A stretch of DNA of 64,000 bases. It comes from Abyssibacter profundi. GTDB taxonomy: Bacteria > Pseudomonadota > Gammaproteobacteria > Nevskiales > OUC007. Location of the stretch: assembly GCF_003151135.1 (NCBI RefSeq), contig NZ_QEQK01000006.1:334-64333 (forward strand). The letters are read 5' to 3'. How positions within the stretch are numbered: the first letter of the stretch is position 1; each line of letters begins with the position of its first letter. The position numbers and the translations under genes were made by a program. The notes below the pieces were generated by a model. The model did not search any database. It saw only the letters and a program-made list of their open reading frames with translations, and had not been told where the DNA came from. Shown here one piece after another: positions 1-64,000 of the stretch.

Positions 1-169
1 TCACGCGGCGCAGATCTGAGGCCTCCATGCCGCCGTACTTGGATTTCCACTTGTAGTACGTGGGTGAGCTGATGCCGTGTTTGCGGCAGACCTCCTTGAC
101 CGGTAGGCCGGCATCCGCTTCTTTCAGAATTGCGACAATCTGGGACTCGCTGAATCGGGACTTCTTCAT
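1..169 (-). CDS. IS3-family transposase OrfA, N-terminal part (runs off the left edge)
   Basis: The reverse strand reads an ATG-started frame beginning MKKSRFSESQIVAILKEADA that is still open at base 1, giving 56 codons. This is the helix-turn-helix N-terminus of IS3-type OrfA proteins (IS407-like subgroup), which bind the element's terminal repeats and are fused to the OrfB DDE domain by a frameshift. The residues CRKHGIS and YYKWKSKYGGM are characteristic of that family. The element end must lie between about 170 and 260, but I could not define its inverted repeat. Only this end is in the window, so whether the element is complete is unknown. Confidence 0.88.
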   Translation of the reverse strand, partial: MKKSRFSESQIVAILKEADAGLPVKEVCRKHGISSPTYYKWKSKYGGMEASDLRRV

Positions 170-329
170 TTCAAACCTGCTGGCTGGCAATGTGCCAGAA
201 AGTTCTACTTACTACCTGTCTTCGATTTGGGGAAGCTTACGGTGATGCAGCGCACAAAATTGAGGTGTGGGAGTGCGCGGCCTACGGTATATTGAAGGCC
301 ATAGATCACCAAAAGTAATCACGAAATAA

Positions 330-1349
330 ATGGATAGCGTACTGGTCGTGGGCGGGGCTGGCTACATCGGCTCCCACATGGTGGCGTTGCTTGTGCGTAA
401 AGGGCTCAATGTTACGACCTTGGATAATCTCAGCACTGGTTACCGGGATGCCGTCAAATTTGGGGAGTTTGTGTGTGGGGATATGGGTGACTCTGAGCTC
501 GTCTCTTCGCTGATCTCCGACCGGGATATCACCACTATTATCCATCTCGCCGGTTCTATCAGTGTCGCTGAATCCATACGAGATCCCGCTGAGTATTATT
601 CGAACAACACGTCTCGCACGCTGAGTCTAGCGTCAGTTGCGGCGAAAGCTGGGGTTAAGCGGTTCATATTTTCATCTACAGCTGCTGTATATGGAAATCC
701 CATCGAGATACCTCTGGATGAGCGCCATCCGAAGCATCCAGTGAATCCCTATGGGCGCAGCAAGTGGCTGGTCGAACTGGCGTTGCCCGACTTCGAGGCG
801 GCGTATGGGATGCAGTACATGTCGTTTCGTTATTTCAATGCGTCAGGTGCATCTCCACAGCTAGGGCTCGGCGAGCGGCACGAGCCAGAGACGCATCTAA
901 TCCCAAATGCGCTGCATGCTGCACTGGGTAAGCGTGGGTGTTTGACGGTCAATGGTACCGATTGGGGGACGCCGGACGGCACTTGCGTGCGAGATTTTTT
1001 GCACGTTGAGGACCTCTGCGAGGCCCACTACCTGGGCTACCGGGCTTTACTCGGAGGCTGTAGTTCAGGTGCATTCAACCTTGGTACAGGCCGTGGTCAC
1101 TCTGTTCGAGAAGTTGTAGAAGCGGCGAGCGAAGTGTCTGAGTGTGAGATCCCCGTTGCCTACGGGCCTCGTCGTCCAGGTGATCCACCGAGTCTGGTTG
1201 CTAACCCCGAAGCGGCTATGCGCAAGTTGGGTTGGCGCCCGAAACGCTCTGATCTACGTAGCATCGTTGAGGATGCTTGGGTCTGGGAGCAGCACCGCGC
1301 GGGTGGTGTCCCACTGGAGCAGTTGCTTCGTGAGTACAAGGTCGCCTAA
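330..1349 (+). CDS. galE: UDP-glucose 4-epimerase
   Basis: This cytoplasmic short-chain dehydrogenase interconverts UDP-glucose and UDP-galactose with bound NAD. The 339-residue length is normal for GalE. Visible features are the Rossmann motif GGAGYIG (residues 8-14), a Ser-Ser-Thr at 115-117 and the catalytic YGRSK (Tyr141, Lys145). The C-terminal half carries the RYFNASGA and NLGTGRG substrate-binding motifs. It faces away from the polysaccharide genes across two tRNAs, but supplies the same nucleotide-sugar pool. The 160 bases upstream hold the end of an IS, which may provide or disturb its promoter. The ATG has no strong Shine-Dalgarno sequence. Confidence 0.95.
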   Translation: MDSVLVVGGAGYIGSHMVALLVRKGLNVTTLDNLSTGYRDAVKFGEFVCGDMGDSELVSSLISDRDITTIIHLAGSISVAESIRDPAEYYSNNTSRTLSLASVAAKAGVKRFIFSSTAAVYGNPIEIPLDERHPKHPVNPYGRSKWLVELALPDFEAAYGMQYMSFRYFNASGASPQLGLGERHEPETHLIPNALHAALGKRGCLTVNGTDWGTPDGTCVRDFLHVEDLCEAHYLGYRALLGGCSSGAFNLGTGRGHSVREVVEAASEVSECEIPVAYGPRRPGDPPSLVANPEAAMRKLGWRPKRSDLRSIVEDAWVWEQHRAGGVPLEQLLREYKVA

Positions 1350-1363
1350 AGGACAAAAAAGTG

Positions 1364-1392
1364 TGGTAACGGGCGTAGAAGCTCGTTATACT
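1364..1392 (+). promoter_or_regulatory. Probable promoter of the tRNA-Ala/tRNA-Glu pair
   Basis: A TATACT hexamer at 1387-1392 matches five of six bases of the -10 consensus. It lies 17 bases after TGGTAA (1364-1369), a weak -35. Transcription would start near 1399, a few bases before the tRNA-Ala 5' end at 1407, which is typical of tRNA operons. Inferred from spacing only. Confidence 0.5.
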
Positions 1393-1406
1393 AAGCCCCG
1401 CTTCAC

Positions 1407-1482
<76 letters not shown>

Positions 1483-1486
1483 AGTT

Positions 1487-1562
1487 GTCCCCATCGTCTA
1501 GAGGCCTAGGACACCGCCCTTTCACGGCGGTAACAGGGGTTCGAATCCCCTTGGGGACGCCA
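1487..1562 (+). tRNA. tRNA-Glu (anticodon TTC)
   Basis: A 76-base cloverleaf. The acceptor arm GTCCCCA pairs with TGGGGAC, the anticodon stem CCGCC/GGCGG encloses CTTTCAC (anticodon TTC), the T-arm contains GGTTCGAATCC, and CCA is encoded at 1560-1562. It is the second gene of a two-tRNA transcript that ends at the terminator just downstream. Confidence 0.97.
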
Positions 1563-1568
1563 TCTAAC

Positions 1569-1598
1569 AAAAAAGCCGGCTTTCGCCGGCTTTTTTTT
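1569..1598. terminator. Bidirectional intrinsic terminator
   Basis: Six A, then GCCGGC-TTTC-GCCGGC, then eight T. The symmetric A and T runs let it terminate both the rightward tRNA transcript and the leftward ugd transcript, whose stop codon is at 1613. Confidence 0.92.
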
Positions 1599-1612
1599 AT
1601 CCGCAGTGTCTG

Positions 1613-2947
1613 CTAATCAGGTTTGGCCACAGGGCGACCAATGCTGTGGTATTCGAGGCCAAATCGCGTCACCACCGCTGGATCAAACAGGTTTCTTCCG
1701 TCGAAGATGACCTTGGCGGTTAGCGTTTCGGCAAGTTGCTCAAAATTCGGGCTGTGGTAGAGCTTCCATTCCGTGAGAATGGCCAGCGCGTCTGCACCTT
1801 GGGTTGCTTCAGCAGGGGAGTTGCAATAGGTGAGATTTTCCGGCTCACCGTAGCACGCACGAATCGTATCCATCGCCTCAGGGTCGTGAACACGAACGGC
1901 TGCACCAGCCCCCCAGAGCGCTTCCATTAGGTCACGAGCAGGGGCTTCTCTGACATCGTCTGTATTTGGCTTGAACGCCAAGCCCCAGATGGCGATGGTT
2001 TTGCCGCTGAGATCGCCGAAGTAGGCTTTGATTTTGTCGAACAAAACCTGCTTCTGACGGTGGTTGACGGCGTTGACGGCATCCACCAGTTCCATGTTGT
2101 ACCCAACCTGTTCTCCGGTCTTGGAGAGTGCAGACACATCCTTCGGGAAGCAGGAGCCGCCGTAGCCAGCGCCTGGATAGATGAATTTGTAACCGATGCG
2201 GGGGTCGGAGCCGATACCCTTGCGAACGGCTTCGATATCGGCGCCAACACGGTCTGCCAAGTTGGACAGTTCGTTCATGAAACTGATCTTGGTCGCGAGC
2301 ATTGCATTGGCTGCGTATTTCGTCAGTTCTGACGAAGCGATATCCATGACGATCACGCGGTCTCTGGAACGGTTGAACGGCGCGTAAAGCGCGCGCATCA
2401 ATTCACCGGTACGCGGGTTGTCGACGCCCACGATCGTCCGGTCAGGTTTCATGAAGTCTTCAACTGCGCTGCCTTCCTTAAGGAATTCAGGGTTGGAGAC
2501 CACATCGAACTCGATGTTCTCGCTGCGCGATGACAGCGTTTCGTTCACCGCTCTACGCACGTGTTCTGCCGAGCCCACCGGTACAGTGGATTTCGTGATC
2601 ACGACCTTGTACTCCTTCATGTGCTCACCGATCGTCCGTGCGACTGTGAGAACGTGGCGGAGGTCTGCAGAGCCATCCTCGTCCGGTGGGGTGCCTACGG
2701 CAATCATGATGAACAGGCCGTGATCGATGGCAGCCTTGGCGTCTGTGGTGAACCGTAGTCGGCCAGCCTCGACATTTCGTTTGAGAAGATCATCGACCCC
2801 GGGCTCGTAGAACGGGCAATGCCCTTCGGTGAGTTTTTGGATTCTGGCTTCGTCGATATCGACACAGATGACTTCGTTGCCGGCTTCTGCAAAGCAGGCG
2901 GCGGTGACTAGGCCAACATAGCCTGAGCCAAAGATGCTGATGTTCAT
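1613..2947 (-). CDS. ugd: UDP-glucose 6-dehydrogenase
   Basis: Oxidises UDP-glucose to UDP-glucuronate in two NAD-dependent steps in the cytoplasm, feeding acidic exopolysaccharide synthesis. The 444-residue protein has an N-terminal nucleotide-binding GSGYVG (7-12), the EFLKEGSA segment (154-161), and the catalytic GGSCFPKD with Cys266 and Lys269. A C-terminal UDP-binding domain starts near [14 protein letters not shown]. Length and motifs match the UDP-glucose/GDP-mannose dehydrogenase family; the Ugd assignment over GDP-mannose dehydrogenase rests on the [12 protein letters not shown] segment. It is the last gene of a leftward polysaccharide block and ends at the shared terminator at 1569-1598. 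Confidence 0.93.
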
Positions 2948-2977
2948 GGGGTGTTTATGAATCCAAATATCAATAAG

Positions 2978-4255
2978 TTAAGGCAGTAACCAGCGTCGGT
3001 GCTCGGATGCAGACTCTGCAATCGTGTTCAATTCCTGCTCAAAGGCGCGCATGATGACATCTCGGTCCAGTGTCGCTTCCGCAAATGCCCGGGCCTTGAT
3101 ACCCATTTCCTTTGTCGACTCCGGGCTGTCTGCAAGTGTCTGGAGCGCAGAAACGAGTTCCGTTGGCTGCTCGGGCGGAATAACGAGCCCTGCACCGCTT
3201 TGCTCGATGGCATCGGACAACGCGGTGCCTTGATTAGCCGTCGCGATGGTTGCCCGTCCAGAGGCTAGGATGTTCGTGAGCTTGGATGGCATCACAATGT
3301 CTGCGGCTTCAGCCTTTTGCACGACCAGATGGACATCGGCAGCTGCAAGCAAGGCAGGGAGCTTCTCAATGGGTTGCAGCGGCACGAACTGGATGTTGCT
3401 CAAGCCGCGCTCGCCGGACTCGGTGCAGAGGCGTCGCCATTCAGGGCCACCGCCCACCATCACAAACTTGAATCGGGTATCGGCGACCAATCGTTCGGCG
3501 GCATCGAGGACAAGGTCTAGCCCTTGCTTCGCACCCATTGCGCCTGCGTACAGTGCGACGATATTGTCTTCTCCCGCGCCAAACGCCTGCCTGAATTCGT
3601 TGTCACGCGGCATTGGCTTGATGTTTTTGACATCAGCCCAGTTTGGAGAAACGATCACACGCTGGTTAGTGGCGCCTTTGGCAACTGCGCGTCGACACAT
3701 GGCATCGGTGATGGATGTCACGCGATTGGCGCTCTTGAGGAGACCGCCTTCCATTTGATACAGAATTTGCCCGACTGGACCGATGTTCAGGAGGTTAAGA
3801 CGCATCGCCGCATCGACTTGGAAGTCTTGAATGTGGAACACCCAAGGCACTCCATCTAGAAGCCGCTTGGCGAGCGCCAAGATGCCTGAAAAGAGGGGCG
3901 GGCAGATCGCGATTGCAACATCATATTTTTCGCGCTTGAGCGTCGACTCGACAAGTTTGGCTCCAGCGGCCCCTAGATAGGACGCATCAATCAGCATGCG
4001 CTTAATGGTGCTGATCTTTCCATCTCCGGGCACGTAGTGAGGCACGCGATGGATCGTCACATTGCCCCAGTGTTCAGTCTTGGGGCGTAGTAAGGGAGAG
4101 CCAGGCGCGCGCTTCCAGTCCGGGTAGTGTGGGACGCCGGCGATCACGGTGACGTCATGCCCGGCGTCGGCAAGCCATTTAGCCATTTCGCCGGAGTACT
4201 TGGGTACGCCAGTTTGGTCTGGGTAAAAGTACAGGGAGAGCATGAGTATCTTCAT
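2978..4255 (-). CDS. WcaI-like family 4 glycosyltransferase
   Basis: A GT-B fold glycosyltransferase of the WcaI (colanic acid) type, likely transferring a sugar to a lipid-linked repeat unit at the inner membrane face. The start is placed at the internal ATG at 4255, where the protein begins MKILMLSLYFYPDQTGVPKY and an AGGA sequence lies just upstream. An in-frame ATG 45 bases earlier adds a tail not seen in the family. The N-terminus holds the glycine-rich acceptor loop; the C-terminal donor site includes IVMPSKLTNILASGR and a conserved Glu region. It lies 30 bases upstream of ugd. Donor and acceptor cannot be read from sequence; fucose or glucuronate are plausible from neighbours. Confidence 0.82.
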   Translation of the reverse strand: MKILMLSLYFYPDQTGVPKYSGEMAKWLADAGHDVTVIAGVPHYPDWKRAPGSPLLRPKTEHWGNVTIHRVPHYVPGDGKISTIKRMLIDASYLGAAGAKLVESTLKREKYDVAIAICPPLFSGILALAKRLLDGVPWVFHIQDFQVDAAMRLNLLNIGPVGQILYQMEGGLLKSANRVTSITDAMCRRAVAKGATNQRVIVSPNWADVKNIKPMPRDNEFRQAFGAGEDNIVALYAGAMGAKQGLDLVLDAAERLVADTRFKFVMVGGGPEWRRLCTESGERGLSNIQFVPLQPIEKLPALLAAADVHLVVQKAEAADIVMPSKLTNILASGRATIATANQGTALSDAIEQSGAGLVIPPEQPTELVSALQTLADSPESTKEMGIKARAFAEATLDRDVIMRAFEQELNTIAESASEHRRWLLP

Positions 4256-4306
4256 ACGGAGTCGTCCTGCTATTTCGTGGCTGGCTGCTTGATTAGGCAA
4301 CCAGCT

Positions 4307-5302
4307 TCAGTGTGGGTCAGCGGGAGCACATTCATCCCGCCAGTCTTGGATCGCCTCGACGAGGGAATGCGTAGGCGCGAGATTCAGCTCAAGTAACCCA
4401 CTGCCGTCAATATCTGTGGAATAGTGCAGCTTCTCAACACGCCGTTTGTGTACGGGATTAGAAAATCCAAGTTCGTTAAGCATTTGAAGCGGGGCTGCCG
4501 CACGGAGCGCGAGGTTCAGTGGCACGGTAGGAATAACGCGTGTCCAGCCGAAGACCTTGCAAAACGCGTTGCAGATTTCTCCTATGGTTGGTGCCTGCGG
4601 GTAGGTGCCATGCAGCACATGCCAGCCCTTCAGTTCGGCGGCACCTCGCATCAGCGCCACGAGATCCTTCACGTAGATGCAACTTTTGACCGTATCCGGT
4701 CCGCCGATGTACGCGAAGGTGCCCAAACGCAAAGCGCGGTGTAGATTGACAAAATTACCTCCGCAGCCCCTCCCAAAAACAGCGCCGGGTCGCACGACGG
4801 CGACGTGGCGGCCACGTTTGGATTGCTGCCACCCCGACAAGGCTTCTTCGGCGAGCGCCTTTGAGATTCCATAGGCGGTGTCAGCGGACGGAACCTCGCT
4901 GGGGGCTCGGTGAAAGGGGCCGGCTTTGAACACCATCCCCGTGCTGGTGAACACGATGTTCTTGATGTCGAGTTTGGATGCCCACTTGAGCAAACGGCGG
5001 GTGCCTTCGTAGTTGATATCGAAGTACTCGTTCCACTCAAAGCCAGGTTCTCTTGAAACAGCTGCGAGATGGTAGACCACGTCGATCTTCTGCTGGGGTT
5101 CGAACTGAACGTCTCGAGCTAGGTTGGTGTAAACAAACGTGACTTTTTCGCACCAGCGTGTGGTCGGTGCGATATCCATTACATAGATACGAGAGACCGT
5201 ATCGTCGGCAATAAGGGCGTCGAGGAGATGTCCGCCGATAAATCCGGATCCGCCTGTAATTGCCACGACGCGGCCAACTGAGGTGGGAGCTTTCTTACTC
5301 AA
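4307..5302 (-). CDS. NAD-dependent epimerase/dehydratase, substrate unknown
   Basis: An extended short-chain dehydrogenase of 331 residues with the Rossmann motif GGSGFIG (17-23), a Ser/Thr at 120-121 and the catalytic pair Tyr144-Lys148 in AYGISKAL. All parts needed for nucleotide-sugar chemistry are present. It sits between the glycosyltransferase and GDP-fucose synthase genes on the same strand, so modification of a sugar nucleotide for the same polysaccharide is likely. Unlike GalE it lacks the RYFNASGA motif. The family also includes 3-beta-hydroxysteroid dehydrogenases and dTDP-glucose-type dehydratases, so the exact reaction stays open. Confidence 0.8.
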   Translation of the reverse strand: MSKKAPTSVGRVVAITGGSGFIGGHLLDALIADDTVSRIYVMDIAPTTRWCEKVTFVYTNLARDVQFEPQQKIDVVYHLAAVSREPGFEWNEYFDINYEGTRRLLKWASKLDIKNIVFTSTGMVFKAGPFHRAPSEVPSADTAYGISKALAEEALSGWQQSKRGRHVAVVRPGAVFGRGCGGNFVNLHRALRLGTFAYIGGPDTVKSCIYVKDLVALMRGAAELKGWHVLHGTYPQAPTIGEICNAFCKVFGWTRVIPTVPLNLALRAAAPLQMLNELGFSNPVHKRRVEKLHYSTDIDGSGLLELNLAPTHSLVEAIQDWRDECAPADPH

Positions 5303-5349
5303 CGATGAGGTCCTGAGTGGTTGGAAAGGTATGAACAGCCGAGGTCAGG

Positions 5350-6291
5350 TTAGCTGCGGTAGCTGTCCTTGTTCTGGAGAAACCATTCGTAGGTATTCTC
5401 CACACCTTGCTTGAGGCTGATACCGGCGGACCAACCCAGTTCAGATAGTCGGTCAACATTCATAAGCTTTCGCGGCGTGCCGTCTGGCTTGCTGGTGTCG
5501 TTGACGATGTCACCCTCGTACCCGACGACGTTTTTGACCAGCTCGGCCAGTTCGCGGATCGATACATCCGTTCCCACCCCGACATTGACGATGTCACTGT
5601 CTGAATAGTGTTCGGTTAGGTGAACAACGGCGTCGCCCAGATCATCAACATGTAAGAACTCGCGTTTTGGAGAACCCGTTCCCCACATCACAACCTGCGG
5701 GTCGTGATTGAGCTTGGCTTCATGGAACTTGCGAAGCAGGGCGGGCAGGACGTGCGAGTTCTCAAGATTGAAGTTATCGCCAGGTCCGTAGAGGTTTGTC
5801 GGCATTAACGAGATGGCGTCAAAGCCGTACTGCTTGCGATAGGCCTGGCACATCTTGATGCCGGCGATCTTGGCGATGGCGTACCACTCGTTGGTGGGCT
5901 CTAGAGGCCCCGTTAGCAGAGAATCCTCTCGCATCGGCTGTTCTGCAAACTTGGGATAAATGCACGAGGAGCCCAAGAACACCAGTTTGTCCACTCCCGA
6001 CTGCCAGGCCGAATGGATGACGTTGGTCTGGATTGCTAGATTGTCGCGAATGAACTCAGCCGGGTAGGTGTCATTGGCGTGGATGCCTCCAACCTTGGCG
6101 GCGGCCAGAATGACGTGTGTCGGCTGCTCGGCTTCAAAGAAGGCTTGCACTGCAAGCTGGTCTGTCAGGTCCAGCTCTGAATGGGTGCGCGTGATCAGGT
6201 TGTTGTAACCCTTGCGCTTGAGCGCCCGGACAATGGCGGACCCGGCCAGCCCGCGGTGGCCGGCTACATAGATCTTTGACTCAGGATTCAC
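5350..6291 (-). CDS. fcl: GDP-L-fucose synthase
   Basis: Converts GDP-4-keto-6-deoxy-D-mannose to GDP-L-fucose by 3,5-epimerisation and NADPH reduction. The 313-residue length is typical. It has the GHRGLAGSA cofactor loop (11-19), the GSSCIYP segment with Ser108/Cys110, and the catalytic Tyr137-xxx-Lys141 pair ([10 protein letters not shown]). It begins 5 bases after the gmd stop codon, so the two enzymes of the fucose pathway are surely co-transcribed. Confidence 0.95.
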
Positions 6292-6296
6292 CGGGC

Positions 6297-7409
6297 TTAC
6301 TCGTTGTAGTCGAACGCGCGATAACCCGCTTCGGTCACCAGGCGGTCACGCTTGGCGTGCTCGAAGTCGGAGGTGATCATGTCCTTGACCAGTTCTTCAA
6401 AGCTGATCTTGGGCACCCAGCCGAGTTTCTCCTTGGCCTTGGTCGGGTCACCGAGCAAGGTTTCGACTTCTGCTGGGCGGAAGTAGCGCGGGTCCACGCC
6501 AACGATTTGCTGGCCCGGCTTCACCTTCAGTTCAGGGTTGGTCACTGCGGTGACGGTGCCGATTTCATTAACGCCTTCACCGGAGAACTCGATCTCCATG
6601 CCCAACTCAGCGGCAGAACGCTGGACGAACTCACGCACAGAGTGCTGCTCGCCGGTCGCGATGACAAAGTCTTCTGGCGTGTCCTGCTGCAGCATCATCC
6701 ACTGCATTTCGACGTAATCCTTGGCGTGGCCCCAGTCGCGCAGCGCATCCATGTTGCCGAGGTGCAGCTTGTCCTGCAGACCGAGGGCAATACGGGCGAT
6801 GGCGCGCGTGATCTTGCGGGTCACGAAGGTTTCGCCGCGAATGGGTGATTCGTGGTTGAACAGAATGCCGTTGCAGGCATACATGCCGTAGCTTTCGCGG
6901 TAGTTCACCGTGATCCAGTAGCCGTAGAGCTTGGCGACGGCATAGGGCGAACGCGGGTAGAAGGGCGTGGTTTCCTTCTGGGGAATTTCCTGCACCAGCC
7001 CATACAGCTCCGACGTCGACGCCTGGTAGAACTTGGTCTTGTCGGTTAATCCTAGAATGCGGATGGCTTCCAGCAGGCGCAATGTACCGAGTGCGTCGCC
7101 GTTCGCGGTGTACTCAGGGCTGTCGAAAGAGACGGCCACATGCGACTGCGCACCGAGATTGTAGATCTCGTCCGGCTCGATTTGCTGCACGATGCGGATG
7201 AGATTGGTCGAATCGGTCAGGTCACCGTAGTGCAGCACAAAGCGCCGATTGCTCTCATGCGGGTCCTGGTACAGGTGGTCAATTCGGTCGGTATTGAACA
7301 AGGAGGCGCGACGCTTGATGCCGTGAACCTCGTACCCTTTTTCCAGCAAAAGTTCGGCGAGATAGGCGCCATCCTGGCCGGTGACGCCGGTAATCAGTGC
7401 TTTTTTCAC
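6297..7409 (-). CDS. gmd: GDP-mannose 4,6-dehydratase
   Basis: First committed step of GDP-L-fucose synthesis: GDP-D-mannose to GDP-4-keto-6-deoxymannose, using bound NADP. 370 residues with GVTGQDG (8-14), catalytic Thr132 and Glu134 (STSELYG) and Tyr156-Lys160 ([10 protein letters not shown]). It also carries [16 protein letters not shown], diagnostic of Gmd. It is the first gene of the leftward polysaccharide block; the promoter must lie in the 150 bases between 7410 and the terminator near 7564. Confidence 0.96.
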
Positions 7410-7556
7410 TACGCTCTTATCCGTTGCGCTTGAGAGATCTGCCCGCCCTTAGTTTGCGGCCGGGGAGGCGCGCTGGCGGACTTGAACCACTGCCATCGTT
7501 GCAGTGCAATAACTGGGCCGGAGTCTAGCAGGCCTTTGTGACGATTCGGACCCCCT

Positions 7557-7587
7557 AAAGAAAACGGCGTGACCTTGGTCACGCCGT
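7557..7587 (-). terminator. Intrinsic terminator after the RND exporter gene
   Basis: A perfect 11-base-pair stem, ACGGCGTGACC (7564-7574) and GGTCACGCCGT (7577-7587), with a two-base loop. Read leftward it is followed by TTTTCTTT. It lies 21 bases after the stop codon of the leftward exporter gene and separates that unit from gmd. Confidence 0.88.
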
Positions 7588-7608
7588 CTTGCGTTCAGGC
7601 GGTGGCCG

Positions 7609-10410
7609 CTATGCCGGCTTACTCCCATCCGACCGCTTGGTCAGGAACCGCGCCAGCGCCGGCAGCACCAAGATGGCGCCAAACATGTTGGCGGTGAACA
7701 TGAACACCAGCAGCAGGCCCATGTCGGCCTGGAACTGCAGGGCGGAGAAGAGCCAGGTGCCCACGCCCACGCCCAGGGCAACACCGGTGAAGAGCACGGC
7801 CTTGCCGGTCTTGTTCAGCGTTTCGAACATGGCTTCTTCCAGCGACAGGCCGCGTTCGATCCCGTCGACTAAAGTGGCGTAGACGTAGATGCCGTAGTCC
7901 ACGCCAATGCCGACGGCCAGTGCGACCACGGGCAGGGTGGCGACCTTGAGGCCGATGTCGGTCATCGCCATGACGGCGTAGGCCATGATCGAAACCAGCG
8001 ACAGCGGGGCGACGACGCAGATGACGCCGGCCAGGGTGCGGAAGCTAAGCCACAGGAACAGAATCACGACGACGTAGACCCAAAACACGACTTGCAGCTC
8101 CTGTTCTTCCACCACCTCGTTGGTGGCCGCCATCACGCCGACGTTGCCGGTGGCCAGCGCAAAGTTAACGGGGCAGGGCGAGTCGATGGCGCTGATCTGC
8201 TCGCGCTGTTCGCCCAGCTTGGTTTGCAGCGTCTCTGCCTCTGCCTTGAGTCGCTTGGCCTCTTCGCTGTTGGCATCGAGCGCAACGAGGCGGTCGTTGC
8301 GCAGCTTGAGGTCCAGCGCGGTCTGGCCGGCCTGGCGGATGAGCTGGGTTTTCTCCTCGCAGACGGCCAAGTCGGTGCCGGGGTGATCGTTGGCGAACCG
8401 TTCGGCGTTCTGCGTGTTAAACGCTTCAACGGCGTTGACGATGTGCTTGATCGTGCCGGCCTTGTGGTCTTCGGTGAAGACAAACATCGCCATGGCCGAA
8501 CAGTCACTGTTGAGCAGCCCGGTGGAGGAGGGGAACTGCGATAGCAGCAGCGCCATGGCATTGGGGTTACGCGGCAGGATGCGCGCGTTGATGTGCCCCT
8601 CGTTGAAGCCCGAATAGACCAGCTTCATGTAGGTGGGCAGGCCCAATGCGGTTTGCACGCCGTCGGTGTTTTGCATGGTCCACAGGAACCGATCCACCTG
8701 CTCCATCGTGTGGTAGAAGCGACAGGCCTCGGGGTCCGTTTCGGCGACGACCTTGAGGATGTCCACGCCCAGGTCGAAGTTTTCGACAATGGCGGCGGAG
8801 TCTTGGTTGTAGCGCGAGTCGGGCCGTAGTTCCGGCACACCCTTTTGCGCGTCGCCCACCTGCAGATCCGGGTACTTGTAGAGCGAAAATGCTAGCAGTA
8901 CGGCGCAGACCAATAGCGTAACGATGGCCGGGCCGCGGCGGGTGATCTTGGCCAGGAACCGGAACAGGCCGGCGAGCAGGGCTTCCTTCTTGGCCTGCTT
9001 GGCCTGGAACTTGTCCACGTCGCCAATCGACACGTAGGTCAGCCAGATCGGCATCATCACTTTGTTGGTGATGATGATGGAGGCCACACCGAAGGCGGCG
9101 TTGAGCGACATTTCGCGAATAATGTCGATGGGGATTAGGTAAATCGTCGCAAAGCCCGCGACGTCGGTGATCAGTGCCGTAGTGCCGGGAATCGCCAAGC
9201 GGCGGAAGGTTTCCAGCGAGGCGTCGTAGCTGGTCTTGCCGGCGGCGATTTCATCCACCCAGGCGTTGACGTACTGCACGCCGTGCGACACCGACACCGA
9301 CAACACCAAGAACGGCACCAGAATCGCGAAGGGGTCCAGACCGTAACCGGCGGTCGTCAGCAGTCCGAACTCCCAGATGACCGCCACGATGGAGCAGGCC
9401 AGCGGCAAAAACGCCAGCTTGAGCGATGAGGTGTAGCCCCACAGCAGCACGAAGGTCATCAGCAGGGTCAGCAGGAAGAAGCCGACCACTTCCAGCGTGG
9501 CGTCGGTGACATCGCCGATGATCTTGGCGAAGCCGATGATGTGGACGGAGACGGTTTCGGAGTAGTTCTCGTTCTCCATCTCCACGATGTCGAGATCGCG
9601 ATTGTTGACCTCAACAGTGATCGGCACGCCGTCTTCATTGGCGCTGACCACCGTGGTTTTGCCAAACCAACGGTCCATCTTGCCGGGCTCGCTGAACTTG
9701 GTGGCGACCACGGTGCCGGCATCTTCCTGGGCCACAGGCTGCTTTAGCCGGTACTCCCATTTGCGCGGGCTGTTGATGGAGCCACGAATGCGCTCCAGCT
9801 CGGCAGCCACAGCACGGTAGTCCAGCTTCTCACCAGATTGCGGGTCGAATTCCAGCAACTCGGTCTGGACCAGTGCGCCCGATTCGTCCTCGGTGACCAG
9901 CCGGCCGATGATGTCGGCCTTGCCCACATTGGTGCGGATCAGGTCGAAATTGGCTTGGGTGGGCTGGTAATCGGCCGGTACCACGTTGGCGCCAGACAGA
10001 CCGCCTTCGACCACCTCGATGTAGCGCACGTTGCGGGTGAACAGCGAGGTGACGCGCCGGCGGTCGTTGCCGGGCACGTAGAAGACCTCGTCGGTGACGA
10101 ACTTGAGCTTTTCCAGAAACTCGCCGTTGTAGATGTCGCTGCCGTCTTTTTGCAGCAGCGCCACGAGCACCGTATTGGCGCCGCCGAAGTCCGACTGGTA
10201 CTGCTTGAACACGTTCATGTACGGGTGTTCAAGCGGGATGGATTTCTCGAAGCCGGCATCCGGCTCCAGTTGCAGGGCCTGATAGCTCAGCAGGACCGTC
10301 AGAATCGTCAGCCAGGTAATCCCCACCCAGCGTTTGCCATAGACCAGCGGTTCCACCACTCGCAGAATGCGGTCGGTCCAGCCGCTGTTGGACGCAGAAG
10401 TCGTCGCCAT
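7609..10410 (-). CDS. RND-superfamily (MMPL-type) exporter
   Basis: A 933-residue inner-membrane protein with the RND layout: one N-terminal membrane helix (about residues 30-48), a large periplasmic loop, about five helices, a second helix near 490-510 with another periplasmic loop, and a final group of five. It resembles hydrophobe/MMPL-type RND proteins rather than AcrB. The second loop contains a long helical stretch rich in Leu, Lys and Glu, probably a coiled coil. The downstream end of a leftward cluster with a YCF48-like, a DUF1329 and two DUF1302 proteins. This gene set recurs in Pseudomonas- and Marinobacter-like genomes. The exported substrate is unknown; a lipid or other hydrophobic molecule is a reasonable guess. 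Confidence 0.88.
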   Translation of the reverse strand: MATTSASNSGWTDRILRVVEPLVYGKRWVGITWLTILTVLLSYQALQLEPDAGFEKSIPLEHPYMNVFKQYQSDFGGANTVLVALLQKDGSDIYNGEFLEKLKFVTDEVFYVPGNDRRRVTSLFTRNVRYIEVVEGGLSGANVVPADYQPTQANFDLIRTNVGKADIIGRLVTEDESGALVQTELLEFDPQSGEKLDYRAVAAELERIRGSINSPRKWEYRLKQPVAQEDAGTVVATKFSEPGKMDRWFGKTTVVSANEDGVPITVEVNNRDLDIVEMENENYSETVSVHIIGFAKIIGDVTDATLEVVGFFLLTLLMTFVLLWGYTSSLKLAFLPLACSIVAVIWEFGLLTTAGYGLDPFAILVPFLVLSVSVSHGVQYVNAWVDEIAAGKTSYDASLETFRRLAIPGTTALITDVAGFATIYLIPIDIIREMSLNAAFGVASIIITNKVMMPIWLTYVSIGDVDKFQAKQAKKEALLAGLFRFLAKITRRGPAIVTLLVCAVLLAFSLYKYPDLQVGDAQKGVPELRPDSRYNQDSAAIVENFDLGVDILKVVAETDPEACRFYHTMEQVDRFLWTMQNTDGVQTALGLPTYMKLVYSGFNEGHINARILPRNPNAMALLLSQFPSSTGLLNSDCSAMAMFVFTEDHKAGTIKHIVNAVEAFNTQNAERFANDHPGTDLAVCEEKTQLIRQAGQTALDLKLRNDRLVALDANSEEAKRLKAEAETLQTKLGEQREQISAIDSPCPVNFALATGNVGVMAATNEVVEEQELQVVFWVYVVVILFLWLSFRTLAGVICVVAPLSLVSIMAYAVMAMTDIGLKVATLPVVALAVGIGVDYGIYVYATLVDGIERGLSLEEAMFETLNKTGKAVLFTGVALGVGVGTWLFSALQFQADMGLLLVFMFTANMFGAILVLPALARFLTKRSDGSKPA

Positions 10411-10463
10411 GTTTGTGTTCTCCCAGCTCCGGCCGCGTCAGTGCGCGGCCAATATCGCGGCGT

Positions 10464-11471
10464 TTAGCGTCCGCTGTCGATGTGGTTCAGGCCTGTTTCG
10501 CCGCCCAGGGCGCGCAGGTTGGCCAGCAAGTGAATATCGCCCAGAGCGGCCGAGCCGCCGCCATCCACGCGCGTCAGCTGCGACTGGCCATTGCGGTATT
10601 CCACGATGGTGCCGTTGACCCCGACCATCAGCGCGCCGGTGTCGGTGGCGATGCCGTTGAACAGCGAGTCGGTGCCGCCAAAGCTCAGCTGGGTGACCTG
10701 GCCATCAGGAATCTCGCCCAGCGGATACTCGCCGTACTCGTCACCTTCCAGCGTCGGCAGGTTGGCGACATTCGGCAGCAGATACACATTGCCGCGCAGG
10801 CCGAAGATGATGGCCCCCGTGTCGCCATTGGGCACGGCACCAAAGTAGGAGCCGAAGTAGGGGCTGGCCACGCGTTCCCAGGTCTGGCCCTGGTCGGTGG
10901 AGCGGGCGAGCATGCTGCGTTCACCGGCGATGAGCAGCGTGCCATCCGCCAGTTCGGTGATGGAGTAGTGATGTAGCTCGCCTTGCCCGACCGGGGAGTC
11001 GACCGGCGTCCAGCTGGCGCCGCCGTCATCGGTGCGCCAGAACAGGTCGTAGGCACCTACGGCCAAGCCGTTGTCGGCATCGAAAAAGTGCAGGTCGTAA
11101 ATTGCCTGCTCCAGCTCGGGCTGGTAGTTCAGCAGCGACCAGCTTTGACCGCCGTCCGTCGTTTTCAGCACGGTGGCGTCTTGGCCGCCGATCCATCCTG
11201 TGCGCTCGTCGGCAAAATGCACGCGCGTGAGCATCACCGAGACCGGGGATTCCACCTGGGTCCATTGTTTGCCGTCGGTGGAGCGCAGAATGTGCCCACG
11301 CTCGCCCACGGCGATCAGCGTGTTGCCGGCCTGGCCGATGTCGGTAACGATGGATTGATCCGCCAGTTCCGACAACATGGCCGGATGCGGCTGGATGGGG
11401 TCGTCCTGCGGTGCGGCCCATGCCAGGGTGCAGCAGGCCAGGGGCAATGCGGCAAGCCAGTTGCAGCGCAT
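10464..11471 (-). CDS. YCF48/BNR-repeat beta-propeller protein, exported
   Basis: Predicted seven-bladed propeller of the YCF48 (photosystem II assembly factor-like) family. The start is set at the internal ATG at 11471, which has GGGAG upstream and opens a signal peptide (MRCNWLAALPLACCTLAWA, cleavage near 19-20). Repeats of the type STDGKQWTQV, TTDGGQSWSLL, TDDGGASWTPV and STDQGQTWERV mark the blades. 335 residues. It lies 53 bases upstream of the RND exporter. YCF48-like proteins often accompany RND/DUF1302 clusters and may act as a periplasmic assembly or adaptor factor; that role is inferred. Confidence 0.8.
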   Translation of the reverse strand: MRCNWLAALPLACCTLAWAAPQDDPIQPHPAMLSELADQSIVTDIGQAGNTLIAVGERGHILRSTDGKQWTQVESPVSVMLTRVHFADERTGWIGGQDATVLKTTDGGQSWSLLNYQPELEQAIYDLHFFDADNGLAVGAYDLFWRTDDGGASWTPVDSPVGQGELHHYSITELADGTLLIAGERSMLARSTDQGQTWERVASPYFGSYFGAVPNGDTGAIIFGLRGNVYLLPNVANLPTLEGDEYGEYPLGEIPDGQVTQLSFGGTDSLFNGIATDTGALMVGVNGTIVEYRNGQSQLTRVDGGGSAALGDIHLLANLRALGGETGLNHIDSGR

Positions 11472-11528
11472 GTGGTTTCTCCCGGTGAGTCGGTCTTGTT
11501 CTTGTGATCGAGCGGGCGGGCCCGCAGT

Positions 11529-11565
11529 AAAAAGCCCGGCGAATGCATGCACATCCGCCGGGCTT
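11529..11565 (-). terminator. Intrinsic terminator after the DUF1329 gene
   Basis: Read leftward: AAGCCCGGCG, a partly paired loop, CGCCGGGCTT, then a T run. It starts 9 bases past the DUF1329 stop codon, suggesting at least partial termination before the YCF48-like and RND genes. Confidence 0.8.
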
Positions 11566-11573
11566 GTCAGGCG

Positions 11574-12917
11574 CTAGCGCGTGGCGCGGCGCTTGAGTTC
11601 ACGCGGGTCAAAGAAGCGCGTGTCGTAGTCCACAAAGGGGTTGTTGGGCTCGTCCTCGGATCGCAGCGCGGTGGCGAAGTAGGACCGGGCCTGCAGGTCG
11701 TAAATCACTTCCGGCACCGTGGTTGAGGCGGGCAGGTTGCGCTCGACGATCAGATGGCCTTCCTGCACCTTCCACAGGTTGCCACGGGTGTCGTAGCAGT
11801 CCACGGCGACCACGTTCCAGCTGTCTTCATCCACGTAGAAGCGGCGCTTGCCGAACTTATGCGTCGTGCCTTCCTTGAGGTCCGATTCCACCACCCAGAC
11901 GCGGCGCAGCTCGTAACGCGGCAGATCCTGGTTGATGTGGCTCTTGCCGATCACGTCGTCGTACTTCACGCCGGCTTCGTTCATGCGGAACGAGTTGACC
12001 GGGATGTACATTTCCTTCTTGCCCACCAGCTTCCAGGTGAAGCGATCCAGGGCGCCGTTGTACATGTCGACCTGATCGTAGAACTGGTTGCCGTCGGTGC
12101 CTTCGTACGGATTGTCATACGCGACCGAGGGCGCACGACGCACGCGGCGCAGGGCCGGCGGGTACAGCCAGGCGCTGCGGTAGTCCACATGCTCCCAGGC
12201 CATCAGGAACAGGCCGGCATTACGCGGCGGGGAGAGGATCTCGGCCACGTAGTAAATGGTCACGTCGTCCTTGTCGTCGATGACCGTGTGGTCTCCCGAC
12301 AGGTTCGCGTAGGGGAACAGCACATCCTCACGCAGCGTGGACTGGGTGTAGGAGCCGTCCGGCAGCACGATGAACTGGTTGTTGAAGCGCTGGATGGCCT
12401 TGCCGCGGTACTTCAGGCGATGGTTCCAGATGACTTCCGCGCCATTCTTCGGGATCGGGAAGGGGAAGCCCACTTCGGCGCCCAGCAGCAGGTCGGTGCC
12501 TTCCAGACTGGCGTTGGTCGCGTTCTTCTTGGTGTACTCGTAGTACTCCTCCGGGAAGCCCGAGGAGCGCCGCGTTTTGTACACGTTCATCTTGTAGGTG
12601 TCGCCGTAGGCGTTGAACAGCGCCAGGTGGCCGACGGTCAGCTTGTCCTTGTACTGATCAACATTGTCCTTGGTGATCGTGAACAAGACCTTGTCGTCCG
12701 GGAACGGGTCTTCCCAGTGCGTGGGCTCGTCGATGTCCAGCGCTGGCAGACCCCCCGTCCATTCGGGGATGGTGCCGTCGGCATTGCCCGCGCGCTCTGC
12801 GCCAATGGGGGTGAGTTCTTTGCCAAGCTTGGCCGCTTCTTCGGGCGACACCTTGGCCAGCAGTGGCTGGGCGGCCAGGCTTAAAGCCCCAGCGAGAATC
12901 ATGGGCGTGTAACGCAT
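11574..12917 (-). CDS. DUF1329-family outer-membrane-associated protein
   Basis: A 447-residue exported protein. The start at 12917 is chosen because GGAGGAG precedes it and it opens a clear signal peptide (MRYTPMILAGALSLAAQPLLA, cleavage after about residue 21); the longer frame has no such support. The mature protein begins with KVSPEEAAKLGKELTPIGAE and has TIPEWTGG, hallmarks of DUF1329, which is thought to relate to LolA/LolB-like lipid carriers. It sits directly after a DUF1302 gene, the usual pairing. Handling of a hydrophobic ligand between exporter and outer membrane is an inference from fold and context. Confidence 0.85.
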   Translation of the reverse strand: MRYTPMILAGALSLAAQPLLAKVSPEEAAKLGKELTPIGAERAGNADGTIPEWTGGLPALDIDEPTHWEDPFPDDKVLFTITKDNVDQYKDKLTVGHLALFNAYGDTYKMNVYKTRRSSGFPEEYYEYTKKNATNASLEGTDLLLGAEVGFPFPIPKNGAEVIWNHRLKYRGKAIQRFNNQFIVLPDGSYTQSTLREDVLFPYANLSGDHTVIDDKDDVTIYYVAEILSPPRNAGLFLMAWEHVDYRSAWLYPPALRRVRRAPSVAYDNPYEGTDGNQFYDQVDMYNGALDRFTWKLVGKKEMYIPVNSFRMNEAGVKYDDVIGKSHINQDLPRYELRRVWVVESDLKEGTTHKFGKRRFYVDEDSWNVVAVDCYDTRGNLWKVQEGHLIVERNLPASTTVPEVIYDLQARSYFATALRSEDEPNNPFVDYDTRFFDPRELKRRATR

Positions 12918-13026
12918 GTAAGCACTCCTCCAGTGAAGTCGTCGTTGGCCGCCTGCGGGCGAGCCGTTCGTCTCTATTCTTTTGTTCGTGCCGCCGCATC
13001 GCGCGAATGCGGGCGACGCGATGCGA

Positions 13027-15495
13027 TCAGAAGCGGTACCGCGCGCCCAACTGGGCAAAGTCGCGATCCCGCAGCACGTTGTTTTCCTTGGCCCCTGTAT
13101 ACCACTGATAGCCGGCCGTGAACGACAGCGCGTTCTTCACGCGCATCTCGACATTGACCGAATACTGTTGGCGGCCCTGCACGAAGCGCTCGCCGGGGCC
13201 GGGGGAAATGCCATATACATCATGCTTGGCCAGGAACACGGGTTCAAAGCTGATGCCGGGGAAGACGCTTTCGTAGCGCACGATGGCGATGATGTCGTAG
13301 CCAAAGGAATTGGCCGAAACCCACTGGTCCGGATCGGCCTGCATGGGGTTGAATCGCGCACCCGACGGGCCGACCCAGCCGCTATTGGCCAAGCCGTTCA
13401 GGTTGCCATCGGCGCCGGAGCCGTCCGCACCCGCCGAGGCGTGGGTATATTGGCCGGGCCCTTCGATTTGCAGCTCCGCGAGGTCGGGCAGGTCGAGAAT
13501 ATGCGTGCCGCCCAACTCGAACAGCCAGATGATCTGGTCGGCGCCAATCCAGTTGTCCGGGCCCATGATGTAGGTCGCGCCGAGAATCCAGTTAATGGTC
13601 TGGAACTCCTCGTAGCCGCGGATGTAGTCACCGGGCTGCAGGCCGTTCGGGTCACCCGAGTAGCCGCTCACACCCCGGTAGTCCAGCAGGTAGGTTGGTC
13701 CGACAAAATCCTGGCCGGTGATGGTGGTGACGGTCGAGCCAACGCCGGGCAGGGAAATATCGAGGAAATCTTCCGGACCGCCGGGTGTGCAGACGGTGGG
13801 ATCGGCCGCACAGCCCGAAGGGAAGGGGTTGGCCAGTGCCGAGAAGCCCACATCGATGATGGAGACTTGTAACGGGTCATTGGGGCGATACACGAACTCA
13901 CCCTGTAGCGAGACCTCGCCCACCGCCGTGTTGAAGGACATCCCGAACAGCTTGATGTCTTCGGGGTATTCCAGTTGGAACTTCACGGTGTCCAGCGGGT
14001 AGGCCGTGCCGCCGACGCCGGGGTCAGAGTAGGCCGTGCCGCCGGCACTGCGGCCCGTGTCCTGCTCGGCGGGGCCGCCGTTGGGGTCATTGGCCGGGTC
14101 GCCGCCGTAGGTAATCGCCCAAAGGACCGCATCCAACGACGCCTGGGGACAGGCGGTGAACAGGGCCAGCGTGTCCTGGACCTGATTGCCGCTGGGTACC
14201 ACGTTCTCCAGGCAGCCGACATTGCCCGCATACGAGGACAGGAAGGGTAGACGGCTGTGGTAGTTGGCGAAGTAGAAGTTCAGCTCCGTGCCGGTGAGCA
14301 GGTCGGGCAGGTACATCGACAACGCCAGGCCGTACTGACCGTCGTCGCGGGCCTCTTTTTGCGGCAGCAGCTCTGCGGTCAGGCTGGTCTCGGCCAGGGC
14401 GGACAACAGGCCCTGGTTGGCGATGGCCAGGGCGTGCGGGTCTTCGGGCGTCTTGCCGAATCCGATGGATACGTGGTCCGCCGAGTTGTTCGTATCCACG
14501 TCAATAAAGGACAGGAACGCGCCCGGTGGCGGAATGACGACGGGCTCCCACTCGTAGCCGTACCAGCCGGAGATGCCGATGTCATACGTCAGATCGGTCT
14601 TGAAGGACACGGCGCCCAGTGGCTTGAACACTTCCTCGATGTTCAGGAAGGCCGGGCGGTTCAGCGCGTTGGCGTCCAGCGCACCGAAGGTGTTGAGCGA
14701 ACCCACCGCGAGGTAGGTCGACTCGCCCCAGTTGATCAGCTGGCGCCCCACGGTGACGTTGAGGTCACGGTCGCCAAAGAATGGAAGGCGTGTGGCCAGT
14801 CGGAAATCCAGCAGTTCCAGGTCCATGCCCACGATTTCCTGCTGGCGATCGTTGCGTTCCACGAACACGGGTTCACCGCGGCTTAGGCGCGTGTTGCCGG
14901 TGCCGCCAGGCCCGAAGGGCGGGGCCGCATGTGGATTGTTGGCGATGGTGTTTTCGGTGATGACGTTCGGGTGAAACTCCGCCCGGTCGTAGTTCGCGAA
15001 GTCGTAGTGGCCGTAGTAGCGGGTGAAGAATTCCCAGTCCAGCCCCAGCGCTTCGAAATCCAGCGAAATGTCCTGGGCGATCTTCACCAGCCCCTGGGTC
15101 ATGTCGTACTTGTCGAAATTCAGGTTGCCGTCGTCGGCATTGACCGAAAACACGCCCGGCGCGTCGACCGCGCGCTGGTTACGGGCCGGGCCCTCGCCGA
15201 CCACGCCAACGCCGGGTTCGGGGTTGCCGTTTGCGTCAAAGCCATTGCTATGGCCCTGGCAGGAGGACAAGGCGCACAGGTCGGGATTGAGATTGGACTT
15301 GCCGACCAGTCGGCTGTCGCGGTCCTGCATGCGCCACTGGGCGCCTATCTCCATGGTCGTGTTGACCGTGCCGCTGATTTCGCCGAAATCGATTTTCAGC
15401 GCCTGGCTGGGTGCCGCCAGTAAGAGGCATCCCAATCCTGCGAAACCTGCCGTCGCGTTCCATCCCCGGCCCTGGGGCCCATGCAGCTTGAGCAT
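13027..15495 (-). CDS. DUF1302-family outer-membrane protein, paralogue 1
   Basis: A long exported protein (822 residues from the ATG at 15495, which has GGAG nine bases upstream and opens a signal peptide ending near PSQA). The mature part begins LKIDFGEISGTVNTTMEIGAQWR, is rich in alternating polar/aromatic strands, and ends in ARYRF with a C-terminal Phe, as expected for a beta-barrel inserted by the BAM complex. DUF1302 proteins have no proven role. It is followed by the DUF1329 gene and preceded by a close paralogue; the last 40 residues of the two proteins are nearly identical. Confidence 0.86.
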   Translation of the reverse strand: MLKLHGPQGRGWNATAGFAGLGCLLLAAPSQALKIDFGEISGTVNTTMEIGAQWRMQDRDSRLVGKSNLNPDLCALSSCQGHSNGFDANGNPEPGVGVVGEGPARNQRAVDAPGVFSVNADDGNLNFDKYDMTQGLVKIAQDISLDFEALGLDWEFFTRYYGHYDFANYDRAEFHPNVITENTIANNPHAAPPFGPGGTGNTRLSRGEPVFVERNDRQQEIVGMDLELLDFRLATRLPFFGDRDLNVTVGRQLINWGESTYLAVGSLNTFGALDANALNRPAFLNIEEVFKPLGAVSFKTDLTYDIGISGWYGYEWEPVVIPPPGAFLSFIDVDTNNSADHVSIGFGKTPEDPHALAIANQGLLSALAETSLTAELLPQKEARDDGQYGLALSMYLPDLLTGTELNFYFANYHSRLPFLSSYAGNVGCLENVVPSGNQVQDTLALFTACPQASLDAVLWAITYGGDPANDPNGGPAEQDTGRSAGGTAYSDPGVGGTAYPLDTVKFQLEYPEDIKLFGMSFNTAVGEVSLQGEFVYRPNDPLQVSIIDVGFSALANPFPSGCAADPTVCTPGGPEDFLDISLPGVGSTVTTITGQDFVGPTYLLDYRGVSGYSGDPNGLQPGDYIRGYEEFQTINWILGATYIMGPDNWIGADQIIWLFELGGTHILDLPDLAELQIEGPGQYTHASAGADGSGADGNLNGLANSGWVGPSGARFNPMQADPDQWVSANSFGYDIIAIVRYESVFPGISFEPVFLAKHDVYGISPGPGERFVQGRQQYSVNVEMRVKNALSFTAGYQWYTGAKENNVLRDRDFAQLGARYRF

Positions 15496-15920
15496 CCTTG
15501 AAGTCTCCGTCGCGCTGACCATCCTGTCGCACGCGTCTCGTGGCCGGGTAGGGGCCCGGCTCTGGCGTCTTGATTGTTCGGCGGGGCCTTATGTCGACCG
15601 TCACCACTGGGGTTCTCCCGGCGTGTCAATGGCGATGACCGCACAGGTAGTCAGTGAAACCTAATCGATCGTTCAGATTCGCTCAAGCATCTGGGGTGGA
15701 TCAAAGGTGACGCCTAGTCATTTGAGTGGGGCGGATTGGCGGAGGCTGTGGGCCAAAGTGGCTGAATGTACGGTGGTTCAGGCAGGCGCGAGGCGCGGCC
15801 ATCAAGATGACGCCGCTGGTCGCCCGCGCCGGCCGTGGTCGTGGTGTCGCATGCAAAAACGGGCAGACGGTCTGGCCTCAGACCGCCTGCCCGCTCGCAG
15901 ACACGGTATGGAAGGGGTGC
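15496..15920. other. Gene-free stretch between the two DUF1302 genes
   Basis: About 425 bases with no convincing gene. The left part must hold the promoter of the downstream DUF1302 gene; I could not pick out a clear sigma-70 promoter. The right end holds the terminator of the upstream DUF1302 gene. The small frames here overlap on both strands and have no ribosome binding site. Confidence 0.6.
15855..15892 (-). terminator. Strong intrinsic terminator after DUF1302 paralogue 2
   Basis: Arms 15861-15874 and 15879-15892 form a 14-base-pair stem (GGGCAGGCGGTCTG read leftward, one wobble pair) with a four-base loop, followed by TTTTT. It lies 28 bases after the stop codon at 15921 and makes the second DUF1302 gene its own transcription unit. 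Confidence 0.9.
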
Positions 15921-18383
15921 TTAAAAGCGGTAGCGTGCCCCCAGCTGAGCGAAGTCGCGGTCGCGCAGCACGTTGTTTTCTTTCGCGCCGGTAAACCACT
16001 GGTAGCCGGCGGTAAACGACAGCGCGTTCTTGACGCGCATCTCCACATTGACCGAGTACTGCTGACGCCCCTGCACGAAGCGCTCGCCCGGACCAGGCGA
16101 GATGCCGGAGACATCATGCTTGGCCAGCAGGACCGGCTCGAAGCTAATGCCTGGGAAGACACTCTCGTAGCGCATGATGGCGATGATGTCGTAGCCGAAC
16201 GAGTTGGCGCTGGTCCAGTGATTCGGGTCGGCCTGACGCGGATTGAAGCGAGCACCGGAGGGCCCCACCCAGCCGCTGTTGGCCAGGCCGTCGAGATTGC
16301 CGTCCGCACCGGAACCGTCGGCACCGGCGGAGGCATGCGTGAACTGGCCGGGCGCTTCGATCTGCAATTCATGCAGCGGCGGCAGGTCCAGAATATGCGT
16401 GCCGCCCAGCTCGAATAGCAGAATGATCTGATCGGCTGCGAACCAGTTGTCCGGGCCCAGCACGTAGGTCGCGCCCAGAATCCAGTTAATGGTCTGGAAG
16501 GGCTCATAGCCCCGGATGTAGTCACCCGGCTGGATGCCGCCGTCCATGGAGGAGTGGTTGGGTACGCCGCGATAGTCCAGCAGGAACGACGGGCCGACGA
16601 AGGAGCGGCCGGTGATGGTGGTCACCGTGCTGCCAACGCCTGGGAGTGACACATCCAGAAAATCTTCGGCGCTGCCTGGCGTGCACACCGTGGGGTCAGC
16701 CGAGCAGCCGGCCGGGAAAACGGTTTGCAAAGCCGAGAAGCCGACATCCACCGTCGAGACCTGCAGCGGGTCTTCGGGTCGATACACGAACTCGCCCTGG
16801 AAGGAGACATCGCCGATGGCCGTATTAAACGAGAAGCCCATCATGTCGATGTCTTCCGGGTACTCCAGCTGGAATTTCACCGTGTCCAGCGGGTAGGCCG
16901 TGCCGCCTACGCCCGGTTGGGCATAGCCCTCGGGGTCGGTCTGGCGGTTGGTGTCCTGTTCGGGAGCCCCGCCGTTGGGATCGTTGGCCGGGTCGCCACC
17001 GGTTTGGATGGCCCACAGAGCGGACTCGGTGTGGGCCTCCGGGCAGTCGGTGAACACGGCCAGCGTGTCCTGGACTTGACTGCCAGACGGCACGGCGTTG
17101 TCGAGGCAGCCAATGCTCCCTGCGTATGCGGACAGGAAAGGCAGGCGGCTGTGGTAGCGCGCGTAGTAGAGGTTGAGCTCGGTGCCGGAGAACAGGTCCG
17201 GGAAATAAAACGACATGGACAGGCCGAACTGGCCGCCATCACGCGCTTCCTTCTGCGGCAGCAGTTCGGCCGTGGCGCCGGTCTCGGCCAGCGCCACCAG
17301 CAGTGACTGGTTGCCCAGCGCCAGACCCAGCGGGTCTTCGGCGGTCTTGCCGAAGTTGATGGCGATGGAATCCGCCGAATTGTTGGTGTCCAGGTCGACA
17401 AATGAGAAATACGAGCCCGGCGGCGGGATTGCGGCAGGCTCCCATTCGTAGCCATACCAAGCGGAGATGCCAATGTCGTAGGTCAGGTCGGTCTTGAACG
17501 ACACGGCGCCCAGCGGCCGGAAGGTTTCTTCGATGTTCAGAAAGCCCGGTCGCATGAAGGCATTGACGTCGATAGACGAAAAGCTGTTGAGCGAGCCAAT
17601 CGCCAGATAGGTGGATTCCCCCCAGTTGATGAGCTGCCGACCGATGGTGACGTCCAGGTCGCGGTCGCCGATGAAGGGCAGGCGGGTATTAAGGTTGAAG
17701 TCCAGCAGCTGGTAGCCGAGCCCGATCTGCTCCTGCTGCCGGTCGTTACGCTCGACGAACACCGGCTCGCCCACACCCAGGCGGCGGTTGGGCGGGTCGT
17801 CGTCAGGGAACAGGCCCGAATCCGGGTTGTTGTTGATCGCGTTCTGGGTGATCCGATTGGGGTGGAACTCCGGGCGATCGTAGTTCGCGAAGTCGTAGTG
17901 GGCGTGGTAGCGCCCGAAGAACTTCCAATCCAGGTCGAAGGCTTCGAAGGTCAGTGTGATGTCCTGGGCCAGTTTCACCAGGCCCTGGGTCACGTCGTAT
18001 TTGTCGAAGTTCAGGTTGCCATCGTCGTGGTTGATCGAGAACGCCCCGGGCGCGTCGACCGCGCGCTGGTTGCGGTCCGGACCCTCGCCGATGATGCCGA
18101 GGCCCGGTTCGGGGTTTCCATTTGCATCGAAACCGTTGCTGTGGCCCTGACAAGACGAAATGCGGCAAAGCTCCGGGTCCAGATTCGCCTTGCCGACCAG
18201 GCGGCTGTCCCGGTCCTGCATGCGCCACTGTGCGCCCACTTCCATCGAGGTATTGATGGTCGCCGACAGCTTGTCGAAATTGAATTGCAGTGCCTGGGCA
18301 GGAAACGCCAGCACAACCCCCACCCCGACGCCGGCGGCCAAGCGTAGGCCGCACGCGCCAAACGACAGATACACCTGTCCCAT
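15921..18383 (-). CDS. DUF1302-family outer-membrane protein, paralogue 2
   Basis: An 820-residue exported protein. GGAGGAG lies upstream of the ATG; the signal peptide runs to about residue 31 (LAFPAQA). The mature start LQFNFDKLSATINTSMEVGAQWR and the motifs DRDSRLVGKANL, NNDP-like loops and a terminal ARYRF match the neighbouring paralogue almost block for block, so the pair arose by tandem duplication. Predicted outer-membrane beta-barrel of unknown function. It ends at its own strong terminator, so the two copies are probably regulated separately. Promoter region is shared divergently with the FmdB-like gene (18384-18626). Confidence 0.86.
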   Translation of the reverse strand: MGQVYLSFGACGLRLAAGVGVGVVLAFPAQALQFNFDKLSATINTSMEVGAQWRMQDRDSRLVGKANLDPELCRISSCQGHSNGFDANGNPEPGLGIIGEGPDRNQRAVDAPGAFSINHDDGNLNFDKYDVTQGLVKLAQDITLTFEAFDLDWKFFGRYHAHYDFANYDRPEFHPNRITQNAINNNPDSGLFPDDDPPNRRLGVGEPVFVERNDRQQEQIGLGYQLLDFNLNTRLPFIGDRDLDVTIGRQLINWGESTYLAIGSLNSFSSIDVNAFMRPGFLNIEETFRPLGAVSFKTDLTYDIGISAWYGYEWEPAAIPPPGSYFSFVDLDTNNSADSIAINFGKTAEDPLGLALGNQSLLVALAETGATAELLPQKEARDGGQFGLSMSFYFPDLFSGTELNLYYARYHSRLPFLSAYAGSIGCLDNAVPSGSQVQDTLAVFTDCPEAHTESALWAIQTGGDPANDPNGGAPEQDTNRQTDPEGYAQPGVGGTAYPLDTVKFQLEYPEDIDMMGFSFNTAIGDVSFQGEFVYRPEDPLQVSTVDVGFSALQTVFPAGCSADPTVCTPGSAEDFLDVSLPGVGSTVTTITGRSFVGPSFLLDYRGVPNHSSMDGGIQPGDYIRGYEPFQTINWILGATYVLGPDNWFAADQIILLFELGGTHILDLPPLHELQIEAPGQFTHASAGADGSGADGNLDGLANSGWVGPSGARFNPRQADPNHWTSANSFGYDIIAIMRYESVFPGISFEPVLLAKHDVSGISPGPGERFVQGRQQYSVNVEMRVKNALSFTAGYQWFTGAKENNVLRDRDFAQLGARYRF

Positions 18384-18626
18384 CTCTGTCTCCTCCTTGT
18401 GCCGGTGTTCGCTGAATCGAACCCGGTTTTTTGTATCGGACTGGCGGTCTGATGCCGCTGTTTGTCCTATGTCACCGGACTCTAGAGCGGTCCAGCGAGG
18501 TCAGCAAGTTGCATGCGCGCTGGCGCCACACACCGATTGCAGGCGGGGGAGGTGGCGCAGGCTCTTGGAACCGGACACGGTGGCCCCCATATTGCGAGCG
18601 CCCATCGGTGGGTGTGGAGAACAACA

Positions 18627-18938
18627 ATGCCGATTTACGAATACATCTGCCGCGACTGCGGCCATGAACTCGAGGCGCTGCAGCGCCTGTCCGACGATCC
18701 GCTCAGTGACTGCCCGTCCTGCGAGGCGGCATCGCTCCAAAAAAAGGTCTCGGCCGCGGGCTTCCGCCTGAAGGGCGGCGGCTGGTACGAGACTGACTTC
18801 AAGTCGGGCGGCAAGCGCAATCTGGCCAGCGATGGGCAGTCCAGCGGGTCGGCCTCCGGCGGAAACGGGAGCGCATCCGGCGGCTCAGATACAGCGTCCA
18901 GCAAGTCCAGCACGTCGTCGTCCTCCAGCGCGGCGTGA
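18627..18938 (+). CDS. FmdB-family zinc-ribbon protein
   Basis: A 103-residue regulatory-type protein beginning MPIYEYICRDCGHELEALQ, the signature of the FmdB/CxxC-CxxSSSS family. Two CxxC pairs (CRDC and CPSC) form one zinc ribbon. The C-terminal third is a low-complexity Gly/Ser tail. The start is fixed by this signature; the frame is open further upstream but without homology. It overlaps the following DUF502 gene by a GTGA junction and usually sits upstream of aspS in gammaproteobacteria. Molecular role is not established. Confidence 0.88.
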   Translation: MPIYEYICRDCGHELEALQRLSDDPLSDCPSCEAASLQKKVSAAGFRLKGGGWYETDFKSGGKRNLASDGQSSGSASGGNGSASGGSDTASSKSSTSSSSSAA

Positions 18939-19582
18939 GACGGCTGCTCCAGCGCTGGCTGCTGGCCGGCGTGGTGATCTGGTTGCCGATTGTCGCCACG
19001 ATTCTGGCGGTTCGCTTTCTGGTGGACTTGCTGGATCAGACCATCGCCTGGATGCCCGCCGCCTGGCAGCCGGAGCGCTGGCTGGGCTTCGAGCTACCCG
19101 GCTTGGGTCTGCTGTTCAGCCTGATCATCGTGCTGGCGACCGGCGCGCTGGCCGCGAACTGGGTGGGGCTGAAGCTGCTCGGCGTGGGGGAATCCGTCGT
19201 GGATCGCCTGCCGCTGATCCGCAGCATCTACAAGTCCATGAAGCGCGTTGCCGAGACGGTGTTTTCCGACAAGGGCAATGCGTTTCGTGAGGTGCTGATG
19301 CTGGAGTACCCGCGCAAGGGGCTTTGGACGCTGGGGTTTCGCACGGGGCAGGCGCCGTCGGAAATCAATCGGCACACCGGGCGACGCATGGCGACGGTTT
19401 ATGTGCCGACGACGCCCAATCCGACCTCGGGATTCGTCGTGATGGCTGACGAGGACGAGCTGGTGCCGCTGGACATGCCGGTCGAGGCGGCATTGCAATT
19501 GATCATCTCGATGGGGGCGTTGCGACCGGAGGGCGCGGAGCCTGCGCCGGTGCGCATCGACGCCGCCACCCCCGGTCGGTAG
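18935..19582 (+). CDS. DUF502-family membrane protein
   Basis: A 215-residue inner-membrane protein with two hydrophobic segments (about 8-30 and 55-77), then a soluble domain with the family hallmark [13 protein letters not shown] and [13 protein letters not shown]. It starts with GTG overlapping the stop of the FmdB-like gene, so translation is coupled. The order FmdB-DUF502-aspS is widely conserved in proteobacteria, but DUF502 has no proven biochemical function. Confidence 0.9.
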
Positions 19583-19634
19583 AATCGCCGGCCTTTTCGC
19601 ATGGGCGCCAGCGCGCCGAACACCAAGACATTCC

Positions 19635-21425
19635 ATGTACCGAACGCATTACTGCGGGCAGGTGACTGCCGCCGCACTCGACACCACCGTCACGGTTTCC
19701 GGCTGGGTTCACCGCCGTCGCGACCACGGTGGCGTGATCTTCATCGATTTGCGCGACCGCGAAGGTCTGCTGCAGGTGGTGTTCGATCCGGATGATCCGG
19801 CGGTGTTCGGCGAGGCCGAGCGCTTGCGCTCCGAGTATGTGATCACCGTGACGGGGCGCGTGCGCCGCCGGCCCGAGGGGACGGTGAACGACAAGCTGGC
19901 CAGCGGTGAGGTGGAGCTTTATGCCACCGCCCTAACGGTCCAGTCGCGGGCCCAGACACCGCCATTCCCGCTCGACGACGAAGAAGCAGGCGAGGATGTG
20001 CGCCTGCGCCACCGGTATATGGATCTGCGCCGGCCGGCCATGATCGAGCGCATGCGACTGCGCTCGCGGGTGTCGACCTTCCTGCGGGTGTTTCTCGATC
20101 AGGAAGGCTTCCTGGATGTCGAGACGCCGATTCTCACGCGCTCGACCCCGGAAGGTGCCCGCGACTATCTGGTGCCCAGCCGCACCTATCCCGGTGAGTT
20201 TTTCGCCTTGCCACAGTCCCCGCAGCTGTTCAAGCAGCTGTTGATGATTGCCGGCTTCGACCGGTACTACCAGGTCGCCCGCTGCTTCCGCGATGAGGAC
20301 CTGCGTGCCGACCGGCAGCCGGAATTCACCCAGCTGGATATCGAAACCTCGTTCATGACCATGGACGAGATCCTGGCGCTGAACGAACGCCTGATCGGCG
20401 GCCTGTTCGCCGAGGTGCTGGACGTGCAGTTCCCCGATCCGCTGCCCCGCATGAGCTACGCCGAGGCGATGCGTCGGTATGGCTCGGATAAGCCGGATCT
20501 GCGAAACCCGCTGGAACTGGTCGACGTGGCCGATCTGGTCGCCGATGCCGAATTCAAGGTGTTCTCCGCACCGGCCAAGGATCCCAAGGGGCGGGTCGCT
20601 GCCCTGCGCGTGCCGGGCGGGGCGAGCCTGTCACGCAAGCAGATTGATGAGTACACCAAGTTCGTTGGCCGGTACGGCGCCAAGGGTCTGGCGTACGTCA
20701 AGGTGGCCGATGCCGCAGCCGGCCGTGACGGCCTGCAGTCTCCGATTCTGAAGTTCCTGTCGGACGATGCGGTGGCCGGCATCATGGAGCGCACCGCTGC
20801 CGAAACGGGCGATCTGATTTTCTTCGGCGCCGACCGCGCTACGGTGGTCTGCGATGCACTCGGTGCGTTGCGTCTGGCCGTCGGTCGCGATCTGGATCTG
20901 AACGAGGATGGCTGGCGCCCGCTGTGGGTGGTGGACTGGCCGATGTTCGAGTGGGACGAGCGCGAGAACCGCTGGCAGGCCCTGCACCACCCCTTCACGG
21001 CCCCGGCCGATCCCGACCCGGCTGCGCTGAAGAACGATCCCGGCGCGGCCATGTCTCAGGCCTACGACTTTGTGTTGAACGGGGTGGAGATCGGCGGCGG
21101 TTCGGTGCGTATTCACGACCCGGACATGCAGGCGGCCGTTTTCGAGGTGCTCGGCATCTCCGAGGAGGAAGCGTCGGCCAAGTTCGGCTTCCTGCTGGAG
21201 GCCTTGGGCCACGGCGCTCCGCCGCATGGCGGCATTGCCTACGGTCTGGATCGACTGGTCATGCTGATGAGCGGCGCCCAGACCATTCGCGACGTGATCG
21301 CCTTCCCCAAGACACAGACTGCAAGCTGCCTGCTAACCCAGGCGCCGGGCTCGGTCGATCCCGCTCAGCTGCGTGAGCTGGGCCTGCGACTGCGCCCGAA
21401 ACCGACTGAGGAATCGAACGCGTGA
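19635..21425 (+). CDS. aspS: Aspartyl-tRNA synthetase, probably non-discriminating
   Basis: A 596-residue bacterial-type class IIb synthetase. An N-terminal OB-fold anticodon-binding domain (about 1-105) is followed by the catalytic core with motif 2 ([18 protein letters not shown]), the bacterial GAD insertion, and motif 3 ([10 protein letters not shown]). Residues His31 and Gly82, in [10 protein letters not shown] and RRPEGT, match the two positions linked to relaxed tRNA recognition in the Pseudomonas aeruginosa enzyme, where E. coli has Leu at the first. It may therefore also charge tRNA-Asn, with GatCAB correcting the product. It overlaps the next gene by four bases. Confidence 0.96.
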
Positions 21426-22768
21426 GCAAGCGAAATCATAAGATCGTCCTGGCCGCCGCACTGGCAGTCACCGGGTTGGCTGGCTGCGAAGGCCTGGGTG
21501 AGGGCAATGCGCCGGAATCACTGAGCATCGCCCAGGGCGAGGACGGCATTCTGGAGGCCACCGAGTGCAATATCGTGCAGCTCAATGCGTTGGCCGAGTT
21601 CACCAACGGTCGCGCCGGTGACTTCACGGATCGGGTGACCTGGCGCAGCACGGACGAGTCGGTCGTGCGCGTCAGTAACCGCGACATCGAAGCCCCGAGC
21701 AGTGGTGGCACCTTCGGGTCGGGTGTGCTGGTGCCGGTGGCTCCCGGTACCGCATCGGTGTTCGCCGAACTCGCAGGGTTGGAAACCCGCCTTGATGTGG
21801 TCGTCGATGCGCTGGATGGTCTGGCCATTGATGTGCCCGAGTCGACGACCGCCATCGGTGCGTTTCGCTTTCTGCGGGCCGTCGGTGACGAGGACGGCGA
21901 GGAACTGGACCTGAGCATCCGTGCGAGTTGGTCATTCGATGACACCAACGAGGACGTCGCAGAGATCGAGTATGTCCAACGCGCCGACGGCAGCTACGCC
22001 GGGCGCGTCGATGGTCTGGCTGCCGGCGAACGCCAGGCGGTTGCCGTGCTGGACTTCTGTGAGGAACGTGCCACGGCAGTCGTGCGGGTGGCGCCGGTCC
22101 AGACGCTGGAACTGCGCCGCGAGTATGAGGGTTCCACCCAGTTGGTGACCGGCACCACCGAGTTCATGTATCCGTTTGCGTTGTTCGAAAACGGCGATGA
22201 GCAGGATCTGGATGGGCAGGTGATCTTCACGTCTTCGGATGAAGAAGTCGTGCTGGTGGATGCCTTTAGCACCGCGCCCAGCCTGGTGTTGGCGCTGGCC
22301 GCCGGTGGTCCGGTCCAGGTGACCGCCACCTTCGGGGCCGAGGAGCCGGAAGAGGGCGAGGAAATCGATCTCAGCACCGGCATGACCTCCGCCCCGCAAG
22401 ACGTGACGGTGGTCGATGCCGTGCTGACCTCGCTGGACATCACCCCGGATACGCCCACCGTGGCTTTTGGCGACACGCTCGACTTCGTCGCCACCGGCAG
22501 CTTCGATGATGGTGCCTTCGAGCAGGTCATTACGCGAAGCGCTGGCTGGTCCACCGACGACACCGACGTGGCACGGTTTGGCAACACGTTCCTGACGGCG
22601 AATCGTTTCTTCCCGCTGGTCAATGAAGCGGGTCAGTCGATTGTGACTGCCCGGTTCACCACCGGCGAAGACGACACCATTGTCGAGGCCACGGAAACCG
22701 TGACCATCGAGCCGGTGGTCGATGAAGACACGGAAGAATCCGACGAGGAAGCGGTTACCGCACGTTAG
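21422..22768 (+). CDS. Secreted lipoprotein with bacterial Ig-like (Big2-type) repeats
   Basis: A 448-residue acidic protein starting GTG inside the aspS stop region. The N-terminus is a lipoprotein signal: a basic start, a hydrophobic core and lipobox LAGC with Cys22. The rest contains three to four repeats with the Big2 pattern of W-S-x-D-x-x-V-A followed by G-x-A-x-V/I-T-A (for example [26 protein letters not shown]). The C-terminus is rich in Asp and Glu. Outer-membrane or surface location is likely; the ligand is unknown. The coupling to aspS is unusual for a surface protein and may simply reflect compact packing. Confidence 0.8.
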
Positions 22769-22802
22769 CCTTGACACCCCTGGGCCAAGGCCGGGGGGCT
22801 TT
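22768..22802 (+). terminator. Possible weak terminator after the lipoprotein gene
   Basis: GCCTTG and CAAGGC can pair across a 12-base loop directly after the stop codon, and CCCC/GGGG can pair within the same stretch, followed by CTTTGTT. The structures compete and the T run is poor. Confidence 0.3.
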
Positions 22803-22840
22803 GTTAGTTTGGCGCAACATCAGCGCCACAGGAGATCACC

Positions 22841-23941
22841 ATGGCAGCAACAGCGCTTGCATTGGACTCTTTCACGGCACTGAGCGACGAGCAGTGCGAC
22901 GCCCGCATCCGTGCGGCCAAAGCCGCTTTGGGGGATCGCTTGATGATCCTCGGGCATCACTACCAGCGCGACGAAGTGTTTGCGCATGCCGACGTCAGTG
23001 GCGACTCGCTCAAGCTGTCGGCCATGGCCGCCGAATCGGATGCGCAGTACATCGTGTTCTGCGGTGTTCACTTCATGGCCGAAGTGGCCGACATTCTGAC
23101 CCGCGACAACCAAGTTGTGATCCTGCCGGATCTCGCAGCTGGGTGTTCCATGGCCGATATGGCGAACCTGCGCAACGTGCGCCGCGCCTGGGCCGAATTG
23201 CAGTCGGTGCTGGATCCGGACGAGCAGGTCACGCCGGTGACCTACATCAACTCGGCCGCTGACCTCAAAGCGTTTTGCGGCGAGCACGGCGGCATCGTCT
23301 GTACCTCATCGAATGCCCGCGGCGTGTTGGACTGGGCCTTTTCGCGACGCGAGAAGGTGTTGTTTTTCCCCGACCAGCATCTGGGGCGCAATACCGGTTA
23401 CGACATGGGCATTGCGCTGGAGGACATGGTCGTCTGGGACTTCATGCTCCCCATGGGCGGGCTGACGCCGGAGCAGATCAAGAACGCCAAGATGATTCTC
23501 TGGAAGGGCTTTTGCTCGGTGCACCAGATGTTTCAGCCGGGTCATATCGACCGCTTCCGCGAAGCGCATCCGCAGGGGTTTGTCATCAGTCACCCCGAGA
23601 ACAGCTTTGAGGTCTGCCAGAAATCCGACTATGTCGGCTCCACGGAAACCATCCTCAAGACCGTGCGCGCCGCCGAGCCGGGTAGTCACTGGCTGGTCGG
23701 TACCGAGCTGAACCTGGTCAACCGACTGCATGACGAGATGAAGCCCAAGGGCGTGACCGTGCAGTTCATGTCGCCCACGGTCTGCATGTGCTCGACCATG
23801 TTCCGCACCGACCCGCAGCATCTGGCGTGGACGCTGGAGTCCATCCAGGCCGGCGAGGTCGTGAACCGCATCCAGGTCCCCGCCGAGGTCGCCAAGCCGG
23901 CCAAGGCCGCGCTGGACTTGATGCTGAGCATCACGCGCTAG
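22841..23941 (+). CDS. nadA: Quinolinate synthase
   Basis: Condenses iminoaspartate with dihydroxyacetone phosphate to make quinolinate, the NAD precursor, using a [4Fe-4S] cluster. 366 residues. The expected cluster ligands are visible as Cys102 (AGCSMADMA), Cys225 (GFCSVHQMF) and Cys317 (VCMCSTM). The family's GHHYQRDEV and MAEVADIL segments are present. An AGGAG precedes the ATG. It stands alone here, without nadB or nadC. Confidence 0.95.
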   Translation: MAATALALDSFTALSDEQCDARIRAAKAALGDRLMILGHHYQRDEVFAHADVSGDSLKLSAMAAESDAQYIVFCGVHFMAEVADILTRDNQVVILPDLAAGCSMADMANLRNVRRAWAELQSVLDPDEQVTPVTYINSAADLKAFCGEHGGIVCTSSNARGVLDWAFSRREKVLFFPDQHLGRNTGYDMGIALEDMVVWDFMLPMGGLTPEQIKNAKMILWKGFCSVHQMFQPGHIDRFREAHPQGFVISHPENSFEVCQKSDYVGSTETILKTVRAAEPGSHWLVGTELNLVNRLHDEMKPKGVTVQFMSPTVCMCSTMFRTDPQHLAWTLESIQAGEVVNRIQVPAEVAKPAKAALDLMLSITR

Positions 23942-24059
23942 CCGCATACGGCGGTTGGCCGCCCCGCGCCGCCTGACGATCCGTTCTGGGGTCGCAGAAG
24001 GGCGGCGCGTTACAATGCATTGATTGTTGTCTTTGTTCCTTCCCGCAGGAGTTGCCTAC

Positions 24060-25352
24060 ATGTGGCGTAATGTTTCCACGCTGTCCGCCTTCGATCCCGA
24101 TCTCGCCGCTGCCTTGGATGCAGAGGCTGCCCGGCAAGAGGCCCACATCGAGCTGATCGCGTCGGAAAACTACGCCAGCCCGCGGGTGATGGCGGCCCAG
24201 GGTTCGCTGCTAACCAACAAGTACGCCGAGGGCTACCCTGGCCGTCGCTACTACGGTGGCTGCGAGCATGTGGATGTGGCCGAGGACCTGGCCATCGAGC
24301 GGGCCAAGCAGTTGTTTGGCTGCGAGTTCGCGAACGTGCAACCGCATTCCGGCGCACAGGCCAACGCTGCGGTCTTCCTGGCCCTGCTGAAGCCGGGCGA
24401 GACCTTTCTCGGCATGAGTCTGGCCCATGGCGGTCACCTGACCCACGGCGCCAAGCCCAACTTTTCCGGCAAGAACTACAACGCCGTGCATTATGAGATC
24501 GACCCCGAATCGGGTTTGATCGACTACGAAAAGATCGCCGAGACCGCACGCCGCGAGCAGCCGAAGATGCTGATCGGTGGGTTCTCTGCGTACTCTCGCC
24601 AGATCGACTGGTCGAAGATGCGCGCCATTGCCGATGAGGTCGGGGCCAAGTTCATGGTCGACATGGCGCATGTCGCAGGTCTGGTCGCCGCCGGTGAGTA
24701 CCCCAGCCCGATCCCGCATGCCCACGTGGTCACCACGACCACGCACAAGACGCTGCGCGGCCCCCGCGGCGGTCTGATCCTCTCCAATGCGGGGGATGCC
24801 GACCTCTACAAGAAGCTCAACTCGGCCGTCTTCCCCGGCACCCAGGGCGGTCCGCTGATGCACGTGATTGCCGCCAAGGCCGTGGCCTTTGCAGAAGCCC
24901 TGCAGCCGGAGTTCAAGGATTACCAGGTCAAGGTGCGCGCCAATGCCGCCGCCATGGCCGAGGTGGTGCTGGAACGCGGCTACGACGTCATCTCCGGTGG
25001 GACCGACAACCACCTGATTCTGGTCAGCATGGTCGGTCGCAACGTCACCGGTCACGACGCCGAGGAGACCCTGGGCCAGGCGCATATCACCGTCAACAAG
25101 AACTCGGTTCCGAACGACCCGCGTCCGCCGCGTGTGACCAGCGGGTTGCGGCTGGGCTCGCCGGCATCGACCACACGTGGGTTTAACGAAGACGATATGC
25201 GGAATGTCGCCCACTGGATTTGCGACGTGTTGGACGCCCTGGATGCCGAAGACAGCGCGAAGGTCGACGAGACCGTCGCCACCGTGCGCGGCAAGGTCGA
25301 GGCGCTTTGCGCCCGCCATCCGGTGTACACCCAGACGGCTTCGGCCGCCTGA
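24060..25352 (+). CDS. glyA: Serine hydroxymethyltransferase
   Basis: A PLP enzyme that converts serine and tetrahydrofolate to glycine and 5,10-methylene-THF, the main one-carbon source. The start is ATG at 24060, which has AGGAG upstream and gives 430 residues, slightly above the usual 417. The PLP lysine is Lys230 in [27 protein letters not shown] and the [15 protein letters not shown] segment are typical. The next gene is nrdR, a common order, followed by riboflavin genes; folD, another one-carbon gene, lies near 36.3 kb. Confidence 0.97.
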
Positions 25353-25368
25353 GCCACGGCCGCCTCAG

Positions 25369-25875
25369 GTGCTTTGTCCCTTCTGCGGAGCCCGTGACAC
25401 GCGGGTGGTCGACAGCCGGGTCATGGCGGAGGAAGCGCAGGTCCGCCGCCGTCGCGAGTGTGGCGATTGTGGCGGGCGCTTCACCACCTTCGAGGTGGCC
25501 GAGCTAAAGATGCCGCGCATCGTCAAGCGCGACGGCAAGCCCGAACCGTTCAGCGAGCCCAAGCTACGCCGTGGCATGGAGCGGGCGTTGTACAAGCGCC
25601 CGGTCAGCGTCGAGCAAATCGAGGCGGCCATCGCCCAGATCAAACGCAAGCTGGTCGCGATTAGCGACCGGGACATCGATGCCGGTGTTGTCGGCAACCT
25701 GGTCATGGACGCGCTGCGCGAGCTGGATCATGTGGCCTATGTGCGTTTTGCCTCGGTGTACCGCGACTTTGAGGATGTCGAGGCCTTCCGCGCCGAGATC
25801 GAGCGACTGCAAGCCGAACCCGACCCCGCGGAAGTGCGACGCCAGCAACTGTCGCTCATCTCCGGCGAGCGCTGA
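25369..25875 (+). CDS. nrdR: Transcriptional repressor NrdR
   Basis: ATP/dATP-sensing repressor of ribonucleotide reductase genes. The GTG at 25369 is chosen because it gives the canonical start V-L-C-P-F-C. Four cysteines (3, 6, 31, 34) build the zinc ribbon that contacts DNA; residues 49-139 form the ATP-cone ([12 protein letters not shown] onward). 168 residues, near the usual 150-160. It starts 16 bases after glyA and leads into ribD, as in many gammaproteobacteria. No NrdR box was sought outside the window. Confidence 0.95.
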
Positions 25876-25893
25876 CGCGCGGATTCGCAACGG

Positions 25894-27021
25894 GTGCAAG
25901 ACTCAGCCGCGTGTGACGAACACTGGATGGCCCTGGCCATTCAGCACGCAGACGTCGGGCGTTACACCGCGCATCCCAACCCACGCGTCGGCTGTGTGCT
26001 GGTGCAGGGCGATCAATGCGTGGGTGCCGGCGGGCATCGTGCGGCGGGCGAACCCCATGCCGAACGGATGGCGCTGGCGGCGGCCGGCTCCCAAGCTGCA
26101 GGTGCCACGGCTTACGTCACGCTGGAACCTTGCAGCCATTTCGGTCGGACACCGCCCTGCGTGGATGGTCTGATCGAGGCGGGTGTGTCGCGAGTGGTCT
26201 ACGCTTGCGAAGACCCCAATCCCCGGACGCGGGGACGTGCGCGGGGCCGCCTGGAGCAAGCGGGTATTGGCGTGACGACCGGGGTGCTGGCCGAGGCCGC
26301 GCGGCGACTCAATCCGGGGTTCTTTCAACGATTCGACGCGGGCCGCCCCTGGGTGAGGCTCAAGCTGGCGATGAGTCTGGACGGGCGGACGGCCATGGCC
26401 AGCGGCGAGAGCCAGTGGATTACGGGTGAGGCCGCCCGGCTGGATGTCCATCGGATGCGCGCCGAGGCCAGCGCCATTGCGACCGGCGTGGAAACCGTGC
26501 TGGCGGATAACCCGCGGTTGACGGCACGTGGCATCGACACCGATCGCCAGCCCACGCGGGTGGTGTTCGACAGCCGCTACCGCACGCCCGCCGATGCGGC
26601 CGTCTGCGCCGGCGATGCACCGGTCTTGCTGCTCGGCGCTGCAGGCGCCCATGCCGCCGCTGCATACCCGGAACATGTCGAGTGCCTGGCCGTGCCGGGC
26701 GAGGGCGAGCAAGTGGACCTGGGCCATGCCCTGCAAATGCTGGCCGGTCGGGATGTGCACGAGCTGTTCGTCGAGTGCGGGGCGACCCTGGCGGGCGCGC
26801 TGGTCGCGGCGAATCTGGTCGATGAGCTGGTGATTTACATGGCGCCACGGCTGCTGGGCAATGGTGCGCGCGGCTTGGTTGAGTTACCGGGCCTGGAGCA
26901 TCTCGCCCAGACGCCGATGCTGGAGATTGTCGATGTTCGCAAGCTGGGCGCCGACTGGCGTATGATCGCGCGCCCTGTTATGCCTGCACAGGCGCATCCG
27001 AAAGCATGTTCACCGGTCTGA
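25894..27021 (+). CDS. ribD: Bifunctional riboflavin deaminase/reductase
   Basis: Carries out steps two and three of riboflavin synthesis: deamination then ribosyl reduction of the pyrimidine intermediate. The N-terminal cytidine-deaminase-like domain has the zinc motifs HAE (GEPHAER) and PCSHFGRTPPC; the C-terminal dihydrofolate-reductase-like domain starts near WVRLKLAMSLDGR. It starts with GTG 18 bases after nrdR and overlaps ribE by 16 bases. A small oddity: the usual DPNPxVxGxG loop reads DPNPRTRGRARGR here. Confidence 0.94.
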   Translation: MQDSAACDEHWMALAIQHADVGRYTAHPNPRVGCVLVQGDQCVGAGGHRAAGEPHAERMALAAAGSQAAGATAYVTLEPCSHFGRTPPCVDGLIEAGVSRVVYACEDPNPRTRGRARGRLEQAGIGVTTGVLAEAARRLNPGFFQRFDAGRPWVRLKLAMSLDGRTAMASGESQWITGEAARLDVHRMRAEASAIATGVETVLADNPRLTARGIDTDRQPTRVVFDSRYRTPADAAVCAGDAPVLLLGAAGAHAAAAYPEHVECLAVPGEGEQVDLGHALQMLAGRDVHELFVECGATLAGALVAANLVDELVIYMAPRLLGNGARGLVELPGLEHLAQTPMLEIVDVRKLGADWRMIARPVMPAQAHPKACSPV

Positions 27022-27614
27022 TCGAGGCCACCGGCGAGGTGGTCGATTACACACGCCAGCATGGCGGCGATGTGCGGATGCGTGTCCGCACGCCTGCTGG
27101 CTACACCGAGGGCCTGCGGGCGGGAGACAGCGTGGCCTGCTCGGGCGCGTGCATGACCGCGCTGGACATCGACGCCGAGGGCTTCTCGGCGGATGTCTCG
27201 AATGAGTCGCTGCAGGTCACCACCCTGGGCGACTGGGCGGTGGGCTCACGCTTGAATCTCGAACGCTCGCTCACGCTGACCAAGCCGCTAGGCGGCCATC
27301 TGGTACAGGGGCATGTGGATGGTGTGGCGACGATTGTCGCGCTGGCAGGTGATGCCAGCAGCCGGCGTGTGCGCCTGCAGGCGCCGAACACCCTGGCCCG
27401 ATTCATCGCGCCCAAGGGCTCCGTGGCGCTCGATGGCGTCAGCCTGACGGTCAACGAGGTCGAGGGCGACGAATTTGGAGTCAACTTGATTCCCCACACC
27501 TGGGAGGTGACGACGCTGGAGCACTGGCAGGTCGGTGCGCGCGTCAATCTCGAGGTGGACCTGATGGCGCGCTACGCGCAGCGCCTGCTTGAAACGACTG
27601 GACAATCGGCATGA
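27006..27614 (+). CDS. ribE: Riboflavin synthase alpha chain
   Basis: Dismutes two 6,7-dimethyl-8-ribityllumazine molecules to riboflavin. The 202-residue protein has the two tandem lumazine-binding barrels: the first begins MFTGLIEATGEV, the second LGGHLVQGHVDG. The C-terminal helix is present. The start overlaps ribD and the stop overlaps ribBA (ATGA), so this is one coupled operon. Confidence 0.95.
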   Translation: MFTGLIEATGEVVDYTRQHGGDVRMRVRTPAGYTEGLRAGDSVACSGACMTALDIDAEGFSADVSNESLQVTTLGDWAVGSRLNLERSLTLTKPLGGHLVQGHVDGVATIVALAGDASSRRVRLQAPNTLARFIAPKGSVALDGVSLTVNEVEGDEFGVNLIPHTWEVTTLEHWQVGARVNLEVDLMARYAQRLLETTGQSA

Positions 27615-28708
27615 CAGATTCGATCGAAGACATCATTGACGAAATCCGCGCCGGCCGCATGGTCGTGATGATGGATGACGAGGACCGCGAGAACGAGGGC
27701 GATCTCATCGTCGCGGCAGAAAGCATTACACCGGAGCAGGTCGCGTTCATCGTGCGCCACTCCAGCGGCATCATCTGCACGCCCATGTCTTCGGATCGGG
27801 TCGAGGCGCTGCGCCTGCCACAAATGGTCCCGGAGAACACCGAGTCGCACCGCACGGCGTTTACCGTGTCGGTGGATTACCGGCACGGGACGACAACGGG
27901 CATCTCCGCAGCAGACCGCGCCACGACCATTCGCGCGCTGGCCGATCCCGAATCCCATGAGCGCGATTTCAACCGCCCGGGGCATATCTTCCCGCTGCGC
28001 GCGGACAAGGGCGGCGTGCTGAGCCGGGCCGGGCATACCGAGGCGACCGTCGATTTAATGCGCTTGGCCGGTAAGCGGCCTTGTGGCGTGATCTGCGAGA
28101 TCGTCAATGATGACGGCACCATGAAGCGGGCGCCGGAACTGCATGAATTCGCCAAGGAACATGGTCTGAAGATCGGCACCATCGCCGATTTGATTCGCTA
28201 CCGCCTGGCCAATGAGCGCACGATTTCGCGCGTCGCCTCTCAGCAGGTCGAAACCCCGCACGGGCCATTCAATCTGGTGGTCTACGAGGACCAGATCGAC
28301 AATTGTCTGCATCTGGCGATGGTGCGCGGCACCCCGTCGGCAGACCGGCCGACGCTCGTGCGTGTGCATGTGCGCAACACCTTGGCGGATCTGCTCAAAA
28401 TCCAGCACGCCAGCTTTGGCTGGCCGCTGGACAGCGCGCTCAAGCGCATTGCCGAGGAGGGCGAGGGGGTGGTCGTGATTCTTCGGACCCCCGAAACCCC
28501 GGCGGAGATGGTCTCGCGCATCGCCGGGCTGGCGCATCCCGAGCCTCAGGGCGAGCGTGAGGCGACCGACCAGGAGCTTCGCACCTACGGTCTGGGCGCC
28601 CAGATTCTATCCAACCTGGGCGTGCGCAAGATGCGCGTCCTGTCGGCACCCAAGCGGTTGTCGGCTATTTCAGGATTCGACTTGGAGGTCATCGACTATG
28701 TCCAGTGA
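27611..28708 (+). CDS. ribBA: 3,4-dihydroxy-2-butanone-4-phosphate synthase with a degenerate GTP cyclohydrolase II domain
   Basis: The N-terminal domain (about 1-205) makes dihydroxybutanone phosphate from ribulose 5-phosphate and holds the metal/substrate motif [10 protein letters not shown] and the RxGHTEA segment. The C-terminal domain (about 206-365) has a GTP-cyclohydrolase II fold ([26 protein letters not shown]), but the zinc-cysteine segment normally reading like SECxTGDxxxSxRCDC is absent. It is therefore probably only RibB-active, as in several gammaproteobacteria that carry a separate RibA elsewhere. Coupled to ribE by ATGA and to ribH by a 10-base overlap. Confidence 0.93.
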
Positions 28709-29216
28709 TCATCGCGCTCGCAGCAAGACCACGCGGGCTGATTTCGGCGTGCCCGTCATCACCCTGGACCAGGACGTCTCCGACGCCCGTATCGGCATTA
28801 TCGCCACCAGCTGGGCCGTGGACATCATCGACAAGCTGGTCGAAGGTGCTGTCGAGGCCCTGCACGAGGCCGGCATTTCGTCGTCGGCCATGCGCTTTGT
28901 CCGCGTGCCGGGTGCCTTTGAGGTCCCCCATGCCGCCGACGGCATGGCGGGCACCGGACGGTTTCACGGCTTGATCGCGCTGGGCGCCGTGGTACGGGGC
29001 GACACACCCCATTTCGATTTCGTCGCGGGCGAATGCGCGCGTGGCGTGCAGGACGTGGCCATTAAGCGCGAGCTGCCGATTGGCTTTGGCGTACTCACCG
29101 TCGACAACATCGAGCAGGCCGAGGCGCGGGCGACCCCGGAGAACAACAAGGGACGCGAGGCCGCTGAAGCCATGCTCGACATGATGCGCTTTGATCGGGC
29201 GATGCGATTGCTGTGA
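28698..29216 (+). CDS. ribH: 6,7-dimethyl-8-ribityllumazine synthase
   Basis: Joins the pyrimidine and the dihydroxybutanone phosphate to give lumazine, the substrate of RibE; family members form pentamers or 60-mer capsids. The start is ATG at 28698, overlapping ribBA. Motifs seen: IIATSWAVDI, RVPGAFEVP, and the catalytic His-containing GAVVRGDTPHFDFV. 172 residues, with an N-terminal extension of about 20 residues. It overlaps nusB by GTGA. Confidence 0.94.
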   Translation: MSSDHRARSKTTRADFGVPVITLDQDVSDARIGIIATSWAVDIIDKLVEGAVEALHEAGISSSAMRFVRVPGAFEVPHAADGMAGTGRFHGLIALGAVVRGDTPHFDFVAGECARGVQDVAIKRELPIGFGVLTVDNIEQAEARATPENNKGREAAEAMLDMMRFDRAMRLL

Positions 29217-29680
29217 GCGAACAACCCACCAAGCCAGCCCGCAAGCCTCGCCCGAATCGTCGCCACTGGACCCGGCGCCTATTGGTTCAGGCGCTTTATC
29301 AATGGCGTCTGGCCGATGCCGAGTTGACCACGCTACTGGCCGAGTACCGCTTGGCCGAGGACATGCGCAGCGCCGATCCGGAGTGGTTTGCCGAGGCGTT
29401 GCGCGGGATTATCCATGCCGCCGGCCCGCTGGCCAGCCAGGTCTCCGAACATCTCGACCGCCCCTGGGGGCAGATCGATCCGGTGGAGCAGGGCATTTTG
29501 CTGCTGGGCACCTACGAGCTGACGCAGGATTTCGGAACCCCGTACCGCGTCATCATCACCGAAGGTGTGGAACTGGCCCGACTATTCGGCGCCCAGGACA
29601 GTCACCGCTATATCAATGGCGTACTCGACCGCGTTGCGCGTCAGGCCCGTGCGGTGGAGGTCAAGGCTGCAAAACGGTGA
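29213..29680 (+). CDS. nusB: Transcription antitermination factor NusB
   Basis: An all-helical RNA-binding protein that, with NusE, binds boxA of rRNA leaders and supports antitermination. The 155-residue frame starts with GTG within the ribH stop. Family motifs ARRLLVQALYQW-like (RRLLVQALYQWRL), LDR-W and LLGTYEL and the C-terminal YINGVLDRVAR are all present. The order ribH-nusB-thiL is conserved. Confidence 0.95.
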   Translation: MSEQPTKPARKPRPNRRHWTRRLLVQALYQWRLADAELTTLLAEYRLAEDMRSADPEWFAEALRGIIHAAGPLASQVSEHLDRPWGQIDPVEQGILLLGTYELTQDFGTPYRVIITEGVELARLFGAQDSHRYINGVLDRVARQARAVEVKAAKR

Positions 29681-30624
29681 CGGGTGAGTTCGAACTCATC
29701 GCCCGCCATTTCAAGCGTCCCGCCCGTTCGGCTGAGGTTCGCATCGGCATTGGCGATGACGCCGCCGCGCTGACGCCCGCGCCCGGCGCGACCTTGCTCG
29801 TAACCACCGATACGCTGGTGGTCGGACGACATTTTCGCCCGGACGTGCCCGCCGATGCCTTGGGCTGGAAAGCGGCGATGGTGAATCTCAGCGATCTGGC
29901 GGCCATGGGTGGCACGCCGCGCTGGCTGACGCTGGCGCTGACGCTGCCCGAGGCCGATGACGCCTGGGTGGCTGCTTTTGCTGACGGGTTTCGGGCGGCA
30001 GCCGAGCAGGTTGAGGCCGAACTGGTTGGGGGGGACATCACCCGCGGGCCGTTGACCATTGGCGTGACGGCCCTGGGCGAAACCCTAGATGCCCCATTGA
30101 CTCGAGGCGCCGCGCAGGCCGGAGATCAGCTCTGGCTAACCGGTACGACCGGTCAGGCCGCCGCTGCGGTGGCCGGGCTCGCTGCGGGGGTTACACCCGA
30201 TGCCTCCTTGCTCACCCGGCTGGACCGCCCTCAGGCGCGCTGTGCGGCCGGGCGGGCAGCGCGGGGGCTGGCGCATGCTGCCATCGATGTCTCGGATGGG
30301 GTGCTGGCTGATCTGGACCACCTGCTAAAGGCATCAAGGCTTGGCGCACGACTGGACGCCGATGCCTTGCGCCCGACCGCTGCCATGCAGGCGCTGGCCG
30401 ATTCATTGGGCGAGGCGCCGGCGCCTTGGATCTGGACCGGTGGCGATGACTATGAGCTGCTGGTCGCTGTGCCGCCCGAGCGTGCCCAGACGCTGGCGTC
30501 GATCTGGGCCGAGCAGGGCCTGGCGCCCCTGTGCATCGGTGAACTGGTCGATGCGCCTGGCCTGCAGTGGCAGGGCGACGCGCCGACAATCGATCCCGTA
30601 TCCTCCGGCTTTCGCCATTTCTAA
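29677..30624 (+). CDS. thiL: Thiamine-monophosphate kinase
   Basis: Phosphorylates thiamine monophosphate to the active pyrophosphate. The start is GTG at 29677, overlapping the nusB stop; upstream in-frame sequence belongs to nusB in another frame. Visible motifs: the N-terminal IGDDAAAL and TTDTLVVGRHF substrate loops, NLSDLAAMGG, and later IDVSDGVLADLDHL and GGDDYELLVAV, all PurM/ThiL-type. 315 residues. Confidence 0.94.
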   Translation: MTGEFELIARHFKRPARSAEVRIGIGDDAAALTPAPGATLLVTTDTLVVGRHFRPDVPADALGWKAAMVNLSDLAAMGGTPRWLTLALTLPEADDAWVAAFADGFRAAAEQVEAELVGGDITRGPLTIGVTALGETLDAPLTRGAAQAGDQLWLTGTTGQAAAAVAGLAAGVTPDASLLTRLDRPQARCAAGRAARGLAHAAIDVSDGVLADLDHLLKASRLGARLDADALRPTAAMQALADSLGEAPAPWIWTGGDDYELLVAVPPERAQTLASIWAEQGLAPLCIGELVDAPGLQWQGDAPTIDPVSSGFRHF

Positions 30625-30643
30625 TCCGGTCCGAGCGCTCGAC

Positions 30644-31177
30644 ATGACTCCACGTCCGCCTAATCGACTCATTCTGACGACGCCCGTGCACTTCTGGGCG
30701 TTCGGATTCGGCAGCGGTCTGGCGCCGGTTGCGCCCGGGACCTTCGGCAGCCTGGTCGGGCTGCTGTTGTACGGGGTGATCGGCTGGTTGCCGCGCGAGC
30801 TGTACTGGGCCGTGGTGGTGCTGGCGTTTCTCTTCGGGCTTTATATCTGCGGTGCCAGTGCCCGGCTGCTAAAAGTGCATGACGAGCCGGGCATTGTTTG
30901 GGATGAGATCGTCGGCCTGTGGCTGGCGCTCATCCCGCTCAATATGGCGATTCCGCAGATGGTTGCGCCCATGCCGGTCTGGGTGTGGGCGGTGATCACG
31001 TTCATCTGGTTCCGCTTTTTCGACATCCTCAAGCCCTGGCCAATTCGTTGGGTCGACCGCCACGTTGGTGGCGGGACCGGCATTGTGCTGGACGATGTGC
31101 TGGCGGGCGTCTACGCGGGTTTGTTCACGGTGCTAACGGGCTGGCCCATTGCCTGGGTCTTCGCCTGGCTGGGCTGA
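30644..31177 (+). CDS. pgpA: Phosphatidylglycerophosphatase A
   Basis: Inner-membrane phosphatase that makes phosphatidylglycerol. From the ATG at 30644 it is 177 residues with three to four hydrophobic segments. The family signatures FGSGLAPVAPGTFGSLVG, IVWDEIVG and WFRFFDILKPWPI plus GGTGIVLDDVLAG are visible. It follows thiL as in E. coli. Its last 67 bases overlap the convergent hydroxylase gene. Confidence 0.94.
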   Translation: MTPRPPNRLILTTPVHFWAFGFGSGLAPVAPGTFGSLVGLLLYGVIGWLPRELYWAVVVLAFLFGLYICGASARLLKVHDEPGIVWDEIVGLWLALIPLNMAIPQMVAPMPVWVWAVITFIWFRFFDILKPWPIRWVDRHVGGGTGIVLDDVLAGVYAGLFTVLTGWPIAWVFAWLG

Positions 31178-32019
31178 GTCTGCAGCGAATCCGCCTCCCA
31201 GTCGGGATGGCCCCATAGATACCGCAGGCGCTCACCGAGGCGCAGTCCCGGCTGGGTGGCCTGCCGCAGCATGTAGCGCCATTCCTGAAAGGTCAGCGTG
31301 ATCGGGTTATGCGTGCGGATCTGACGGCGGGTGATGCCGTATTCGCAGGGGTCATCCTCACGCTCCTCGACAAACGTGCCGAACAGCCGGTCCCAGATGA
31401 TCAACACACCGCCAAAGTTCCGGTCGACGTAGCGGTCGTTACGCGCATGGTGTACCCGGTGATGCGAGGGCGTGTTGAAGATGAACTCGACCCAGGCCGG
31501 CAGTTTCCGCACGGCTTCGGTGTGCACGAAGAACTGGTAGGCGAGGTTGATGCCCACGACCAGCACCACCCACTGCGGTTCGAAGCCGATCCAGGCCAGC
31601 GGTAGCCAGAACACCCACATCCCGGAGATGGGGTAGGTGAGGCTTTGGCGGAACGCCGTGGACAGATTCAGCCGCTCCGAGGAATGATGGGTGACATGCG
31701 AGGCCCACATCCAGCGCATGCCGTGGCTCACCCGGTGGAACCAGTAGTAGAAAAAGTCCTGACCAATGAACAGGGCCGCAACCACCCAGGGACCCATGTC
31801 CAGGTCCAGCAGCCGGAACTGATAAACGACCGTGTAAAGACCGAGCAGTACGACCCAGGCCAGTCCATCGGCGACCTGATGCATGCCGGCCAGGGTCATG
31901 TTCGACAGGGTGTCGCGCCAGGTGTACTGCGCCACTCCACGGCGTCTCCAGTACAGGGCCTCCCACAGCATGCAACCGTAGAAGATGGGGGCCAGGGCCA
32001 GCAGAATCAGTGATTCCAT
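31111..32019 (-). CDS. Sterol desaturase/fatty-acid hydroxylase family membrane protein
   Basis: A 302-residue integral membrane di-iron enzyme. Four to five hydrophobic segments and the three His boxes HRVSH, HVTHH and HRVHH are present, the set that binds the two irons in this superfamily. Likely hydroxylates or desaturates a lipid, hopanoid or sterol-like substrate; the exact one cannot be told. It ends inside pgpA on the opposite strand, so the 3' ends of the two genes overlap tail to tail. Confidence 0.88.
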   Translation of the reverse strand: MESLILLALAPIFYGCMLWEALYWRRRGVAQYTWRDTLSNMTLAGMHQVADGLAWVVLLGLYTVVYQFRLLDLDMGPWVVAALFIGQDFFYYWFHRVSHGMRWMWASHVTHHSSERLNLSTAFRQSLTYPISGMWVFWLPLAWIGFEPQWVVLVVGINLAYQFFVHTEAVRKLPAWVEFIFNTPSHHRVHHARNDRYVDRNFGGVLIIWDRLFGTFVEEREDDPCEYGITRRQIRTHNPITLTFQEWRYMLRQATQPGLRLGERLRYLWGHPDWEADSLQTQPSQAKTQAMGQPVSTVNKPA

Positions 32020-32068
32020 CGTGTGTCTCCGTATGGCAGCTGTTCGTCCGGCCCCGGCGATTGTTCGC

Positions 32069-32494
32069 CTAGGCCAGTGACCGGGCGTAGCGGCTGAGAC
32101 CCTTACGAATCGCGGCCTCGAGCTGCTTGCGGATCAGTCCGCCCGTGAAGGGCAGGCGCCCGTCGAACAGGATTTCGTAATGCAGGCGGCAGCCGTCGCT
32201 GGTGTCTTCGAACAGCATGATGCCGCGGTGGTTCTTGATAGGGGCCTTGGAGGTCACCGTGTATTCCATGCGGGCCGGGGGCTCGTGGCGGACCACGGTT
32301 TCCTCGAAGGACAGGGGCCCGATGGACACCTTGCGCACGGAGTGCACCCCATTGGGCGCGTCGTCGCCGTCCTTGATGCGCTCCATCTTGGCGCCGAGAA
32401 TCGGGCCTACCTTGTTGTGGTCGGTGAGATGGGCAAACACGGCATCACGCGACGCTGGAAAATCCTGGGTGATGGCAATCCGCTGCTTGGGCAT
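32069..32494 (-). CDS. SRPBCC-family (START/Bet v 1-like) protein
   Basis: A 141-residue soluble protein. The start at 32494 has AAGGAG upstream and fits the family start (MPKQRIAITQDFPASRDAVFAHLTDHNKVGPI). The alternating strand pattern and the C-terminal helix (IRKQLEAAIRKGLSRYARSLA) fit the helix-grip lipid-binding fold. It lies 50 bases upstream of the hydroxylase gene, same strand, and is divergent from the AraC regulator, so these three may act on one lipid. Ligand unknown. Confidence 0.78.
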   Translation of the reverse strand: MPKQRIAITQDFPASRDAVFAHLTDHNKVGPILGAKMERIKDGDDAPNGVHSVRKVSIGPLSFEETVVRHEPPARMEYTVTSKAPIKNHRGIMLFEDTSDGCRLHYEILFDGRLPFTGGLIRKQLEAAIRKGLSRYARSLA

Positions 32495-32613
32495 GGTGTC
32501 TCCTTGTTGATTGGAATGATGGCTAAACATAGCCCGAACGTCTTGACCGTGCGCGCCGAGGCCTTTGCCGATGGCGCCATGGACCGGCGGATTCGGCCCG
32601 GGAGCGGTCAATA

Positions 32614-33645
32614 ATGGGCTCCGTGGCCGTCAGCTATGTGCAATCGGTGCTGGACTATGTGGAGCAGGCCGGCGGTGACGTGCCGGCGTTGTTGTCGCAG
32701 GTGGGCCTGTCTGCCCAGGCCTTGGCCCCGACGGCCGACCGGGTGCCCGGTGCGGTGTTCGCGCGTCTGTTTGATGCGGCGGCTGCGCAGTTGCGGCGAC
32801 CCGATCTTGGGTTGGCTGTGGGCTCGGCCATCCGGCCAGGACACTACGGGGTGCTTGGCTATGTCGTCATGAGCTGCGACACCCTGGGCGACGCATTGAC
32901 ACGCCATCTGCGCTACCAGCGCCTGGTGGCCGATATCGGTGAGGCCAGCCTGACCCCTCTGCCTGACGGGCAGCTGCGGTTGACCTGGGCGACGCAGCGT
33001 CCACCGACGCGACAACTGGCCGAGCACAATCTGGCGGGCTGGGTGAGCTATGCACGGTGGATTACCGGCGAGGACCTCTCGCCCACGCGCGTGCTGCTGC
33101 CCCATCCGGCGCCCGATGATCAGCAGGCGCACGCCGCGTTATTCCAATGCCCGGTTCACTTTGATGCCGGTGTCACCGCGCTGGAGTTTCCGGCCCACTA
33201 TCTGGATTTGCGCATGGCCCAGGCCGACCCCGGGTTGCGCGAACAAATGGACCGCTACGCGCAGCGGCTGCTCACCGAGTATGCGCAGTCCCGCCGCGCG
33301 GAGGGCCGTTTGCGACACTGGCTGCGCCGGCATTTAGCGGCCGGTGACGCACAGCTGGTCACGGCCGCCGCCGCGCTGAATGTGGCGCCGCGCACGCTGC
33401 AGCGCCGCCTGGCGACCGAGGGCTGGACGTTCAATCGCTTGGTGGATGACACCCGACGCACGCTTGCGCTGGAATTGTTTGCTGAACCCGGGATGACAGG
33501 CGCCGAGTTGGCGTTCATGCTTGGGTTCTCGGACCAGACCGCATTCAATCGTGCGTTTCGCCGCTGGTTCGACATGACGCCGGGTGAGGCGCGAAGCCAG
33601 CCTGAACGCCTGCTCGCGTCCATTGAATCGCTACAATCCGACTGA
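32614..33645 (+). CDS. AraC-family transcriptional regulator
   Basis: A 343-residue regulator of the type with an N-terminal Arabinose_bd/OruR-like ligand domain (about 15-205) and a C-terminal pair of helix-turn-helix motifs (about 235-335). The second reads GAELAFMLGFSDQTAFNRAFRRWFDMTPGEAR, the classic AraC signature. Such proteins regulate fatty-acid or lipid-derived catabolic genes. It is transcribed away from the SRPBCC and hydroxylase genes, which are its most likely targets. Confidence 0.9.
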   Translation: MGSVAVSYVQSVLDYVEQAGGDVPALLSQVGLSAQALAPTADRVPGAVFARLFDAAAAQLRRPDLGLAVGSAIRPGHYGVLGYVVMSCDTLGDALTRHLRYQRLVADIGEASLTPLPDGQLRLTWATQRPPTRQLAEHNLAGWVSYARWITGEDLSPTRVLLPHPAPDDQQAHAALFQCPVHFDAGVTALEFPAHYLDLRMAQADPGLREQMDRYAQRLLTEYAQSRRAEGRLRHWLRRHLAAGDAQLVTAAAALNVAPRTLQRRLATEGWTFNRLVDDTRRTLALELFAEPGMTGAELAFMLGFSDQTAFNRAFRRWFDMTPGEARSQPERLLASIESLQSD

Positions 33646-33689
33646 GGTCGAGCGCCAGCGTAGCGCCGGCCGCCAATGGCGAGAGTAAT

Positions 33690-35300
33690 TTGAGTAACGA
33701 CGTGACAGCGTTTGAGACAACTGCCGACAATGGCCCCATGCGCCTGTTGCTGGTCGAGGACTCCAAGTTTGATGCCCGCCTGATCGAAACTTTCTTGTCG
33801 ATGGCGGACTTTCCCCGTGGCCTGGATATGAGTCACGTGGTCCGGCTGTCCGAGGCGCGGGCACACCTCGCCGAGCACTCCGTGGATTGTGTCCTGCTGG
33901 ATCTGGGACTGCCAGATGGCGAGGGCCTGGCCAATATTGCCGCCATTACCGAAGTCGCGCCGGAAACGGCCATCATCGTGCTGACCGGCCTCAAGAACGA
34001 CACCATTGCCACCACGGCATTGCAGCAGGGTGCCCAGGACTACATCGTCAAGGGTGACTACGAAGATGGCGATGCGCTGCTGCGCACTATTCGCTATGCC
34101 ATCGAACGCCGGTCGAAAGAAGTCAAGGAGTCGCAGGCGGTACGCCGGGCCTCCGAAGATCTGGTGCGCAGCATTGTGGCGGCGGTGCCCGATGGTCTGG
34201 TCACCGTGCGCGACGGTGGCGTCATCGAGACCGTGAACCCGGCCATGGTTCGGATGTTCGGCTACGAGGCCAGCGAACTCGTCGGCATGAACATCGTCGA
34301 TCTGAGCGCCGAACACCGGCGTTCGACTGTCCGCAACCTGATCGACGGTATGCTGGCCGGCACGCTAGGTGACTCGGATCGAGGCGATCGGGAAGGCGTT
34401 GGGCTGCGTAAGTCGGGCGAGGAGTTTCCGCTGGAGGTCTCGATCGGGCGGATGCTGTCCGATGGCGAGCCCATGCTGGTGTGTGCGATTCGCGATATCA
34501 CCGAACGCAAGCGCGCAGAGGAAAGCCTGGAAGCCGCGCGAGAACAATTGCTGGTGTCGGAAAAGCTGGCCTCGCTGGGCGGGCTGGTGGCGGGTGTGGC
34601 GCATGAAATCAACACGCCCATCGGCATTGGCGTGACGGCTGCCAGTCATTTGCAGGAACAGACCACTGACCTCCAGGAGGCGATGCTGGCTGGTGGACTC
34701 CGGCGGTCGCAGTTGGATGCCTATCTCAAGACCGCCACCGACAGCGCGGGCATTCTGCTCAGCAACCTGCGCCGCGCCGCCGAACTGATTCAAGGTTTCA
34801 AGCAAGTCGCCGTTGACCAGTCCAGTGATGAATTGCGGAGCTTCGAAGTCAGGCCCTATCTGGAAGACGTGCTGCTATCGCTGGCGCCGAACCTGCGCAA
34901 GACGCCGCATACGCTGGATTTCGAATGCGAGGAGGGCTTGATTCTCTCTGGTCATCCTGGCAACTGGTCGCAAATTGTGACGAATCTGGTCATGAATGCG
35001 CTGTTGCATGCATTCGACGACGACAGGCCGGGCCGAATGAGCTTGTCGGTCGCGCGCAACGGAGATCGTGTTTTGATGACATTTGCCGACGATGGGCGCG
35101 GAATCCCTGCAGATCAGGTCAAACAGATCTTTGATCCATTCTTCACCACGCGTCGCGGTCAAGGCGGCAGCGGACTTGGACTGCATATTGTTTATAACCT
35201 TGCCACGCAGGCCATGGACGGACGCGTGAGCTGCGAAAGCACCCCGGGACAGGGGACTCGCTTCGCGTTTGATTTTCCATACGTTCCTGGGGCGCCGTGA
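33690..35300 (+). CDS. Receiver-PAS-histidine kinase hybrid
   Basis: A 536-residue sensor with domains in the order receiver (about 17-140, Glu23/Asp24, phospho-Asp71, Thr99, Lys121), PAS (about 155-275), HisKA (His305 in VAGVAHEINTP) and HATPase (NGDR...DDGRGIP, GxGLGLHI). No membrane segment, so it is cytoplasmic and is probably itself switched by a phosphorelay. The frame starts with TTG at 33690 preceded by GAGAG; the ATG at 33738 is an alternative that still keeps the receiver whole. It overlaps the next response regulator by one base. Confidence 0.9.
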   Translation: MSNDVTAFETTADNGPMRLLLVEDSKFDARLIETFLSMADFPRGLDMSHVVRLSEARAHLAEHSVDCVLLDLGLPDGEGLANIAAITEVAPETAIIVLTGLKNDTIATTALQQGAQDYIVKGDYEDGDALLRTIRYAIERRSKEVKESQAVRRASEDLVRSIVAAVPDGLVTVRDGGVIETVNPAMVRMFGYEASELVGMNIVDLSAEHRRSTVRNLIDGMLAGTLGDSDRGDREGVGLRKSGEEFPLEVSIGRMLSDGEPMLVCAIRDITERKRAEESLEAAREQLLVSEKLASLGGLVAGVAHEINTPIGIGVTAASHLQEQTTDLQEAMLAGGLRRSQLDAYLKTATDSAGILLSNLRRAAELIQGFKQVAVDQSSDELRSFEVRPYLEDVLLSLAPNLRKTPHTLDFECEEGLILSGHPGNWSQIVTNLVMNALLHAFDDDRPGRMSLSVARNGDRVLMTFADDGRGIPADQVKQIFDPFFTTRRGQGGSGLGLHIVYNLATQAMDGRVSCESTPGQGTRFAFDFPYVPGAP

Positions 35301-36286
35301 TGGACGACGATCTCGTATTTGCAGACGACGACGAAGGGCTGGAGAGCAATGGCGAGGCCTTGCGCTGGCCGCTGCTCATCGTCGACGACGAAGAAGAAGT
35401 TCATGCGGTCACAAAGCTGGCGCTCAGCGGTTTCGAATTTGCCGGACGCGGTTTGGAATTCGTGTCGGCGCACTCGGCATCCGAAGCCCGCGAAGTGCTG
35501 CGCGAGCGCCGCGATATTGCGGTCATCCTGCTGGACGTGGTCATGGAGACGGACCATGCCGGTCTGGAGGTGGCCGATTTCGTGCGGAACGTGATCGAAA
35601 ATCGCTTCGCTCGCATCGTGCTGCGCACCGGCCAGCCGGGGCAGGCCCCCGAGCGCGAGGTCATCCGCCGCTATGACATTAACGACTACAAGGAAAAGAC
35701 CGAGCTGACAGCCAAGAAGCTGTTCACGGTGGTCTATACCGCCTTGCGGTCATACCGTGACCTGCTAGCGCTGGAGGCGAATCGCCGCGGGTTGCTGCAG
35801 GTGGTGCAGGCGTCGGCCAACCTGTTTCGAACCGAATCCGTGGAGCAGTTTGTTCAGGGCGTGCTGGAGCAGGTCGCCGCGCTGATCTACGAATCGGCCG
35901 ACATGCTGTATGTCAGCTCCAGTATCGCGACGGTTCGGGAAGGGACGAATGAGCGCATCGTTGCTGCAACAGGCCGATTTACCGACATGATCGGTCAGAA
36001 CCCGCGCGAATCCTTGGCGCATTTCGACTATCACAACTTAACGCTGGCATTGCGCAAACAGCGCAACATCGTCACGCCCGACCATTTTTCGGGTTACTTC
36101 GAATCGACGGGCGGCGGCCAGCACCTGTTGTACGTGTCGGGGCCGGCGACGATGTCACGCCCCGATCAGGAATTGATCGATATGTTCCTGCGCAGCGTTG
36201 CGCTGGCCTATGAGGCCATGCTGAATCGGATTAATACCGAAAAGGCTGGGGCGTCAGACGACAGCGCTGAGTCTGAATCGGACTAG
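35300..36286 (+). CDS. DUF3369 response regulator
   Basis: A 328-residue protein with an N-terminal receiver (Asp29-Asp30 in [10 protein letters not shown], phospho-Asp79 in VILLDVVME, Lys in [10 protein letters not shown]) and a C-terminal DUF3369 domain resembling a GAF-like ligand module rather than a DNA-binding domain. ATG at 35300 overlaps the kinase stop, so kinase and regulator are stoichiometric partners. DUF3369 regulators usually act as output or relay proteins for such kinases; no direct target is visible. Its stop codon shares CTAG with the convergent folD. Confidence 0.88.
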
Positions 36287-37146
36287 TCGCCCGGCGACGC
36301 TCGCCGCTGCATTTCGAATGCGGTGAGCGTGTTGGCCATGAGCATGGCCACGGTCATCGGCCCCACACCGCCTGGCACCGGTGTAATCCACGCGGCGCGC
36401 TCCCTTGCAGCGTCGAACTCCACGTCGCCGACGAGCTTGCCGTCGTCACGGCGATTGATGCCCACATCGATGACCACGGCGCCCGGTTTGATCCACTCGC
36501 CGCGCACCAGGCCGGGTTTGCCCGCTGCGGCGATCACCAGGTCACCCCGCGCGACCTCTTCATCCAGACGCTCGGTGAAACGATGGGTGACGGTGACGGT
36601 GGCACCGGCCAGCAGCAGTTCCATGGCCATGGGGCGACCGACAATATTCGACGCCCCGACGATCACCGCGCGCTTGCCGCGCACGTCCAATCCGCTTTCC
36701 TCCAACAGCGTCATGACACCCAGTGGGGTGCAGGGGCGCAGCGCAGGAATGCGTTGGGCCAGACGGCCGATGTTGTAGGGATGAAAGCCATCGACATCCT
36801 TCGCAGGATGGATGCGCTCGATAATGGCCGTCGGGTCGATGTGCGCGGGCAGGGGCAACTGCACGAGGATGCCGTTGACCGAATCGTCGGCGTTCAGCCT
36901 GTCGATGTGCGCGAGCAACGCTTCCTGTGTGGTGTCAGCGGGAAGGTCCAGTCCCACCGAGCCAAAGTTGAGCTTCTCGCAGGTACGTCGCTTGGAGCCG
37001 ACATAGGTTTGCGAGGCCGGGTCGGCGCCCACCAGGACCACGGCGAGGCAGGGGCGGTCGTTCTCGGCGCGCGATGCCAGTGCGTTTCGAACGCGATCCA
37101 GCACGCGGTCGGCAATCGCGCGTCCGTCTATGAGTTGGGCTGTCAT
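36283..37146 (-). CDS. folD: Methylenetetrahydrofolate dehydrogenase/cyclohydrolase
   Basis: Bifunctional enzyme interconverting 5,10-methylene-, methenyl- and 10-formyl-THF. The start at 37146 gives 287 residues beginning [12 protein letters not shown]; the in-frame upstream stretch has no homology. Seen: [14 protein letters not shown] with catalytic Lys, GILVQLPLP, and the cofactor-binding region [14 protein letters not shown] plus [11 protein letters not shown]. The gene next to the tRNA-Pro that hosts the prophage. Confidence 0.96.
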
Positions 37147-37399
37147 GCAGTCGGCAGGGGCTGATGGTGCAGCCAAAATTGTCGCATGCCCGTGGTGGCC
37201 GCGGCTATCTACCATGCCGCGATTCGACCCATCCCCAGACGGGCTGACCGATTGCCGGACGAACCTGCTACAATCCGCCGCCCGCGACGCCGGTACGGAG
37301 TCGATCCAGCCGCCGCGGGCCTGGAGCCTACCCATCAGTGGCCGGATCCAGATCGTTCACGAAGGGGTGTGTGGAATACCGCCTGTTTGTGGTCACCGT
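37147..37399. other. Gap between folD and tRNA-Pro
   Basis: No gene seen. It must hold the divergent folD and tRNA promoters. TACAAT at 37269-37274 is a good -10 candidate for the tRNA, with a poor -35 (TGACCG) about 18 bases upstream, implying a leader of roughly 120 bases. Confidence 0.4.
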
Positions 37400-37476
37400 C
37401 GGGGCGTAGCGCAGCCTGGTAGCGCATCTGCTTTGGGAGCAGAGGGTCGGGGGTTCAAATCCCTCCGCCCCGACCA
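37400..37476 (+). tRNA. tRNA-Pro (anticodon TGG), prophage insertion site
   Basis: A 77-base cloverleaf with acceptor arm CGGGGCG/CGCCCCG, anticodon stem TCTGC/GCAGA enclosing TTTGGGA (anticodon TGG), T-arm GGTTCAAATCC and encoded CCA at 37474-37476. Phage genes start right after it, and the integrase is only about 0.7 kb away, so its 3' part is the attachment site and the phage restores the tRNA end on integration. Confidence 0.96.
37437..37476 (+). other. Probable attL: tRNA-Pro 3' end used as integration core
   Basis: Integrase, excisionase and phage genes begin immediately to the right of this tRNA end, the standard arrangement for tyrosine recombinases that use tRNA 3' halves. No second copy of this segment occurs in the window, so attR lies beyond 64000. 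Exact core borders are inferred. Confidence 0.65.
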
Positions 37477-37529
37477 TTTTTTCAATGACTTGGAGTGGCT
37501 GGGGGCAAAGCGGGGGCAATGTGCTCCGC

Positions 37530-38171
37530 TCAGTGCCTCAAATGCCTCTTCGTGAGAGTGCCAATTTCGGCGATCGCCGCTTCGACATCTCTAGCGAACT
37601 GATCATCCACAGCCTCGGTCTCCGTCTCAGGCACAGTCACACCCCAAAGCCGTATCCGTCTGTTCGCATCTTGTTGCTCCCTAGTACGCAGGGCGACTGC
37701 ATTTTCCGGCGCGAGCGATGAGAGATACTGCGAGATCGCGTCACGCAGTTGAAACACACGGCGTCTCATAGCAGCTGCAGCACGTACGCATTCGTGACCC
37801 CAAAGGGCTTCGCATTCCACAGCTATAGAGTTGAACTCGGCGAAAGCTTCTTGAACCGGCTCCCATCTGTTTCGGTAGGCATGAGTGTAGCGTTCAAAAT
37901 TTCGTCGGCGCTCTTCCGCCCCTGCTGTCGGATAGTCTCCAGGGGGAAACTCCGAGACCGCGAACACCGGATGTCTGCATGTTTCAATTGCACCTTTGAG
38001 CCTAAACGTAGCCAGGTTAAGCTTTCTTGCGGCCTCAAAGTGAGCTTGGCCCGCGATCTCCGTGCGCCAAGTACTTAATCCGCAAAGCGCAGCGACTGCG
38101 GTCATGAAGGCGGCGAGACCGACGATGATGTCGCTGATGACAGCTACATGTTCGGCCAGCTCTACGCTCAT
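37530..38171 (-). CDS. Membrane-anchored protein of unknown function
   Basis: 213 residues, not recognised. One hydrophobic segment near residues 10-33 ([22 protein letters not shown]) precedes a long, helical, charged soluble part. It overlaps the integrase start by four bases (its ATG lies at the integrase stop), so both are on one transcript. Its position between attL and the integrase is typical of accessory (moron) genes carried at phage ends. Confidence 0.7.
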
Positions 38172-39292
38172 GCGTTCTTCTCGGCGGCAAGGAACGTCTC
38201 AACTTTTTCCATCTGCGCATCTCCATCCTGCCCCTCGATCCACGTCGCATAGACCTCAAAGAACACCTTGAGTGAGTGACCCATTTGCCTGGCCATCCAG
38301 GCGGGATTGGCGCCAGCCATGAGGCCGACCGTGGCGTAGGTGTGACGTGCGTTGTACGCGGGGCGATGTCGGATGCCCAGTGCCTTCAATGCGCGGGTGA
38401 ACGCTTTGCGCGGGGCTTTGTCGTCCTTGATGGGCTCGCCGGTGCCGGGGTGCAGAAACACGTGGTCGCCGGCGAGGTAGGTGCTGGCTTTCTGGCGTTC
38501 CAGCGCCGCCCGGGCTCGGGAGTTGAGGCGCACGTCGCGGACCTTGTTGGTTTTGGTTGCCTTGTCCTCGTGGGCCACATGCGCCCGTTCGATGCGGACC
38601 CGGTCGTTGAACAGATCGGCTTGCGGCCACCGTAGTGCGATGGCTTCACTGGGCCGCAGTCCTGAGTGGAACACCAGGTCGAAGTAGTTGTGCCACCCTG
38701 GCTCATGTTGCTCGAGGTATTCCAGGATCGCCGTCGCTTCCGCCTGGCTGAAGGGATCAGGTAGCGGTTTCTGCGGTTTGCTGAGTTTCAGCTTTGCACA
38801 GGGATTGGCGTCGATTAGCTCGGCCTCAATGGCGTGATCGAAGATCAGGCGGAGGCAGCTGATGACATTGTAGGCGCGCTTGGCTCCCCATTTTTTTGTG
38901 GCCACGACGCGTTTGATATCCAGTGTGGTGATGCTCTGGATCGGTCGGCCTCGGAATTCAGGCAACCAGGTGTAGTCGAGGAATCGGCGGTAGCCCAAGC
39001 GTGTGGACTTGGCCACGTGCGTGTGCAGTTCGTACCAGTCTTCGGCCACTGACTCGAAGAGGTCGGTCTTGTCCTCGATGGCGGCATCGTCGCCCTCAGG
39101 AAAGAACGTGGACCATCGGAACGTACCGGCCGCTATTGCTCGGAGGATCTCAGCGCGCAAACGCTCGGCGCCGTTGATGTTGGTCTTTGTGGGCGGCAGG
39201 TCCAGGCTGCGACGGCGGCGGCGCCCATCGAGCATGAAGACGATTCTTAGTCGCCCGCGGTGGATCTCGATGCCGGCAGGGAGTTTGCCCAT
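38168..39292 (-). CDS. int: Tyrosine-type phage integrase
   Basis: 374 residues. An N-terminal Arm-DNA-binding domain of the DUF3596-like type (IEIHRGRLRIVFMLDGRRRR), a SAM-like core-binding domain, and a catalytic domain with Arg213 (GLRPSEA), Lys near 250, Arg316-His317 (YNARHTYAT), His339 (MGHS) and the nucleophile Tyr348. The box II His is replaced (YNAR), as in many of this subfamily. It reads towards tRNA-Pro and overlaps the excisionase gene, whose product sets recombination direction. Confidence 0.95.
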   Translation of the reverse strand: MGKLPAGIEIHRGRLRIVFMLDGRRRRRSLDLPPTKTNINGAERLRAEILRAIAAGTFRWSTFFPEGDDAAIEDKTDLFESVAEDWYELHTHVAKSTRLGYRRFLDYTWLPEFRGRPIQSITTLDIKRVVATKKWGAKRAYNVISCLRLIFDHAIEAELIDANPCAKLKLSKPQKPLPDPFSQAEATAILEYLEQHEPGWHNYFDLVFHSGLRPSEAIALRWPQADLFNDRVRIERAHVAHEDKATKTNKVRDVRLNSRARAALERQKASTYLAGDHVFLHPGTGEPIKDDKAPRKAFTRALKALGIRHRPAYNARHTYATVGLMAGANPAWMARQMGHSLKVFFEVYATWIEGQDGDAQMEKVETFLAAEKNA

Positions 39293-39465
39293 TTGTTGTA
39301 TCCCCGGATGCTGTAGAGCACGTTTTTCCCATCGTAGCGGTATTGCTCACCCGCGCGCCAAACACCGCGCTCTCGCTTCCGCTGCATGGCCTTGACGGTC
39401 AAACCCGTGAGCTGCTCCAGCTTATGCGGTGTCACCCAGTCAATCGTCGGTGCTTCGCCAGTCAC
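39247..39465 (-). CDS. xis: Excisionase-like DNA-binding protein
   Basis: 72 residues, a small winged-helix protein of the type found just upstream of integrases (WVTPHKLEQLTGLTVKAMQRKRERGVW, then YRYDGKNVLYSIRGYNKW). It overlaps the integrase start by 46 bases, so both are translated from one mRNA. Such proteins bend attachment DNA and favour excision. Confidence 0.85.
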   Translation of the reverse strand: MTGEAPTIDWVTPHKLEQLTGLTVKAMQRKRERGVWRAGEQYRYDGKNVLYSIRGYNKWANSLPASRSTAGD

Positions 39466-39542
39466 CTCCCACCTCCTCGGAGATCATTTTCAGCGTGTCC
39501 GGTTTTGTTGCTGCAGTCCGTTATCAGCGGAGAGAGAACTGC

Positions 39543-39878
39543 ATGGAGCGATTGATGGCTGAGTTCACACGACGGATCGGGGATCACTGGCGTTGCACGA
39601 TCGAGGACTTGGGTGACTGGACGGACTACGCGGCGCGACTCCCGGACGTGGGCTGCATCGTTGAATTGCACACTGAAGACGGTGAGCGAGTCTTCTTTGA
39701 AGCCGAGCAGCTGGACGGCGAGCGCTTCTACGGGCGCGTGCTGGAGATCACAGACGCTCGCAATGATGAGGCACAACTCAACCGTTGCAGGGTTCAGCCG
39801 GTGGAGCTCGACCAGCGCCTGTGGGCGGCTGCGGACGCGATCATGGCGGTTACTTGGCCTAGTAGGGCGTGCGCGTAG
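39543..39878 (+). CDS. Small acidic phage protein, unknown
   Basis: 111 residues from ATG at 39543, which is preceded by GGAGAGAG. Not recognised. The start MERLMAEFTRRIGDHWRCTIEDLGDW is acidic and aromatic; no membrane segment. It is oriented opposite to its neighbours, xis and the KilA-N gene, so it would need its own promoter. Codon use looks genuine. Confidence 0.6.
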   Translation: MERLMAEFTRRIGDHWRCTIEDLGDWTDYAARLPDVGCIVELHTEDGERVFFEAEQLDGERFYGRVLEITDARNDEAQLNRCRVQPVELDQRLWAAADAIMAVTWPSRACA

Positions 39879-39964
39879 TGATGACGTCGTATCCCGAACG
39901 ACCGGCCCTGCGCCGGAACTCTCTGGTGTGCTCAGCGCTGCCCGGCAGGTCCTGCTAAACGCGA

Positions 39965-40546
39965 TCATTTATGGCGCTCCGCGAATCGTGCGATGGCTGC
40001 CAGCAGCCGAACGCATTCGTTTTGGATGGCCAGTAGCTGATCCGCGCTCACGCGCGTGCTTGAGTGAAGGTGGTCTGGCAGGGTGTCCCATGAGCAGATG
40101 AATTCATCATCTCCCAGCATGGTGCTGTGCTGCTTGCCCTCGTGATCCAGCGAAGTCAGCACGCGCAGGCTAAGCATGTCGGGCGGTTTGACGATGTGGT
40201 CGGCGGGCGCGGATTGGGCGGCTTGCGGTGCGTGCTGCTGCAGCGCGTCAAACGCGCGGATCACGTGCAGGTGAAACTTGGGGCTGATCCACATCGCGTA
40301 GGCGTAGACCAGTTCTTTGCAGGCGTACGTGCCGGCCCCGTGACCACCGCGCTTGGTAGCGATGGGGGCAGACGCCAAATCTGGCGTTTGCTCTACTTCC
40401 TTAATCAGGTCCTGCGTTTCTCGGTTGCGAATCCAACGGTTAGGGGTATTCCGTTCAGCGCCGCCGCTGGCCCGATGCAGGTCATTGAGAGAGAAGCGCC
40501 CGTCGCGGGCGCGAATGGTGCGTTCACCGATGGTGAGCTGTGTCAT
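39965..40546 (-). CDS. KilA-N domain antirepressor-type protein
   Basis: 193 residues from ATG at 40546 with AGGAGT upstream. The KilA-N DNA-binding domain covers about 1-100 (DGRFSLNDLHRASGG, NTPNRWIRN, AGTYACKELVYAYAMWISPKFHLHVIRAFD). The C-terminal half is helical and less conserved. Such proteins act as phage antirepressors or lysis-lysogeny switches. The mRNA leader contains complementary segments like those of C4-controlled antirepressors, so translation is likely under antisense control. Confidence 0.88.
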   Translation of the reverse strand: MTQLTIGERTIRARDGRFSLNDLHRASGGAERNTPNRWIRNRETQDLIKEVEQTPDLASAPIATKRGGHGAGTYACKELVYAYAMWISPKFHLHVIRAFDALQQHAPQAAQSAPADHIVKPPDMLSLRVLTSLDHEGKQHSTMLGDDEFICSWDTLPDHLHSSTRVSADQLLAIQNECVRLLAAIARFAERHK

Positions 40547-40560
40547 GGCGACTCCTAGTC

Positions 40561-40575
40561 GAGTTCTGAGAACTC
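40561..40575. promoter_or_regulatory. Perfect palindrome ahead of the KilA-N gene
   Basis: GAGTTCT-G-AGAACTC, a perfect 7-base-pair inverted repeat lying 15 bases before the KilA-N start, next to its ribosome binding site. It could be a repressor site or an RNA hairpin limiting ribosome access. Confidence 0.5.
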
Positions 40576-40606
40576 GCGGAGCCGCTACTACACAGCCCCG
40601 CGAGGT

Positions 40607-40766
40607 GGCCGGGAGGTTAGTAGCCGTGACTAGACGGTGGACTTCTTTCGCGCGAACGCGTGTTGTATCCGTCGCCCTCCCGGCCATAGTCGGACTAATC
40701 CGAATGCCGGGCACAAAAAAACCGCGTAGCTGTCGGGCGCGGGTGCCGCTAGTCATGGAGCTACTA
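40607..40766 (-). ncRNA. C4-like antisense leader of the KilA-N antirepressor (putative)
   Basis: Read leftward, the leader holds two segments that recur downstream in complementary form. TAGTAGC and TGACTAG (within 40749-40766) pair with the GCTACTA and CTAGTCA parts of 40618-40633; GGCCGGGAGG (40676-40685) pairs perfectly with CCTCCCGGCC (40607-40616). Between the halves is a terminator-like CCGCG...CGCGG followed by seven T. This is the plan of the P1/P7/P22-type C4 RNA, which pairs near the start of the antirepressor operon and blocks it. Borders are uncertain and the match to Rfam C4 (RF01695) is from memory. Confidence 0.55.
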
Positions 40767-40862
40767 CACTCCGTACGGCAAGCCTGCGCCGGCGCGCGCT
40801 GGGTTGTCAAGCACGGCGCCATGCGCCGTCTAACAACGGCATGGAGCTCGGCGCAAGCCTCG

Positions 40863-42377
40863 TTACACACTTCGCGTTCCATTCTGATCGCCTCCCTCAT
40901 GCCGAGCGTTTCCTAACGCTTCATCACCAAGCAGCGCGAGCCCGATGAAGTAGTGCGCGTCCTCGCGCCGTTTTTTGGTGACGTCGCCGGCCTGCATTTG
41001 CCTTGAGAACTCTGCTTGGTCGCAGGCCCGGTTCCCGGTGGCCTGGCACCAGTCCAGCCAGGCGTCGTAGGCGTCTGCGATGCGAGTAGATCCAGCCGGC
41101 GATAGCTCGCAGCGCTCGGCGATGAAGGTGCCGATGGCTTCGTCCAGCGTCATGCAGACGTCGGGTTGCGCATGCGCAACGGCCACGGCGGGCTCATCAT
41201 CGATGGCGAGGCGGCCGGTGGGGTGCGCTTTGAGCCACTCAACGATGGTGTCGAGCTGCTGGCCTGAAAGCTCCAGCTCCTTGAATCCGTCTACCTGCCA
41301 GCCCGGCGCGGTCACGCCTACGTGCGCTAGGGCACCGATCAGTCGCGCGAGCTGCTCCGTGGTGGTGACGCTTGCCCGGAAGTTGCGCGTGAGCGCGTTC
41401 CAGTCGGGCACAGGTTTCGCCGCGTTGCCGTGCGGCACAAAGTCAGTGCTGAACAGTTGACCGGTGGTCAAAGCGCAGTAGCTGTGCTCGTCCGCCGGCA
41501 TGCACAGTTGCTGCCGAATCTGCCGCAGCGTGGCGTTCATCTGTTCGCGCAGAGGGCGTAGCTGCTCGTTGGCCTGTCGCCTGGCCCTGTCGGAATCTTG
41601 CTCGGCCTGGGACTTGTTGCTCTGCTGGGGGCGATGCTCCCAGCGCTCGCCGACGAGCACGTAGTCAGGGTCCGCCGCATTGCGTGCGTGTTCCTCCTCG
41701 GCGGCCTTGGCACGCTCACGTGCTCGCTGCAGGCATTCGCGGAACCCTGCGCGGTCCAGCGTGTAGGGCGCTTTCCAATCGTGTCGGACCTGCTCGCCGC
41801 GTATCTGTTTGATGGCGTTGACAGCCAGGCTCTTGAACTCGGCATGCAGCGCATCGAGCGCGTCGGCCGCATCCACATCGGTGATGAGGCCGTCGGCCAC
41901 GAGCTGGCGGATGGGCTCGGCCATGCGGGCGATCTTCGCTCTTCGGCTCACCCAGGTCTTGGACTTGCCCAGCATCGCGGCTACACCACCTACGCCGAGC
42001 GGCGATCCGGTGTTCCCGGGCATTTCCACCAGCTCGCTGATGCCCTGGACCAGCTCGGCCGTGGAGAGGTTTTCGCGCTGGAGATTTTCGACGATCTGGA
42101 TCGCGGCCAGGCCGGCCCGGTTTGTCGATTCGATCACCGCAGCTTCGATGGTCGGCCAGCCCAGCAGTTTGTGCGCGCGATAGCGGCGCTCGCCGGCCAC
42201 AATCAGGTAGTGGTCTGCGCCGTCGGTGTTGGACTGAGGGTCCAGCCGGACGGTGATCGGCTGAATCAGGCCATTCAGGAGAATGCTGTCTGCCAGCTCC
42301 CGGATGTTCTCCTCGTCGAAGTGCTTGCGCGGCTGGTTTGGATCAGGCCGGATGTGGTCGAGCGGGATCTGGGTCAT
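40863..42377 (-). CDS. ParB/Spo0J-type nuclease-fold protein, lone
   Basis: 504 residues from ATG at 42377 with GGAGA upstream; an earlier TTG in the same frame lies inside the operator region and is less likely. The N-terminal ParB/Srx domain (PLDHIRPDPNQPRKHFDEENIRELADSI, then VAGERRYRAHKLLGW) is followed by the KorB-type helix-turn-helix (GVAAMLGKSKTWVSRRAKIARM). The C-terminal half is unrelated and helical. No ParA is nearby. In phages such proteins may act as regulators or nucleases rather than in partition. Divergent from the toxin-antitoxin pair across shared operators. Confidence 0.88.
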   Translation of the reverse strand: MTQIPLDHIRPDPNQPRKHFDEENIRELADSILLNGLIQPITVRLDPQSNTDGADHYLIVAGERRYRAHKLLGWPTIEAAVIESTNRAGLAAIQIVENLQRENLSTAELVQGISELVEMPGNTGSPLGVGGVAAMLGKSKTWVSRRAKIARMAEPIRQLVADGLITDVDAADALDALHAEFKSLAVNAIKQIRGEQVRHDWKAPYTLDRAGFRECLQRARERAKAAEEEHARNAADPDYVLVGERWEHRPQQSNKSQAEQDSDRARRQANEQLRPLREQMNATLRQIRQQLCMPADEHSYCALTTGQLFSTDFVPHGNAAKPVPDWNALTRNFRASVTTTEQLARLIGALAHVGVTAPGWQVDGFKELELSGQQLDTIVEWLKAHPTGRLAIDDEPAVAVAHAQPDVCMTLDEAIGTFIAERCELSPAGSTRIADAYDAWLDWCQATGNRACDQAEFSRQMQAGDVTKKRREDAHYFIGLALLGDEALGNARHEGGDQNGTRSV

Positions 42378-42405
42378 GCGGCTATCTCCGCTTGTCGGGG
42401 CGTGT

Positions 42406-42451
42406 GTTGTCTCCGTTGACAACAAATACCAGTGTTGTCATAATTGACAAC
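42406..42451. promoter_or_regulatory. Two identical palindromic operators, GTTGTC-N6-GACAAC
   Basis: The first copy is at 42406-42423 and the second at 42434-42451, 28 bases centre to centre. Each is a perfect 6+6 dyad with a 6-base spacer. They cover the -35 and the region between the -10 and the start codon of the toxin gene, and lie ahead of the divergent ParB-like gene. The natural candidate for the bound protein is the antitoxin (autoregulation) or the toxin-antitoxin complex. Confidence 0.78.
42416..42444 (+). promoter_or_regulatory. Near-consensus sigma-70 promoter of the toxin-antitoxin pair
   Basis: TTGACA (42416-42421), a 17-base spacer, then CATAAT (42439-42444): a full -35 match and five of six in the -10. 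The start would fall near 42451, directly at the ATG at 42452, implying a leaderless mRNA. Both elements overlap the two palindromic operators, so the bound protein should block RNA polymerase. Confidence 0.7.
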
Positions 42452-42733
42452 ATGAAAGCCGAAGCCGTCATCAACCGCCGCATCACTCTCAGCGCCAACG
42501 CGTTCGCAGAGGTGGTGATCTGGAAGCTGGCGACTCCGGTGCCGGGCTCGGACCATCTGTTCAAGTTCCGGCTGGCGTACGTGATGGATGGCGCCTGCGT
42601 GCTGCGCTTCGATAACGAGGCCGGCAAGGGCGGGCACATTCACGAGCACGGTGAGGAACGCGACTACGCGTTCACCTCGCCCGAGCAGCTGCTCATCGAT
42701 TTCTTCGCAGCCATCGACAACCTGGAGGGCTGA
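42452..42733 (+). CDS. TumE-family toxin (DUF6516-like)
   Basis: 93 residues, MKAEAVINRRITLSANAFAEVVIW onward, with the pattern H-L-F-K-F-R-L-A-Y and GKGGHIHEHGEERDYAFTS, which fits the small TumE-type toxins paired with TumA antitoxins. Its role is presumed growth inhibition; the target is not established to my knowledge. There is no Shine-Dalgarno and the promoter's start site coincides with the ATG. One base separates it from the antitoxin gene. Confidence 0.75.
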   Translation: MKAEAVINRRITLSANAFAEVVIWKLATPVPGSDHLFKFRLAYVMDGACVLRFDNEAGKGGHIHEHGEERDYAFTSPEQLLIDFFAAIDNLEG

Positions 42734-42734
42734 T

Positions 42735-43085
42735 ATGGCAACGCTGACCCTGACCGTGCAGACCACGGAGCAATTCAAGGCGAGCGCGCTGTCGGCGTTG
42801 AACGCCGGTGGTGATGGCGGCGATGCGGTGCATGCCTTTGCCAGCGCGGAGCTGCTGTTTGACCTGCTCACCACCAACCGGCTGGGCGTGCTGCGTGCCT
42901 TGTGCGGCGTAGGCGCTATCGGGCTGCGCGAGCTGGCTCGGCGCGTGGAGCGTGATCCCACAGGGGTGCTGCGGGATGTCAAGGCACTCACCGATGCCGG
43001 GGTGCTGCGACGAAGTGAGGACGGCAAGGTCTCGCTGGGCTTCGACGCCGTACACGTGGATTGCACGCTGGAGGCTGCGGCGTAG
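42735..43085 (+). CDS. TumA-type antitoxin, winged-helix DNA-binding protein
   Basis: 116 residues. The C-terminal half is a MarR/ArsR-like winged helix (NRLGVLRALCGVGAIGLRELARRVERDPTGVLRDVKALTDAGVLRRSEDG) of the HVO_A0114 type that accompanies TumE toxins. It should neutralise the toxin and bind the two GTTGTC-N6-GACAAC operators. Start is ATG at 42735, one base after the toxin stop codon. Confidence 0.78.
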   Translation: MATLTLTVQTTEQFKASALSALNAGGDGGDAVHAFASAELLFDLLTTNRLGVLRALCGVGAIGLRELARRVERDPTGVLRDVKALTDAGVLRRSEDGKVSLGFDAVHVDCTLEAAA

Positions 43086-43089
43086 GGCA

Positions 43090-43398
43090 TCACGCCACGC
43101 TCTCCTTATCCAGGGGGAGTTCGCCTGGATGTTCGAGGTAGCGGGCATCGGGTGCCGCTGTGGCGTGTAGCTGGCCCTTGTCCAGCTGGTACACGCAGTG
43201 ATTGTGGGTGCAGGCTTGCACGCCCAAGGTGCGCATGCGCGCGCGGATGGCCGAGTGCAGGGTTTTTGCCTGGTCGGCGCTGCGCCGCGCCTGAATGGCG
43301 ACCGCGTCTGCGTGTTCGGCGTCAGCCTGTGCTTGGCGCTGCATGCGCACCCAAGCGTCAATGAGGTCCGGGAGTTCAGCTTGCTCGGGATTGATCAT
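43090..43398 (-). CDS. Small phage protein, unknown
   Basis: 102 residues from ATG at 43398. A central helical, Ala/Gln/Arg-rich stretch (QRQAQADAEHADAVAIQARRSADQAKTLHSAIRARM) predicts a coiled coil. Last gene of a five-gene leftward unit whose members overlap by ATGA; its start lies in the stop of the next gene up. No function assigned. Confidence 0.62.
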   Translation of the reverse strand: MINPEQAELPDLIDAWVRMQRQAQADAEHADAVAIQARRSADQAKTLHSAIRARMRTLGVQACTHNHCVYQLDKGQLHATAAPDARYLEHPGELPLDKESVA

Positions 43399-43598
43399 GA
43401 TTGCTCCGGGTGGTCGCCGGCGATCGCGGCGGTGGCCACGGCCTCCAGCTGGTAGCGCGGCAGGGTGACGGTCACCAGATCGTCTCGGCTGTCGGTGAGC
43501 GAGACAGCCTGCGAGATTTGTTCGATGGCCCGGCGCACGGGCAGGCAAGCTGCAGGCGGGGCGCCGGCGGGCAGGGGGAATAGAGCGGTCTGTTTCAT
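43395..43598 (-). CDS. Small phage protein, unknown
   Basis: 67 residues, not recognised. Overlaps the genes on either side by four bases (ATGA junctions). Contains the segment LPRYQLEAVATAAIAGD, probably a short helix. Kept because coupling to its neighbours and codon use support it. Confidence 0.58.
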   Translation of the reverse strand: MKQTALFPLPAGAPPAACLPVRRAIEQISQAVSLTDSRDDLVTVTLPRYQLEAVATAAIAGDHPEQS

Positions 43599-43873
43599 TC
43601 GTTGGACCCCGCCTGCGTGACTGGGACGATGCCGGTGGCCGCTGGATACTTGAGTTGGGCCTCGGCACGGCTCGCCGCGTAGGTGTTGATGGCGCGCCCG
43701 TCGACCAACACGCAGAACAGCTGCTCCTGTGCTGCCCGGCGGTTGTTGTAGGCGCGGCGCAGGGTGTCTGCCGCTGCGTGCAGGCCTTGAGCCTGGAGCA
43801 GCCGCCGCGCCATGCGGGCGCGGAATGCGCCGGCGCTGTGGGGCTCGATTGAGAACAAGGGTTGGCCGATCAT
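43595..43873 (-). CDS. Small phage protein, unknown
   Basis: 92 residues: MIGQPLFSIEPHSAGAFRARMARRLLQAQG..., then a strand-rich part with FCVLVDGRAINTYAASRAEAQLKYP. A basic helical N-terminus and a short alpha/beta C-terminus. Overlaps its neighbours by ATGA on both sides. No function assigned. Confidence 0.6.
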   Translation of the reverse strand: MIGQPLFSIEPHSAGAFRARMARRLLQAQGLHAAADTLRRAYNNRRAAQEQLFCVLVDGRAINTYAASRAEAQLKYPAATGIVPVTQAGSNE

Positions 43874-44121
43874 CGGATGACCTCCGCTGTGAGTTTCAGC
43901 CGTCGGCCGTCCGGCATTCGGACGAGCCGTTGCTCGCTGTTACGGGTGTGGCGGCGATCCATCACATCGCCGCCAGCGTTGGAGAGTTCGATGGCTGCCC
44001 TCTCGACACTGAGGAGCAACAAGTTGCGGGTATGGCCCTCGCACAGGCGGCCTGCGGGGTGTTGCGCATGCGCAACAGTGCCCGGGGCCGGGTAGGGCTC
44101 ATCGACGCGGTCGCGGGTCAT
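43870..44121 (-). CDS. Small phage protein, unknown
   Basis: 83 residues with no recognised domain. Contains several His and Cys (VAHAQHPAGRLCEGH). Coupled by ATGA to the genes on both sides. Function unknown. Confidence 0.55.
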   Translation of the reverse strand: MTRDRVDEPYPAPGTVAHAQHPAGRLCEGHTRNLLLLSVERAAIELSNAGGDVMDRRHTRNSEQRLVRMPDGRRLKLTAEVIR

Positions 44122-44399
44122 GCGTGGCTCTCCGGCAGAAGGACGCGGAGGAACTGACCAGACGGCGTGATCGCGCGTGCAGCCCCCGGGCGTTGCTCAT
44201 CCAACAGCTCATCCAGATAGTCGATCTGCTGTCGGGCCCACTCGGCATCGGCCCGGGCTGCGTGCAGCTCCGCTCGCAGTGATTCGTTCTCTTCAATGAG
44301 GCGGGTAAGTTCGGCTCGCAGTTGCATTGCGGCCTGCGCGTCGAGCTTGCGGCGGAACCGCGTGAGGGCGGCGCTAGGATGGCTGGAGCGGCCGTTCAT
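44118..44399 (-). CDS. Coiled-coil phage protein
   Basis: 93 residues from ATG at 44399. Residues 20-75 form a strongly predicted coiled coil (LRAELTRLIEENESLRAELHAARADAEWARQQIDYLDELL). First gene of the five-gene leftward unit 43090-44399. The divergent 44433 gene starts 33 bases away, so the two share a short promoter region. Confidence 0.62.
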   Translation of the reverse strand: MNGRSSHPSAALTRFRRKLDAQAAMQLRAELTRLIEENESLRAELHAARADAEWARQQIDYLDELLDEQRPGAARAITPSGQFLRVLLPESHA

Positions 44400-44432
44400 G
44401 ACCGCACCCCGGGTGCTACCATCAAAAGTGCT

Positions 44433-44738
44433 ATGACTGAGAGAGCAAAACCTGAAAAAGACCAGCCACCCCTTGCATGGCCGGTACCAGAGATTTTTCG
44501 CAAGGTGGTTAGGCGTGGTGAATTTCGGGTTGGCGACACCTTGCATTCACAAGCGTCTGCATACGCTGACTGGCCACCGACTGAAGGCCTGTCTGTGCAG
44601 GTTGTCGAGGCGAATGGGGAACAATTGACGCTGCGTGTGCTCCGTTGGCCGGCCGCAGATTCGTCCCTCGTGGTGGTCACCCGTGAGCAGCTTGCTGCTA
44701 CGATCAGTGAAGGGGTTGAACTGCCGGGGGTGGAATGA
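44433..44738 (+). CDS. Small phage protein, unknown
   Basis: 101 residues from ATG at 44433. Looks like a small all-beta protein (SVQVVEANGEQLTLRVLRW). It overlaps the BRCT gene by four bases (ATGA), so the two are probably functionally linked. No family recognised. Confidence 0.6.
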   Translation: MTERAKPEKDQPPLAWPVPEIFRKVVRRGEFRVGDTLHSQASAYADWPPTEGLSVQVVEANGEQLTLRVLRWPAADSSLVVVTREQLAATISEGVELPGVE

Positions 44739-45349
44739 GTGACTCGGATTGGCGACGCGCTGTAGAGCCGGACTACGTCAAAGACGCAGAAATCAATGAG
44801 TTGATCGGGCTGTGCAAAGGCGTGTTGGCCGACGGCACTCTGGTGCAGGAAGAGGCTGAATTCCTGCTGGGCTGGCTCGATGGCCGCTTCCAAGCATCGG
44901 TTAGCTGGGAAGGGCGGATCATCCACGACAGACTGCGAGCGATGCTTGCCGATGGTGAGCTGGACGCAGACGAGCAGCGCGAGTTGATGGAATTGCTCGC
45001 CGACTTCACTCGCGTAGATGAGGCCCACGAGAGTAATTTGCCGACTTGGTTGCCGCTGACTCGACCGGAACCAGAGCTGCTCATACCTGGCAGTGCGTTC
45101 TGCCTGACGGGCACCTTTTCGTACGGCCCGCGCAAGCGTGTAGTGGCCTGCATCGAAAAGGCGGGCGGCCAGTACAAGTCGGGCTTTTCCGCACAGGTGG
45201 ATGTGCTGGTGATCGGTGATCTGTGCACGCCGGCGTGGGTTCACGCCACCTACGGCCGGAAGATTGAAGCGGCCGCGACCGCAAGAGACGAGGGGCACCA
45301 CGTGCTGATCGTCAGAGAATCGCACCTGTTCAACTCGTTGCCTGAATGA
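44735..45349 (+). CDS. BRCT-domain protein with TerB-like helical N-terminus
   Basis: 204 residues. The N-terminal ~105 residues are helical with two acidic repeats (LADGTLVQEEAEFLLGWL and LADGELDADEQRELMELL), like TerB/EF-hand-like modules. The C-terminal ~85 residues form a BRCT domain: GSAFCLTGTFSYGPRKRVVACIEKAGG, VDVLVIGDL. BRCT domains bind phosphoproteins or DNA ends; phage-encoded ones may affect host repair or replication. Coupled to the small gene upstream. Confidence 0.8.
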   Translation: MSDSDWRRAVEPDYVKDAEINELIGLCKGVLADGTLVQEEAEFLLGWLDGRFQASVSWEGRIIHDRLRAMLADGELDADEQRELMELLADFTRVDEAHESNLPTWLPLTRPEPELLIPGSAFCLTGTFSYGPRKRVVACIEKAGGQYKSGFSAQVDVLVIGDLCTPAWVHATYGRKIEAAATARDEGHHVLIVRESHLFNSLPE

Positions 45350-45360
45350 CGTTGCGCGGC

Positions 45361-45816
45361 TCATGCCTGGGCCGCCTTCATCTGCTTGTGCCAGCGGCAG
45401 TCGGAGAGGAACAGCCAGTCGCGGACGGCGATATCGAGGCTGGGGAACGCCCGCCGGTACTCGCCGAATGACATCGACATCCAGTCGTCGCCCGCATGCT
45501 TGGCGCGTAGGCGGTCGATGTCGTCGAGGGTCGAGCGCTGGACGAACAGAAGGCCGTCCGGCGCCAGCGTGAGCAGGTCGCCGTCCTTCAGCTCCACTGT
45601 GTATTCAGCGGGAATTCCGGCCTGAAACCGCCCGCCGGTGATCGTGCACGGCACCCACGGGCTCAGGTCCATGTCCAGCAGTTCGGGCTTGTGCGCGAAC
45701 TTCGGCGTGGTGCGCAGTTGCGTGGCTGCGGTGTGGACGGTAACGGGTACGAAACCCGTGTGGCCGATTAGGGCCTCAAGCGTGGGGCTGAGGGGTGCTG
45801 CGAGTTCGTGTTGCAT
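45361..45816 (-). CDS. CI-controlled phage protein, unknown
   Basis: 151 residues; no known domain. The central part (PWVPCTITGGRFQAGIPAEYTVELKDGDLLTLAPDG) looks like a small beta-barrel. It begins only 10 bases from a TCAAC-AAAAT-GTTGA operator that also occurs ahead of the CI gene, so it is probably repressed by CI in the lysogen and expressed after induction, in the position of lambda's leftward early operon. Confidence 0.65.
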   Translation of the reverse strand: MQHELAAPLSPTLEALIGHTGFVPVTVHTAATQLRTTPKFAHKPELLDMDLSPWVPCTITGGRFQAGIPAEYTVELKDGDLLTLAPDGLLFVQRSTLDDIDRLRAKHAGDDWMSMSFGEYRRAFPSLDIAVRDWLFLSDCRWHKQMKAAQA

Positions 45817-45825
45817 GTTCGGCGC

Positions 45826-45885
45826 TCAACAAAATGTTGAGTTCGAACATAAACGCCACGTTTCCTTAAGTCAACAATATGTTTT
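45826..45885. promoter_or_regulatory. CI-type operators ahead of the leftward early gene
   Basis: TCAAC-AAAAT-GTTGA at 45826-45840 is a perfect inverted repeat. A second, imperfect copy (TCAAC-AATAT-GTTTT) is at 45871-45885. The sequence AACAAAATGTTGA recurs ahead of CI at 46621-46635, so one protein, most likely CI, binds all of them. Confidence 0.65.
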
Positions 45886-45915
45886 GTTTTGGCGGGCGGC
45901 CTGATAGACGGTTGA

Positions 45916-46587
45916 CTACCAGGCGCGTCCGCTAAATACCACGACGCCTTTGATGAATACGTTCTCATCAGCTGGGATGATTGGGTCGGGGTACCTGTCA
46001 TTCACGGCGTGAAGGGTTCCATTGCCGTTCTGATCGAGTTTGAGCTGCTTGAAGGTCGTCCGGTCGCTTGTGGCCAAACGGGCGACAACAAAATCATTGT
46101 GGCGAGGGCTGCGCTCGGGATCGACAAAGATGATGTCCCCATCGCTGAACGTAGGCCACATACTTTCTCCAACCACACGCAGGGCATAAGTATGAGGGCC
46201 GCTTCGAGTTGGATTCGGGAGCCATTCCTCTGCTTCACCAGGCGAATAGGGGTCAAAGGTTGGCTCCCAGTCACCGGCCTGAGTCCAGCTTATGAGTGGA
46301 ACGTCATCGCCTCGCGTGGGGGCTTGCTCCAGCGATGAGTCTAGAGGGTATTCGAGCGCATCTTCACGATCGCCATACTTGGCAGCCTCAGGGTCACCAT
46401 CTAGCCATTCATAGCTGACTCCGAAGTGTTCCTTTACGCGGTACATCTCGGACTTGGCAACTCCGCGACGAGTCCAGTTGTTAATAACGGGCACTTCGAG
46501 GCCTAGCGCCTCGGCCAGTCTGACTTGTCCACCCCTTCCCCCCAGGAGCTCCCGGAAGCGAGAGGCGCGTAACTCTGCACGGTTCAT
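45916..46587 (-). CDS. cI: LexA-like self-cleaving CI repressor
   Basis: 223 residues from ATG at 46587 (a TTG 30 bases earlier is also in frame). N-terminal helix-turn-helix of the Cro/CI type (about 12-60), a linker, and an S24 peptidase C-terminus. The autocleavage site is Ala104-Gly105 (WTQAGDW), the nucleophile Ser142 (GESMWPTF) and the general base Lys180 (TTFKQLKL). It should maintain lysogeny and be inactivated through RecA. It is divergent from Cro and flanked by shared operators. Confidence 0.92.
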   Translation of the reverse strand: MNRAELRASRFRELLGGRGGQVRLAEALGLEVPVINNWTRRGVAKSEMYRVKEHFGVSYEWLDGDPEAAKYGDREDALEYPLDSSLEQAPTRGDDVPLISWTQAGDWEPTFDPYSPGEAEEWLPNPTRSGPHTYALRVVGESMWPTFSDGDIIFVDPERSPRHNDFVVARLATSDRTTFKQLKLDQNGNGTLHAVNDRYPDPIIPADENVFIKGVVVFSGRAW

Positions 46588-46620
46588 AAACGAAGTGTTT
46601 AGTTCACTGCGCGGCAAGTC

Positions 46621-46659
46621 AAAACAAAATGTTGACTAACCATGAAACATGGTGTTGAC
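46621..46659. promoter_or_regulatory. CI/Cro operator region
   Basis: AAAAC-AAAAT-GTTGA (46621-46635) matches the operator near 45826, and a degenerate half with GTGTTGA lies at 46651-46657. Together they sit between the divergent CI and Cro starts, where PRM and PR must be. Confidence 0.6.
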
Positions 46660-46666
46660 TTTCTGT

Positions 46667-46882
46667 ATGACTGAACTGGACAAAGCGATTGAGCATTGCG
46701 GGAGCGCAGCAGCGCTCGCTGACAAGCTTGGCGTCGTGCCGATGACAGTCTCCCAGTGGCGAAAGCGGGGGCGTGTGCCAGCTGAGCGATGCCGAGCGGT
46801 AGAGGAGGCCACGGAAGGTGAAGTCACCCGCTACGCATTGCGCCCGGATGTATTTGGTGACGCACCAGAGGCCGCCGCTTGA
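46667..46882 (+). CDS. Cro-like repressor
   Basis: 71 residues from ATG at 46667; a GTG 18 bases earlier is an alternative. The helix-turn-helix is AAALADKLGVVPMTVSQWRKRG, typical of YdaS/Cro-type phage proteins. No Shine-Dalgarno is visible. It faces CI across the operators and is followed by a strong terminator, matching lambda's cro-tR1 layout. Confidence 0.85.
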   Translation: MTELDKAIEHCGSAAALADKLGVVPMTVSQWRKRGRVPAERCRAVEEATEGEVTRYALRPDVFGDAPEAAA

Positions 46883-46928
46883 TGTCTCCCCGAGTCTCCC
46901 CAGGGCGTTCCATGGCGCCCGCCCCGTT

Positions 46929-46960
46929 GCCGGCCGGCTTACATAGCCGGTCGGCTTTTC
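46929..46960 (+). terminator. Intrinsic terminator after Cro (tR1-like)
   Basis: GCCGGCCGGCT (46929-46939), five-base loop, AGCCGGTCGGC (46945-46955), then TTTTCTTT. It separates Cro from the downstream replication genes, which implies readthrough or antitermination. Confidence 0.85.
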
Positions 46961-47029
46961 TTTGCTCATTCGATCGATCTGCATCGGTCGTATTACCTGC
47001 TGCTTGCCCCATGCCGATGAGGATGTTCG

Positions 47030-47638
47030 ATGTCTGAGCCTCTGCCTATGTCCGGTGCTGGACAGACCCACGTTACGCGCGTGGATGTGCTGGTGTTCTA
47101 TCTCCAGCGCGCTACGGCTGAGACGCGTTTTTCATTGGACGATTTTTCGGAGGCGTTGGCCCGTGCGTACCACGGGCTGGTACCGGAACATGCCCGGTCG
47201 CTCGATCTGGAGCCGCCGCAGGATCGCGGCTCGTACAGCGACTACGCGAAGGCGGTTGGCCGTATCCGTAAACGGGTGCAGCGATACGTGGATGGGTCAC
47301 TGCATCTGCCGGTGGAACTGGAGGAGGCGTGGGTAGCTGCCTTGCCGGATCCGTACCAGCAGGCTGCCCGTACGCGCTTGGCGCGGCGGTATGGCTTTCT
47401 GGCCGCCGAGACACCTCAGACCGCTGCGTGCACGGATGGCGAGGCGGTGGGTCGGGTGATGACCCAAACCGGGGAGTGCTTGAGCGGCTTGTCGCAGGCC
47501 CTGGCCGACGGGGTGATTGATGCGGACGACCTGCGTCGAGACCCGACACTGATGGATCGCATCTTTGACGCGCAGGCCGCGCTAGCGAGTGTGGCGGCGC
47601 GGGTGGCTCAGGTGCAGTCGGGGGCAGGCAATGGCTGA
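47030..47638 (+). CDS. Phage regulatory protein, possibly CII-like
   Basis: 202 residues. The C-terminal half is helical (GECLSGLSQALADGVIDADDLRRD, then AALASVAARVAQVQ), resembling some phage regulatory CII-family proteins; the N-terminal half starts with a cluster of helices (VLVFYLQRATAETRFSLDDFSEALARAYHG). It lies where lambda carries cII, right of cro. The assignment is positional. It overlaps the next gene by eight bases. Confidence 0.5.
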   Translation: MSEPLPMSGAGQTHVTRVDVLVFYLQRATAETRFSLDDFSEALARAYHGLVPEHARSLDLEPPQDRGSYSDYAKAVGRIRKRVQRYVDGSLHLPVELEEAWVAALPDPYQQAARTRLARRYGFLAAETPQTAACTDGEAVGRVMTQTGECLSGLSQALADGVIDADDLRRDPTLMDRIFDAQAALASVAARVAQVQSGAGNG

Positions 47639-47822
47639 TGTCGTAGATCGTGCCCAGGTCTTACAGGATCTGCACCTGCACCAGGCGCTGAGTAATCGGT
47701 GCAGCCCGGCGCAGCGAGTGCTGGTGTGCGGCGATTGCGGTGGCCGCAATGATCGTCCTGATTACGCCATTTGCTCGGACTGCCTCCTGGACCGCCAGAC
47801 GGAGCCGGGGGAGGAGGCGTGA
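47631..47822 (+). CDS. Small DksA/TraR-like zinc-finger protein
   Basis: 63 residues. A single C4 zinc finger, CGDCGGRNDRPDYAICSDC, follows a short helix. Phage TraR-like proteins bind RNA polymerase or act as small regulators. It overlaps both neighbours. Confidence 0.65.
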   Translation: MADVVDRAQVLQDLHLHQALSNRCSPAQRVLVCGDCGGRNDRPDYAICSDCLLDRQTEPGEEA

Positions 47823-48109
47823 GCGAACTGTTCGACTCGGCCCCAGAGGCTGTCGCGGCGCCCGCTGCGATGAAGGATTTACTGCCGGGTTGGCAGCGGG
47901 TGCGTGACACGAATTACTTGCAGAGCCCTTGCGGACGGGTGCGCATCTACCGTTCTGGCCCAATACCGGGGACATCGGGGCAGAGTTACCCCGTGTATGT
48001 GCAGCTGGCCGGCGAGTGGGTCAGTGTGCGCACGTGCCGACTGGAGCTGGCGCCGGCAGCGAGTCTTGCGAAGCAGGTGTTGGAAGAGCTCGCGGAGCAG
48101 CTGCCGTGA
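47819..48109 (+). CDS. Small phage protein, unknown
   Basis: 96 residues starting with GTG in the stop of the zinc-finger gene. Looks like a small beta-rich protein with the segment WVSVRTCRLELAP and a helical C-terminus. It overlaps the VapE-like gene by GTGA, so it may assist replication. Confidence 0.58.
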   Translation: MSELFDSAPEAVAAPAAMKDLLPGWQRVRDTNYLQSPCGRVRIYRSGPIPGTSGQSYPVYVQLAGEWVSVRTCRLELAPAASLAKQVLEELAEQLP

Positions 48110-50382
48110 CGGTTACGTCCACGCACGAGGCGATCGTGCATGCGATCGATCAACTTGCCGCCGAAGGCCTCATCGTCGAGTCCCTGGAGCTGGACAAGCG
48201 CACCTACTGCCCGGTGTCTCGCGAGGTGGTGGGTAAGCCACCGAAAAAGGACACCGGCCGCTATTACGCCAAGTTGATCACGCTGCGCGATGGCGGCTCG
48301 ATGGTCATCGGCTGGTGGAAGAACTACTGGGCCGATACCTGGGGTAAGTTCGAGCCGCCGGACAGCAAGCTTGACCGATCGCAGCTCGAGGAGATCGCGA
48401 AGCATCGCAAGGCGATGGATGCGCAGCGCGCGAAGGACGCCAAGGAGGCCGCCGAGAGCTGCGCCGAGCGGGCCCGCAGACTTTGGTCGCGTGCGCGCGA
48501 GCATGGACGAACGCCGTATCTGGACCGCAAGGGCATCGATCGTATCGGCGCCCGCGTGATGCGGGACTCGCTTGTGGTGCCGCTCTATTCGGTCGAGCGC
48601 AAGCTGGTCGGCCTGCAGTTCATCCAGTCGGATGGCGAAAAGCGGTTTCTGAGCGGCACGCCGAAGCAGGGCGCCTTCTCGATCGTCGGTGAGCTGGATG
48701 TGGATGGCGACGATGTCGTGATCGGCCTGGCTGAGGGCTACGCCACAGCGGTCTCCATCTACATGGCCACGGGCTGGCCGGTGTTGGTGTGCTTTGATGC
48801 CGGCAATTTGCCGGAGGTCGCGGCATTGTGGCGTGAGCAGTACGACCATCATCGGATGGTGGTGTGTTGCGATGATGACCACACCCAGCGCAAGAACCCA
48901 GGCAAGTCCAAGGGAATAGACGCCGCCAAGGCGGTGCGAGGCGCCTGGTGCTGGCCGAGTTTCCAGAATCGCACGGGCCGCACTGACTTTAACGATCTGC
49001 ACGCAGAGCAGGGGCTCGATGCGGTGCGACAGATCGTGGTCGCTGCTGCAAAGCGAGCGCGCGGTGGGCGGTGGCGGCAGCAGTTGACGTATTCCAAGCG
49101 CTCTGGCGGGTACAAGGCCAATCAGCACAACGTCGCGCTGATCTTGGAGCGAGATCCGGCCTGGGCCGGGCTGCTGCGACTCGACAGCTTCGCCAATCGA
49201 ATCGTGATGACGCGCGAGCCACCGTTCGGCGGCACTCGCCGGGAAGTTACCGACGCGGAGCTGAGTGAGATCGCGGCCTGGTTTGGCCACCCGTACAGCT
49301 ACGACATGAGCGTGTCGCAATCACTGGCGGCCGAGACGGTCTCGATGGTGGCTACCCGTTACGCGTATCACCCGGTCTGCGAGTATCTCGACGCATTGGA
49401 ATGGGATGGCGTGCCTCGGGTGGACGGGTTGTTCACTGCGTTTTTCGGAGGGGCAGACGACGACTACACCTTGGCCGTCAGCCGATTGTTCATGCTGAGC
49501 TGCGTGGCCCGCGTGCGGCACCCCGGCTGCAAGGTCGACACGATGGTGGTGCTGGAGGGCTCGCAAGGGCTGGGCAAGAGCTCAGGCATCCGCGAGCTGG
49601 TAGGGCCCGAGTGGTTCATGGACACCAGCCAGCCGTTCGGCGACAAGGACTTTTACCAAGCGTTGGCAGGTAAGTGGGTGATTGAGCTCGCCGAGATCGC
49701 CGCGTTATCCAAGCCCGACGTCAACAAGGTCAAGGCCGGCCTCTCTGCGCAGAAGGACACGTACCGGCCCAGTTACGGCCGCGTCGCGCGTGACTATCCC
49801 CGGCAGTGTGTGTTTGTCGGCACCACTAACGAGAGTGAGTACCTGCGTGATCACACTGGGGCGCGCCGCTTTTTACCGGTGCGGGCCGGATTCGTCGATC
49901 GCTCAGGCTTACGCCAGAACCGAGACCAACTGTGGGCTGAGGCCAGCGTTCGCTACCGCGAGGCCTGCGAACGCGACGAGTCTTGGTGGCAGGTGCCAGA
50001 GTCGGCCCAGGAGGAGCAGGACGCCCGCTATCAAGATGATCCGTGGGCAGTGCCTGTGGCTCAGTGGCTGGCAGGCAAGGGCGGTGAAGAGCAGTACCCG
50101 GCCGAGAACAAGTCCATCACGCTGCGGTATGTGACAGGCCCAGGGCGGCAAGTGCATCGAGCCAGTGTGTCGGACCTGTTGCGGTGGGCGGTGCATGTCG
50201 ACTTCGGCCGGCATACACAGCAGGAGTCTGGGCGAATGGGGCGGATCATGACGCGCCTTGGTTGGACCCAGCGTCGCCTCGGCAAGCAGGAGGCGCCTAG
50301 CCGGCCACGCGTCTACGAACGGCCGGCTGAAGCGCCAGCCCGAGTCTCGGCGCCTGCTCCGGAGGTCGACGATGTATTCTGA
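48106..50382 (+). CDS. VapE/VirE-type phage primase-helicase
   Basis: 758 residues from GTG at 48106. The N-terminal ~320 residues hold a Toprim-type primase module (GDDVVIGLAEGYATAVSI, VVCCDDDHT, GRTDFNDLH). The C-terminal part is a VirE (PF05272-like) ATPase with Walker A GSQGLGKSS (485-493) and the acidic WVIELAEIAALSKPD, VFVGTTNESEYL and TGARRFLPV motifs. This type of protein serves as the replication initiator/helicase of many prophages. The primase catalytic residues appear intact. No separate helicase or DnaC is nearby. Confidence 0.9.
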   Translation: MTVTSTHEAIVHAIDQLAAEGLIVESLELDKRTYCPVSREVVGKPPKKDTGRYYAKLITLRDGGSMVIGWWKNYWADTWGKFEPPDSKLDRSQLEEIAKHRKAMDAQRAKDAKEAAESCAERARRLWSRAREHGRTPYLDRKGIDRIGARVMRDSLVVPLYSVERKLVGLQFIQSDGEKRFLSGTPKQGAFSIVGELDVDGDDVVIGLAEGYATAVSIYMATGWPVLVCFDAGNLPEVAALWREQYDHHRMVVCCDDDHTQRKNPGKSKGIDAAKAVRGAWCWPSFQNRTGRTDFNDLHAEQGLDAVRQIVVAAAKRARGGRWRQQLTYSKRSGGYKANQHNVALILERDPAWAGLLRLDSFANRIVMTREPPFGGTRREVTDAELSEIAAWFGHPYSYDMSVSQSLAAETVSMVATRYAYHPVCEYLDALEWDGVPRVDGLFTAFFGGADDDYTLAVSRLFMLSCVARVRHPGCKVDTMVVLEGSQGLGKSSGIRELVGPEWFMDTSQPFGDKDFYQALAGKWVIELAEIAALSKPDVNKVKAGLSAQKDTYRPSYGRVARDYPRQCVFVGTTNESEYLRDHTGARRFLPVRAGFVDRSGLRQNRDQLWAEASVRYREACERDESWWQVPESAQEEQDARYQDDPWAVPVAQWLAGKGGEEQYPAENKSITLRYVTGPGRQVHRASVSDLLRWAVHVDFGRHTQQESGRMGRIMTRLGWTQRRLGKQEAPSRPRVYERPAEAPARVSAPAPEVDDVF

Positions 50383-50905
50383 GATTGCGCGTGCGCAACG
50401 CTCGGTAGTTTCGCTGGTGGTGGGCCAGCGTCTGCCGGGCAACGTGCGGCGTTGGGTCCGGGGTAGGTCCGGGCTGGGTCCACCTTGGGTCCGGGTAAAA
50501 AGTGCCGGAATCATGGGCTGGGTCCAGCGGTCCGGCCTCCCTCGTGCGCACACGCCCGCCCGCGCACGCACGCGAGACGAACAACCAGCGCTACCGCACC
50601 CCCTATGTGTGCGAGATTTCACCCGGACAACCCGGACCCAGTGCCGTTTAGCCCGTAACGACGGGAAAAAGTGGGTCCAGGTATACCCGGACCCAATGGC
50701 GATTCAGTCGGACCCAGGCAGGACCCGCCTCCATCAAGCCGTTGCCCGCCAATGCCCACGGGTCCTCCCTAGCCGCACGCCATGCGGGCATAGAAAGTCG
50801 CAGTTTTTTCGCAGGCGCGCGGGTTGCCGGATCGGTTCACAGGTCGGGGGCTTAGGGTGTGCGGCGGATGTGATTCACCGTCACATGGGGCGTGGCCATG
50901 GCTGA
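50372..50905 (+). CDS. Doubtful ORF over the repeat region
   Basis: 177 codons from ATG at 50372, overlapping the VapE stop and the terminase start. The translation is Arg/Pro-rich with no recognised fold and mirrors the GGGTCC/GGACCC repeats, so the open frame may be a by-product of base composition. Listed because nothing else is annotated in this 0.5 kb. Confidence 0.2.
   Translation: MYSEIARAQRSVVSLVVGQRLPGNVRRWVRGRSGLGPPWVRVKSAGIMGWVQRSGLPRAHTPARARTRDEQPALPHPLCVRDFTRTTRTQCRLARNDGKKWVQVYPDPMAIQSDPGRTRLHQAVARQCPRVLPSRTPCGHRKSQFFRRRAGCRIGSQVGGLGCAADVIHRHMGRGHG
50454..50765. repeat. Cluster of GGGTCC/GGACCC repeats, possible replication origin
   Basis: GGGTCC occurs at 50454, 50476, 50487, 50520, 50673 and 50760, and its complement GGACCC at 50634, 50689, 50710 and 50721, often extended to GGGTCCGGG/CCCGGACCCA. 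The left part carries the direct form, the right part mainly the inverted form. It lies just after the replication protein gene, where phage origins with iterons are common. Confidence 0.6.
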
Positions 50906-51641
50906 TCGCGAGCGGCTGCTGTCGGGCCGCCAGTTGGTGGCGCAGCTCGATGAGCTGGAGGTCGGTACCTGGACGGCTGCAGCCGTTCGGCGGTGGATCC
51001 ACGAGGAGATTCCGTGTCCGATCGCGCAGCGCGGGCAGAACGGGCAATCGCACCGGTACCGCCTGGTCGACGTGGTGCAATGGCTGTGCGATCGCGCCGA
51101 GCGCGCGGGTGACCGGCTCGAGGCTGGCGACACCGTGCTCCAGATGCTGCGTCGCGCGGCCGAACCGTCGCCTGTCCCCGATCCTGGAGGAATTTCGGCG
51201 CGTGAGCAGGCTTGCGCCGGACTGCCGATACAACAGGGCGCGACAGACTCAATGGGGCGGCCGTCTCTGAAAGATCGCGTCCAGGCTGCAAAGGCCGACG
51301 GACACGAAGACCCTGAGCTGCTGGACCTGCTCATGGAGGTCATTGGGGGTCGAGATCCACGGCACTGGAAAGCGGCCGAGGAAGCCATTGCACTGCGGAC
51401 CAAGAGGAAGCGCGAAGAGGGCAGCCTGGTTTCCGACGATGAGCTGCAACTCTGTCTCGACACCCAGCAGGCGCTGTTCCTGGGCGCTATGCAGGGGCTG
51501 CGGGCGCAGCTCAAGGCGGAGCTGGCCGGCCTGGGCACCGATCTCGAGCGTGGCCGGGCTATCGACCGTGAGTTCGACCGCGCTCTCGAGCGCATGGCGG
51601 ACGCGGTGGATGCCGAGGCGCACGAAGAGGCCTCAGCGTGA
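50898..51641 (+). CDS. Terminase small subunit
   Basis: 247 residues from the ATG at 50898; GTG at 50892 is an alternative start. An N-terminal winged helix (LSGRQLVAQLDELEVGTWTAAAVRRWIHEEIPCP, SHRYRLVDVVQWL) of the Nu1 type should recognise the packaging site. The C-terminal half is helical and acidic. It overlaps the large subunit by GTGA. Confidence 0.8.
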   Translation: MADRERLLSGRQLVAQLDELEVGTWTAAAVRRWIHEEIPCPIAQRGQNGQSHRYRLVDVVQWLCDRAERAGDRLEAGDTVLQMLRRAAEPSPVPDPGGISAREQACAGLPIQQGATDSMGRPSLKDRVQAAKADGHEDPELLDLLMEVIGGRDPRHWKAAEEAIALRTKRKREEGSLVSDDELQLCLDTQQALFLGAMQGLRAQLKAELAGLGTDLERGRAIDREFDRALERMADAVDAEAHEEASA

Positions 51642-53695
51642 CGTCAAGCGCCGAGCAAACCGCATCGGGTACGCGGCTCCCGCCTGGCTTTCTGGCGGCG
51701 TTGTCCTTGCCGGCAGAGCGCGTATTTCGCCGCACCGTACGCCGCGTGCGGCCATCGGAGCGACTGACCATTACCCAATGGGCGGAGCGCCACCGCTACG
51801 TCGCGACTGGGTCGCGGAGCGGACAGTTCAGGTCAGATGCGGTCCCTGTGCTGCGCGAGATTCTGGAAGCGTTTGATGATCCTGCCGTCACCGAGATCGT
51901 CTTCCGGAAGCCATCGCAGATCGGCTGGACCGTCTCCGTGGTTCTCAACATCATCGGCTTCCTGATTCACCAGGCACCGTGCGCAATGATTGCGCTGTTC
52001 GCCAAGGACGGCGCGGCCAAACGATTCGTGCGCGAAAAGCTCGACCCCACAATCCGAGCCACGGCACCACTGGCAGAGCGGATCCCGGTCGACAAGCGCA
52101 ACGACCCGGCCAACACCAACGACTTCAAGGGCTTCCCGGGCGGGTTCCTGATGCTGGCGGGCGCGAACAGTCCCGCCAATGTGAAATCCACTGATGCGCG
52201 CGTCGTGCTGGTGGAGGAGCCCGACGACGTCTCGCACGACGTCAAAGGGCAGGGTGACGCCATCTCGCTCGCCAAGGCCCGCACCAAGACATTCCCAGAC
52301 CGCAAAATCGTCATCGGCGGTACGCCTACCATCGAGGACCATTCGGCCATCAGCGCCGAAATGGCCATCAGCGATCGACAGCGCTACCTGGTCGCTTGTC
52401 CTGATTGCGGGCACCCGCAGCGGCTGGATTGGGGGCAGGTCGAATGGCTGTCAGACGCCGACGTCAGCCACGTGGTCTACGGCCAGCACCGACCCGACAC
52501 CGCACGGTACCTGTGCGTTGCTGAGGGCTGTGGAGCGCTGTGGACCAATGCGCAGAAGAACGAAGCCATCCGGCAGGCCGATCTCGATCCAGACCTCGGC
52601 TGGCAGGCTACGGCATCGTTCACCGGCGTACGCGGGTTCGACCTGGAGGGTGGCGGCGAGCTGTACTCCACGCTCAGCGAATCGCGCATGGAGATCCTTG
52701 TGCGTCGTTACCTCGAGGCGAAGCACGAGGAGCGGCGCGGAAAGCCAGAGAAGCTGATCGAGTTCTGGAATGGCACCCTGGCGAAACCGTGGCGGCTCAA
52801 GCCGGATACGCCGGAAGTCGAAGTCTTGGTCGATCGCGTAGAGCGCTATCCCTCATGGACGTGCCCCCACGGAGGCTTAGTACTGGTCGGGGCTGTCGAC
52901 GTCCAGCGAGGGGGCGAGAGCAGCGGCGAGCCGCGGCTCGAATACCAGATCACGGCGTACGGGCGAGAGATGGAAAGTTGGCGCGTTGCCTACGGAGTTG
53001 TGCTCGGCAACCCCCTGGAACCCGCCACTTGGGATGCGCTGGACGAAGTGTGGGCTAAGACGCCAGTGAAGAACGCGGGGGGCGGCGATATGCCCCTGCG
53101 TGGCGTGAGCATCGACGCCTCCGACGGCATGACGATGGATGCTGTGCTCGCCTACTGTCGTCGCAATCGCGCGCGTGGCTTTATCCCCATCAAAGGGCAC
53201 AACGAGCAGGGGCGGCGCCAAGCGCCAATCTTCACGCCGCCAAAGCCGGTCGACACCACGACGAACGACAAGGCTGCTAAGTACGGCCTCAAGCTCTACA
53301 TGATTGGCACGCGGACCGCCAAGGATCAGATCTACGGTCGGCTCAAGCTCACCGGCAGCGGGCCAGGGCGCATGCATTTTGATGCAGACACCAACGCCAC
53401 CTACCTGCATGGCCTGACCAGCGAAGCCAAGCTGCCAAAGGCCAATGGCGTGGCGTACTACGTCAAAAAAGCCGGCGTGCCGAATGAGCCACTGGACCTG
53501 ACCGTCATGTGCCTGCACCAGGCGCACCGGCACCGGTTGCACACCTGGGAGAGCCACCACTGGGATGCCGCTGAGCGCGAGCTGCGGCAACCCAGTCTGC
53601 TGACCCCTGCACCGACCGGTCGCACCGCCGAACAAACTACCCCGGCCCGAAAGGCGGGCCGGGCGCAGCGATTCACCGGATACCGAGGAGACTGA
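51638..53695 (+). CDS. Terminase large subunit, lambda GpA type
   Basis: 685 residues. ATPase motor at the N-terminus (EIVFRKPSQIGWT as Walker A-like loop, VVLVEEPDDVSHDVKGQGD as Walker B) and nuclease at the C-terminus with the acidic residues of VGAVDVQRGG, GVSIDASDGMTMDAV. GpA-type motors cut at cos ends or by headful. GTG start overlaps the small subunit; the stop overlaps the Mor-like gene. Confidence 0.92.
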   Translation: MTSSAEQTASGTRLPPGFLAALSLPAERVFRRTVRRVRPSERLTITQWAERHRYVATGSRSGQFRSDAVPVLREILEAFDDPAVTEIVFRKPSQIGWTVSVVLNIIGFLIHQAPCAMIALFAKDGAAKRFVREKLDPTIRATAPLAERIPVDKRNDPANTNDFKGFPGGFLMLAGANSPANVKSTDARVVLVEEPDDVSHDVKGQGDAISLAKARTKTFPDRKIVIGGTPTIEDHSAISAEMAISDRQRYLVACPDCGHPQRLDWGQVEWLSDADVSHVVYGQHRPDTARYLCVAEGCGALWTNAQKNEAIRQADLDPDLGWQATASFTGVRGFDLEGGGELYSTLSESRMEILVRRYLEAKHEERRGKPEKLIEFWNGTLAKPWRLKPDTPEVEVLVDRVERYPSWTCPHGGLVLVGAVDVQRGGESSGEPRLEYQITAYGREMESWRVAYGVVLGNPLEPATWDALDEVWAKTPVKNAGGGDMPLRGVSIDASDGMTMDAVLAYCRRNRARGFIPIKGHNEQGRRQAPIFTPPKPVDTTTNDKAAKYGLKLYMIGTRTAKDQIYGRLKLTGSGPGRMHFDADTNATYLHGLTSEAKLPKANGVAYYVKKAGVPNEPLDLTVMCLHQAHRHRLHTWESHHWDAAERELRQPSLLTPAPTGRTAEQTTPARKAGRAQRFTGYRGD

Positions 53696-53994
53696 TGCCA
53701 GCCACCCAACCTGACGAACTCGGCCAAACAGTCGACCAGGTGGCCGCCAAACTGGCGCCACGCCTGGGCAACAACATGGACAACGCGCGCGAGCTGGCCG
53801 AACTGGTGATCGATGAGATCCGCGCGCTGCTGGGCCCTGGCGAGGTGTACATCCGTCAGCCGCGGCTCTACGACCCCGAGAAGGTGCTGGCCGACTTCAC
53901 CGGTGACAACGCGGCGGAGGTGATTGCGGAGCATCGCATCTCGCGGGCGACGCTGTATCGGCTGCTGAACCGGCGGCGGGGGAGGTGTGGATGA
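53695..53994 (+). CDS. Mor-family transcription activator
   Basis: 99 residues with GAGGAG ahead of the ATG. The Mor/C signature has a helical N-terminal half with a short strand pair (PGEVYIRQPRLYDPEKVL) and the helix-turn-helix NAAEVIAEHRISRATLYRLLNRRR. In Mu, Mor and C switch on middle and late promoters by binding dyads. The conserved 26-bp palindrome of the late region is a natural target here. Confidence 0.85.
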   Translation: MPATQPDELGQTVDQVAAKLAPRLGNNMDNARELAELVIDEIRALLGPGEVYIRQPRLYDPEKVLADFTGDNAAEVIAEHRISRATLYRLLNRRRGRCG

Positions 53995-54118
53995 GCGAAG
54001 TCGCCATAGTTGGCTGCTTAACGCAGTAAATCACTCAAATATAAAACTGAGCGAGGCTTGAACTATGAAAACAGACCCCATGAATGAATGTCGAATTCAA
54101 TGCCGCTGTACGGAAGGT
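53995..54118. other. Border of the AT-rich cargo cassette
   Basis: Base composition drops sharply here. A short Cys-rich frame (54065-54202, rightward) overlaps the PIN gene and lacks other support. No promoter, IS or repeat recognised. Confidence 0.4.
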
Positions 54119-54592
54119 TCAAATTGCCACCGGGAAGTGGCTATCGCGCAAGTGATTGAAGTTCACCGCTTCCGAACCTCTGGTAACGGTGGCTACATAT
54201 AAATCCAGATCCGCTGTAAGAACAACGAAGTCAGCTTCGGCCTGGCTCAGCAGGACGGAATCAGCCAATCCAAGCCTAATAAACTCTGGGCAATCGATGG
54301 CGGCTTTGCTGGTGACAAACCGTTCGTCGCACTCATGGATAATCGTGCGTAAGGTATGAAATATTTCGCTACGCGCAGGCTCTTCTATGTAAGCGGCCAG
54401 ATTTGACGTTTCCGTAAGAGTGTTTGGGAACAGCAGGATGGCCGAAGCTGCGCTCAACGTTTCTGCTAATAGGTCAAAATCTTGGAGGCAAAAATTACTC
54501 AATCGTTTATGCTTTTCAACATACTCTCGCTTCGTGCTTCCAACGGTGAATAGAAGGAGCAGGTTTGTGTCTAAAAGAATAGTACTCTTCAC
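54119..54592 (-). CDS. PIN-domain ribonuclease-like protein
   Basis: 157 residues from a GTG start (the upstream gene's stop is five bases away, with GGGAAG as ribosome binding site). The acidic quartet of PIN nucleases is present: Asp8 (LLDTN), Glu61 (TLTETSN), Asp111 (GLADSVLL) and Asp128 (VLTADLDLY). It likely cleaves RNA. In toxin-antitoxin systems PIN toxins pair with a small antitoxin; its operon partner here is not a known antitoxin family. Confidence 0.8.
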   Translation of the reverse strand: MKSTILLDTNLLLLFTVGSTKREYVEKHKRLSNFCLQDFDLLAETLSAASAILLFPNTLTETSNLAAYIEEPARSEIFHTLRTIIHECDERFVTSKAAIDCPEFIRLGLADSVLLSQAEADFVVLTADLDLYVATVTRGSEAVNFNHLRDSHFPVAI

Positions 54593-54597
54593 CGTTT

Positions 54598-54873
54598 CTA
54601 AACTTCCCTATTCTTGACGGACAAAACCTCACCCGACGTGTCCGATATTTTTACCATCTTAAATGATCGGCGAGGGAAGTTGGCGCCGCCGGCAAGATTA
54701 GCGAGAGTATTTCTTGGCTCATCCCATGGTCTGGAAAAACCAATTGTTACCAACCATTGCTTGTGATCGATATCCAGCTCAACCTCCTCAAGCCCAACGT
54801 TTCGCACATCTTCATCAGCGAATAACTCGACTACGTGGGTCTTGGCAAGTGTGACTGCATCCTTTACTTTCAT
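54598..54873 (-). CDS. Small partner of the PIN-domain gene, unknown
   Basis: 91 residues from the ATG at 54873 (a TTG at 54903 would add ten). VKDAVTLAKTHVVELFADEDVRNVGLEEVELDIDHKQWLVTIGFSRPWD predicts a helix followed by a small beta-sheet (PepSY-like pattern). It ends 5 bases before the PIN gene, so they are co-transcribed; it may be the antitoxin or a regulator. Start choice is unsure as neither has a clear Shine-Dalgarno. Confidence 0.6.
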   Translation of the reverse strand: MKVKDAVTLAKTHVVELFADEDVRNVGLEEVELDIDHKQWLVTIGFSRPWDEPRNTLANLAGGANFPRRSFKMVKISDTSGEVLSVKNREV

Positions 54874-54962
54874 TTTTCTGTTACCAATTGTGCTGGCGCT
54901 CAAATTTATGGGTGAGGTGCAATATATTGCGCTGCGGAGATTGTGTCGGCTCGGTTCACTTT

Positions 54963-55331
54963 CTATGTTCTTTTTGATGGGAAGACCATTGGCACCGTGA
55001 ATTTTATTCGTGAATTCGAGCCGGATAGTGCTGAGGACTCACCTCCTGCGCCTAGGCCAATAGACACAACTGATACTCTGATGCCCGCATTTGTTTTTTC
55101 GCTCTCGTGAACTGTTACTGCAATGTCGAAATCAACTTTTTCCACTACGCGAGTTCGATCATCGCTACGAGCTTGTGGTCGTGTTCGAGCATAAGCTTGA
55201 GAACTTTCGCTGTTCACAGTTATGGCCGTTGGATTGATGATTGCGTCTGTATGCGCCAAGCTCTCATTGGCTTCAATTATTCCTTCGGCGATCTGCGCTA
55301 ATGAGTCTTTGACGAAGTCTTTCAAGTCCAT
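54963..55331 (-). CDS. Trypco2-like small protein of accessory regions
   Basis: 122 residues beginning MDLKDFVKDSLAQIAEGIIEAN, a start seen in many uncharacterised proteins of prophages and genomic islands related to trypsin-co-occurring (trypco2) domains. After a helical segment it is all beta, with EKVDFDIAVTVHESEKT near the middle. GGGAT upstream of ATG. Trypco domains may couple to effector enzymes in defence, but no such partner is fixed here. Confidence 0.55.
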   Translation of the reverse strand: MDLKDFVKDSLAQIAEGIIEANESLAHTDAIINPTAITVNSESSQAYARTRPQARSDDRTRVVEKVDFDIAVTVHESEKTNAGIRVSVVSIGLGAGGESSALSGSNSRIKFTVPMVFPSKRT

Positions 55332-55422
55332 ATTTTAATCCCGCTGACGGAAACGTCGTATGTTGGAGGCGGATTGCGGCGCAAATCGCTTGGTTGTATA
55401 AATTCAAAAATTCATGTTCATG

Positions 55423-55899
55423 TTAAATTTCTTTGGCTGCACTTCTCGCCACATTGCATAACACGAATGTCAGCAGTCCAATCTGCATGATATTGTTTGC
55501 AAAGCTGGCGAGCATTGCAGAAAACAAGTATCCATGATGCAAGTGTGAAAAATTACCTAGCGCGAGAAAGCTGGTGATGATTAGTGAAGCTACGGTTAAA
55601 AAATAGCAGAACAGAAAAATATCTAAATAGCCGCGCCGTTTGTAGCGGCGGAAGGAGGATGTCTGCGTAAAATTGAACAAGATAGTAATAACGGCAGCAA
55701 GGAACCCTAGCATAGTGAACGCGAAACCCGATACTACTTGGGCTATTGCAGTGCGCTCCGAGGCAAGGCCAAGGCTGAAGGACGGAGCGCATATTTGTAT
55801 CAGCTCATAAGTTGCTAATCCGATGGGCCCAGGAGTCAGCATCATGAAGCTTAGCAAAAGAATTAGGCTCCTTTTTCTTGAACTCGGAATTTGACTCAT
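55423..55899 (-). CDS. RexB-like four-helix membrane protein
   Basis: 158 residues with four hydrophobic segments (about 11-32, 53-77, 93-113, 124-148), matching lambda RexB in size and topology. Similar local features: VVSGFAFTMLGFLAAVITILFNF against RexB's second helix region, then a basic loop with FRRYKRRGY. In lambda, RexB is the membrane channel that depolarises the cell when RexA is activated by phage infection. It overlaps the RexA-like gene by 95 bases, with AAGG upstream of its ATG. Sequence identity to RexB is low; the call leans on its neighbour. Confidence 0.7.
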   Translation of the reverse strand: MSQIPSSRKRSLILLLSFMMLTPGPIGLATYELIQICAPSFSLGLASERTAIAQVVSGFAFTMLGFLAAVITILFNFTQTSSFRRYKRRGYLDIFLFCYFLTVASLIITSFLALGNFSHLHHGYLFSAMLASFANNIMQIGLLTFVLCNVARSAAKEI

Positions 55900-56734
55900 G
55901 CTCTACGACCTTTTGCTGAAGGGTGCTGTTGGTTTTGATTTTTTCCTTTATCTGCTCGTGAATTGTGCGATCTTTTGTCTTGATGATGTTGTCTGACACA
56001 TGGCCTTTGCCAGCGAGATAAACATCCATTATCTCGTCTCCGATTTCTTCGCGGGCTCTGATCATCATTTTATCTAATCCCTCGTCTCGAACGCCTGCAA
56101 TAACCTTTTTTACTGCAGGTTCAATATTCTGCTTCCTCCTTGGTTTGATCGTTAGTTCGAATGAGTCGACATCTGCAAATTCTTCTGAAGTGCCATTAAA
56201 AAAATTCCTAATGTCCTCGTAAAAGGAATTTTCCTTTGTGACTTGAATAACGGAGCGCCCGATGAAGTCCATTTTCATCGCATCCGCCTTCGTTGATTGA
56301 GTTAGAAGAGGGTTGAGTATGATGTTATATCGTCCAAGACCAATTGCATCGCACAATTCGTTGAGGAATACACTGAAGGTCTTGGAGCGAGGCGCCATGA
56401 CCGTTGAAGCGAACCCGAGGAAGCTAGCCCCCATATAGACGTATGAAGCAAAACCTATCTGCTCGTCGGCGCTAAGTAGATCGTAAATTTCAGTGACTGA
56501 CAAATCGCTCGATTTAATCTTCCTGATGATCTCGTTTGTACGGGTCATCAGGAATAGGTAAAGATTATCAGTTACTGGAAGTAGAAATAGACTCTCATCA
56601 GCATAACTAAACTGACTCTTGAACTTAACATCATCTAGCTGCACGAAGGCTCTGATGAACGGCCTTAAATCAAAAAGGTACTGCTGATCGCTTTTCTGCT
56701 TTAATATAGAGTACCCAAAGTAAGAAACTTTCAC
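55805..56734 (-). CDS. RexA-like phage exclusion protein
   Basis: 309 residues from GTG at 56734 with GGAG eight bases upstream. Recalled lambda RexA aligns along most of its length: DEQIGFASYVYMGASFLGFA to DESLGFPSFLFVEGDTIGFA, DFIGRSVIQV to HFIGRTTVKV, DSFELTIKPRRKQNI to DSLDIVIKPKFKRDI, and AREEIGDEIMDVYLAGKGHVS to AKDEAGDILTEHYLSEKGHLS. It has about 30 extra residues at the C-terminus, the part that overlaps rexB. RexA senses a phage replication or recombination intermediate and activates RexB. Here the pair is not next to cI but in a reverse-strand cassette. Confidence 0.85.
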   Translation of the reverse strand: MKVSYFGYSILKQKSDQQYLFDLRPFIRAFVQLDDVKFKSQFSYADESLFLLPVTDNLYLFLMTRTNEIIRKIKSSDLSVTEIYDLLSADEQIGFASYVYMGASFLGFASTVMAPRSKTFSVFLNELCDAIGLGRYNIILNPLLTQSTKADAMKMDFIGRSVIQVTKENSFYEDIRNFFNGTSEEFADVDSFELTIKPRRKQNIEPAVKKVIAGVRDEGLDKMMIRAREEIGDEIMDVYLAGKGHVSDNIIKTKDRTIHEQIKEKIKTNSTLQQKVVEHESNSEFKKKEPNSFAKLHDADSWAHRISNL

Positions 56735-56876
56735 CTATTGTCTCCACTTGTTTTTGTAATTAAATACCCACGTGCGTCGGCGTTTGTGGCGGCGCTCGTA
56801 TTATTCTTTGCAAGAAGCTGCAGAGAGATTTAATAGCCTGTTGCAACTAATAGTGCTGTATTGCCGGCGCGACGCC

Positions 56877-57599
56877 TTACCCTTGCAATCCGTCTACGGT
56901 AAGCTGAATGTCGTTAGCCGTTGATTGTATCGCTTCACATGTTGCCTCAGTGTTCGAGACAGTTGATTCAATATCTTCGCAAGTACTATCGATTTCTTCA
57001 ACTTTGCTCATAATGTCATCTAGTGAACTGTATCCATCGATGTTGCGCACAGCGCTCTCTATAGACTCCAGGCGCTGTTGTATTAACCCCAAGACCTGCT
57101 CTGACGGAACCTCGCTGTTTTTTAAAGCTTCAAGCTGCAGTGAGACAGTTATTGGGTTGTCAACCTTCGATGGATCGTTTTCTACAGCAGTTATCTGTGC
57201 TTTCAATTCCTTCTTTGCATGTCCGACGCTTTCTAGGTCAGTATGGTCAATAAATATTGTTCGAGATGCGGCAACATCAAACGGGATTTTGTGCCCCTTC
57301 TCGATAATTTGAACAAGCGGCTTGCCAATCATATGCCTAATTGCAAGTTCGTAGAATACATTGGGGTTAAGGTCTGTTAGATCCGCAATTACTAAATCGT
57401 CGTCGGTGATATGTTTGATGATCTGCGAAGTGATGATCCCCGGCTCGCCAATGCTGTCTGCCCTTACTGGTTCGGCGTAGCCTAAAGTCTGTACCACCTC
57501 TCCAAGAACGTACTTCAATACCTTATCCGAGCGCTGTCTTGCAGGCGACCCAGTAGCACCAATCGGCGCGATGACGAAACACGTCTTTTTCTTTGACAT
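56877..57599 (-). CDS. Deoxyribosyltransferase/TIR-like protein with coiled-coil tail
   Basis: 240 residues with GGGGAG before the ATG. Residues 5-130 form a Rossmann-like domain of the nucleoside deoxyribosyltransferase/TIR superfamily: CFVIAPIG at 7-14, then DLTDLNPNVFYELAIRH, with Asp73/Asp76, Asn80, Tyr83, Glu84 and His89. This is the family's active-site-like segment (Glu84 would be the catalytic acid in an NDT-type fold). The C-terminal ~75 residues are a heptad coiled coil (EEIDSTCEDIESTVSNTEATCEAIQSTAN). It could be an NAD or nucleotide-degrading effector; enzyme activity is not proven. Confidence 0.7.
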   Translation of the reverse strand: MSKKKTCFVIAPIGATGSPARQRSDKVLKYVLGEVVQTLGYAEPVRADSIGEPGIITSQIIKHITDDDLVIADLTDLNPNVFYELAIRHMIGKPLVQIIEKGHKIPFDVAASRTIFIDHTDLESVGHAKKELKAQITAVENDPSKVDNPITVSLQLEALKNSEVPSEQVLGLIQQRLESIESAVRNIDGYSSLDDIMSKVEEIDSTCEDIESTVSNTEATCEAIQSTANDIQLTVDGLQG

Positions 57600-57795
57600 T
57601 AGTTCTCCCCATTAACTTACAAGACATACAGAAGGTATCAGCACTCATCCGGCTGCGACTCAGTATTCGAATATGGCGTTTAATGCTGGACCAGCCAAAA
57701 CAAGAATCTGTCAATTAGAAGCGACCTTACCAGTAGGTGTAGACCTTCAAACAACTGGTGAATCGCGACTTTAGCCAGTGGTTCAGTCGCGGCCC

Positions 57796-58065
57796 TCACT
57801 GAAAGCGGCCGACGATAAACACCACCAGCCCGACCAGGGCACACGTCCAGCCCAAACCGCCGGCGCCAGCCATACCGATAATCATGCCGGCGACTATCAA
57901 CAAGAATCCTAAGCCTTCCCATTTGGCGCCAGCGCGCATGACCGGTGTGCTGGAAGTGGGGGCGGCCGGCGAGTGGGGTGCGGCAATGGGTGCCCCGCAG
58001 CCAGGACAGGCGGCCGCTTTGTCAGATACCTGCCGTTCGCATTCCGCGCATTCGATTAAGGCCAT
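57796..58065 (-). CDS. Zinc-ribbon membrane protein
   Basis: 89 residues from ATG at 58065 with GGAGGGGG upstream. An N-terminal zinc ribbon (CAEC...CPGC) is followed by a Pro/Ala linker and two adjacent membrane segments (about 49-87). The 26-bp palindrome lies 11 bases ahead of the start. Such small proteins are common and uncharacterised; membrane sensing or regulation is possible. Confidence 0.72.
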   Translation of the reverse strand: MALIECAECERQVSDKAAACPGCGAPIAAPHSPAAPTSSTPVMRAGAKWEGLGFLLIVAGMIIGMAGAGGLGWTCALVGLVVFIVGRFQ

Positions 58066-58075
58066 GCCCCCTCCA

Positions 58076-58101
58076 GTCTCACTTTCCCCTGTTACTGAGA
58101 C
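58076..58101. repeat. Late-region palindrome, copy 1
   Basis: GTCTCA-N14-TGAGAC with the core CTTTCCCCTGTTAC. Lies between the zinc-ribbon gene (leftward) and the Dam gene (rightward). The same 26-bp element occurs at 59102 and 63780 with the same spacing and core orientation. Confidence 0.75.
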
Positions 58102-58254
58102 CCGCCTCAGCGGCATCGTTAGCGCGCTAAAAGACGGCACCCAGGAGATCGTGCAGCAACACGATTCCTGAGTATCGCACGGCGCATCACCGCCGATTGA
58201 CCAAGGCCGCCACCGCGCGCGCACGGTGGAGCGAGGCTATCAGAGAGGCTGGTG

Positions 58255-59064
58255 ATGCCAAACCCTATAATTCCCTGGATTGGTGGAAAACGCCGTCTTG
58301 CAGGCGAAATTCTGCCCTTGTTCCCTGAGCATACGTGCTACGTGGAACCATTTGCGGGCGCGGCAGCGCTGTATTGGCTGAAAACGCCAAGCGATGTCGA
58401 AGTTCTAAACGACATTAATGGGGATCTCGTCAACCTGTATCGGGTCGTTAAGCATCACCTGGAAGAGTTTCTCCGCCAGTTCAAATGGGCACTGGTCAGT
58501 CGGCAGATTTACACCTGGGCGCAGTCCACGCCCCCAGAGTCGTTGACCGATATACAAAGAGCGGCGCGATTCTTCTATCTGCAAAAGCTTTCGTTCGGGG
58601 CGAAAGTCCAGGGGCAAAGCTTCGGGACGGCGACGCTGTCACCGCCCAAGTTGAATCTGATCCGTCTGGAAGAGGAGCTCAGCGCAGCCCATCTGCGTTT
58701 GGCTCAAACTCTGATAGAGCACGGCGATTGGTCCGCCGTGATCGAACGCTACGACCGGCCTCATACCTTGTTGTATTGCGATCCACCCTATTGGGAAACC
58801 GAGGGCTACGGTGTTGAGTTCGCGATCGGAGAATATGAGCGGCTTGCAACGCTCGCCCGCTCAATCCAGGGGGTCATGATTATCAGTGTGAACGACCATC
58901 CCGAGATGCGTCGCGTCTTTGCTGGGTTGACCCAGCGGACCATTGAGATTGCCTACACGCTGGGCGGCTCAGCGAAACCCGCTCAACGAACGGAGCTCTT
59001 GCTGATTAACCGCCCAGAGTGGCCAGAAGGTGGCCGGCGCAGTCAGACAGAATTCGGGTGGTAG
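58255..59064 (+). CDS. D12-class DNA adenine methylase
   Basis: 269 residues from ATG at 58255. The SAM-binding PWIGGKR (7-13), VEPFAGAAAL motif and the catalytic DPPY (176-179) are those of Dam-like D12 methylases, which methylate adenine, often in GATC. A phage copy can protect phage DNA from host restriction or set the timing of gene expression. It is the first rightward gene after the cargo cassette. GAGAGG precedes the start. Confidence 0.9.
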   Translation: MPNPIIPWIGGKRRLAGEILPLFPEHTCYVEPFAGAAALYWLKTPSDVEVLNDINGDLVNLYRVVKHHLEEFLRQFKWALVSRQIYTWAQSTPPESLTDIQRAARFFYLQKLSFGAKVQGQSFGTATLSPPKLNLIRLEEELSAAHLRLAQTLIEHGDWSAVIERYDRPHTLLYCDPPYWETEGYGVEFAIGEYERLATLARSIQGVMIISVNDHPEMRRVFAGLTQRTIEIAYTLGGSAKPAQRTELLLINRPEWPEGGRRSQTEFGW

Positions 59065-59101
59065 ATCCGCCGAGCCGCATCCTCCGCCATATCGATCCCC
59101 A

Positions 59102-59127
59102 GTCTCACTTTCCCCTATAACTGAGAC
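59102..59127. repeat. Late-region palindrome, copy 2
   Basis: GTCTCA-N14-TGAGAC with core CTTTCCCCTATAAC. It sits 42 bases before the holin gene. The core here contains TATAAC, a -10-like hexamer. Confidence 0.75.
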
Positions 59128-59169
59128 CGCCCCGTAAGCCATGGTCTGGCCTCCACCTGGGAGGCCTGC

Positions 59170-59469
59170 ATGTTTCCGAAACCGTTCCGACTCTGGCAGC
59201 TCATCGCAATCTCGTTGGTTCTGCTGGTGGTCGTGGCGCTAATCGCGCCGCACCAGGTCCCGCTCATGCTCTACAAGCTCTGCCTGGTCACGCTGGCGGG
59301 CTTCGTGGGTTACTGGCTGGATCGGCTGCTATTCCCGTATGCGCGCCCGCATCGGCTCATGCCGAGCTCCGGCGTGCACGGCGCCTGGCATGTCTTGGTT
59401 AGCGCCTGCATGGTGCGCCGGGCCCTCATCGTCGGCGCGGCCATGCTCGCAGTCGCGATGGGGCTGTGA
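59170..59469 (+). CDS. Phage holin
   Basis: 99 residues with two to three membrane segments (about 9-29, 32-48, 79-97) and a short basic loop between them (LFPYARPHRLM). First gene of the lysis cassette; its stop abuts the endolysin start. Small size, helices and position fit a holin that makes membrane holes at lysis. Confidence 0.8.
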   Translation: MFPKPFRLWQLIAISLVLLVVVALIAPHQVPLMLYKLCLVTLAGFVGYWLDRLLFPYARPHRLMPSSGVHGAWHVLVSACMVRRALIVGAAMLAVAMGL

Positions 59470-60168
59470 ATGCCGGGTCGCAGCAGCCACTACGCACGGG
59501 GGGCAGGTCGGCCCTGGCGAGTTGCCAGCCTGGCCACCCTGGGAGTGATGTGGTTGCTGGCGCTGATCGCGCCCAGTACTGCCTGTGCAGCCGAGCCGCT
59601 GCGTGCGGCGCAGGAACATCAGCGCACGCTTACCCGTGAGGCGCGCGCTGTTTGGGGGCTGGATGCCCCGGTCCCAGTCTTCGCGGCGCAGATCCACCAG
59701 GAATCGGCCTGGCGCTCCGATGCCGAGTCGCCCTACGCACAGGGCCTGGCGCAATTCACGCCGGCAACAGCGCAGTGGATCACGCAGATCTACGCGGAGT
59801 TGGGCGAGCCAGCTGTCTGGTCGCCGCACTGGGCGATGCGGGCACTGGTGCGCTACGACCGCCACATCTGGCAGCGGCAGGCCAGACCTGCAGCCACCGA
59901 TTGCGACCGCTGGGGCTTCACGCTCTCTGGATACAACGGCGGTCCCGGATGGGTCACACGTGATCGCGCGACCTGTCGCGCCGCGCCGACATGCCCGCCA
60001 TGCGATCCGCAGCGGTGGTGGTCTCATGTTGAGCGCACGCCCGACGCCCGGCGGGCGGGTTGGGCGGTCACAGAGAACCGCGACTACGTGCGCCGCGTCC
60101 TGCTGCGGCATCAAAGTCGATACCGCCATTGGGGGCCCGCCGTCGCATGTGGGGCGCCGGACACATGA
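59470..60168 (+). CDS. Lytic transglycosylase endolysin
   Basis: 232 residues. An N-terminal hydrophobic segment (about 20-40, ending STACA) is a signal peptide or SAR anchor. The SLT domain has catalytic Glu78 in QIHQESAWRSDAES, then GLAQFTP and SGYNGGPGWV. It cleaves the glycan backbone of peptidoglycan. It follows the holin directly and overlaps the spanin gene by ATGA. Confidence 0.88.
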   Translation: MPGRSSHYARGAGRPWRVASLATLGVMWLLALIAPSTACAAEPLRAAQEHQRTLTREARAVWGLDAPVPVFAAQIHQESAWRSDAESPYAQGLAQFTPATAQWITQIYAELGEPAVWSPHWAMRALVRYDRHIWQRQARPAATDCDRWGFTLSGYNGGPGWVTRDRATCRAAPTCPPCDPQRWWSHVERTPDARRAGWAVTENRDYVRRVLLRHQSRYRHWGPAVACGAPDT

Positions 60169-60560
60169 GCTGGCTGGCGGCCCGTCTATCCGGCGCTGCG
60201 GCCCCGTACATGGCGGGCGCGGGCTTGTTGCTGGTGTTGCTGCTGTGCGGGGTGGCCGCCGTCCAGGGTTGGCAGTTGCATACCGCTCGCACGTCGTTAG
60301 CCCAAGCGGAGGCACAAGTTGCGCATGCGCAACGCAAGCATGCGCAGTGTGAGACCGAGGTCGTCCAGCGCGAGGCCGATATCGCGCAGCAGAACGCTCG
60401 CATCGACCAGCTGCAGGCGGAGGCTGCGGCGGCGGCCCAGCGAGCGGACGCACGCGCTGCGTCGGTCATGGCCGCTGAGCGCGCGCGTGTGCGTGCGATC
60501 CCCGCAGGGCATGGGCCGGCTGCGATGAATCGCTGGTTGCAGCAGGTGGTGGGCGAGTGA
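60165..60560 (+). CDS. Inner-membrane spanin, Rz-like
   Basis: 131 residues with one N-terminal membrane helix (about 11-38) and a periplasmic coiled coil (about 45-105, repeated A/Q/R heptads). Spans to the outer-membrane partner encoded next and fuses the membranes at lysis. Coupled to the endolysin by ATGA and to the Rz1-like gene by GTGA. Confidence 0.82.
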   Translation: MSWLAARLSGAAAPYMAGAGLLLVLLLCGVAAVQGWQLHTARTSLAQAEAQVAHAQRKHAQCETEVVQREADIAQQNARIDQLQAEAAAAAQRADARAASVMAAERARVRAIPAGHGPAAMNRWLQQVVGE

Positions 60561-60862
60561 CGCGCCTTGGCCTGCTTGCTGCCCTGTGCGCATGCACCGC
60601 CTGCACGCAGACCCTGCCGCCCCGAGTCATCACCCGGACCGTTGAGGTGAGGGTGCCGGTGGCCGTGGAGCGGGCAGCGCCGGCTGTGTTGCTGGCGCCC
60701 ATCGCCCATCGCCCCCCGACGTTCATCGCCCCGACCGACCCGGCCGCCACCAGCGCCTTGTCGGCCGAGCAAGAAGGCGTGCTGCGTGATTGGATCGCCG
60801 AACTGATTGCCCGCGATCGCGCCTGGCGCGCTTGGGCGCGCGTCGAGACGCCCAATGGATGA
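60557..60862 (+). CDS. Outer-membrane spanin lipoprotein, Rz1-like
   Basis: 101 residues starting with GTG. The N-terminus has a short signal with several Cys (LLAALCACTACTQ), one of which is the lipid-modified residue. The mature part is Pro/Val-rich then helical. Unlike lambda rz1, which is nested within rz, this one follows it with a four-base overlap. Confidence 0.72.
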   Translation: MTRLGLLAALCACTACTQTLPPRVITRTVEVRVPVAVERAAPAVLLAPIAHRPPTFIAPTDPAATSALSAEQEGVLRDWIAELIARDRAWRAWARVETPNG

Positions 60863-61250
60863 CCTCAATCGTCGATTGGACCGGCTCGAGACGCGGCTGG
60901 ATCAAGACCTGCGCGAGCACCAGCAGGAGCAACGTGAACAGCGCGTGCTCTTGGAAGACGTGCGGCGCCAGCTGGTGGAGTTTGGCCATACGCGCGAAAG
61001 CCTGGGTCGGGCCTTTCGCCGCGTTGAAGCGCTGGAGACACGCGATCGCGAAGACGCAGAGGCCCGCATCGAACTGAGCGGCGCCATCAAGCAACTCACT
61101 ACCACGCTCAACAAAATGGAGCGGCACATGGAAGAGCTGCCGGGGCTCAAGACCACCGTGAGCCACCACAACCGTGCGCTCTGGCTGCTCGCTGGGACGG
61201 TCCTGGCAGCGGTCTCGGCAGTCGTGATCAAGGTGTTCACGGGTGGCTGA
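60855..61250 (+). CDS. XhlA-like coiled-coil protein with C-terminal anchor
   Basis: 131 residues from ATG at 60855. Residues 1-105 are almost entirely coiled coil (LNRRLDRLETRLDQDLREHQQEQREQR onward); one membrane helix at about 108-128 ends the protein. This resembles XhlA-type hemolysin/holin helpers. It overlaps both neighbours, so it belongs to the lysis unit. Confidence 0.68.
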   Translation: MDDLNRRLDRLETRLDQDLREHQQEQREQRVLLEDVRRQLVEFGHTRESLGRAFRRVEALETRDREDAEARIELSGAIKQLTTTLNKMERHMEELPGLKTTVSHHNRALWLLAGTVLAAVSAVVIKVFTGG

Positions 61251-61917
61251 CCTCCACGCCCAGTTGCCGGACTCTCCGCTGCGGCTCCATGGCGGGCAGA
61301 CCGCGTGGGTGGTTGCGCCGGGTCCGAGTGCTGCGACCGCGCTGCTCCATTGCCTGCCCCCACAAGCCACCATCGCAGTGGGTGGTGCGTTTGAGCTGGT
61401 GCCGGCCGCCGCCGCGATCTACGCCGCCGACATTGCCTGGTGGGATCACTACCACCCGCACGTGAGCGACCGCAGTTCGGCGCGCCGCTTTGCTGCGGGC
61501 CTGCGCAGCGTGTCACCTGCGGTCTACAAAGCACTTGGCCTGGAGCCGATCTGGGGCGTCCATCAGGCTGGACCCAGCCCGCAGCCCCACGCGTACATTC
61601 ACTTTGGTGCGTCCGGAGGCGGCGCGAACAGCGGAGCGCAGGCCATCGAGATGGCCCGCTGCTGGGGCGCTCGCCGGATTGTGTTGGTCGGGTTCGACCT
61701 CTGCGACGTCGACGGCCAGCGTTATGGGTGCGAACGTCCGCCCCCGACGCTGTGGCGGGCCGATCCGCTCTGGGCGCGCAAGCAGGCAGTCGTTGATGCG
61801 CTCTGTCTCGGGTTGGCGGGGCAGGGCATCACCCTGATCAACACATCTCCCGTCAGTGTCATTGCGGGCACAACTCGCTCAGCATTGTGCGACGAGTTGG
61901 GGCGGGTGGCTGCATGA
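61243..61917 (+). CDS. MptE/DUF115-like sugar-cassette protein, copy 1
   Basis: 224 residues starting GTG. A Rossmann-like fold protein related to MptE/DUF115 domains (WVVAPGPSA near 22-30, then a long alpha/beta part with RRIVLVGFDLCD). Such proteins in phages are called norphogenetic or accessory glycosylation proteins. A similar gene lies at 63127. It is coupled to the glycosyltransferase that follows by ATGA. Confidence 0.68.
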   Translation: MADLHAQLPDSPLRLHGGQTAWVVAPGPSAATALLHCLPPQATIAVGGAFELVPAAAAIYAADIAWWDHYHPHVSDRSSARRFAAGLRSVSPAVYKALGLEPIWGVHQAGPSPQPHAYIHFGASGGGANSGAQAIEMARCWGARRIVLVGFDLCDVDGQRYGCERPPPTLWRADPLWARKQAVVDALCLGLAGQGITLINTSPVSVIAGTTRSALCDELGRVAA

Positions 61918-62576
61918 CAGTGCAGGTCGTCACGGTGCTCCGCTCCGGCGGGGTGTACACGCCAGAGTACGTGCGGCGGTTGCAGGCAGGGCTGCAGGTC
62001 CATCTGCCGAACGTGCCATTCCGTTGCTTGTCTGATGACTCCTCAGTGCCTGGTTACTGCCCGCTGCAATCCGACTGGCCGGGCTGGTGGGCGAAGATGG
62101 AGTTGTTTCGCGCGGATCTGGCCGGCGACATCCTGTATCTGGACCTCGACACCGTGATCACCGGCAGCTTGGCGGACATGGCCGCAGTGGGCCGGCTGAC
62201 CCTGCTGCGTGACTTCTACCACTACTTCGCGCGCGGACGCGCGAACGGCTACGGCTCCGGCCTGATGTATCTGCCGCACGCTTGCCGCGCAGAGGTGTGG
62301 AATCGATGGATCGCGGATCCGGACCGCTGGATGGCGGAGTGCGGGCAGTTCGGTGATCAACGTTTCCTCGAGGAGGTCTGGATGGGGCAGGCGGCCTGCT
62401 GGCAGGACCTACTACCGGGCCAGGTCGTCAGCTTCAAGGCGCATTGTCAGGGCGAGCGCCCGGCCAGCGCGCGCCTGGTCTGTTACCACGGCCAGCCGCG
62501 CCCGCATGAGACGGGCTGGGCGGCCAGCCACGCCGCGCGCTACACCGATCGCCTGCCGCCGGCGGATGCGGCGTGA
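61914..62576 (+). CDS. Family-8-like glycosyltransferase
   Basis: 220 residues. The DxD metal/sugar-nucleotide motif is in ILYLDLDTVITG, with the family-like FGDQRFLEE further on and a C-terminal CYHGQPRPHE. Retaining GT-A type enzyme expected to move a hexose from a UDP-sugar onto an acceptor, perhaps host LPS or a phage virion protein. The host's own UDP-sugar genes lie elsewhere in this window. Coupled to both neighbours. Confidence 0.82.
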   Translation: MTVQVVTVLRSGGVYTPEYVRRLQAGLQVHLPNVPFRCLSDDSSVPGYCPLQSDWPGWWAKMELFRADLAGDILYLDLDTVITGSLADMAAVGRLTLLRDFYHYFARGRANGYGSGLMYLPHACRAEVWNRWIADPDRWMAECGQFGDQRFLEEVWMGQAACWQDLLPGQVVSFKAHCQGERPASARLVCYHGQPRPHETGWAASHAARYTDRLPPADAA

Positions 62577-63130
62577 GTCCAGGGCCGTACATTTTCGTCA
62601 CCGGCGCCAGCCGAAGCGGCACGTCACTGACCACGGGGCTCATCGCCCATCACGGCGCGTGGGTCGGCCCCAGCCTGCGGGCGGATTGCAACAACCCGCG
62701 TGGCTATTTCGAGTCGCTGGCGCTCAAGGCACAGATGAAGAATCCGCGACCGGATTGGCCGCGCCGGCTGGCTGACTACATGGCCGCCAATGGCTACAGC
62801 GGCGGCCCGGCCGTGTTCAAGCTGGGGCCGGATGCCTGGCCGCTGGTCCAGCACCTCGACCCTGTCGTCGTGTTTTGCTGGCGGCCTGCTCAGGCGATCA
62901 TGGCCAGCCGTGCCCGCGTGGGTTGGAACAGTACGCACTCCGCGCTGATCAATGCTTGGGACGGCATGCGCGCCATCCGGCAGCAAGCGCGCCAGGTTGT
63001 CGACGTCCACACCGATCAGCTCGTGCGTGACCCATCGCAGATCGCCCCGGTGCTAGGGGATGTCGCCGGTCTACGCTATGACCCACAAGTCGCCGCCCGC
63101 TTCATCGACCCGGCGCTATGGCGGGGATGA
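62573..63130 (+). CDS. Sulfotransferase-family protein
   Basis: 185 residues from GTG. The P-loop-like 5'-phosphosulfate motif TGASRSGTS (10-18) and the 3'-phosphate region (VVVFCWRPAQAIMASRA) match PAPS-dependent sulfotransferases. It should transfer sulfate to a sugar or tyrosine. Smaller than most family members, but the core is kept. Coupled by GTGA/ATGA to the genes around it. Confidence 0.78.
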   Translation: MSPGPYIFVTGASRSGTSLTTGLIAHHGAWVGPSLRADCNNPRGYFESLALKAQMKNPRPDWPRRLADYMAANGYSGGPAVFKLGPDAWPLVQHLDPVVVFCWRPAQAIMASRARVGWNSTHSALINAWDGMRAIRQQARQVVDVHTDQLVRDPSQIAPVLGDVAGLRYDPQVAARFIDPALWRG

Positions 63131-63798
63131 GCTTCGGCGCCGTCACCGGCACGGCGCATCGGGTACTGATTGTCGCCGGCGGGCCAAGTGCTCGCCCGCT
63201 TCGGGGCCGCTGTTTGCCGCCGTCCGTCCATGTGATTGCGGTCAACGGTGCTGCCGATTGGCTGCCGCGTTTCGACGCTTGGATCACAGTGGATCCGTCG
63301 GCGGCGAATCGGTCGCGCATGCGCAATCCCCGGCCTGTGTCAGTGAGGTACTACGCCTGCGTGCCGGACGACTACGGCCAGCCCACTGCGCGCTGCCTGG
63401 ACCATCGCGCACCGCCTGAGCCCGGCATCACCTGGCTGCGGCGCCTCACTGGCTTCGGCCCGTGGGGCGCCCGGGCGGGCCTGAGTGCTGATCCGGCCGG
63501 CCTGCACACCGGTAACAGTGCCTATGCAGCGCTGGGTGTCGCGTATCTCATGCGGGCCTCGCGCATCGTGCTCGCAGGCGTGGACGGCAGCTCGGCAGCC
63601 CGGGTCGATGGCGGTCATCCGCGCGACCTGACCCATCTGCCCGCATTGTTTGCCAGCGCCACGGGGGAGCTGGCCCGAGCGGGCTGCGAAGTCGTCAACG
63701 CCAATCCGTTCAGTGCCGTGAGCTGCTTTCCCCGTCGCCCGCTCGATGAGGCGCTGGGCTGGCTGAGCGGCGCGCGAAAGTCTCACCTTCCCCTGTAA
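63127..63798 (+). CDS. MptE/DUF115-like sugar-cassette protein, copy 2
   Basis: 223 residues from ATG at 63127 (an ATG nine bases earlier is also possible). Starts with VLIVAGGPSARPLRGR and contains SRIVLAGVDGSS, the same pattern as the gene at 61243. Its stop codon lies inside copy 3 of the late palindrome. It closes the four-gene sugar/sulfate cassette. Confidence 0.66.
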   Translation: MSFGAVTGTAHRVLIVAGGPSARPLRGRCLPPSVHVIAVNGAADWLPRFDAWITVDPSAANRSRMRNPRPVSVRYYACVPDDYGQPTARCLDHRAPPEPGITWLRRLTGFGPWGARAGLSADPAGLHTGNSAYAALGVAYLMRASRIVLAGVDGSSAARVDGGHPRDLTHLPALFASATGELARAGCEVVNANPFSAVSCFPRRPLDEALGWLSGARKSHLPL

Positions 63799-63805
63799 GT
63801 GAGAC
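63780..63805. repeat. Late-region palindrome, copy 3
   Basis: GTCTCA-N14-TGAGAC with core CCTTCCCCTGTAAG. It contains the stop codon of the preceding gene and lies 10-25 bases ahead of the gpW-like gene. Confidence 0.75.
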
Positions 63806-63829
63806 CGGCCGGTCATGGACAGTGCGGCC

Positions 63830-64000
63830 ATGACCACTCTTGCTGACATCGACGCCGAGATCGCCCTGGTCAACGCCTCCATCGCGCGGACGCTGCAGGC
63901 CGTTGAAATGGGCAAAGGCAACCGTCGTGAGCGCCGCGAGGCGCTCGCGGAGCTGCGCGCGCACCGGCAGTACCTGCGGACGCAGCGTGCGCAGCTGCAG
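63830..64000 (+). CDS. gpW-like head-tail joining protein (runs off the right edge)
   Basis: 57 codons from ATG at 63830 (ATG at 63815 is also in frame), still open at the edge. MTTLADIDAEIALVNASIARTLQAVEMGKG then RREALAELRAHRQYLRTQR fits small gpW/DUF6148-type proteins that close the portal. It begins the structural gene region, just after palindrome copy 3. Confidence 0.62.
   Translation, partial: MTTLADIDAEIALVNASIARTLQAVEMGKGNRRERREALAELRAHRQYLRTQRAQLQ

Follow-up and report, generated by a model that had tools for sequence, protein, structure and literature searches.

A predicted C4-type antisense RNA of the sRNA-Xcc1 family upstream of a prophage KilA-N gene in Abyssibacter profundi

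The KilA-N gene and its leader

The window, that is, the whole stretch of DNA analysed, comprises 64,000 nt of the forward strand of Abyssibacter profundi contig NZ_QEQK01000006.1 (positions 334 to 64,333). Since an integrase gene adjoining a tRNA gene is accompanied by genes for a ParB-like protein, an S24 repressor, primase/helicase, and terminase, the window was concluded to contain a prophage; an excisionase-like protein of the same prophage gave a sub-threshold match. The S24 protein (45919-46617) is a candidate prophage repressor. Directly after the terminase gene, a run of genes on the minus strand (54122-57599) shows a third-position G+C of 0.40-0.51, unlike the rest of the prophage, and is possibly foreign cargo.

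A protein of 193 aa with a KilA-N domain (Pfam PF04383, E 2.6e-23) is encoded on the minus strand at positions 39965-40546. It matches PHROG 129, transcriptional regulator (4e-41), and PHROG 2127, anti-repressor (5.8e-8), and, going only by these family names, it is probably an antirepressor, or else a regulator. Its reading frame remains open through the leader up to an ATG at 40900 (ORF 39965-40900, minus strand). If this frame were used, the leader would be coding and the repeats described below would be protein sequence. Against this, the three codon positions hardly differ in G+C within the leader (0.63/0.62/0.62), unlike in the KilA-N gene (0.66/0.46/0.72), the leaders of most relatives contain in-frame stops, and the ATG at 40546 has its own Shine-Dalgarno sequence, with relatives beginning at the same place. 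A coding leader was rejected on codon-position G+C and on the stops in relatives, and we regard it as extremely improbable. With a frame open across a structured leader, an automatic gene caller may start KilA-N too early.

Read 5' to 3' on the minus strand, the region 40546-40769 is arranged in the order a1, b1, terminator-like hairpin, an RNA of 87 nt, a2, small hairpin, b2, and the ATG of KilA-N. An earlier sequence-only reading had proposed a C4-like antisense leader here, and the strings it named are all present on this strand. As it had claimed, the upstream target copies a1 (TAGTAGC, 40760-40766) and b1 (TGACTAG, 40749-40755) are complementary to a' (GCTACTA, 40618-40624) and b' (CTAGTCA, 40627-40633), respectively; according to the model structure, b' forms the loop of hairpin 2 of the RNA and a' its 3' linker. 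Another target copy had been overlooked. It consists of a2 (TAGTAGC, 40584-40590) in the KilA-N leader, complementary to a', and b2 (GACTAG, 40555-40560), complementary to b', located 8 nt before the ATG at 40546, and overlapping the Shine-Dalgarno sequence AGGAG (40552-40556). The sequence GTGTAGTAGC (40760-40769) is present twice, without mismatch, at a1 and at a2. Two traits of C4 are therefore found in the leader: two short antisense stretches match a site upstream of KilA-N and its ribosome binding site, and a second target copy, a1/b1, is located 5' of the RNA.

Between a2 and b2, the palindrome GAGTTCTCAGAACTC forms a spacer hairpin (GAGTTC-TCA-GAACTC, 40561-40575). This palindrome, noted earlier at the ribosome binding site, is located just 5' of the Shine-Dalgarno sequence. 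By eye, a hairpin at the same place is visible in phage P1 and in C4-type KilA-N leaders. The terminator-like hairpin with its T run, also part of the earlier proposal, was recovered at 40715-40742 (CCGCG-11 nt-CGCGG-TTTTTTT), an isrK-like position between a1/b1 and the RNA. Its loop exceeded the limit of the terminator scan, and it was detected by a separate script searching for stems. Such a hairpin is also present in many relatives and in phage P1. A sigma-70 promoter scan of the leader found none; a TTGACA at 40805-40810 (minus strand) is a possible, weak -35 region of a leader transcript lacking an acceptable -10, and the same hexamer occurs at this relative place in several relatives.

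Scanning the whole window with Rfam at curated thresholds yielded tRNAs only. In a sensitive scan of 40400-40950, positions 40599-40685 of the minus strand aligned with RF02221, sRNA-Xcc1, over model positions 1-87 with 50.4 bits (E 4.5e-8), which is 2.6 bits below the gathering score of 53. Several relatives with an RNA at this place before KilA-N exceed the cut-off (for example, 79.3 bits in L145, 68.1 in L147, and 58.3 in L144). In addition to the full-length alignment, the window RNA shows the closing stem, hairpin 1 with the AUACAA motif, and hairpin 2 of sRNA-Xcc1. Our own model R1, whose training set included this sequence, gives it 65.1 bits. The C4 model RF01695, a missing match to which was one of two refuting outcomes named by the sequence-only reading, detected nothing at the gathering score in the window, up to E 10 in 40400-40950, or up to E 1 in the whole genome, and the isrK model RF01394 had no match in 40400-40950 up to E 10. 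By covariance model, the window RNA thus is a member of the sRNA-Xcc1 family and not of Rfam C4. The closing stem is formed by GGCCGGGAGG (5' arm, 40676-40685) and CCTCCCGGCC (3' arm, 40607-40616), the latter followed by ACC. These strings had been interpreted as an antisense pair; they are complementary, but as the two arms of this stem. Compensatory changes in both arms support the stem, and in an alignment of 55 relatives double changes were observed in 12 of the 15 pairs of closing stem and hairpins.

Matching changes in the RNA and its flanks

Using the KilA-N protein as query, 80 viral and 51 genome loci were fetched. The R1 model, built from 55 sRNA-Xcc1 RNAs that did not include these KilA-N loci except the one in the window, matched 47 of 100 KilA-N loci, in 46 cases just 5' of KilA-N and on the same strand. 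Many of these loci are near-identical; 32 have distinct antisense regions, counting the window itself and a non-adjacent match in L219. Complementarity was quantified by a swap test: the lengths of the two longest complementary runs that an antisense region forms with its own flank are added up, and this value is compared with those obtained with the flanks of all other members. For the 32 loci, the values for own and swapped flanks are 12.5 and 8.6 downstream, and 11.75 and 9.2 upstream (p 1e-4 each). One locus, L162, carries a tandem pair of sRNA-Xcc1-like RNAs (2139-2225 and 2371-2457) before a single KilA-N gene.

Among 20 KilA-N loci negative with R1, seven contain, equally far from KilA-N, an RNA that passes the gathering score of Rfam C4, and in five of these seven isrK is located upstream. 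A C4-type RNA linked to KilA-N is accordingly not confined to this host; other KilA-N loci have either C4 or sRNA-Xcc1. None of the C4 loci was matched by R1, and P1 gave no hit with RF02221. The two RNAs, mutually undetected by model, fill the same place before KilA-N with the same loop-and-linker logic. That the window RNA could be a true member of the P1/P7 C4 family was considered because the order of parts and the use of the hairpin-2 loop and the 3' linker are the same and C4 occupies this slot in KilA-N relatives. With no RF01695 match in window or genome, no cross-detection by the models, and a conserved AUACAA..GGGGAAUA internal loop in hairpin 1 that is absent from the C4 sequences compared, this membership appears very unlikely. 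The proposal of a C4 plan controlling KilA-N consequently stands with regard to the order of elements, the compensatory changes, and the presence of C4 in the same slot elsewhere, but not as a match to the C4 model. C4 and sRNA-Xcc1 may share descent, as is suggested by the resemblance, judged by eye, between the upstream terminators of P1 and the window.

Blastn searches with the leader gave no match among plasmids and a single one among phages, in Bordetella phage IFTN1, where an annotated antirepressor shows the same plan. In this phage, two annotated antirepressor genes are arranged in tandem behind an sRNA-Xcc1 RNA (L009, 3200-4840).

Searches with RF02221 over 61, 369, and 398 genomes revealed more than 100 members. 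The family is widespread: in the set of 398 genomes, a sample of the phylum, 58 were positive. In total, 127 copies were extracted with their flanks, 111 of them with distinct antisense regions. For these 111 RNAs, the swap test gave 11.9 for own versus 9.7 for swapped flanks downstream, and a run of at least 7 was present in 58% versus 15%. Upstream, the corresponding values are 14.2 versus 10.1 and 89% versus 21%. Hairpin 1, used as a control, showed almost no difference (9.3 versus 9.2 downstream, 10.1 versus 9.9 upstream). Permutation resulted in z values of 16.4 downstream and 28.4 upstream; when only the last 45 nt ahead of the start codon were considered, z was 21.8 (92 RNAs), compared with -0.07 for a 45-nt control segment from within the gene. 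Strong a2 and b2 were detected in 58 of the 111 RNAs, about half failing the criterion used, and in these 58 the distance from the end of b2 to the start codon has a median of 8 nt. The loop and linker of the window RNA were matched as well as by their own flanks in only one of 108 foreign downstream flanks and in none of 108 foreign upstream flanks. Predicted pairing of loop and linker with the neighbouring gene's ribosome binding site is thereby supported by compensatory evolution, and the arm changes in relatives whose absence the sequence-only reading had named as the other refuting outcome are present. The same plan with matching changes recurs in phages and mobile elements across Proteobacteria.

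The first genes after 84 sRNA-Xcc1 RNAs encode SymE-like toxins (9), Bro-N (7), phage Rha (pRha, 5), KilA-N (3), and P22_AR_N (2) proteins, counts that are approximate, as gene starts were picked by a simple rule. Downstream genes also match many PHROG anti-repressor families, and many others encode short proteins without family. Complementary stretches at the Shine-Dalgarno sequence were noticed where sRNA-Xcc1 precedes SymE-like toxin genes (L010, L012, L035, L036, L059, L069, and others). Some genomes contain five to nine sRNA-Xcc1 copies, several of them with different loops before different short genes (G690, G803, and G505; for example L051, L079, L084-L091; L053, L081-L086; L096, L104, L120, L121).

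In an alternative view, host genes elsewhere in the genome are the main targets of the small RNA, and its neighbourhood to KilA-N is incidental. It would agree with the literature, in which sRNA-Xcc1 is treated as virulence-linked, with many predicted targets and control by HrpG/HrpX (PMC2996969, PMC12189769). Co-variation of loop and linker with the adjoining gene's ribosome binding site in unrelated genomes and the conserved linkage to KilA-N argue against it, and we consider it very improbable.

Pairing and proposed mode of action

The most probable interpretation, to which we assign a probability of roughly 0.8, is that an antisense RNA of C4 type, encoded in the leader and belonging to the sRNA-Xcc1 family, keeps the prophage KilA-N gene untranslated. 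From the order of the elements, a leader transcript would run from a1/b1 through the terminator and the RNA to a2/b2 and KilA-N. The 87-nt core is predicted to fold into the closing stem and two hairpins, as supported by covariation, and would be cut from the transcript, probably by RNase P as is the case for C4; the ACC after the closing stem and the tRNA-like stem appear compatible with 5' processing by RNase P. The hairpin-2 loop b' and the 3' linker a' would then pair with b2 at the Shine-Dalgarno sequence and with a2, for which compensatory evolution speaks, and this pairing may block initiation. A short a1/b1 RNA ending at the terminator could compete for a'/b' and relieve repression, by analogy with IsrK in Gifsy-1. 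KilA-N protein, once made, might counter the prophage repressor, perhaps the S24 protein.

Folding calculations add to this picture. The leader folds more stably than shuffled sequences (z -3.1). Single pairings are short, 6-7 bp each, and the duplex energies are -32.3 kcal/mol for a1b1:a'b' versus -22.5 kcal/mol for a2b2:a'b'. In two-strand folding of the RNA with the leader, the gain was -3.5 kcal/mol and equalled that of shuffled targets (-3.5 kcal/mol), in a model that does not cover loop-loop contacts. The missing advantage over shuffled targets is attributed to the leader's own hairpin hiding the Shine-Dalgarno sequence. Because shuffled targets gain equally, two-strand folding was dropped as thermodynamic proof of an RNA-leader duplex.

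In the minimum-energy fold of the whole leader, a1/b1 is paired with a'/b', the stronger of the two duplexes. These data would also fit a switch acting only in cis, in which both halves are part of one long leader whose two folds render the ribosome binding site inaccessible or accessible and no separate small RNA is involved; for IsrK-orf45 in Gifsy-1, two such alternative folds are described (PMC4825925). On the other hand, a terminator separates the two halves, the Xanthomonas sRNA-Xcc1 is a discrete RNA of about 88 nt according to Northern blot and end mapping (PMC2996969), and C4 acts in processed form (PMC5320573). A purely cis-acting leader therefore seems rather unlikely, clearly less so than the other alternatives discussed above. 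It is compatible with action in trans, and a cis effect may add to the trans effect.

With regard to the family, our best reading is that sRNA-Xcc1 would control antirepressors (KilA-N, Bro, Rha, P22-type) and SymE toxins as an antisense regulator of C4 type. The family as a whole is quite likely a second great lineage of C4-type switches, with a single scaffold whose loop and linker are adapted to each new neighbour. It would guard antirepressors in phages and, in integron cassettes and further mobile elements, SymE toxins, and would be able to replace C4 at the same gene. C4-type control as such is known; the main consequence of this work would be the reassignment of a whole Rfam family. It offers a concrete candidate mechanism for sRNA-Xcc1, in which each RNA pairs with the ribosome binding site of the gene that follows it, and makes the target of each member predictable from sequence alone. 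At one and the same antirepressor gene, temperate phages can use either the C4 or the Xcc1 scaffold, a point of relevance to changes of immunity specificity. A search of the openly accessible literature for a paper joining sRNA-Xcc1 to C4 or antirepressors found none, and priority is not asserted.

Comparison with known systems

sRNA-Xcc1 (RF02221) has been known since 2010. The window RNA shares with it the full-length match, the closing stem, and the two hairpins with the conserved AUACAA in hairpin 1; it differs in scoring just under the cut-off, and the literature gives the family no cis target (PMC2996969, PMC12189769, PMC12444791). In the most widespread Xanthomonas integron cassette, sRNA-Xcc1 is located upstream of symE, with the mechanism unexplained (PMC12444791). 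In one published listing, Xcc1, C4, and isrK are close together in Xylella, but they are not linked there.

The SymE/SymR system is comparable to those sRNA-Xcc1 copies that are located before SymE-like genes and are complementary to the ribosome binding sites there; the window itself has no part in this comparison. The gene for SymR lies opposite symE (PMC1891008), whereas sRNA-Xcc1 is found upstream on the same strand. The sRNA-Xcc1/SymE pair is a candidate type I toxin-antitoxin system in which the antitoxin RNA would precede the toxin gene.

As in the IsrK-orf45-anrP region of Gifsy-1 (RF01394), a short RNA ending at a terminator is predicted to pair with the downstream leader. There, the short upstream RNA, IsrK, acts in trans and increases AnrP antirepressor translation about 140-fold (PMC4825925). 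Such activation is established in Gifsy-1 and would be expected by analogy in the window. The isrK model has no match in the window, although isrK is located upstream of C4 in KilA-N relatives.

The closest parallel in design is C4 of P1/P7 (RF01695) together with c4-a1b1, a separate motif in Weinberg et al. (PMC2864571). RNase P releases C4 from a longer transcript; the b' loop of C4 covers the ribosome binding site and a' confers specificity (PMC5320573). The P1 C4 RNA scores 68.8 bits with the Rfam C4 model. It is preceded by TTGACAG, GTTAGTG, and a hairpin with a T run, and followed by TTGACAG and GTTAGTGA close to the start codon, while the matching stretches are located in the second hairpin and the 3' linker. 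Common to both systems are the order a1, b1, terminator-like hairpin, RNA, a2, hairpin, and b2 at the ribosome binding site, pairing by the hairpin-2 loop and the 3' linker, a closing stem ending in GCCACC, and an antirepressor operon as the controlled, in the window predicted, unit. The window RNA differs in having no match to the C4 model and another hairpin 1, and its predicted target is KilA-N itself, without a short leader ORF (icd) in between.
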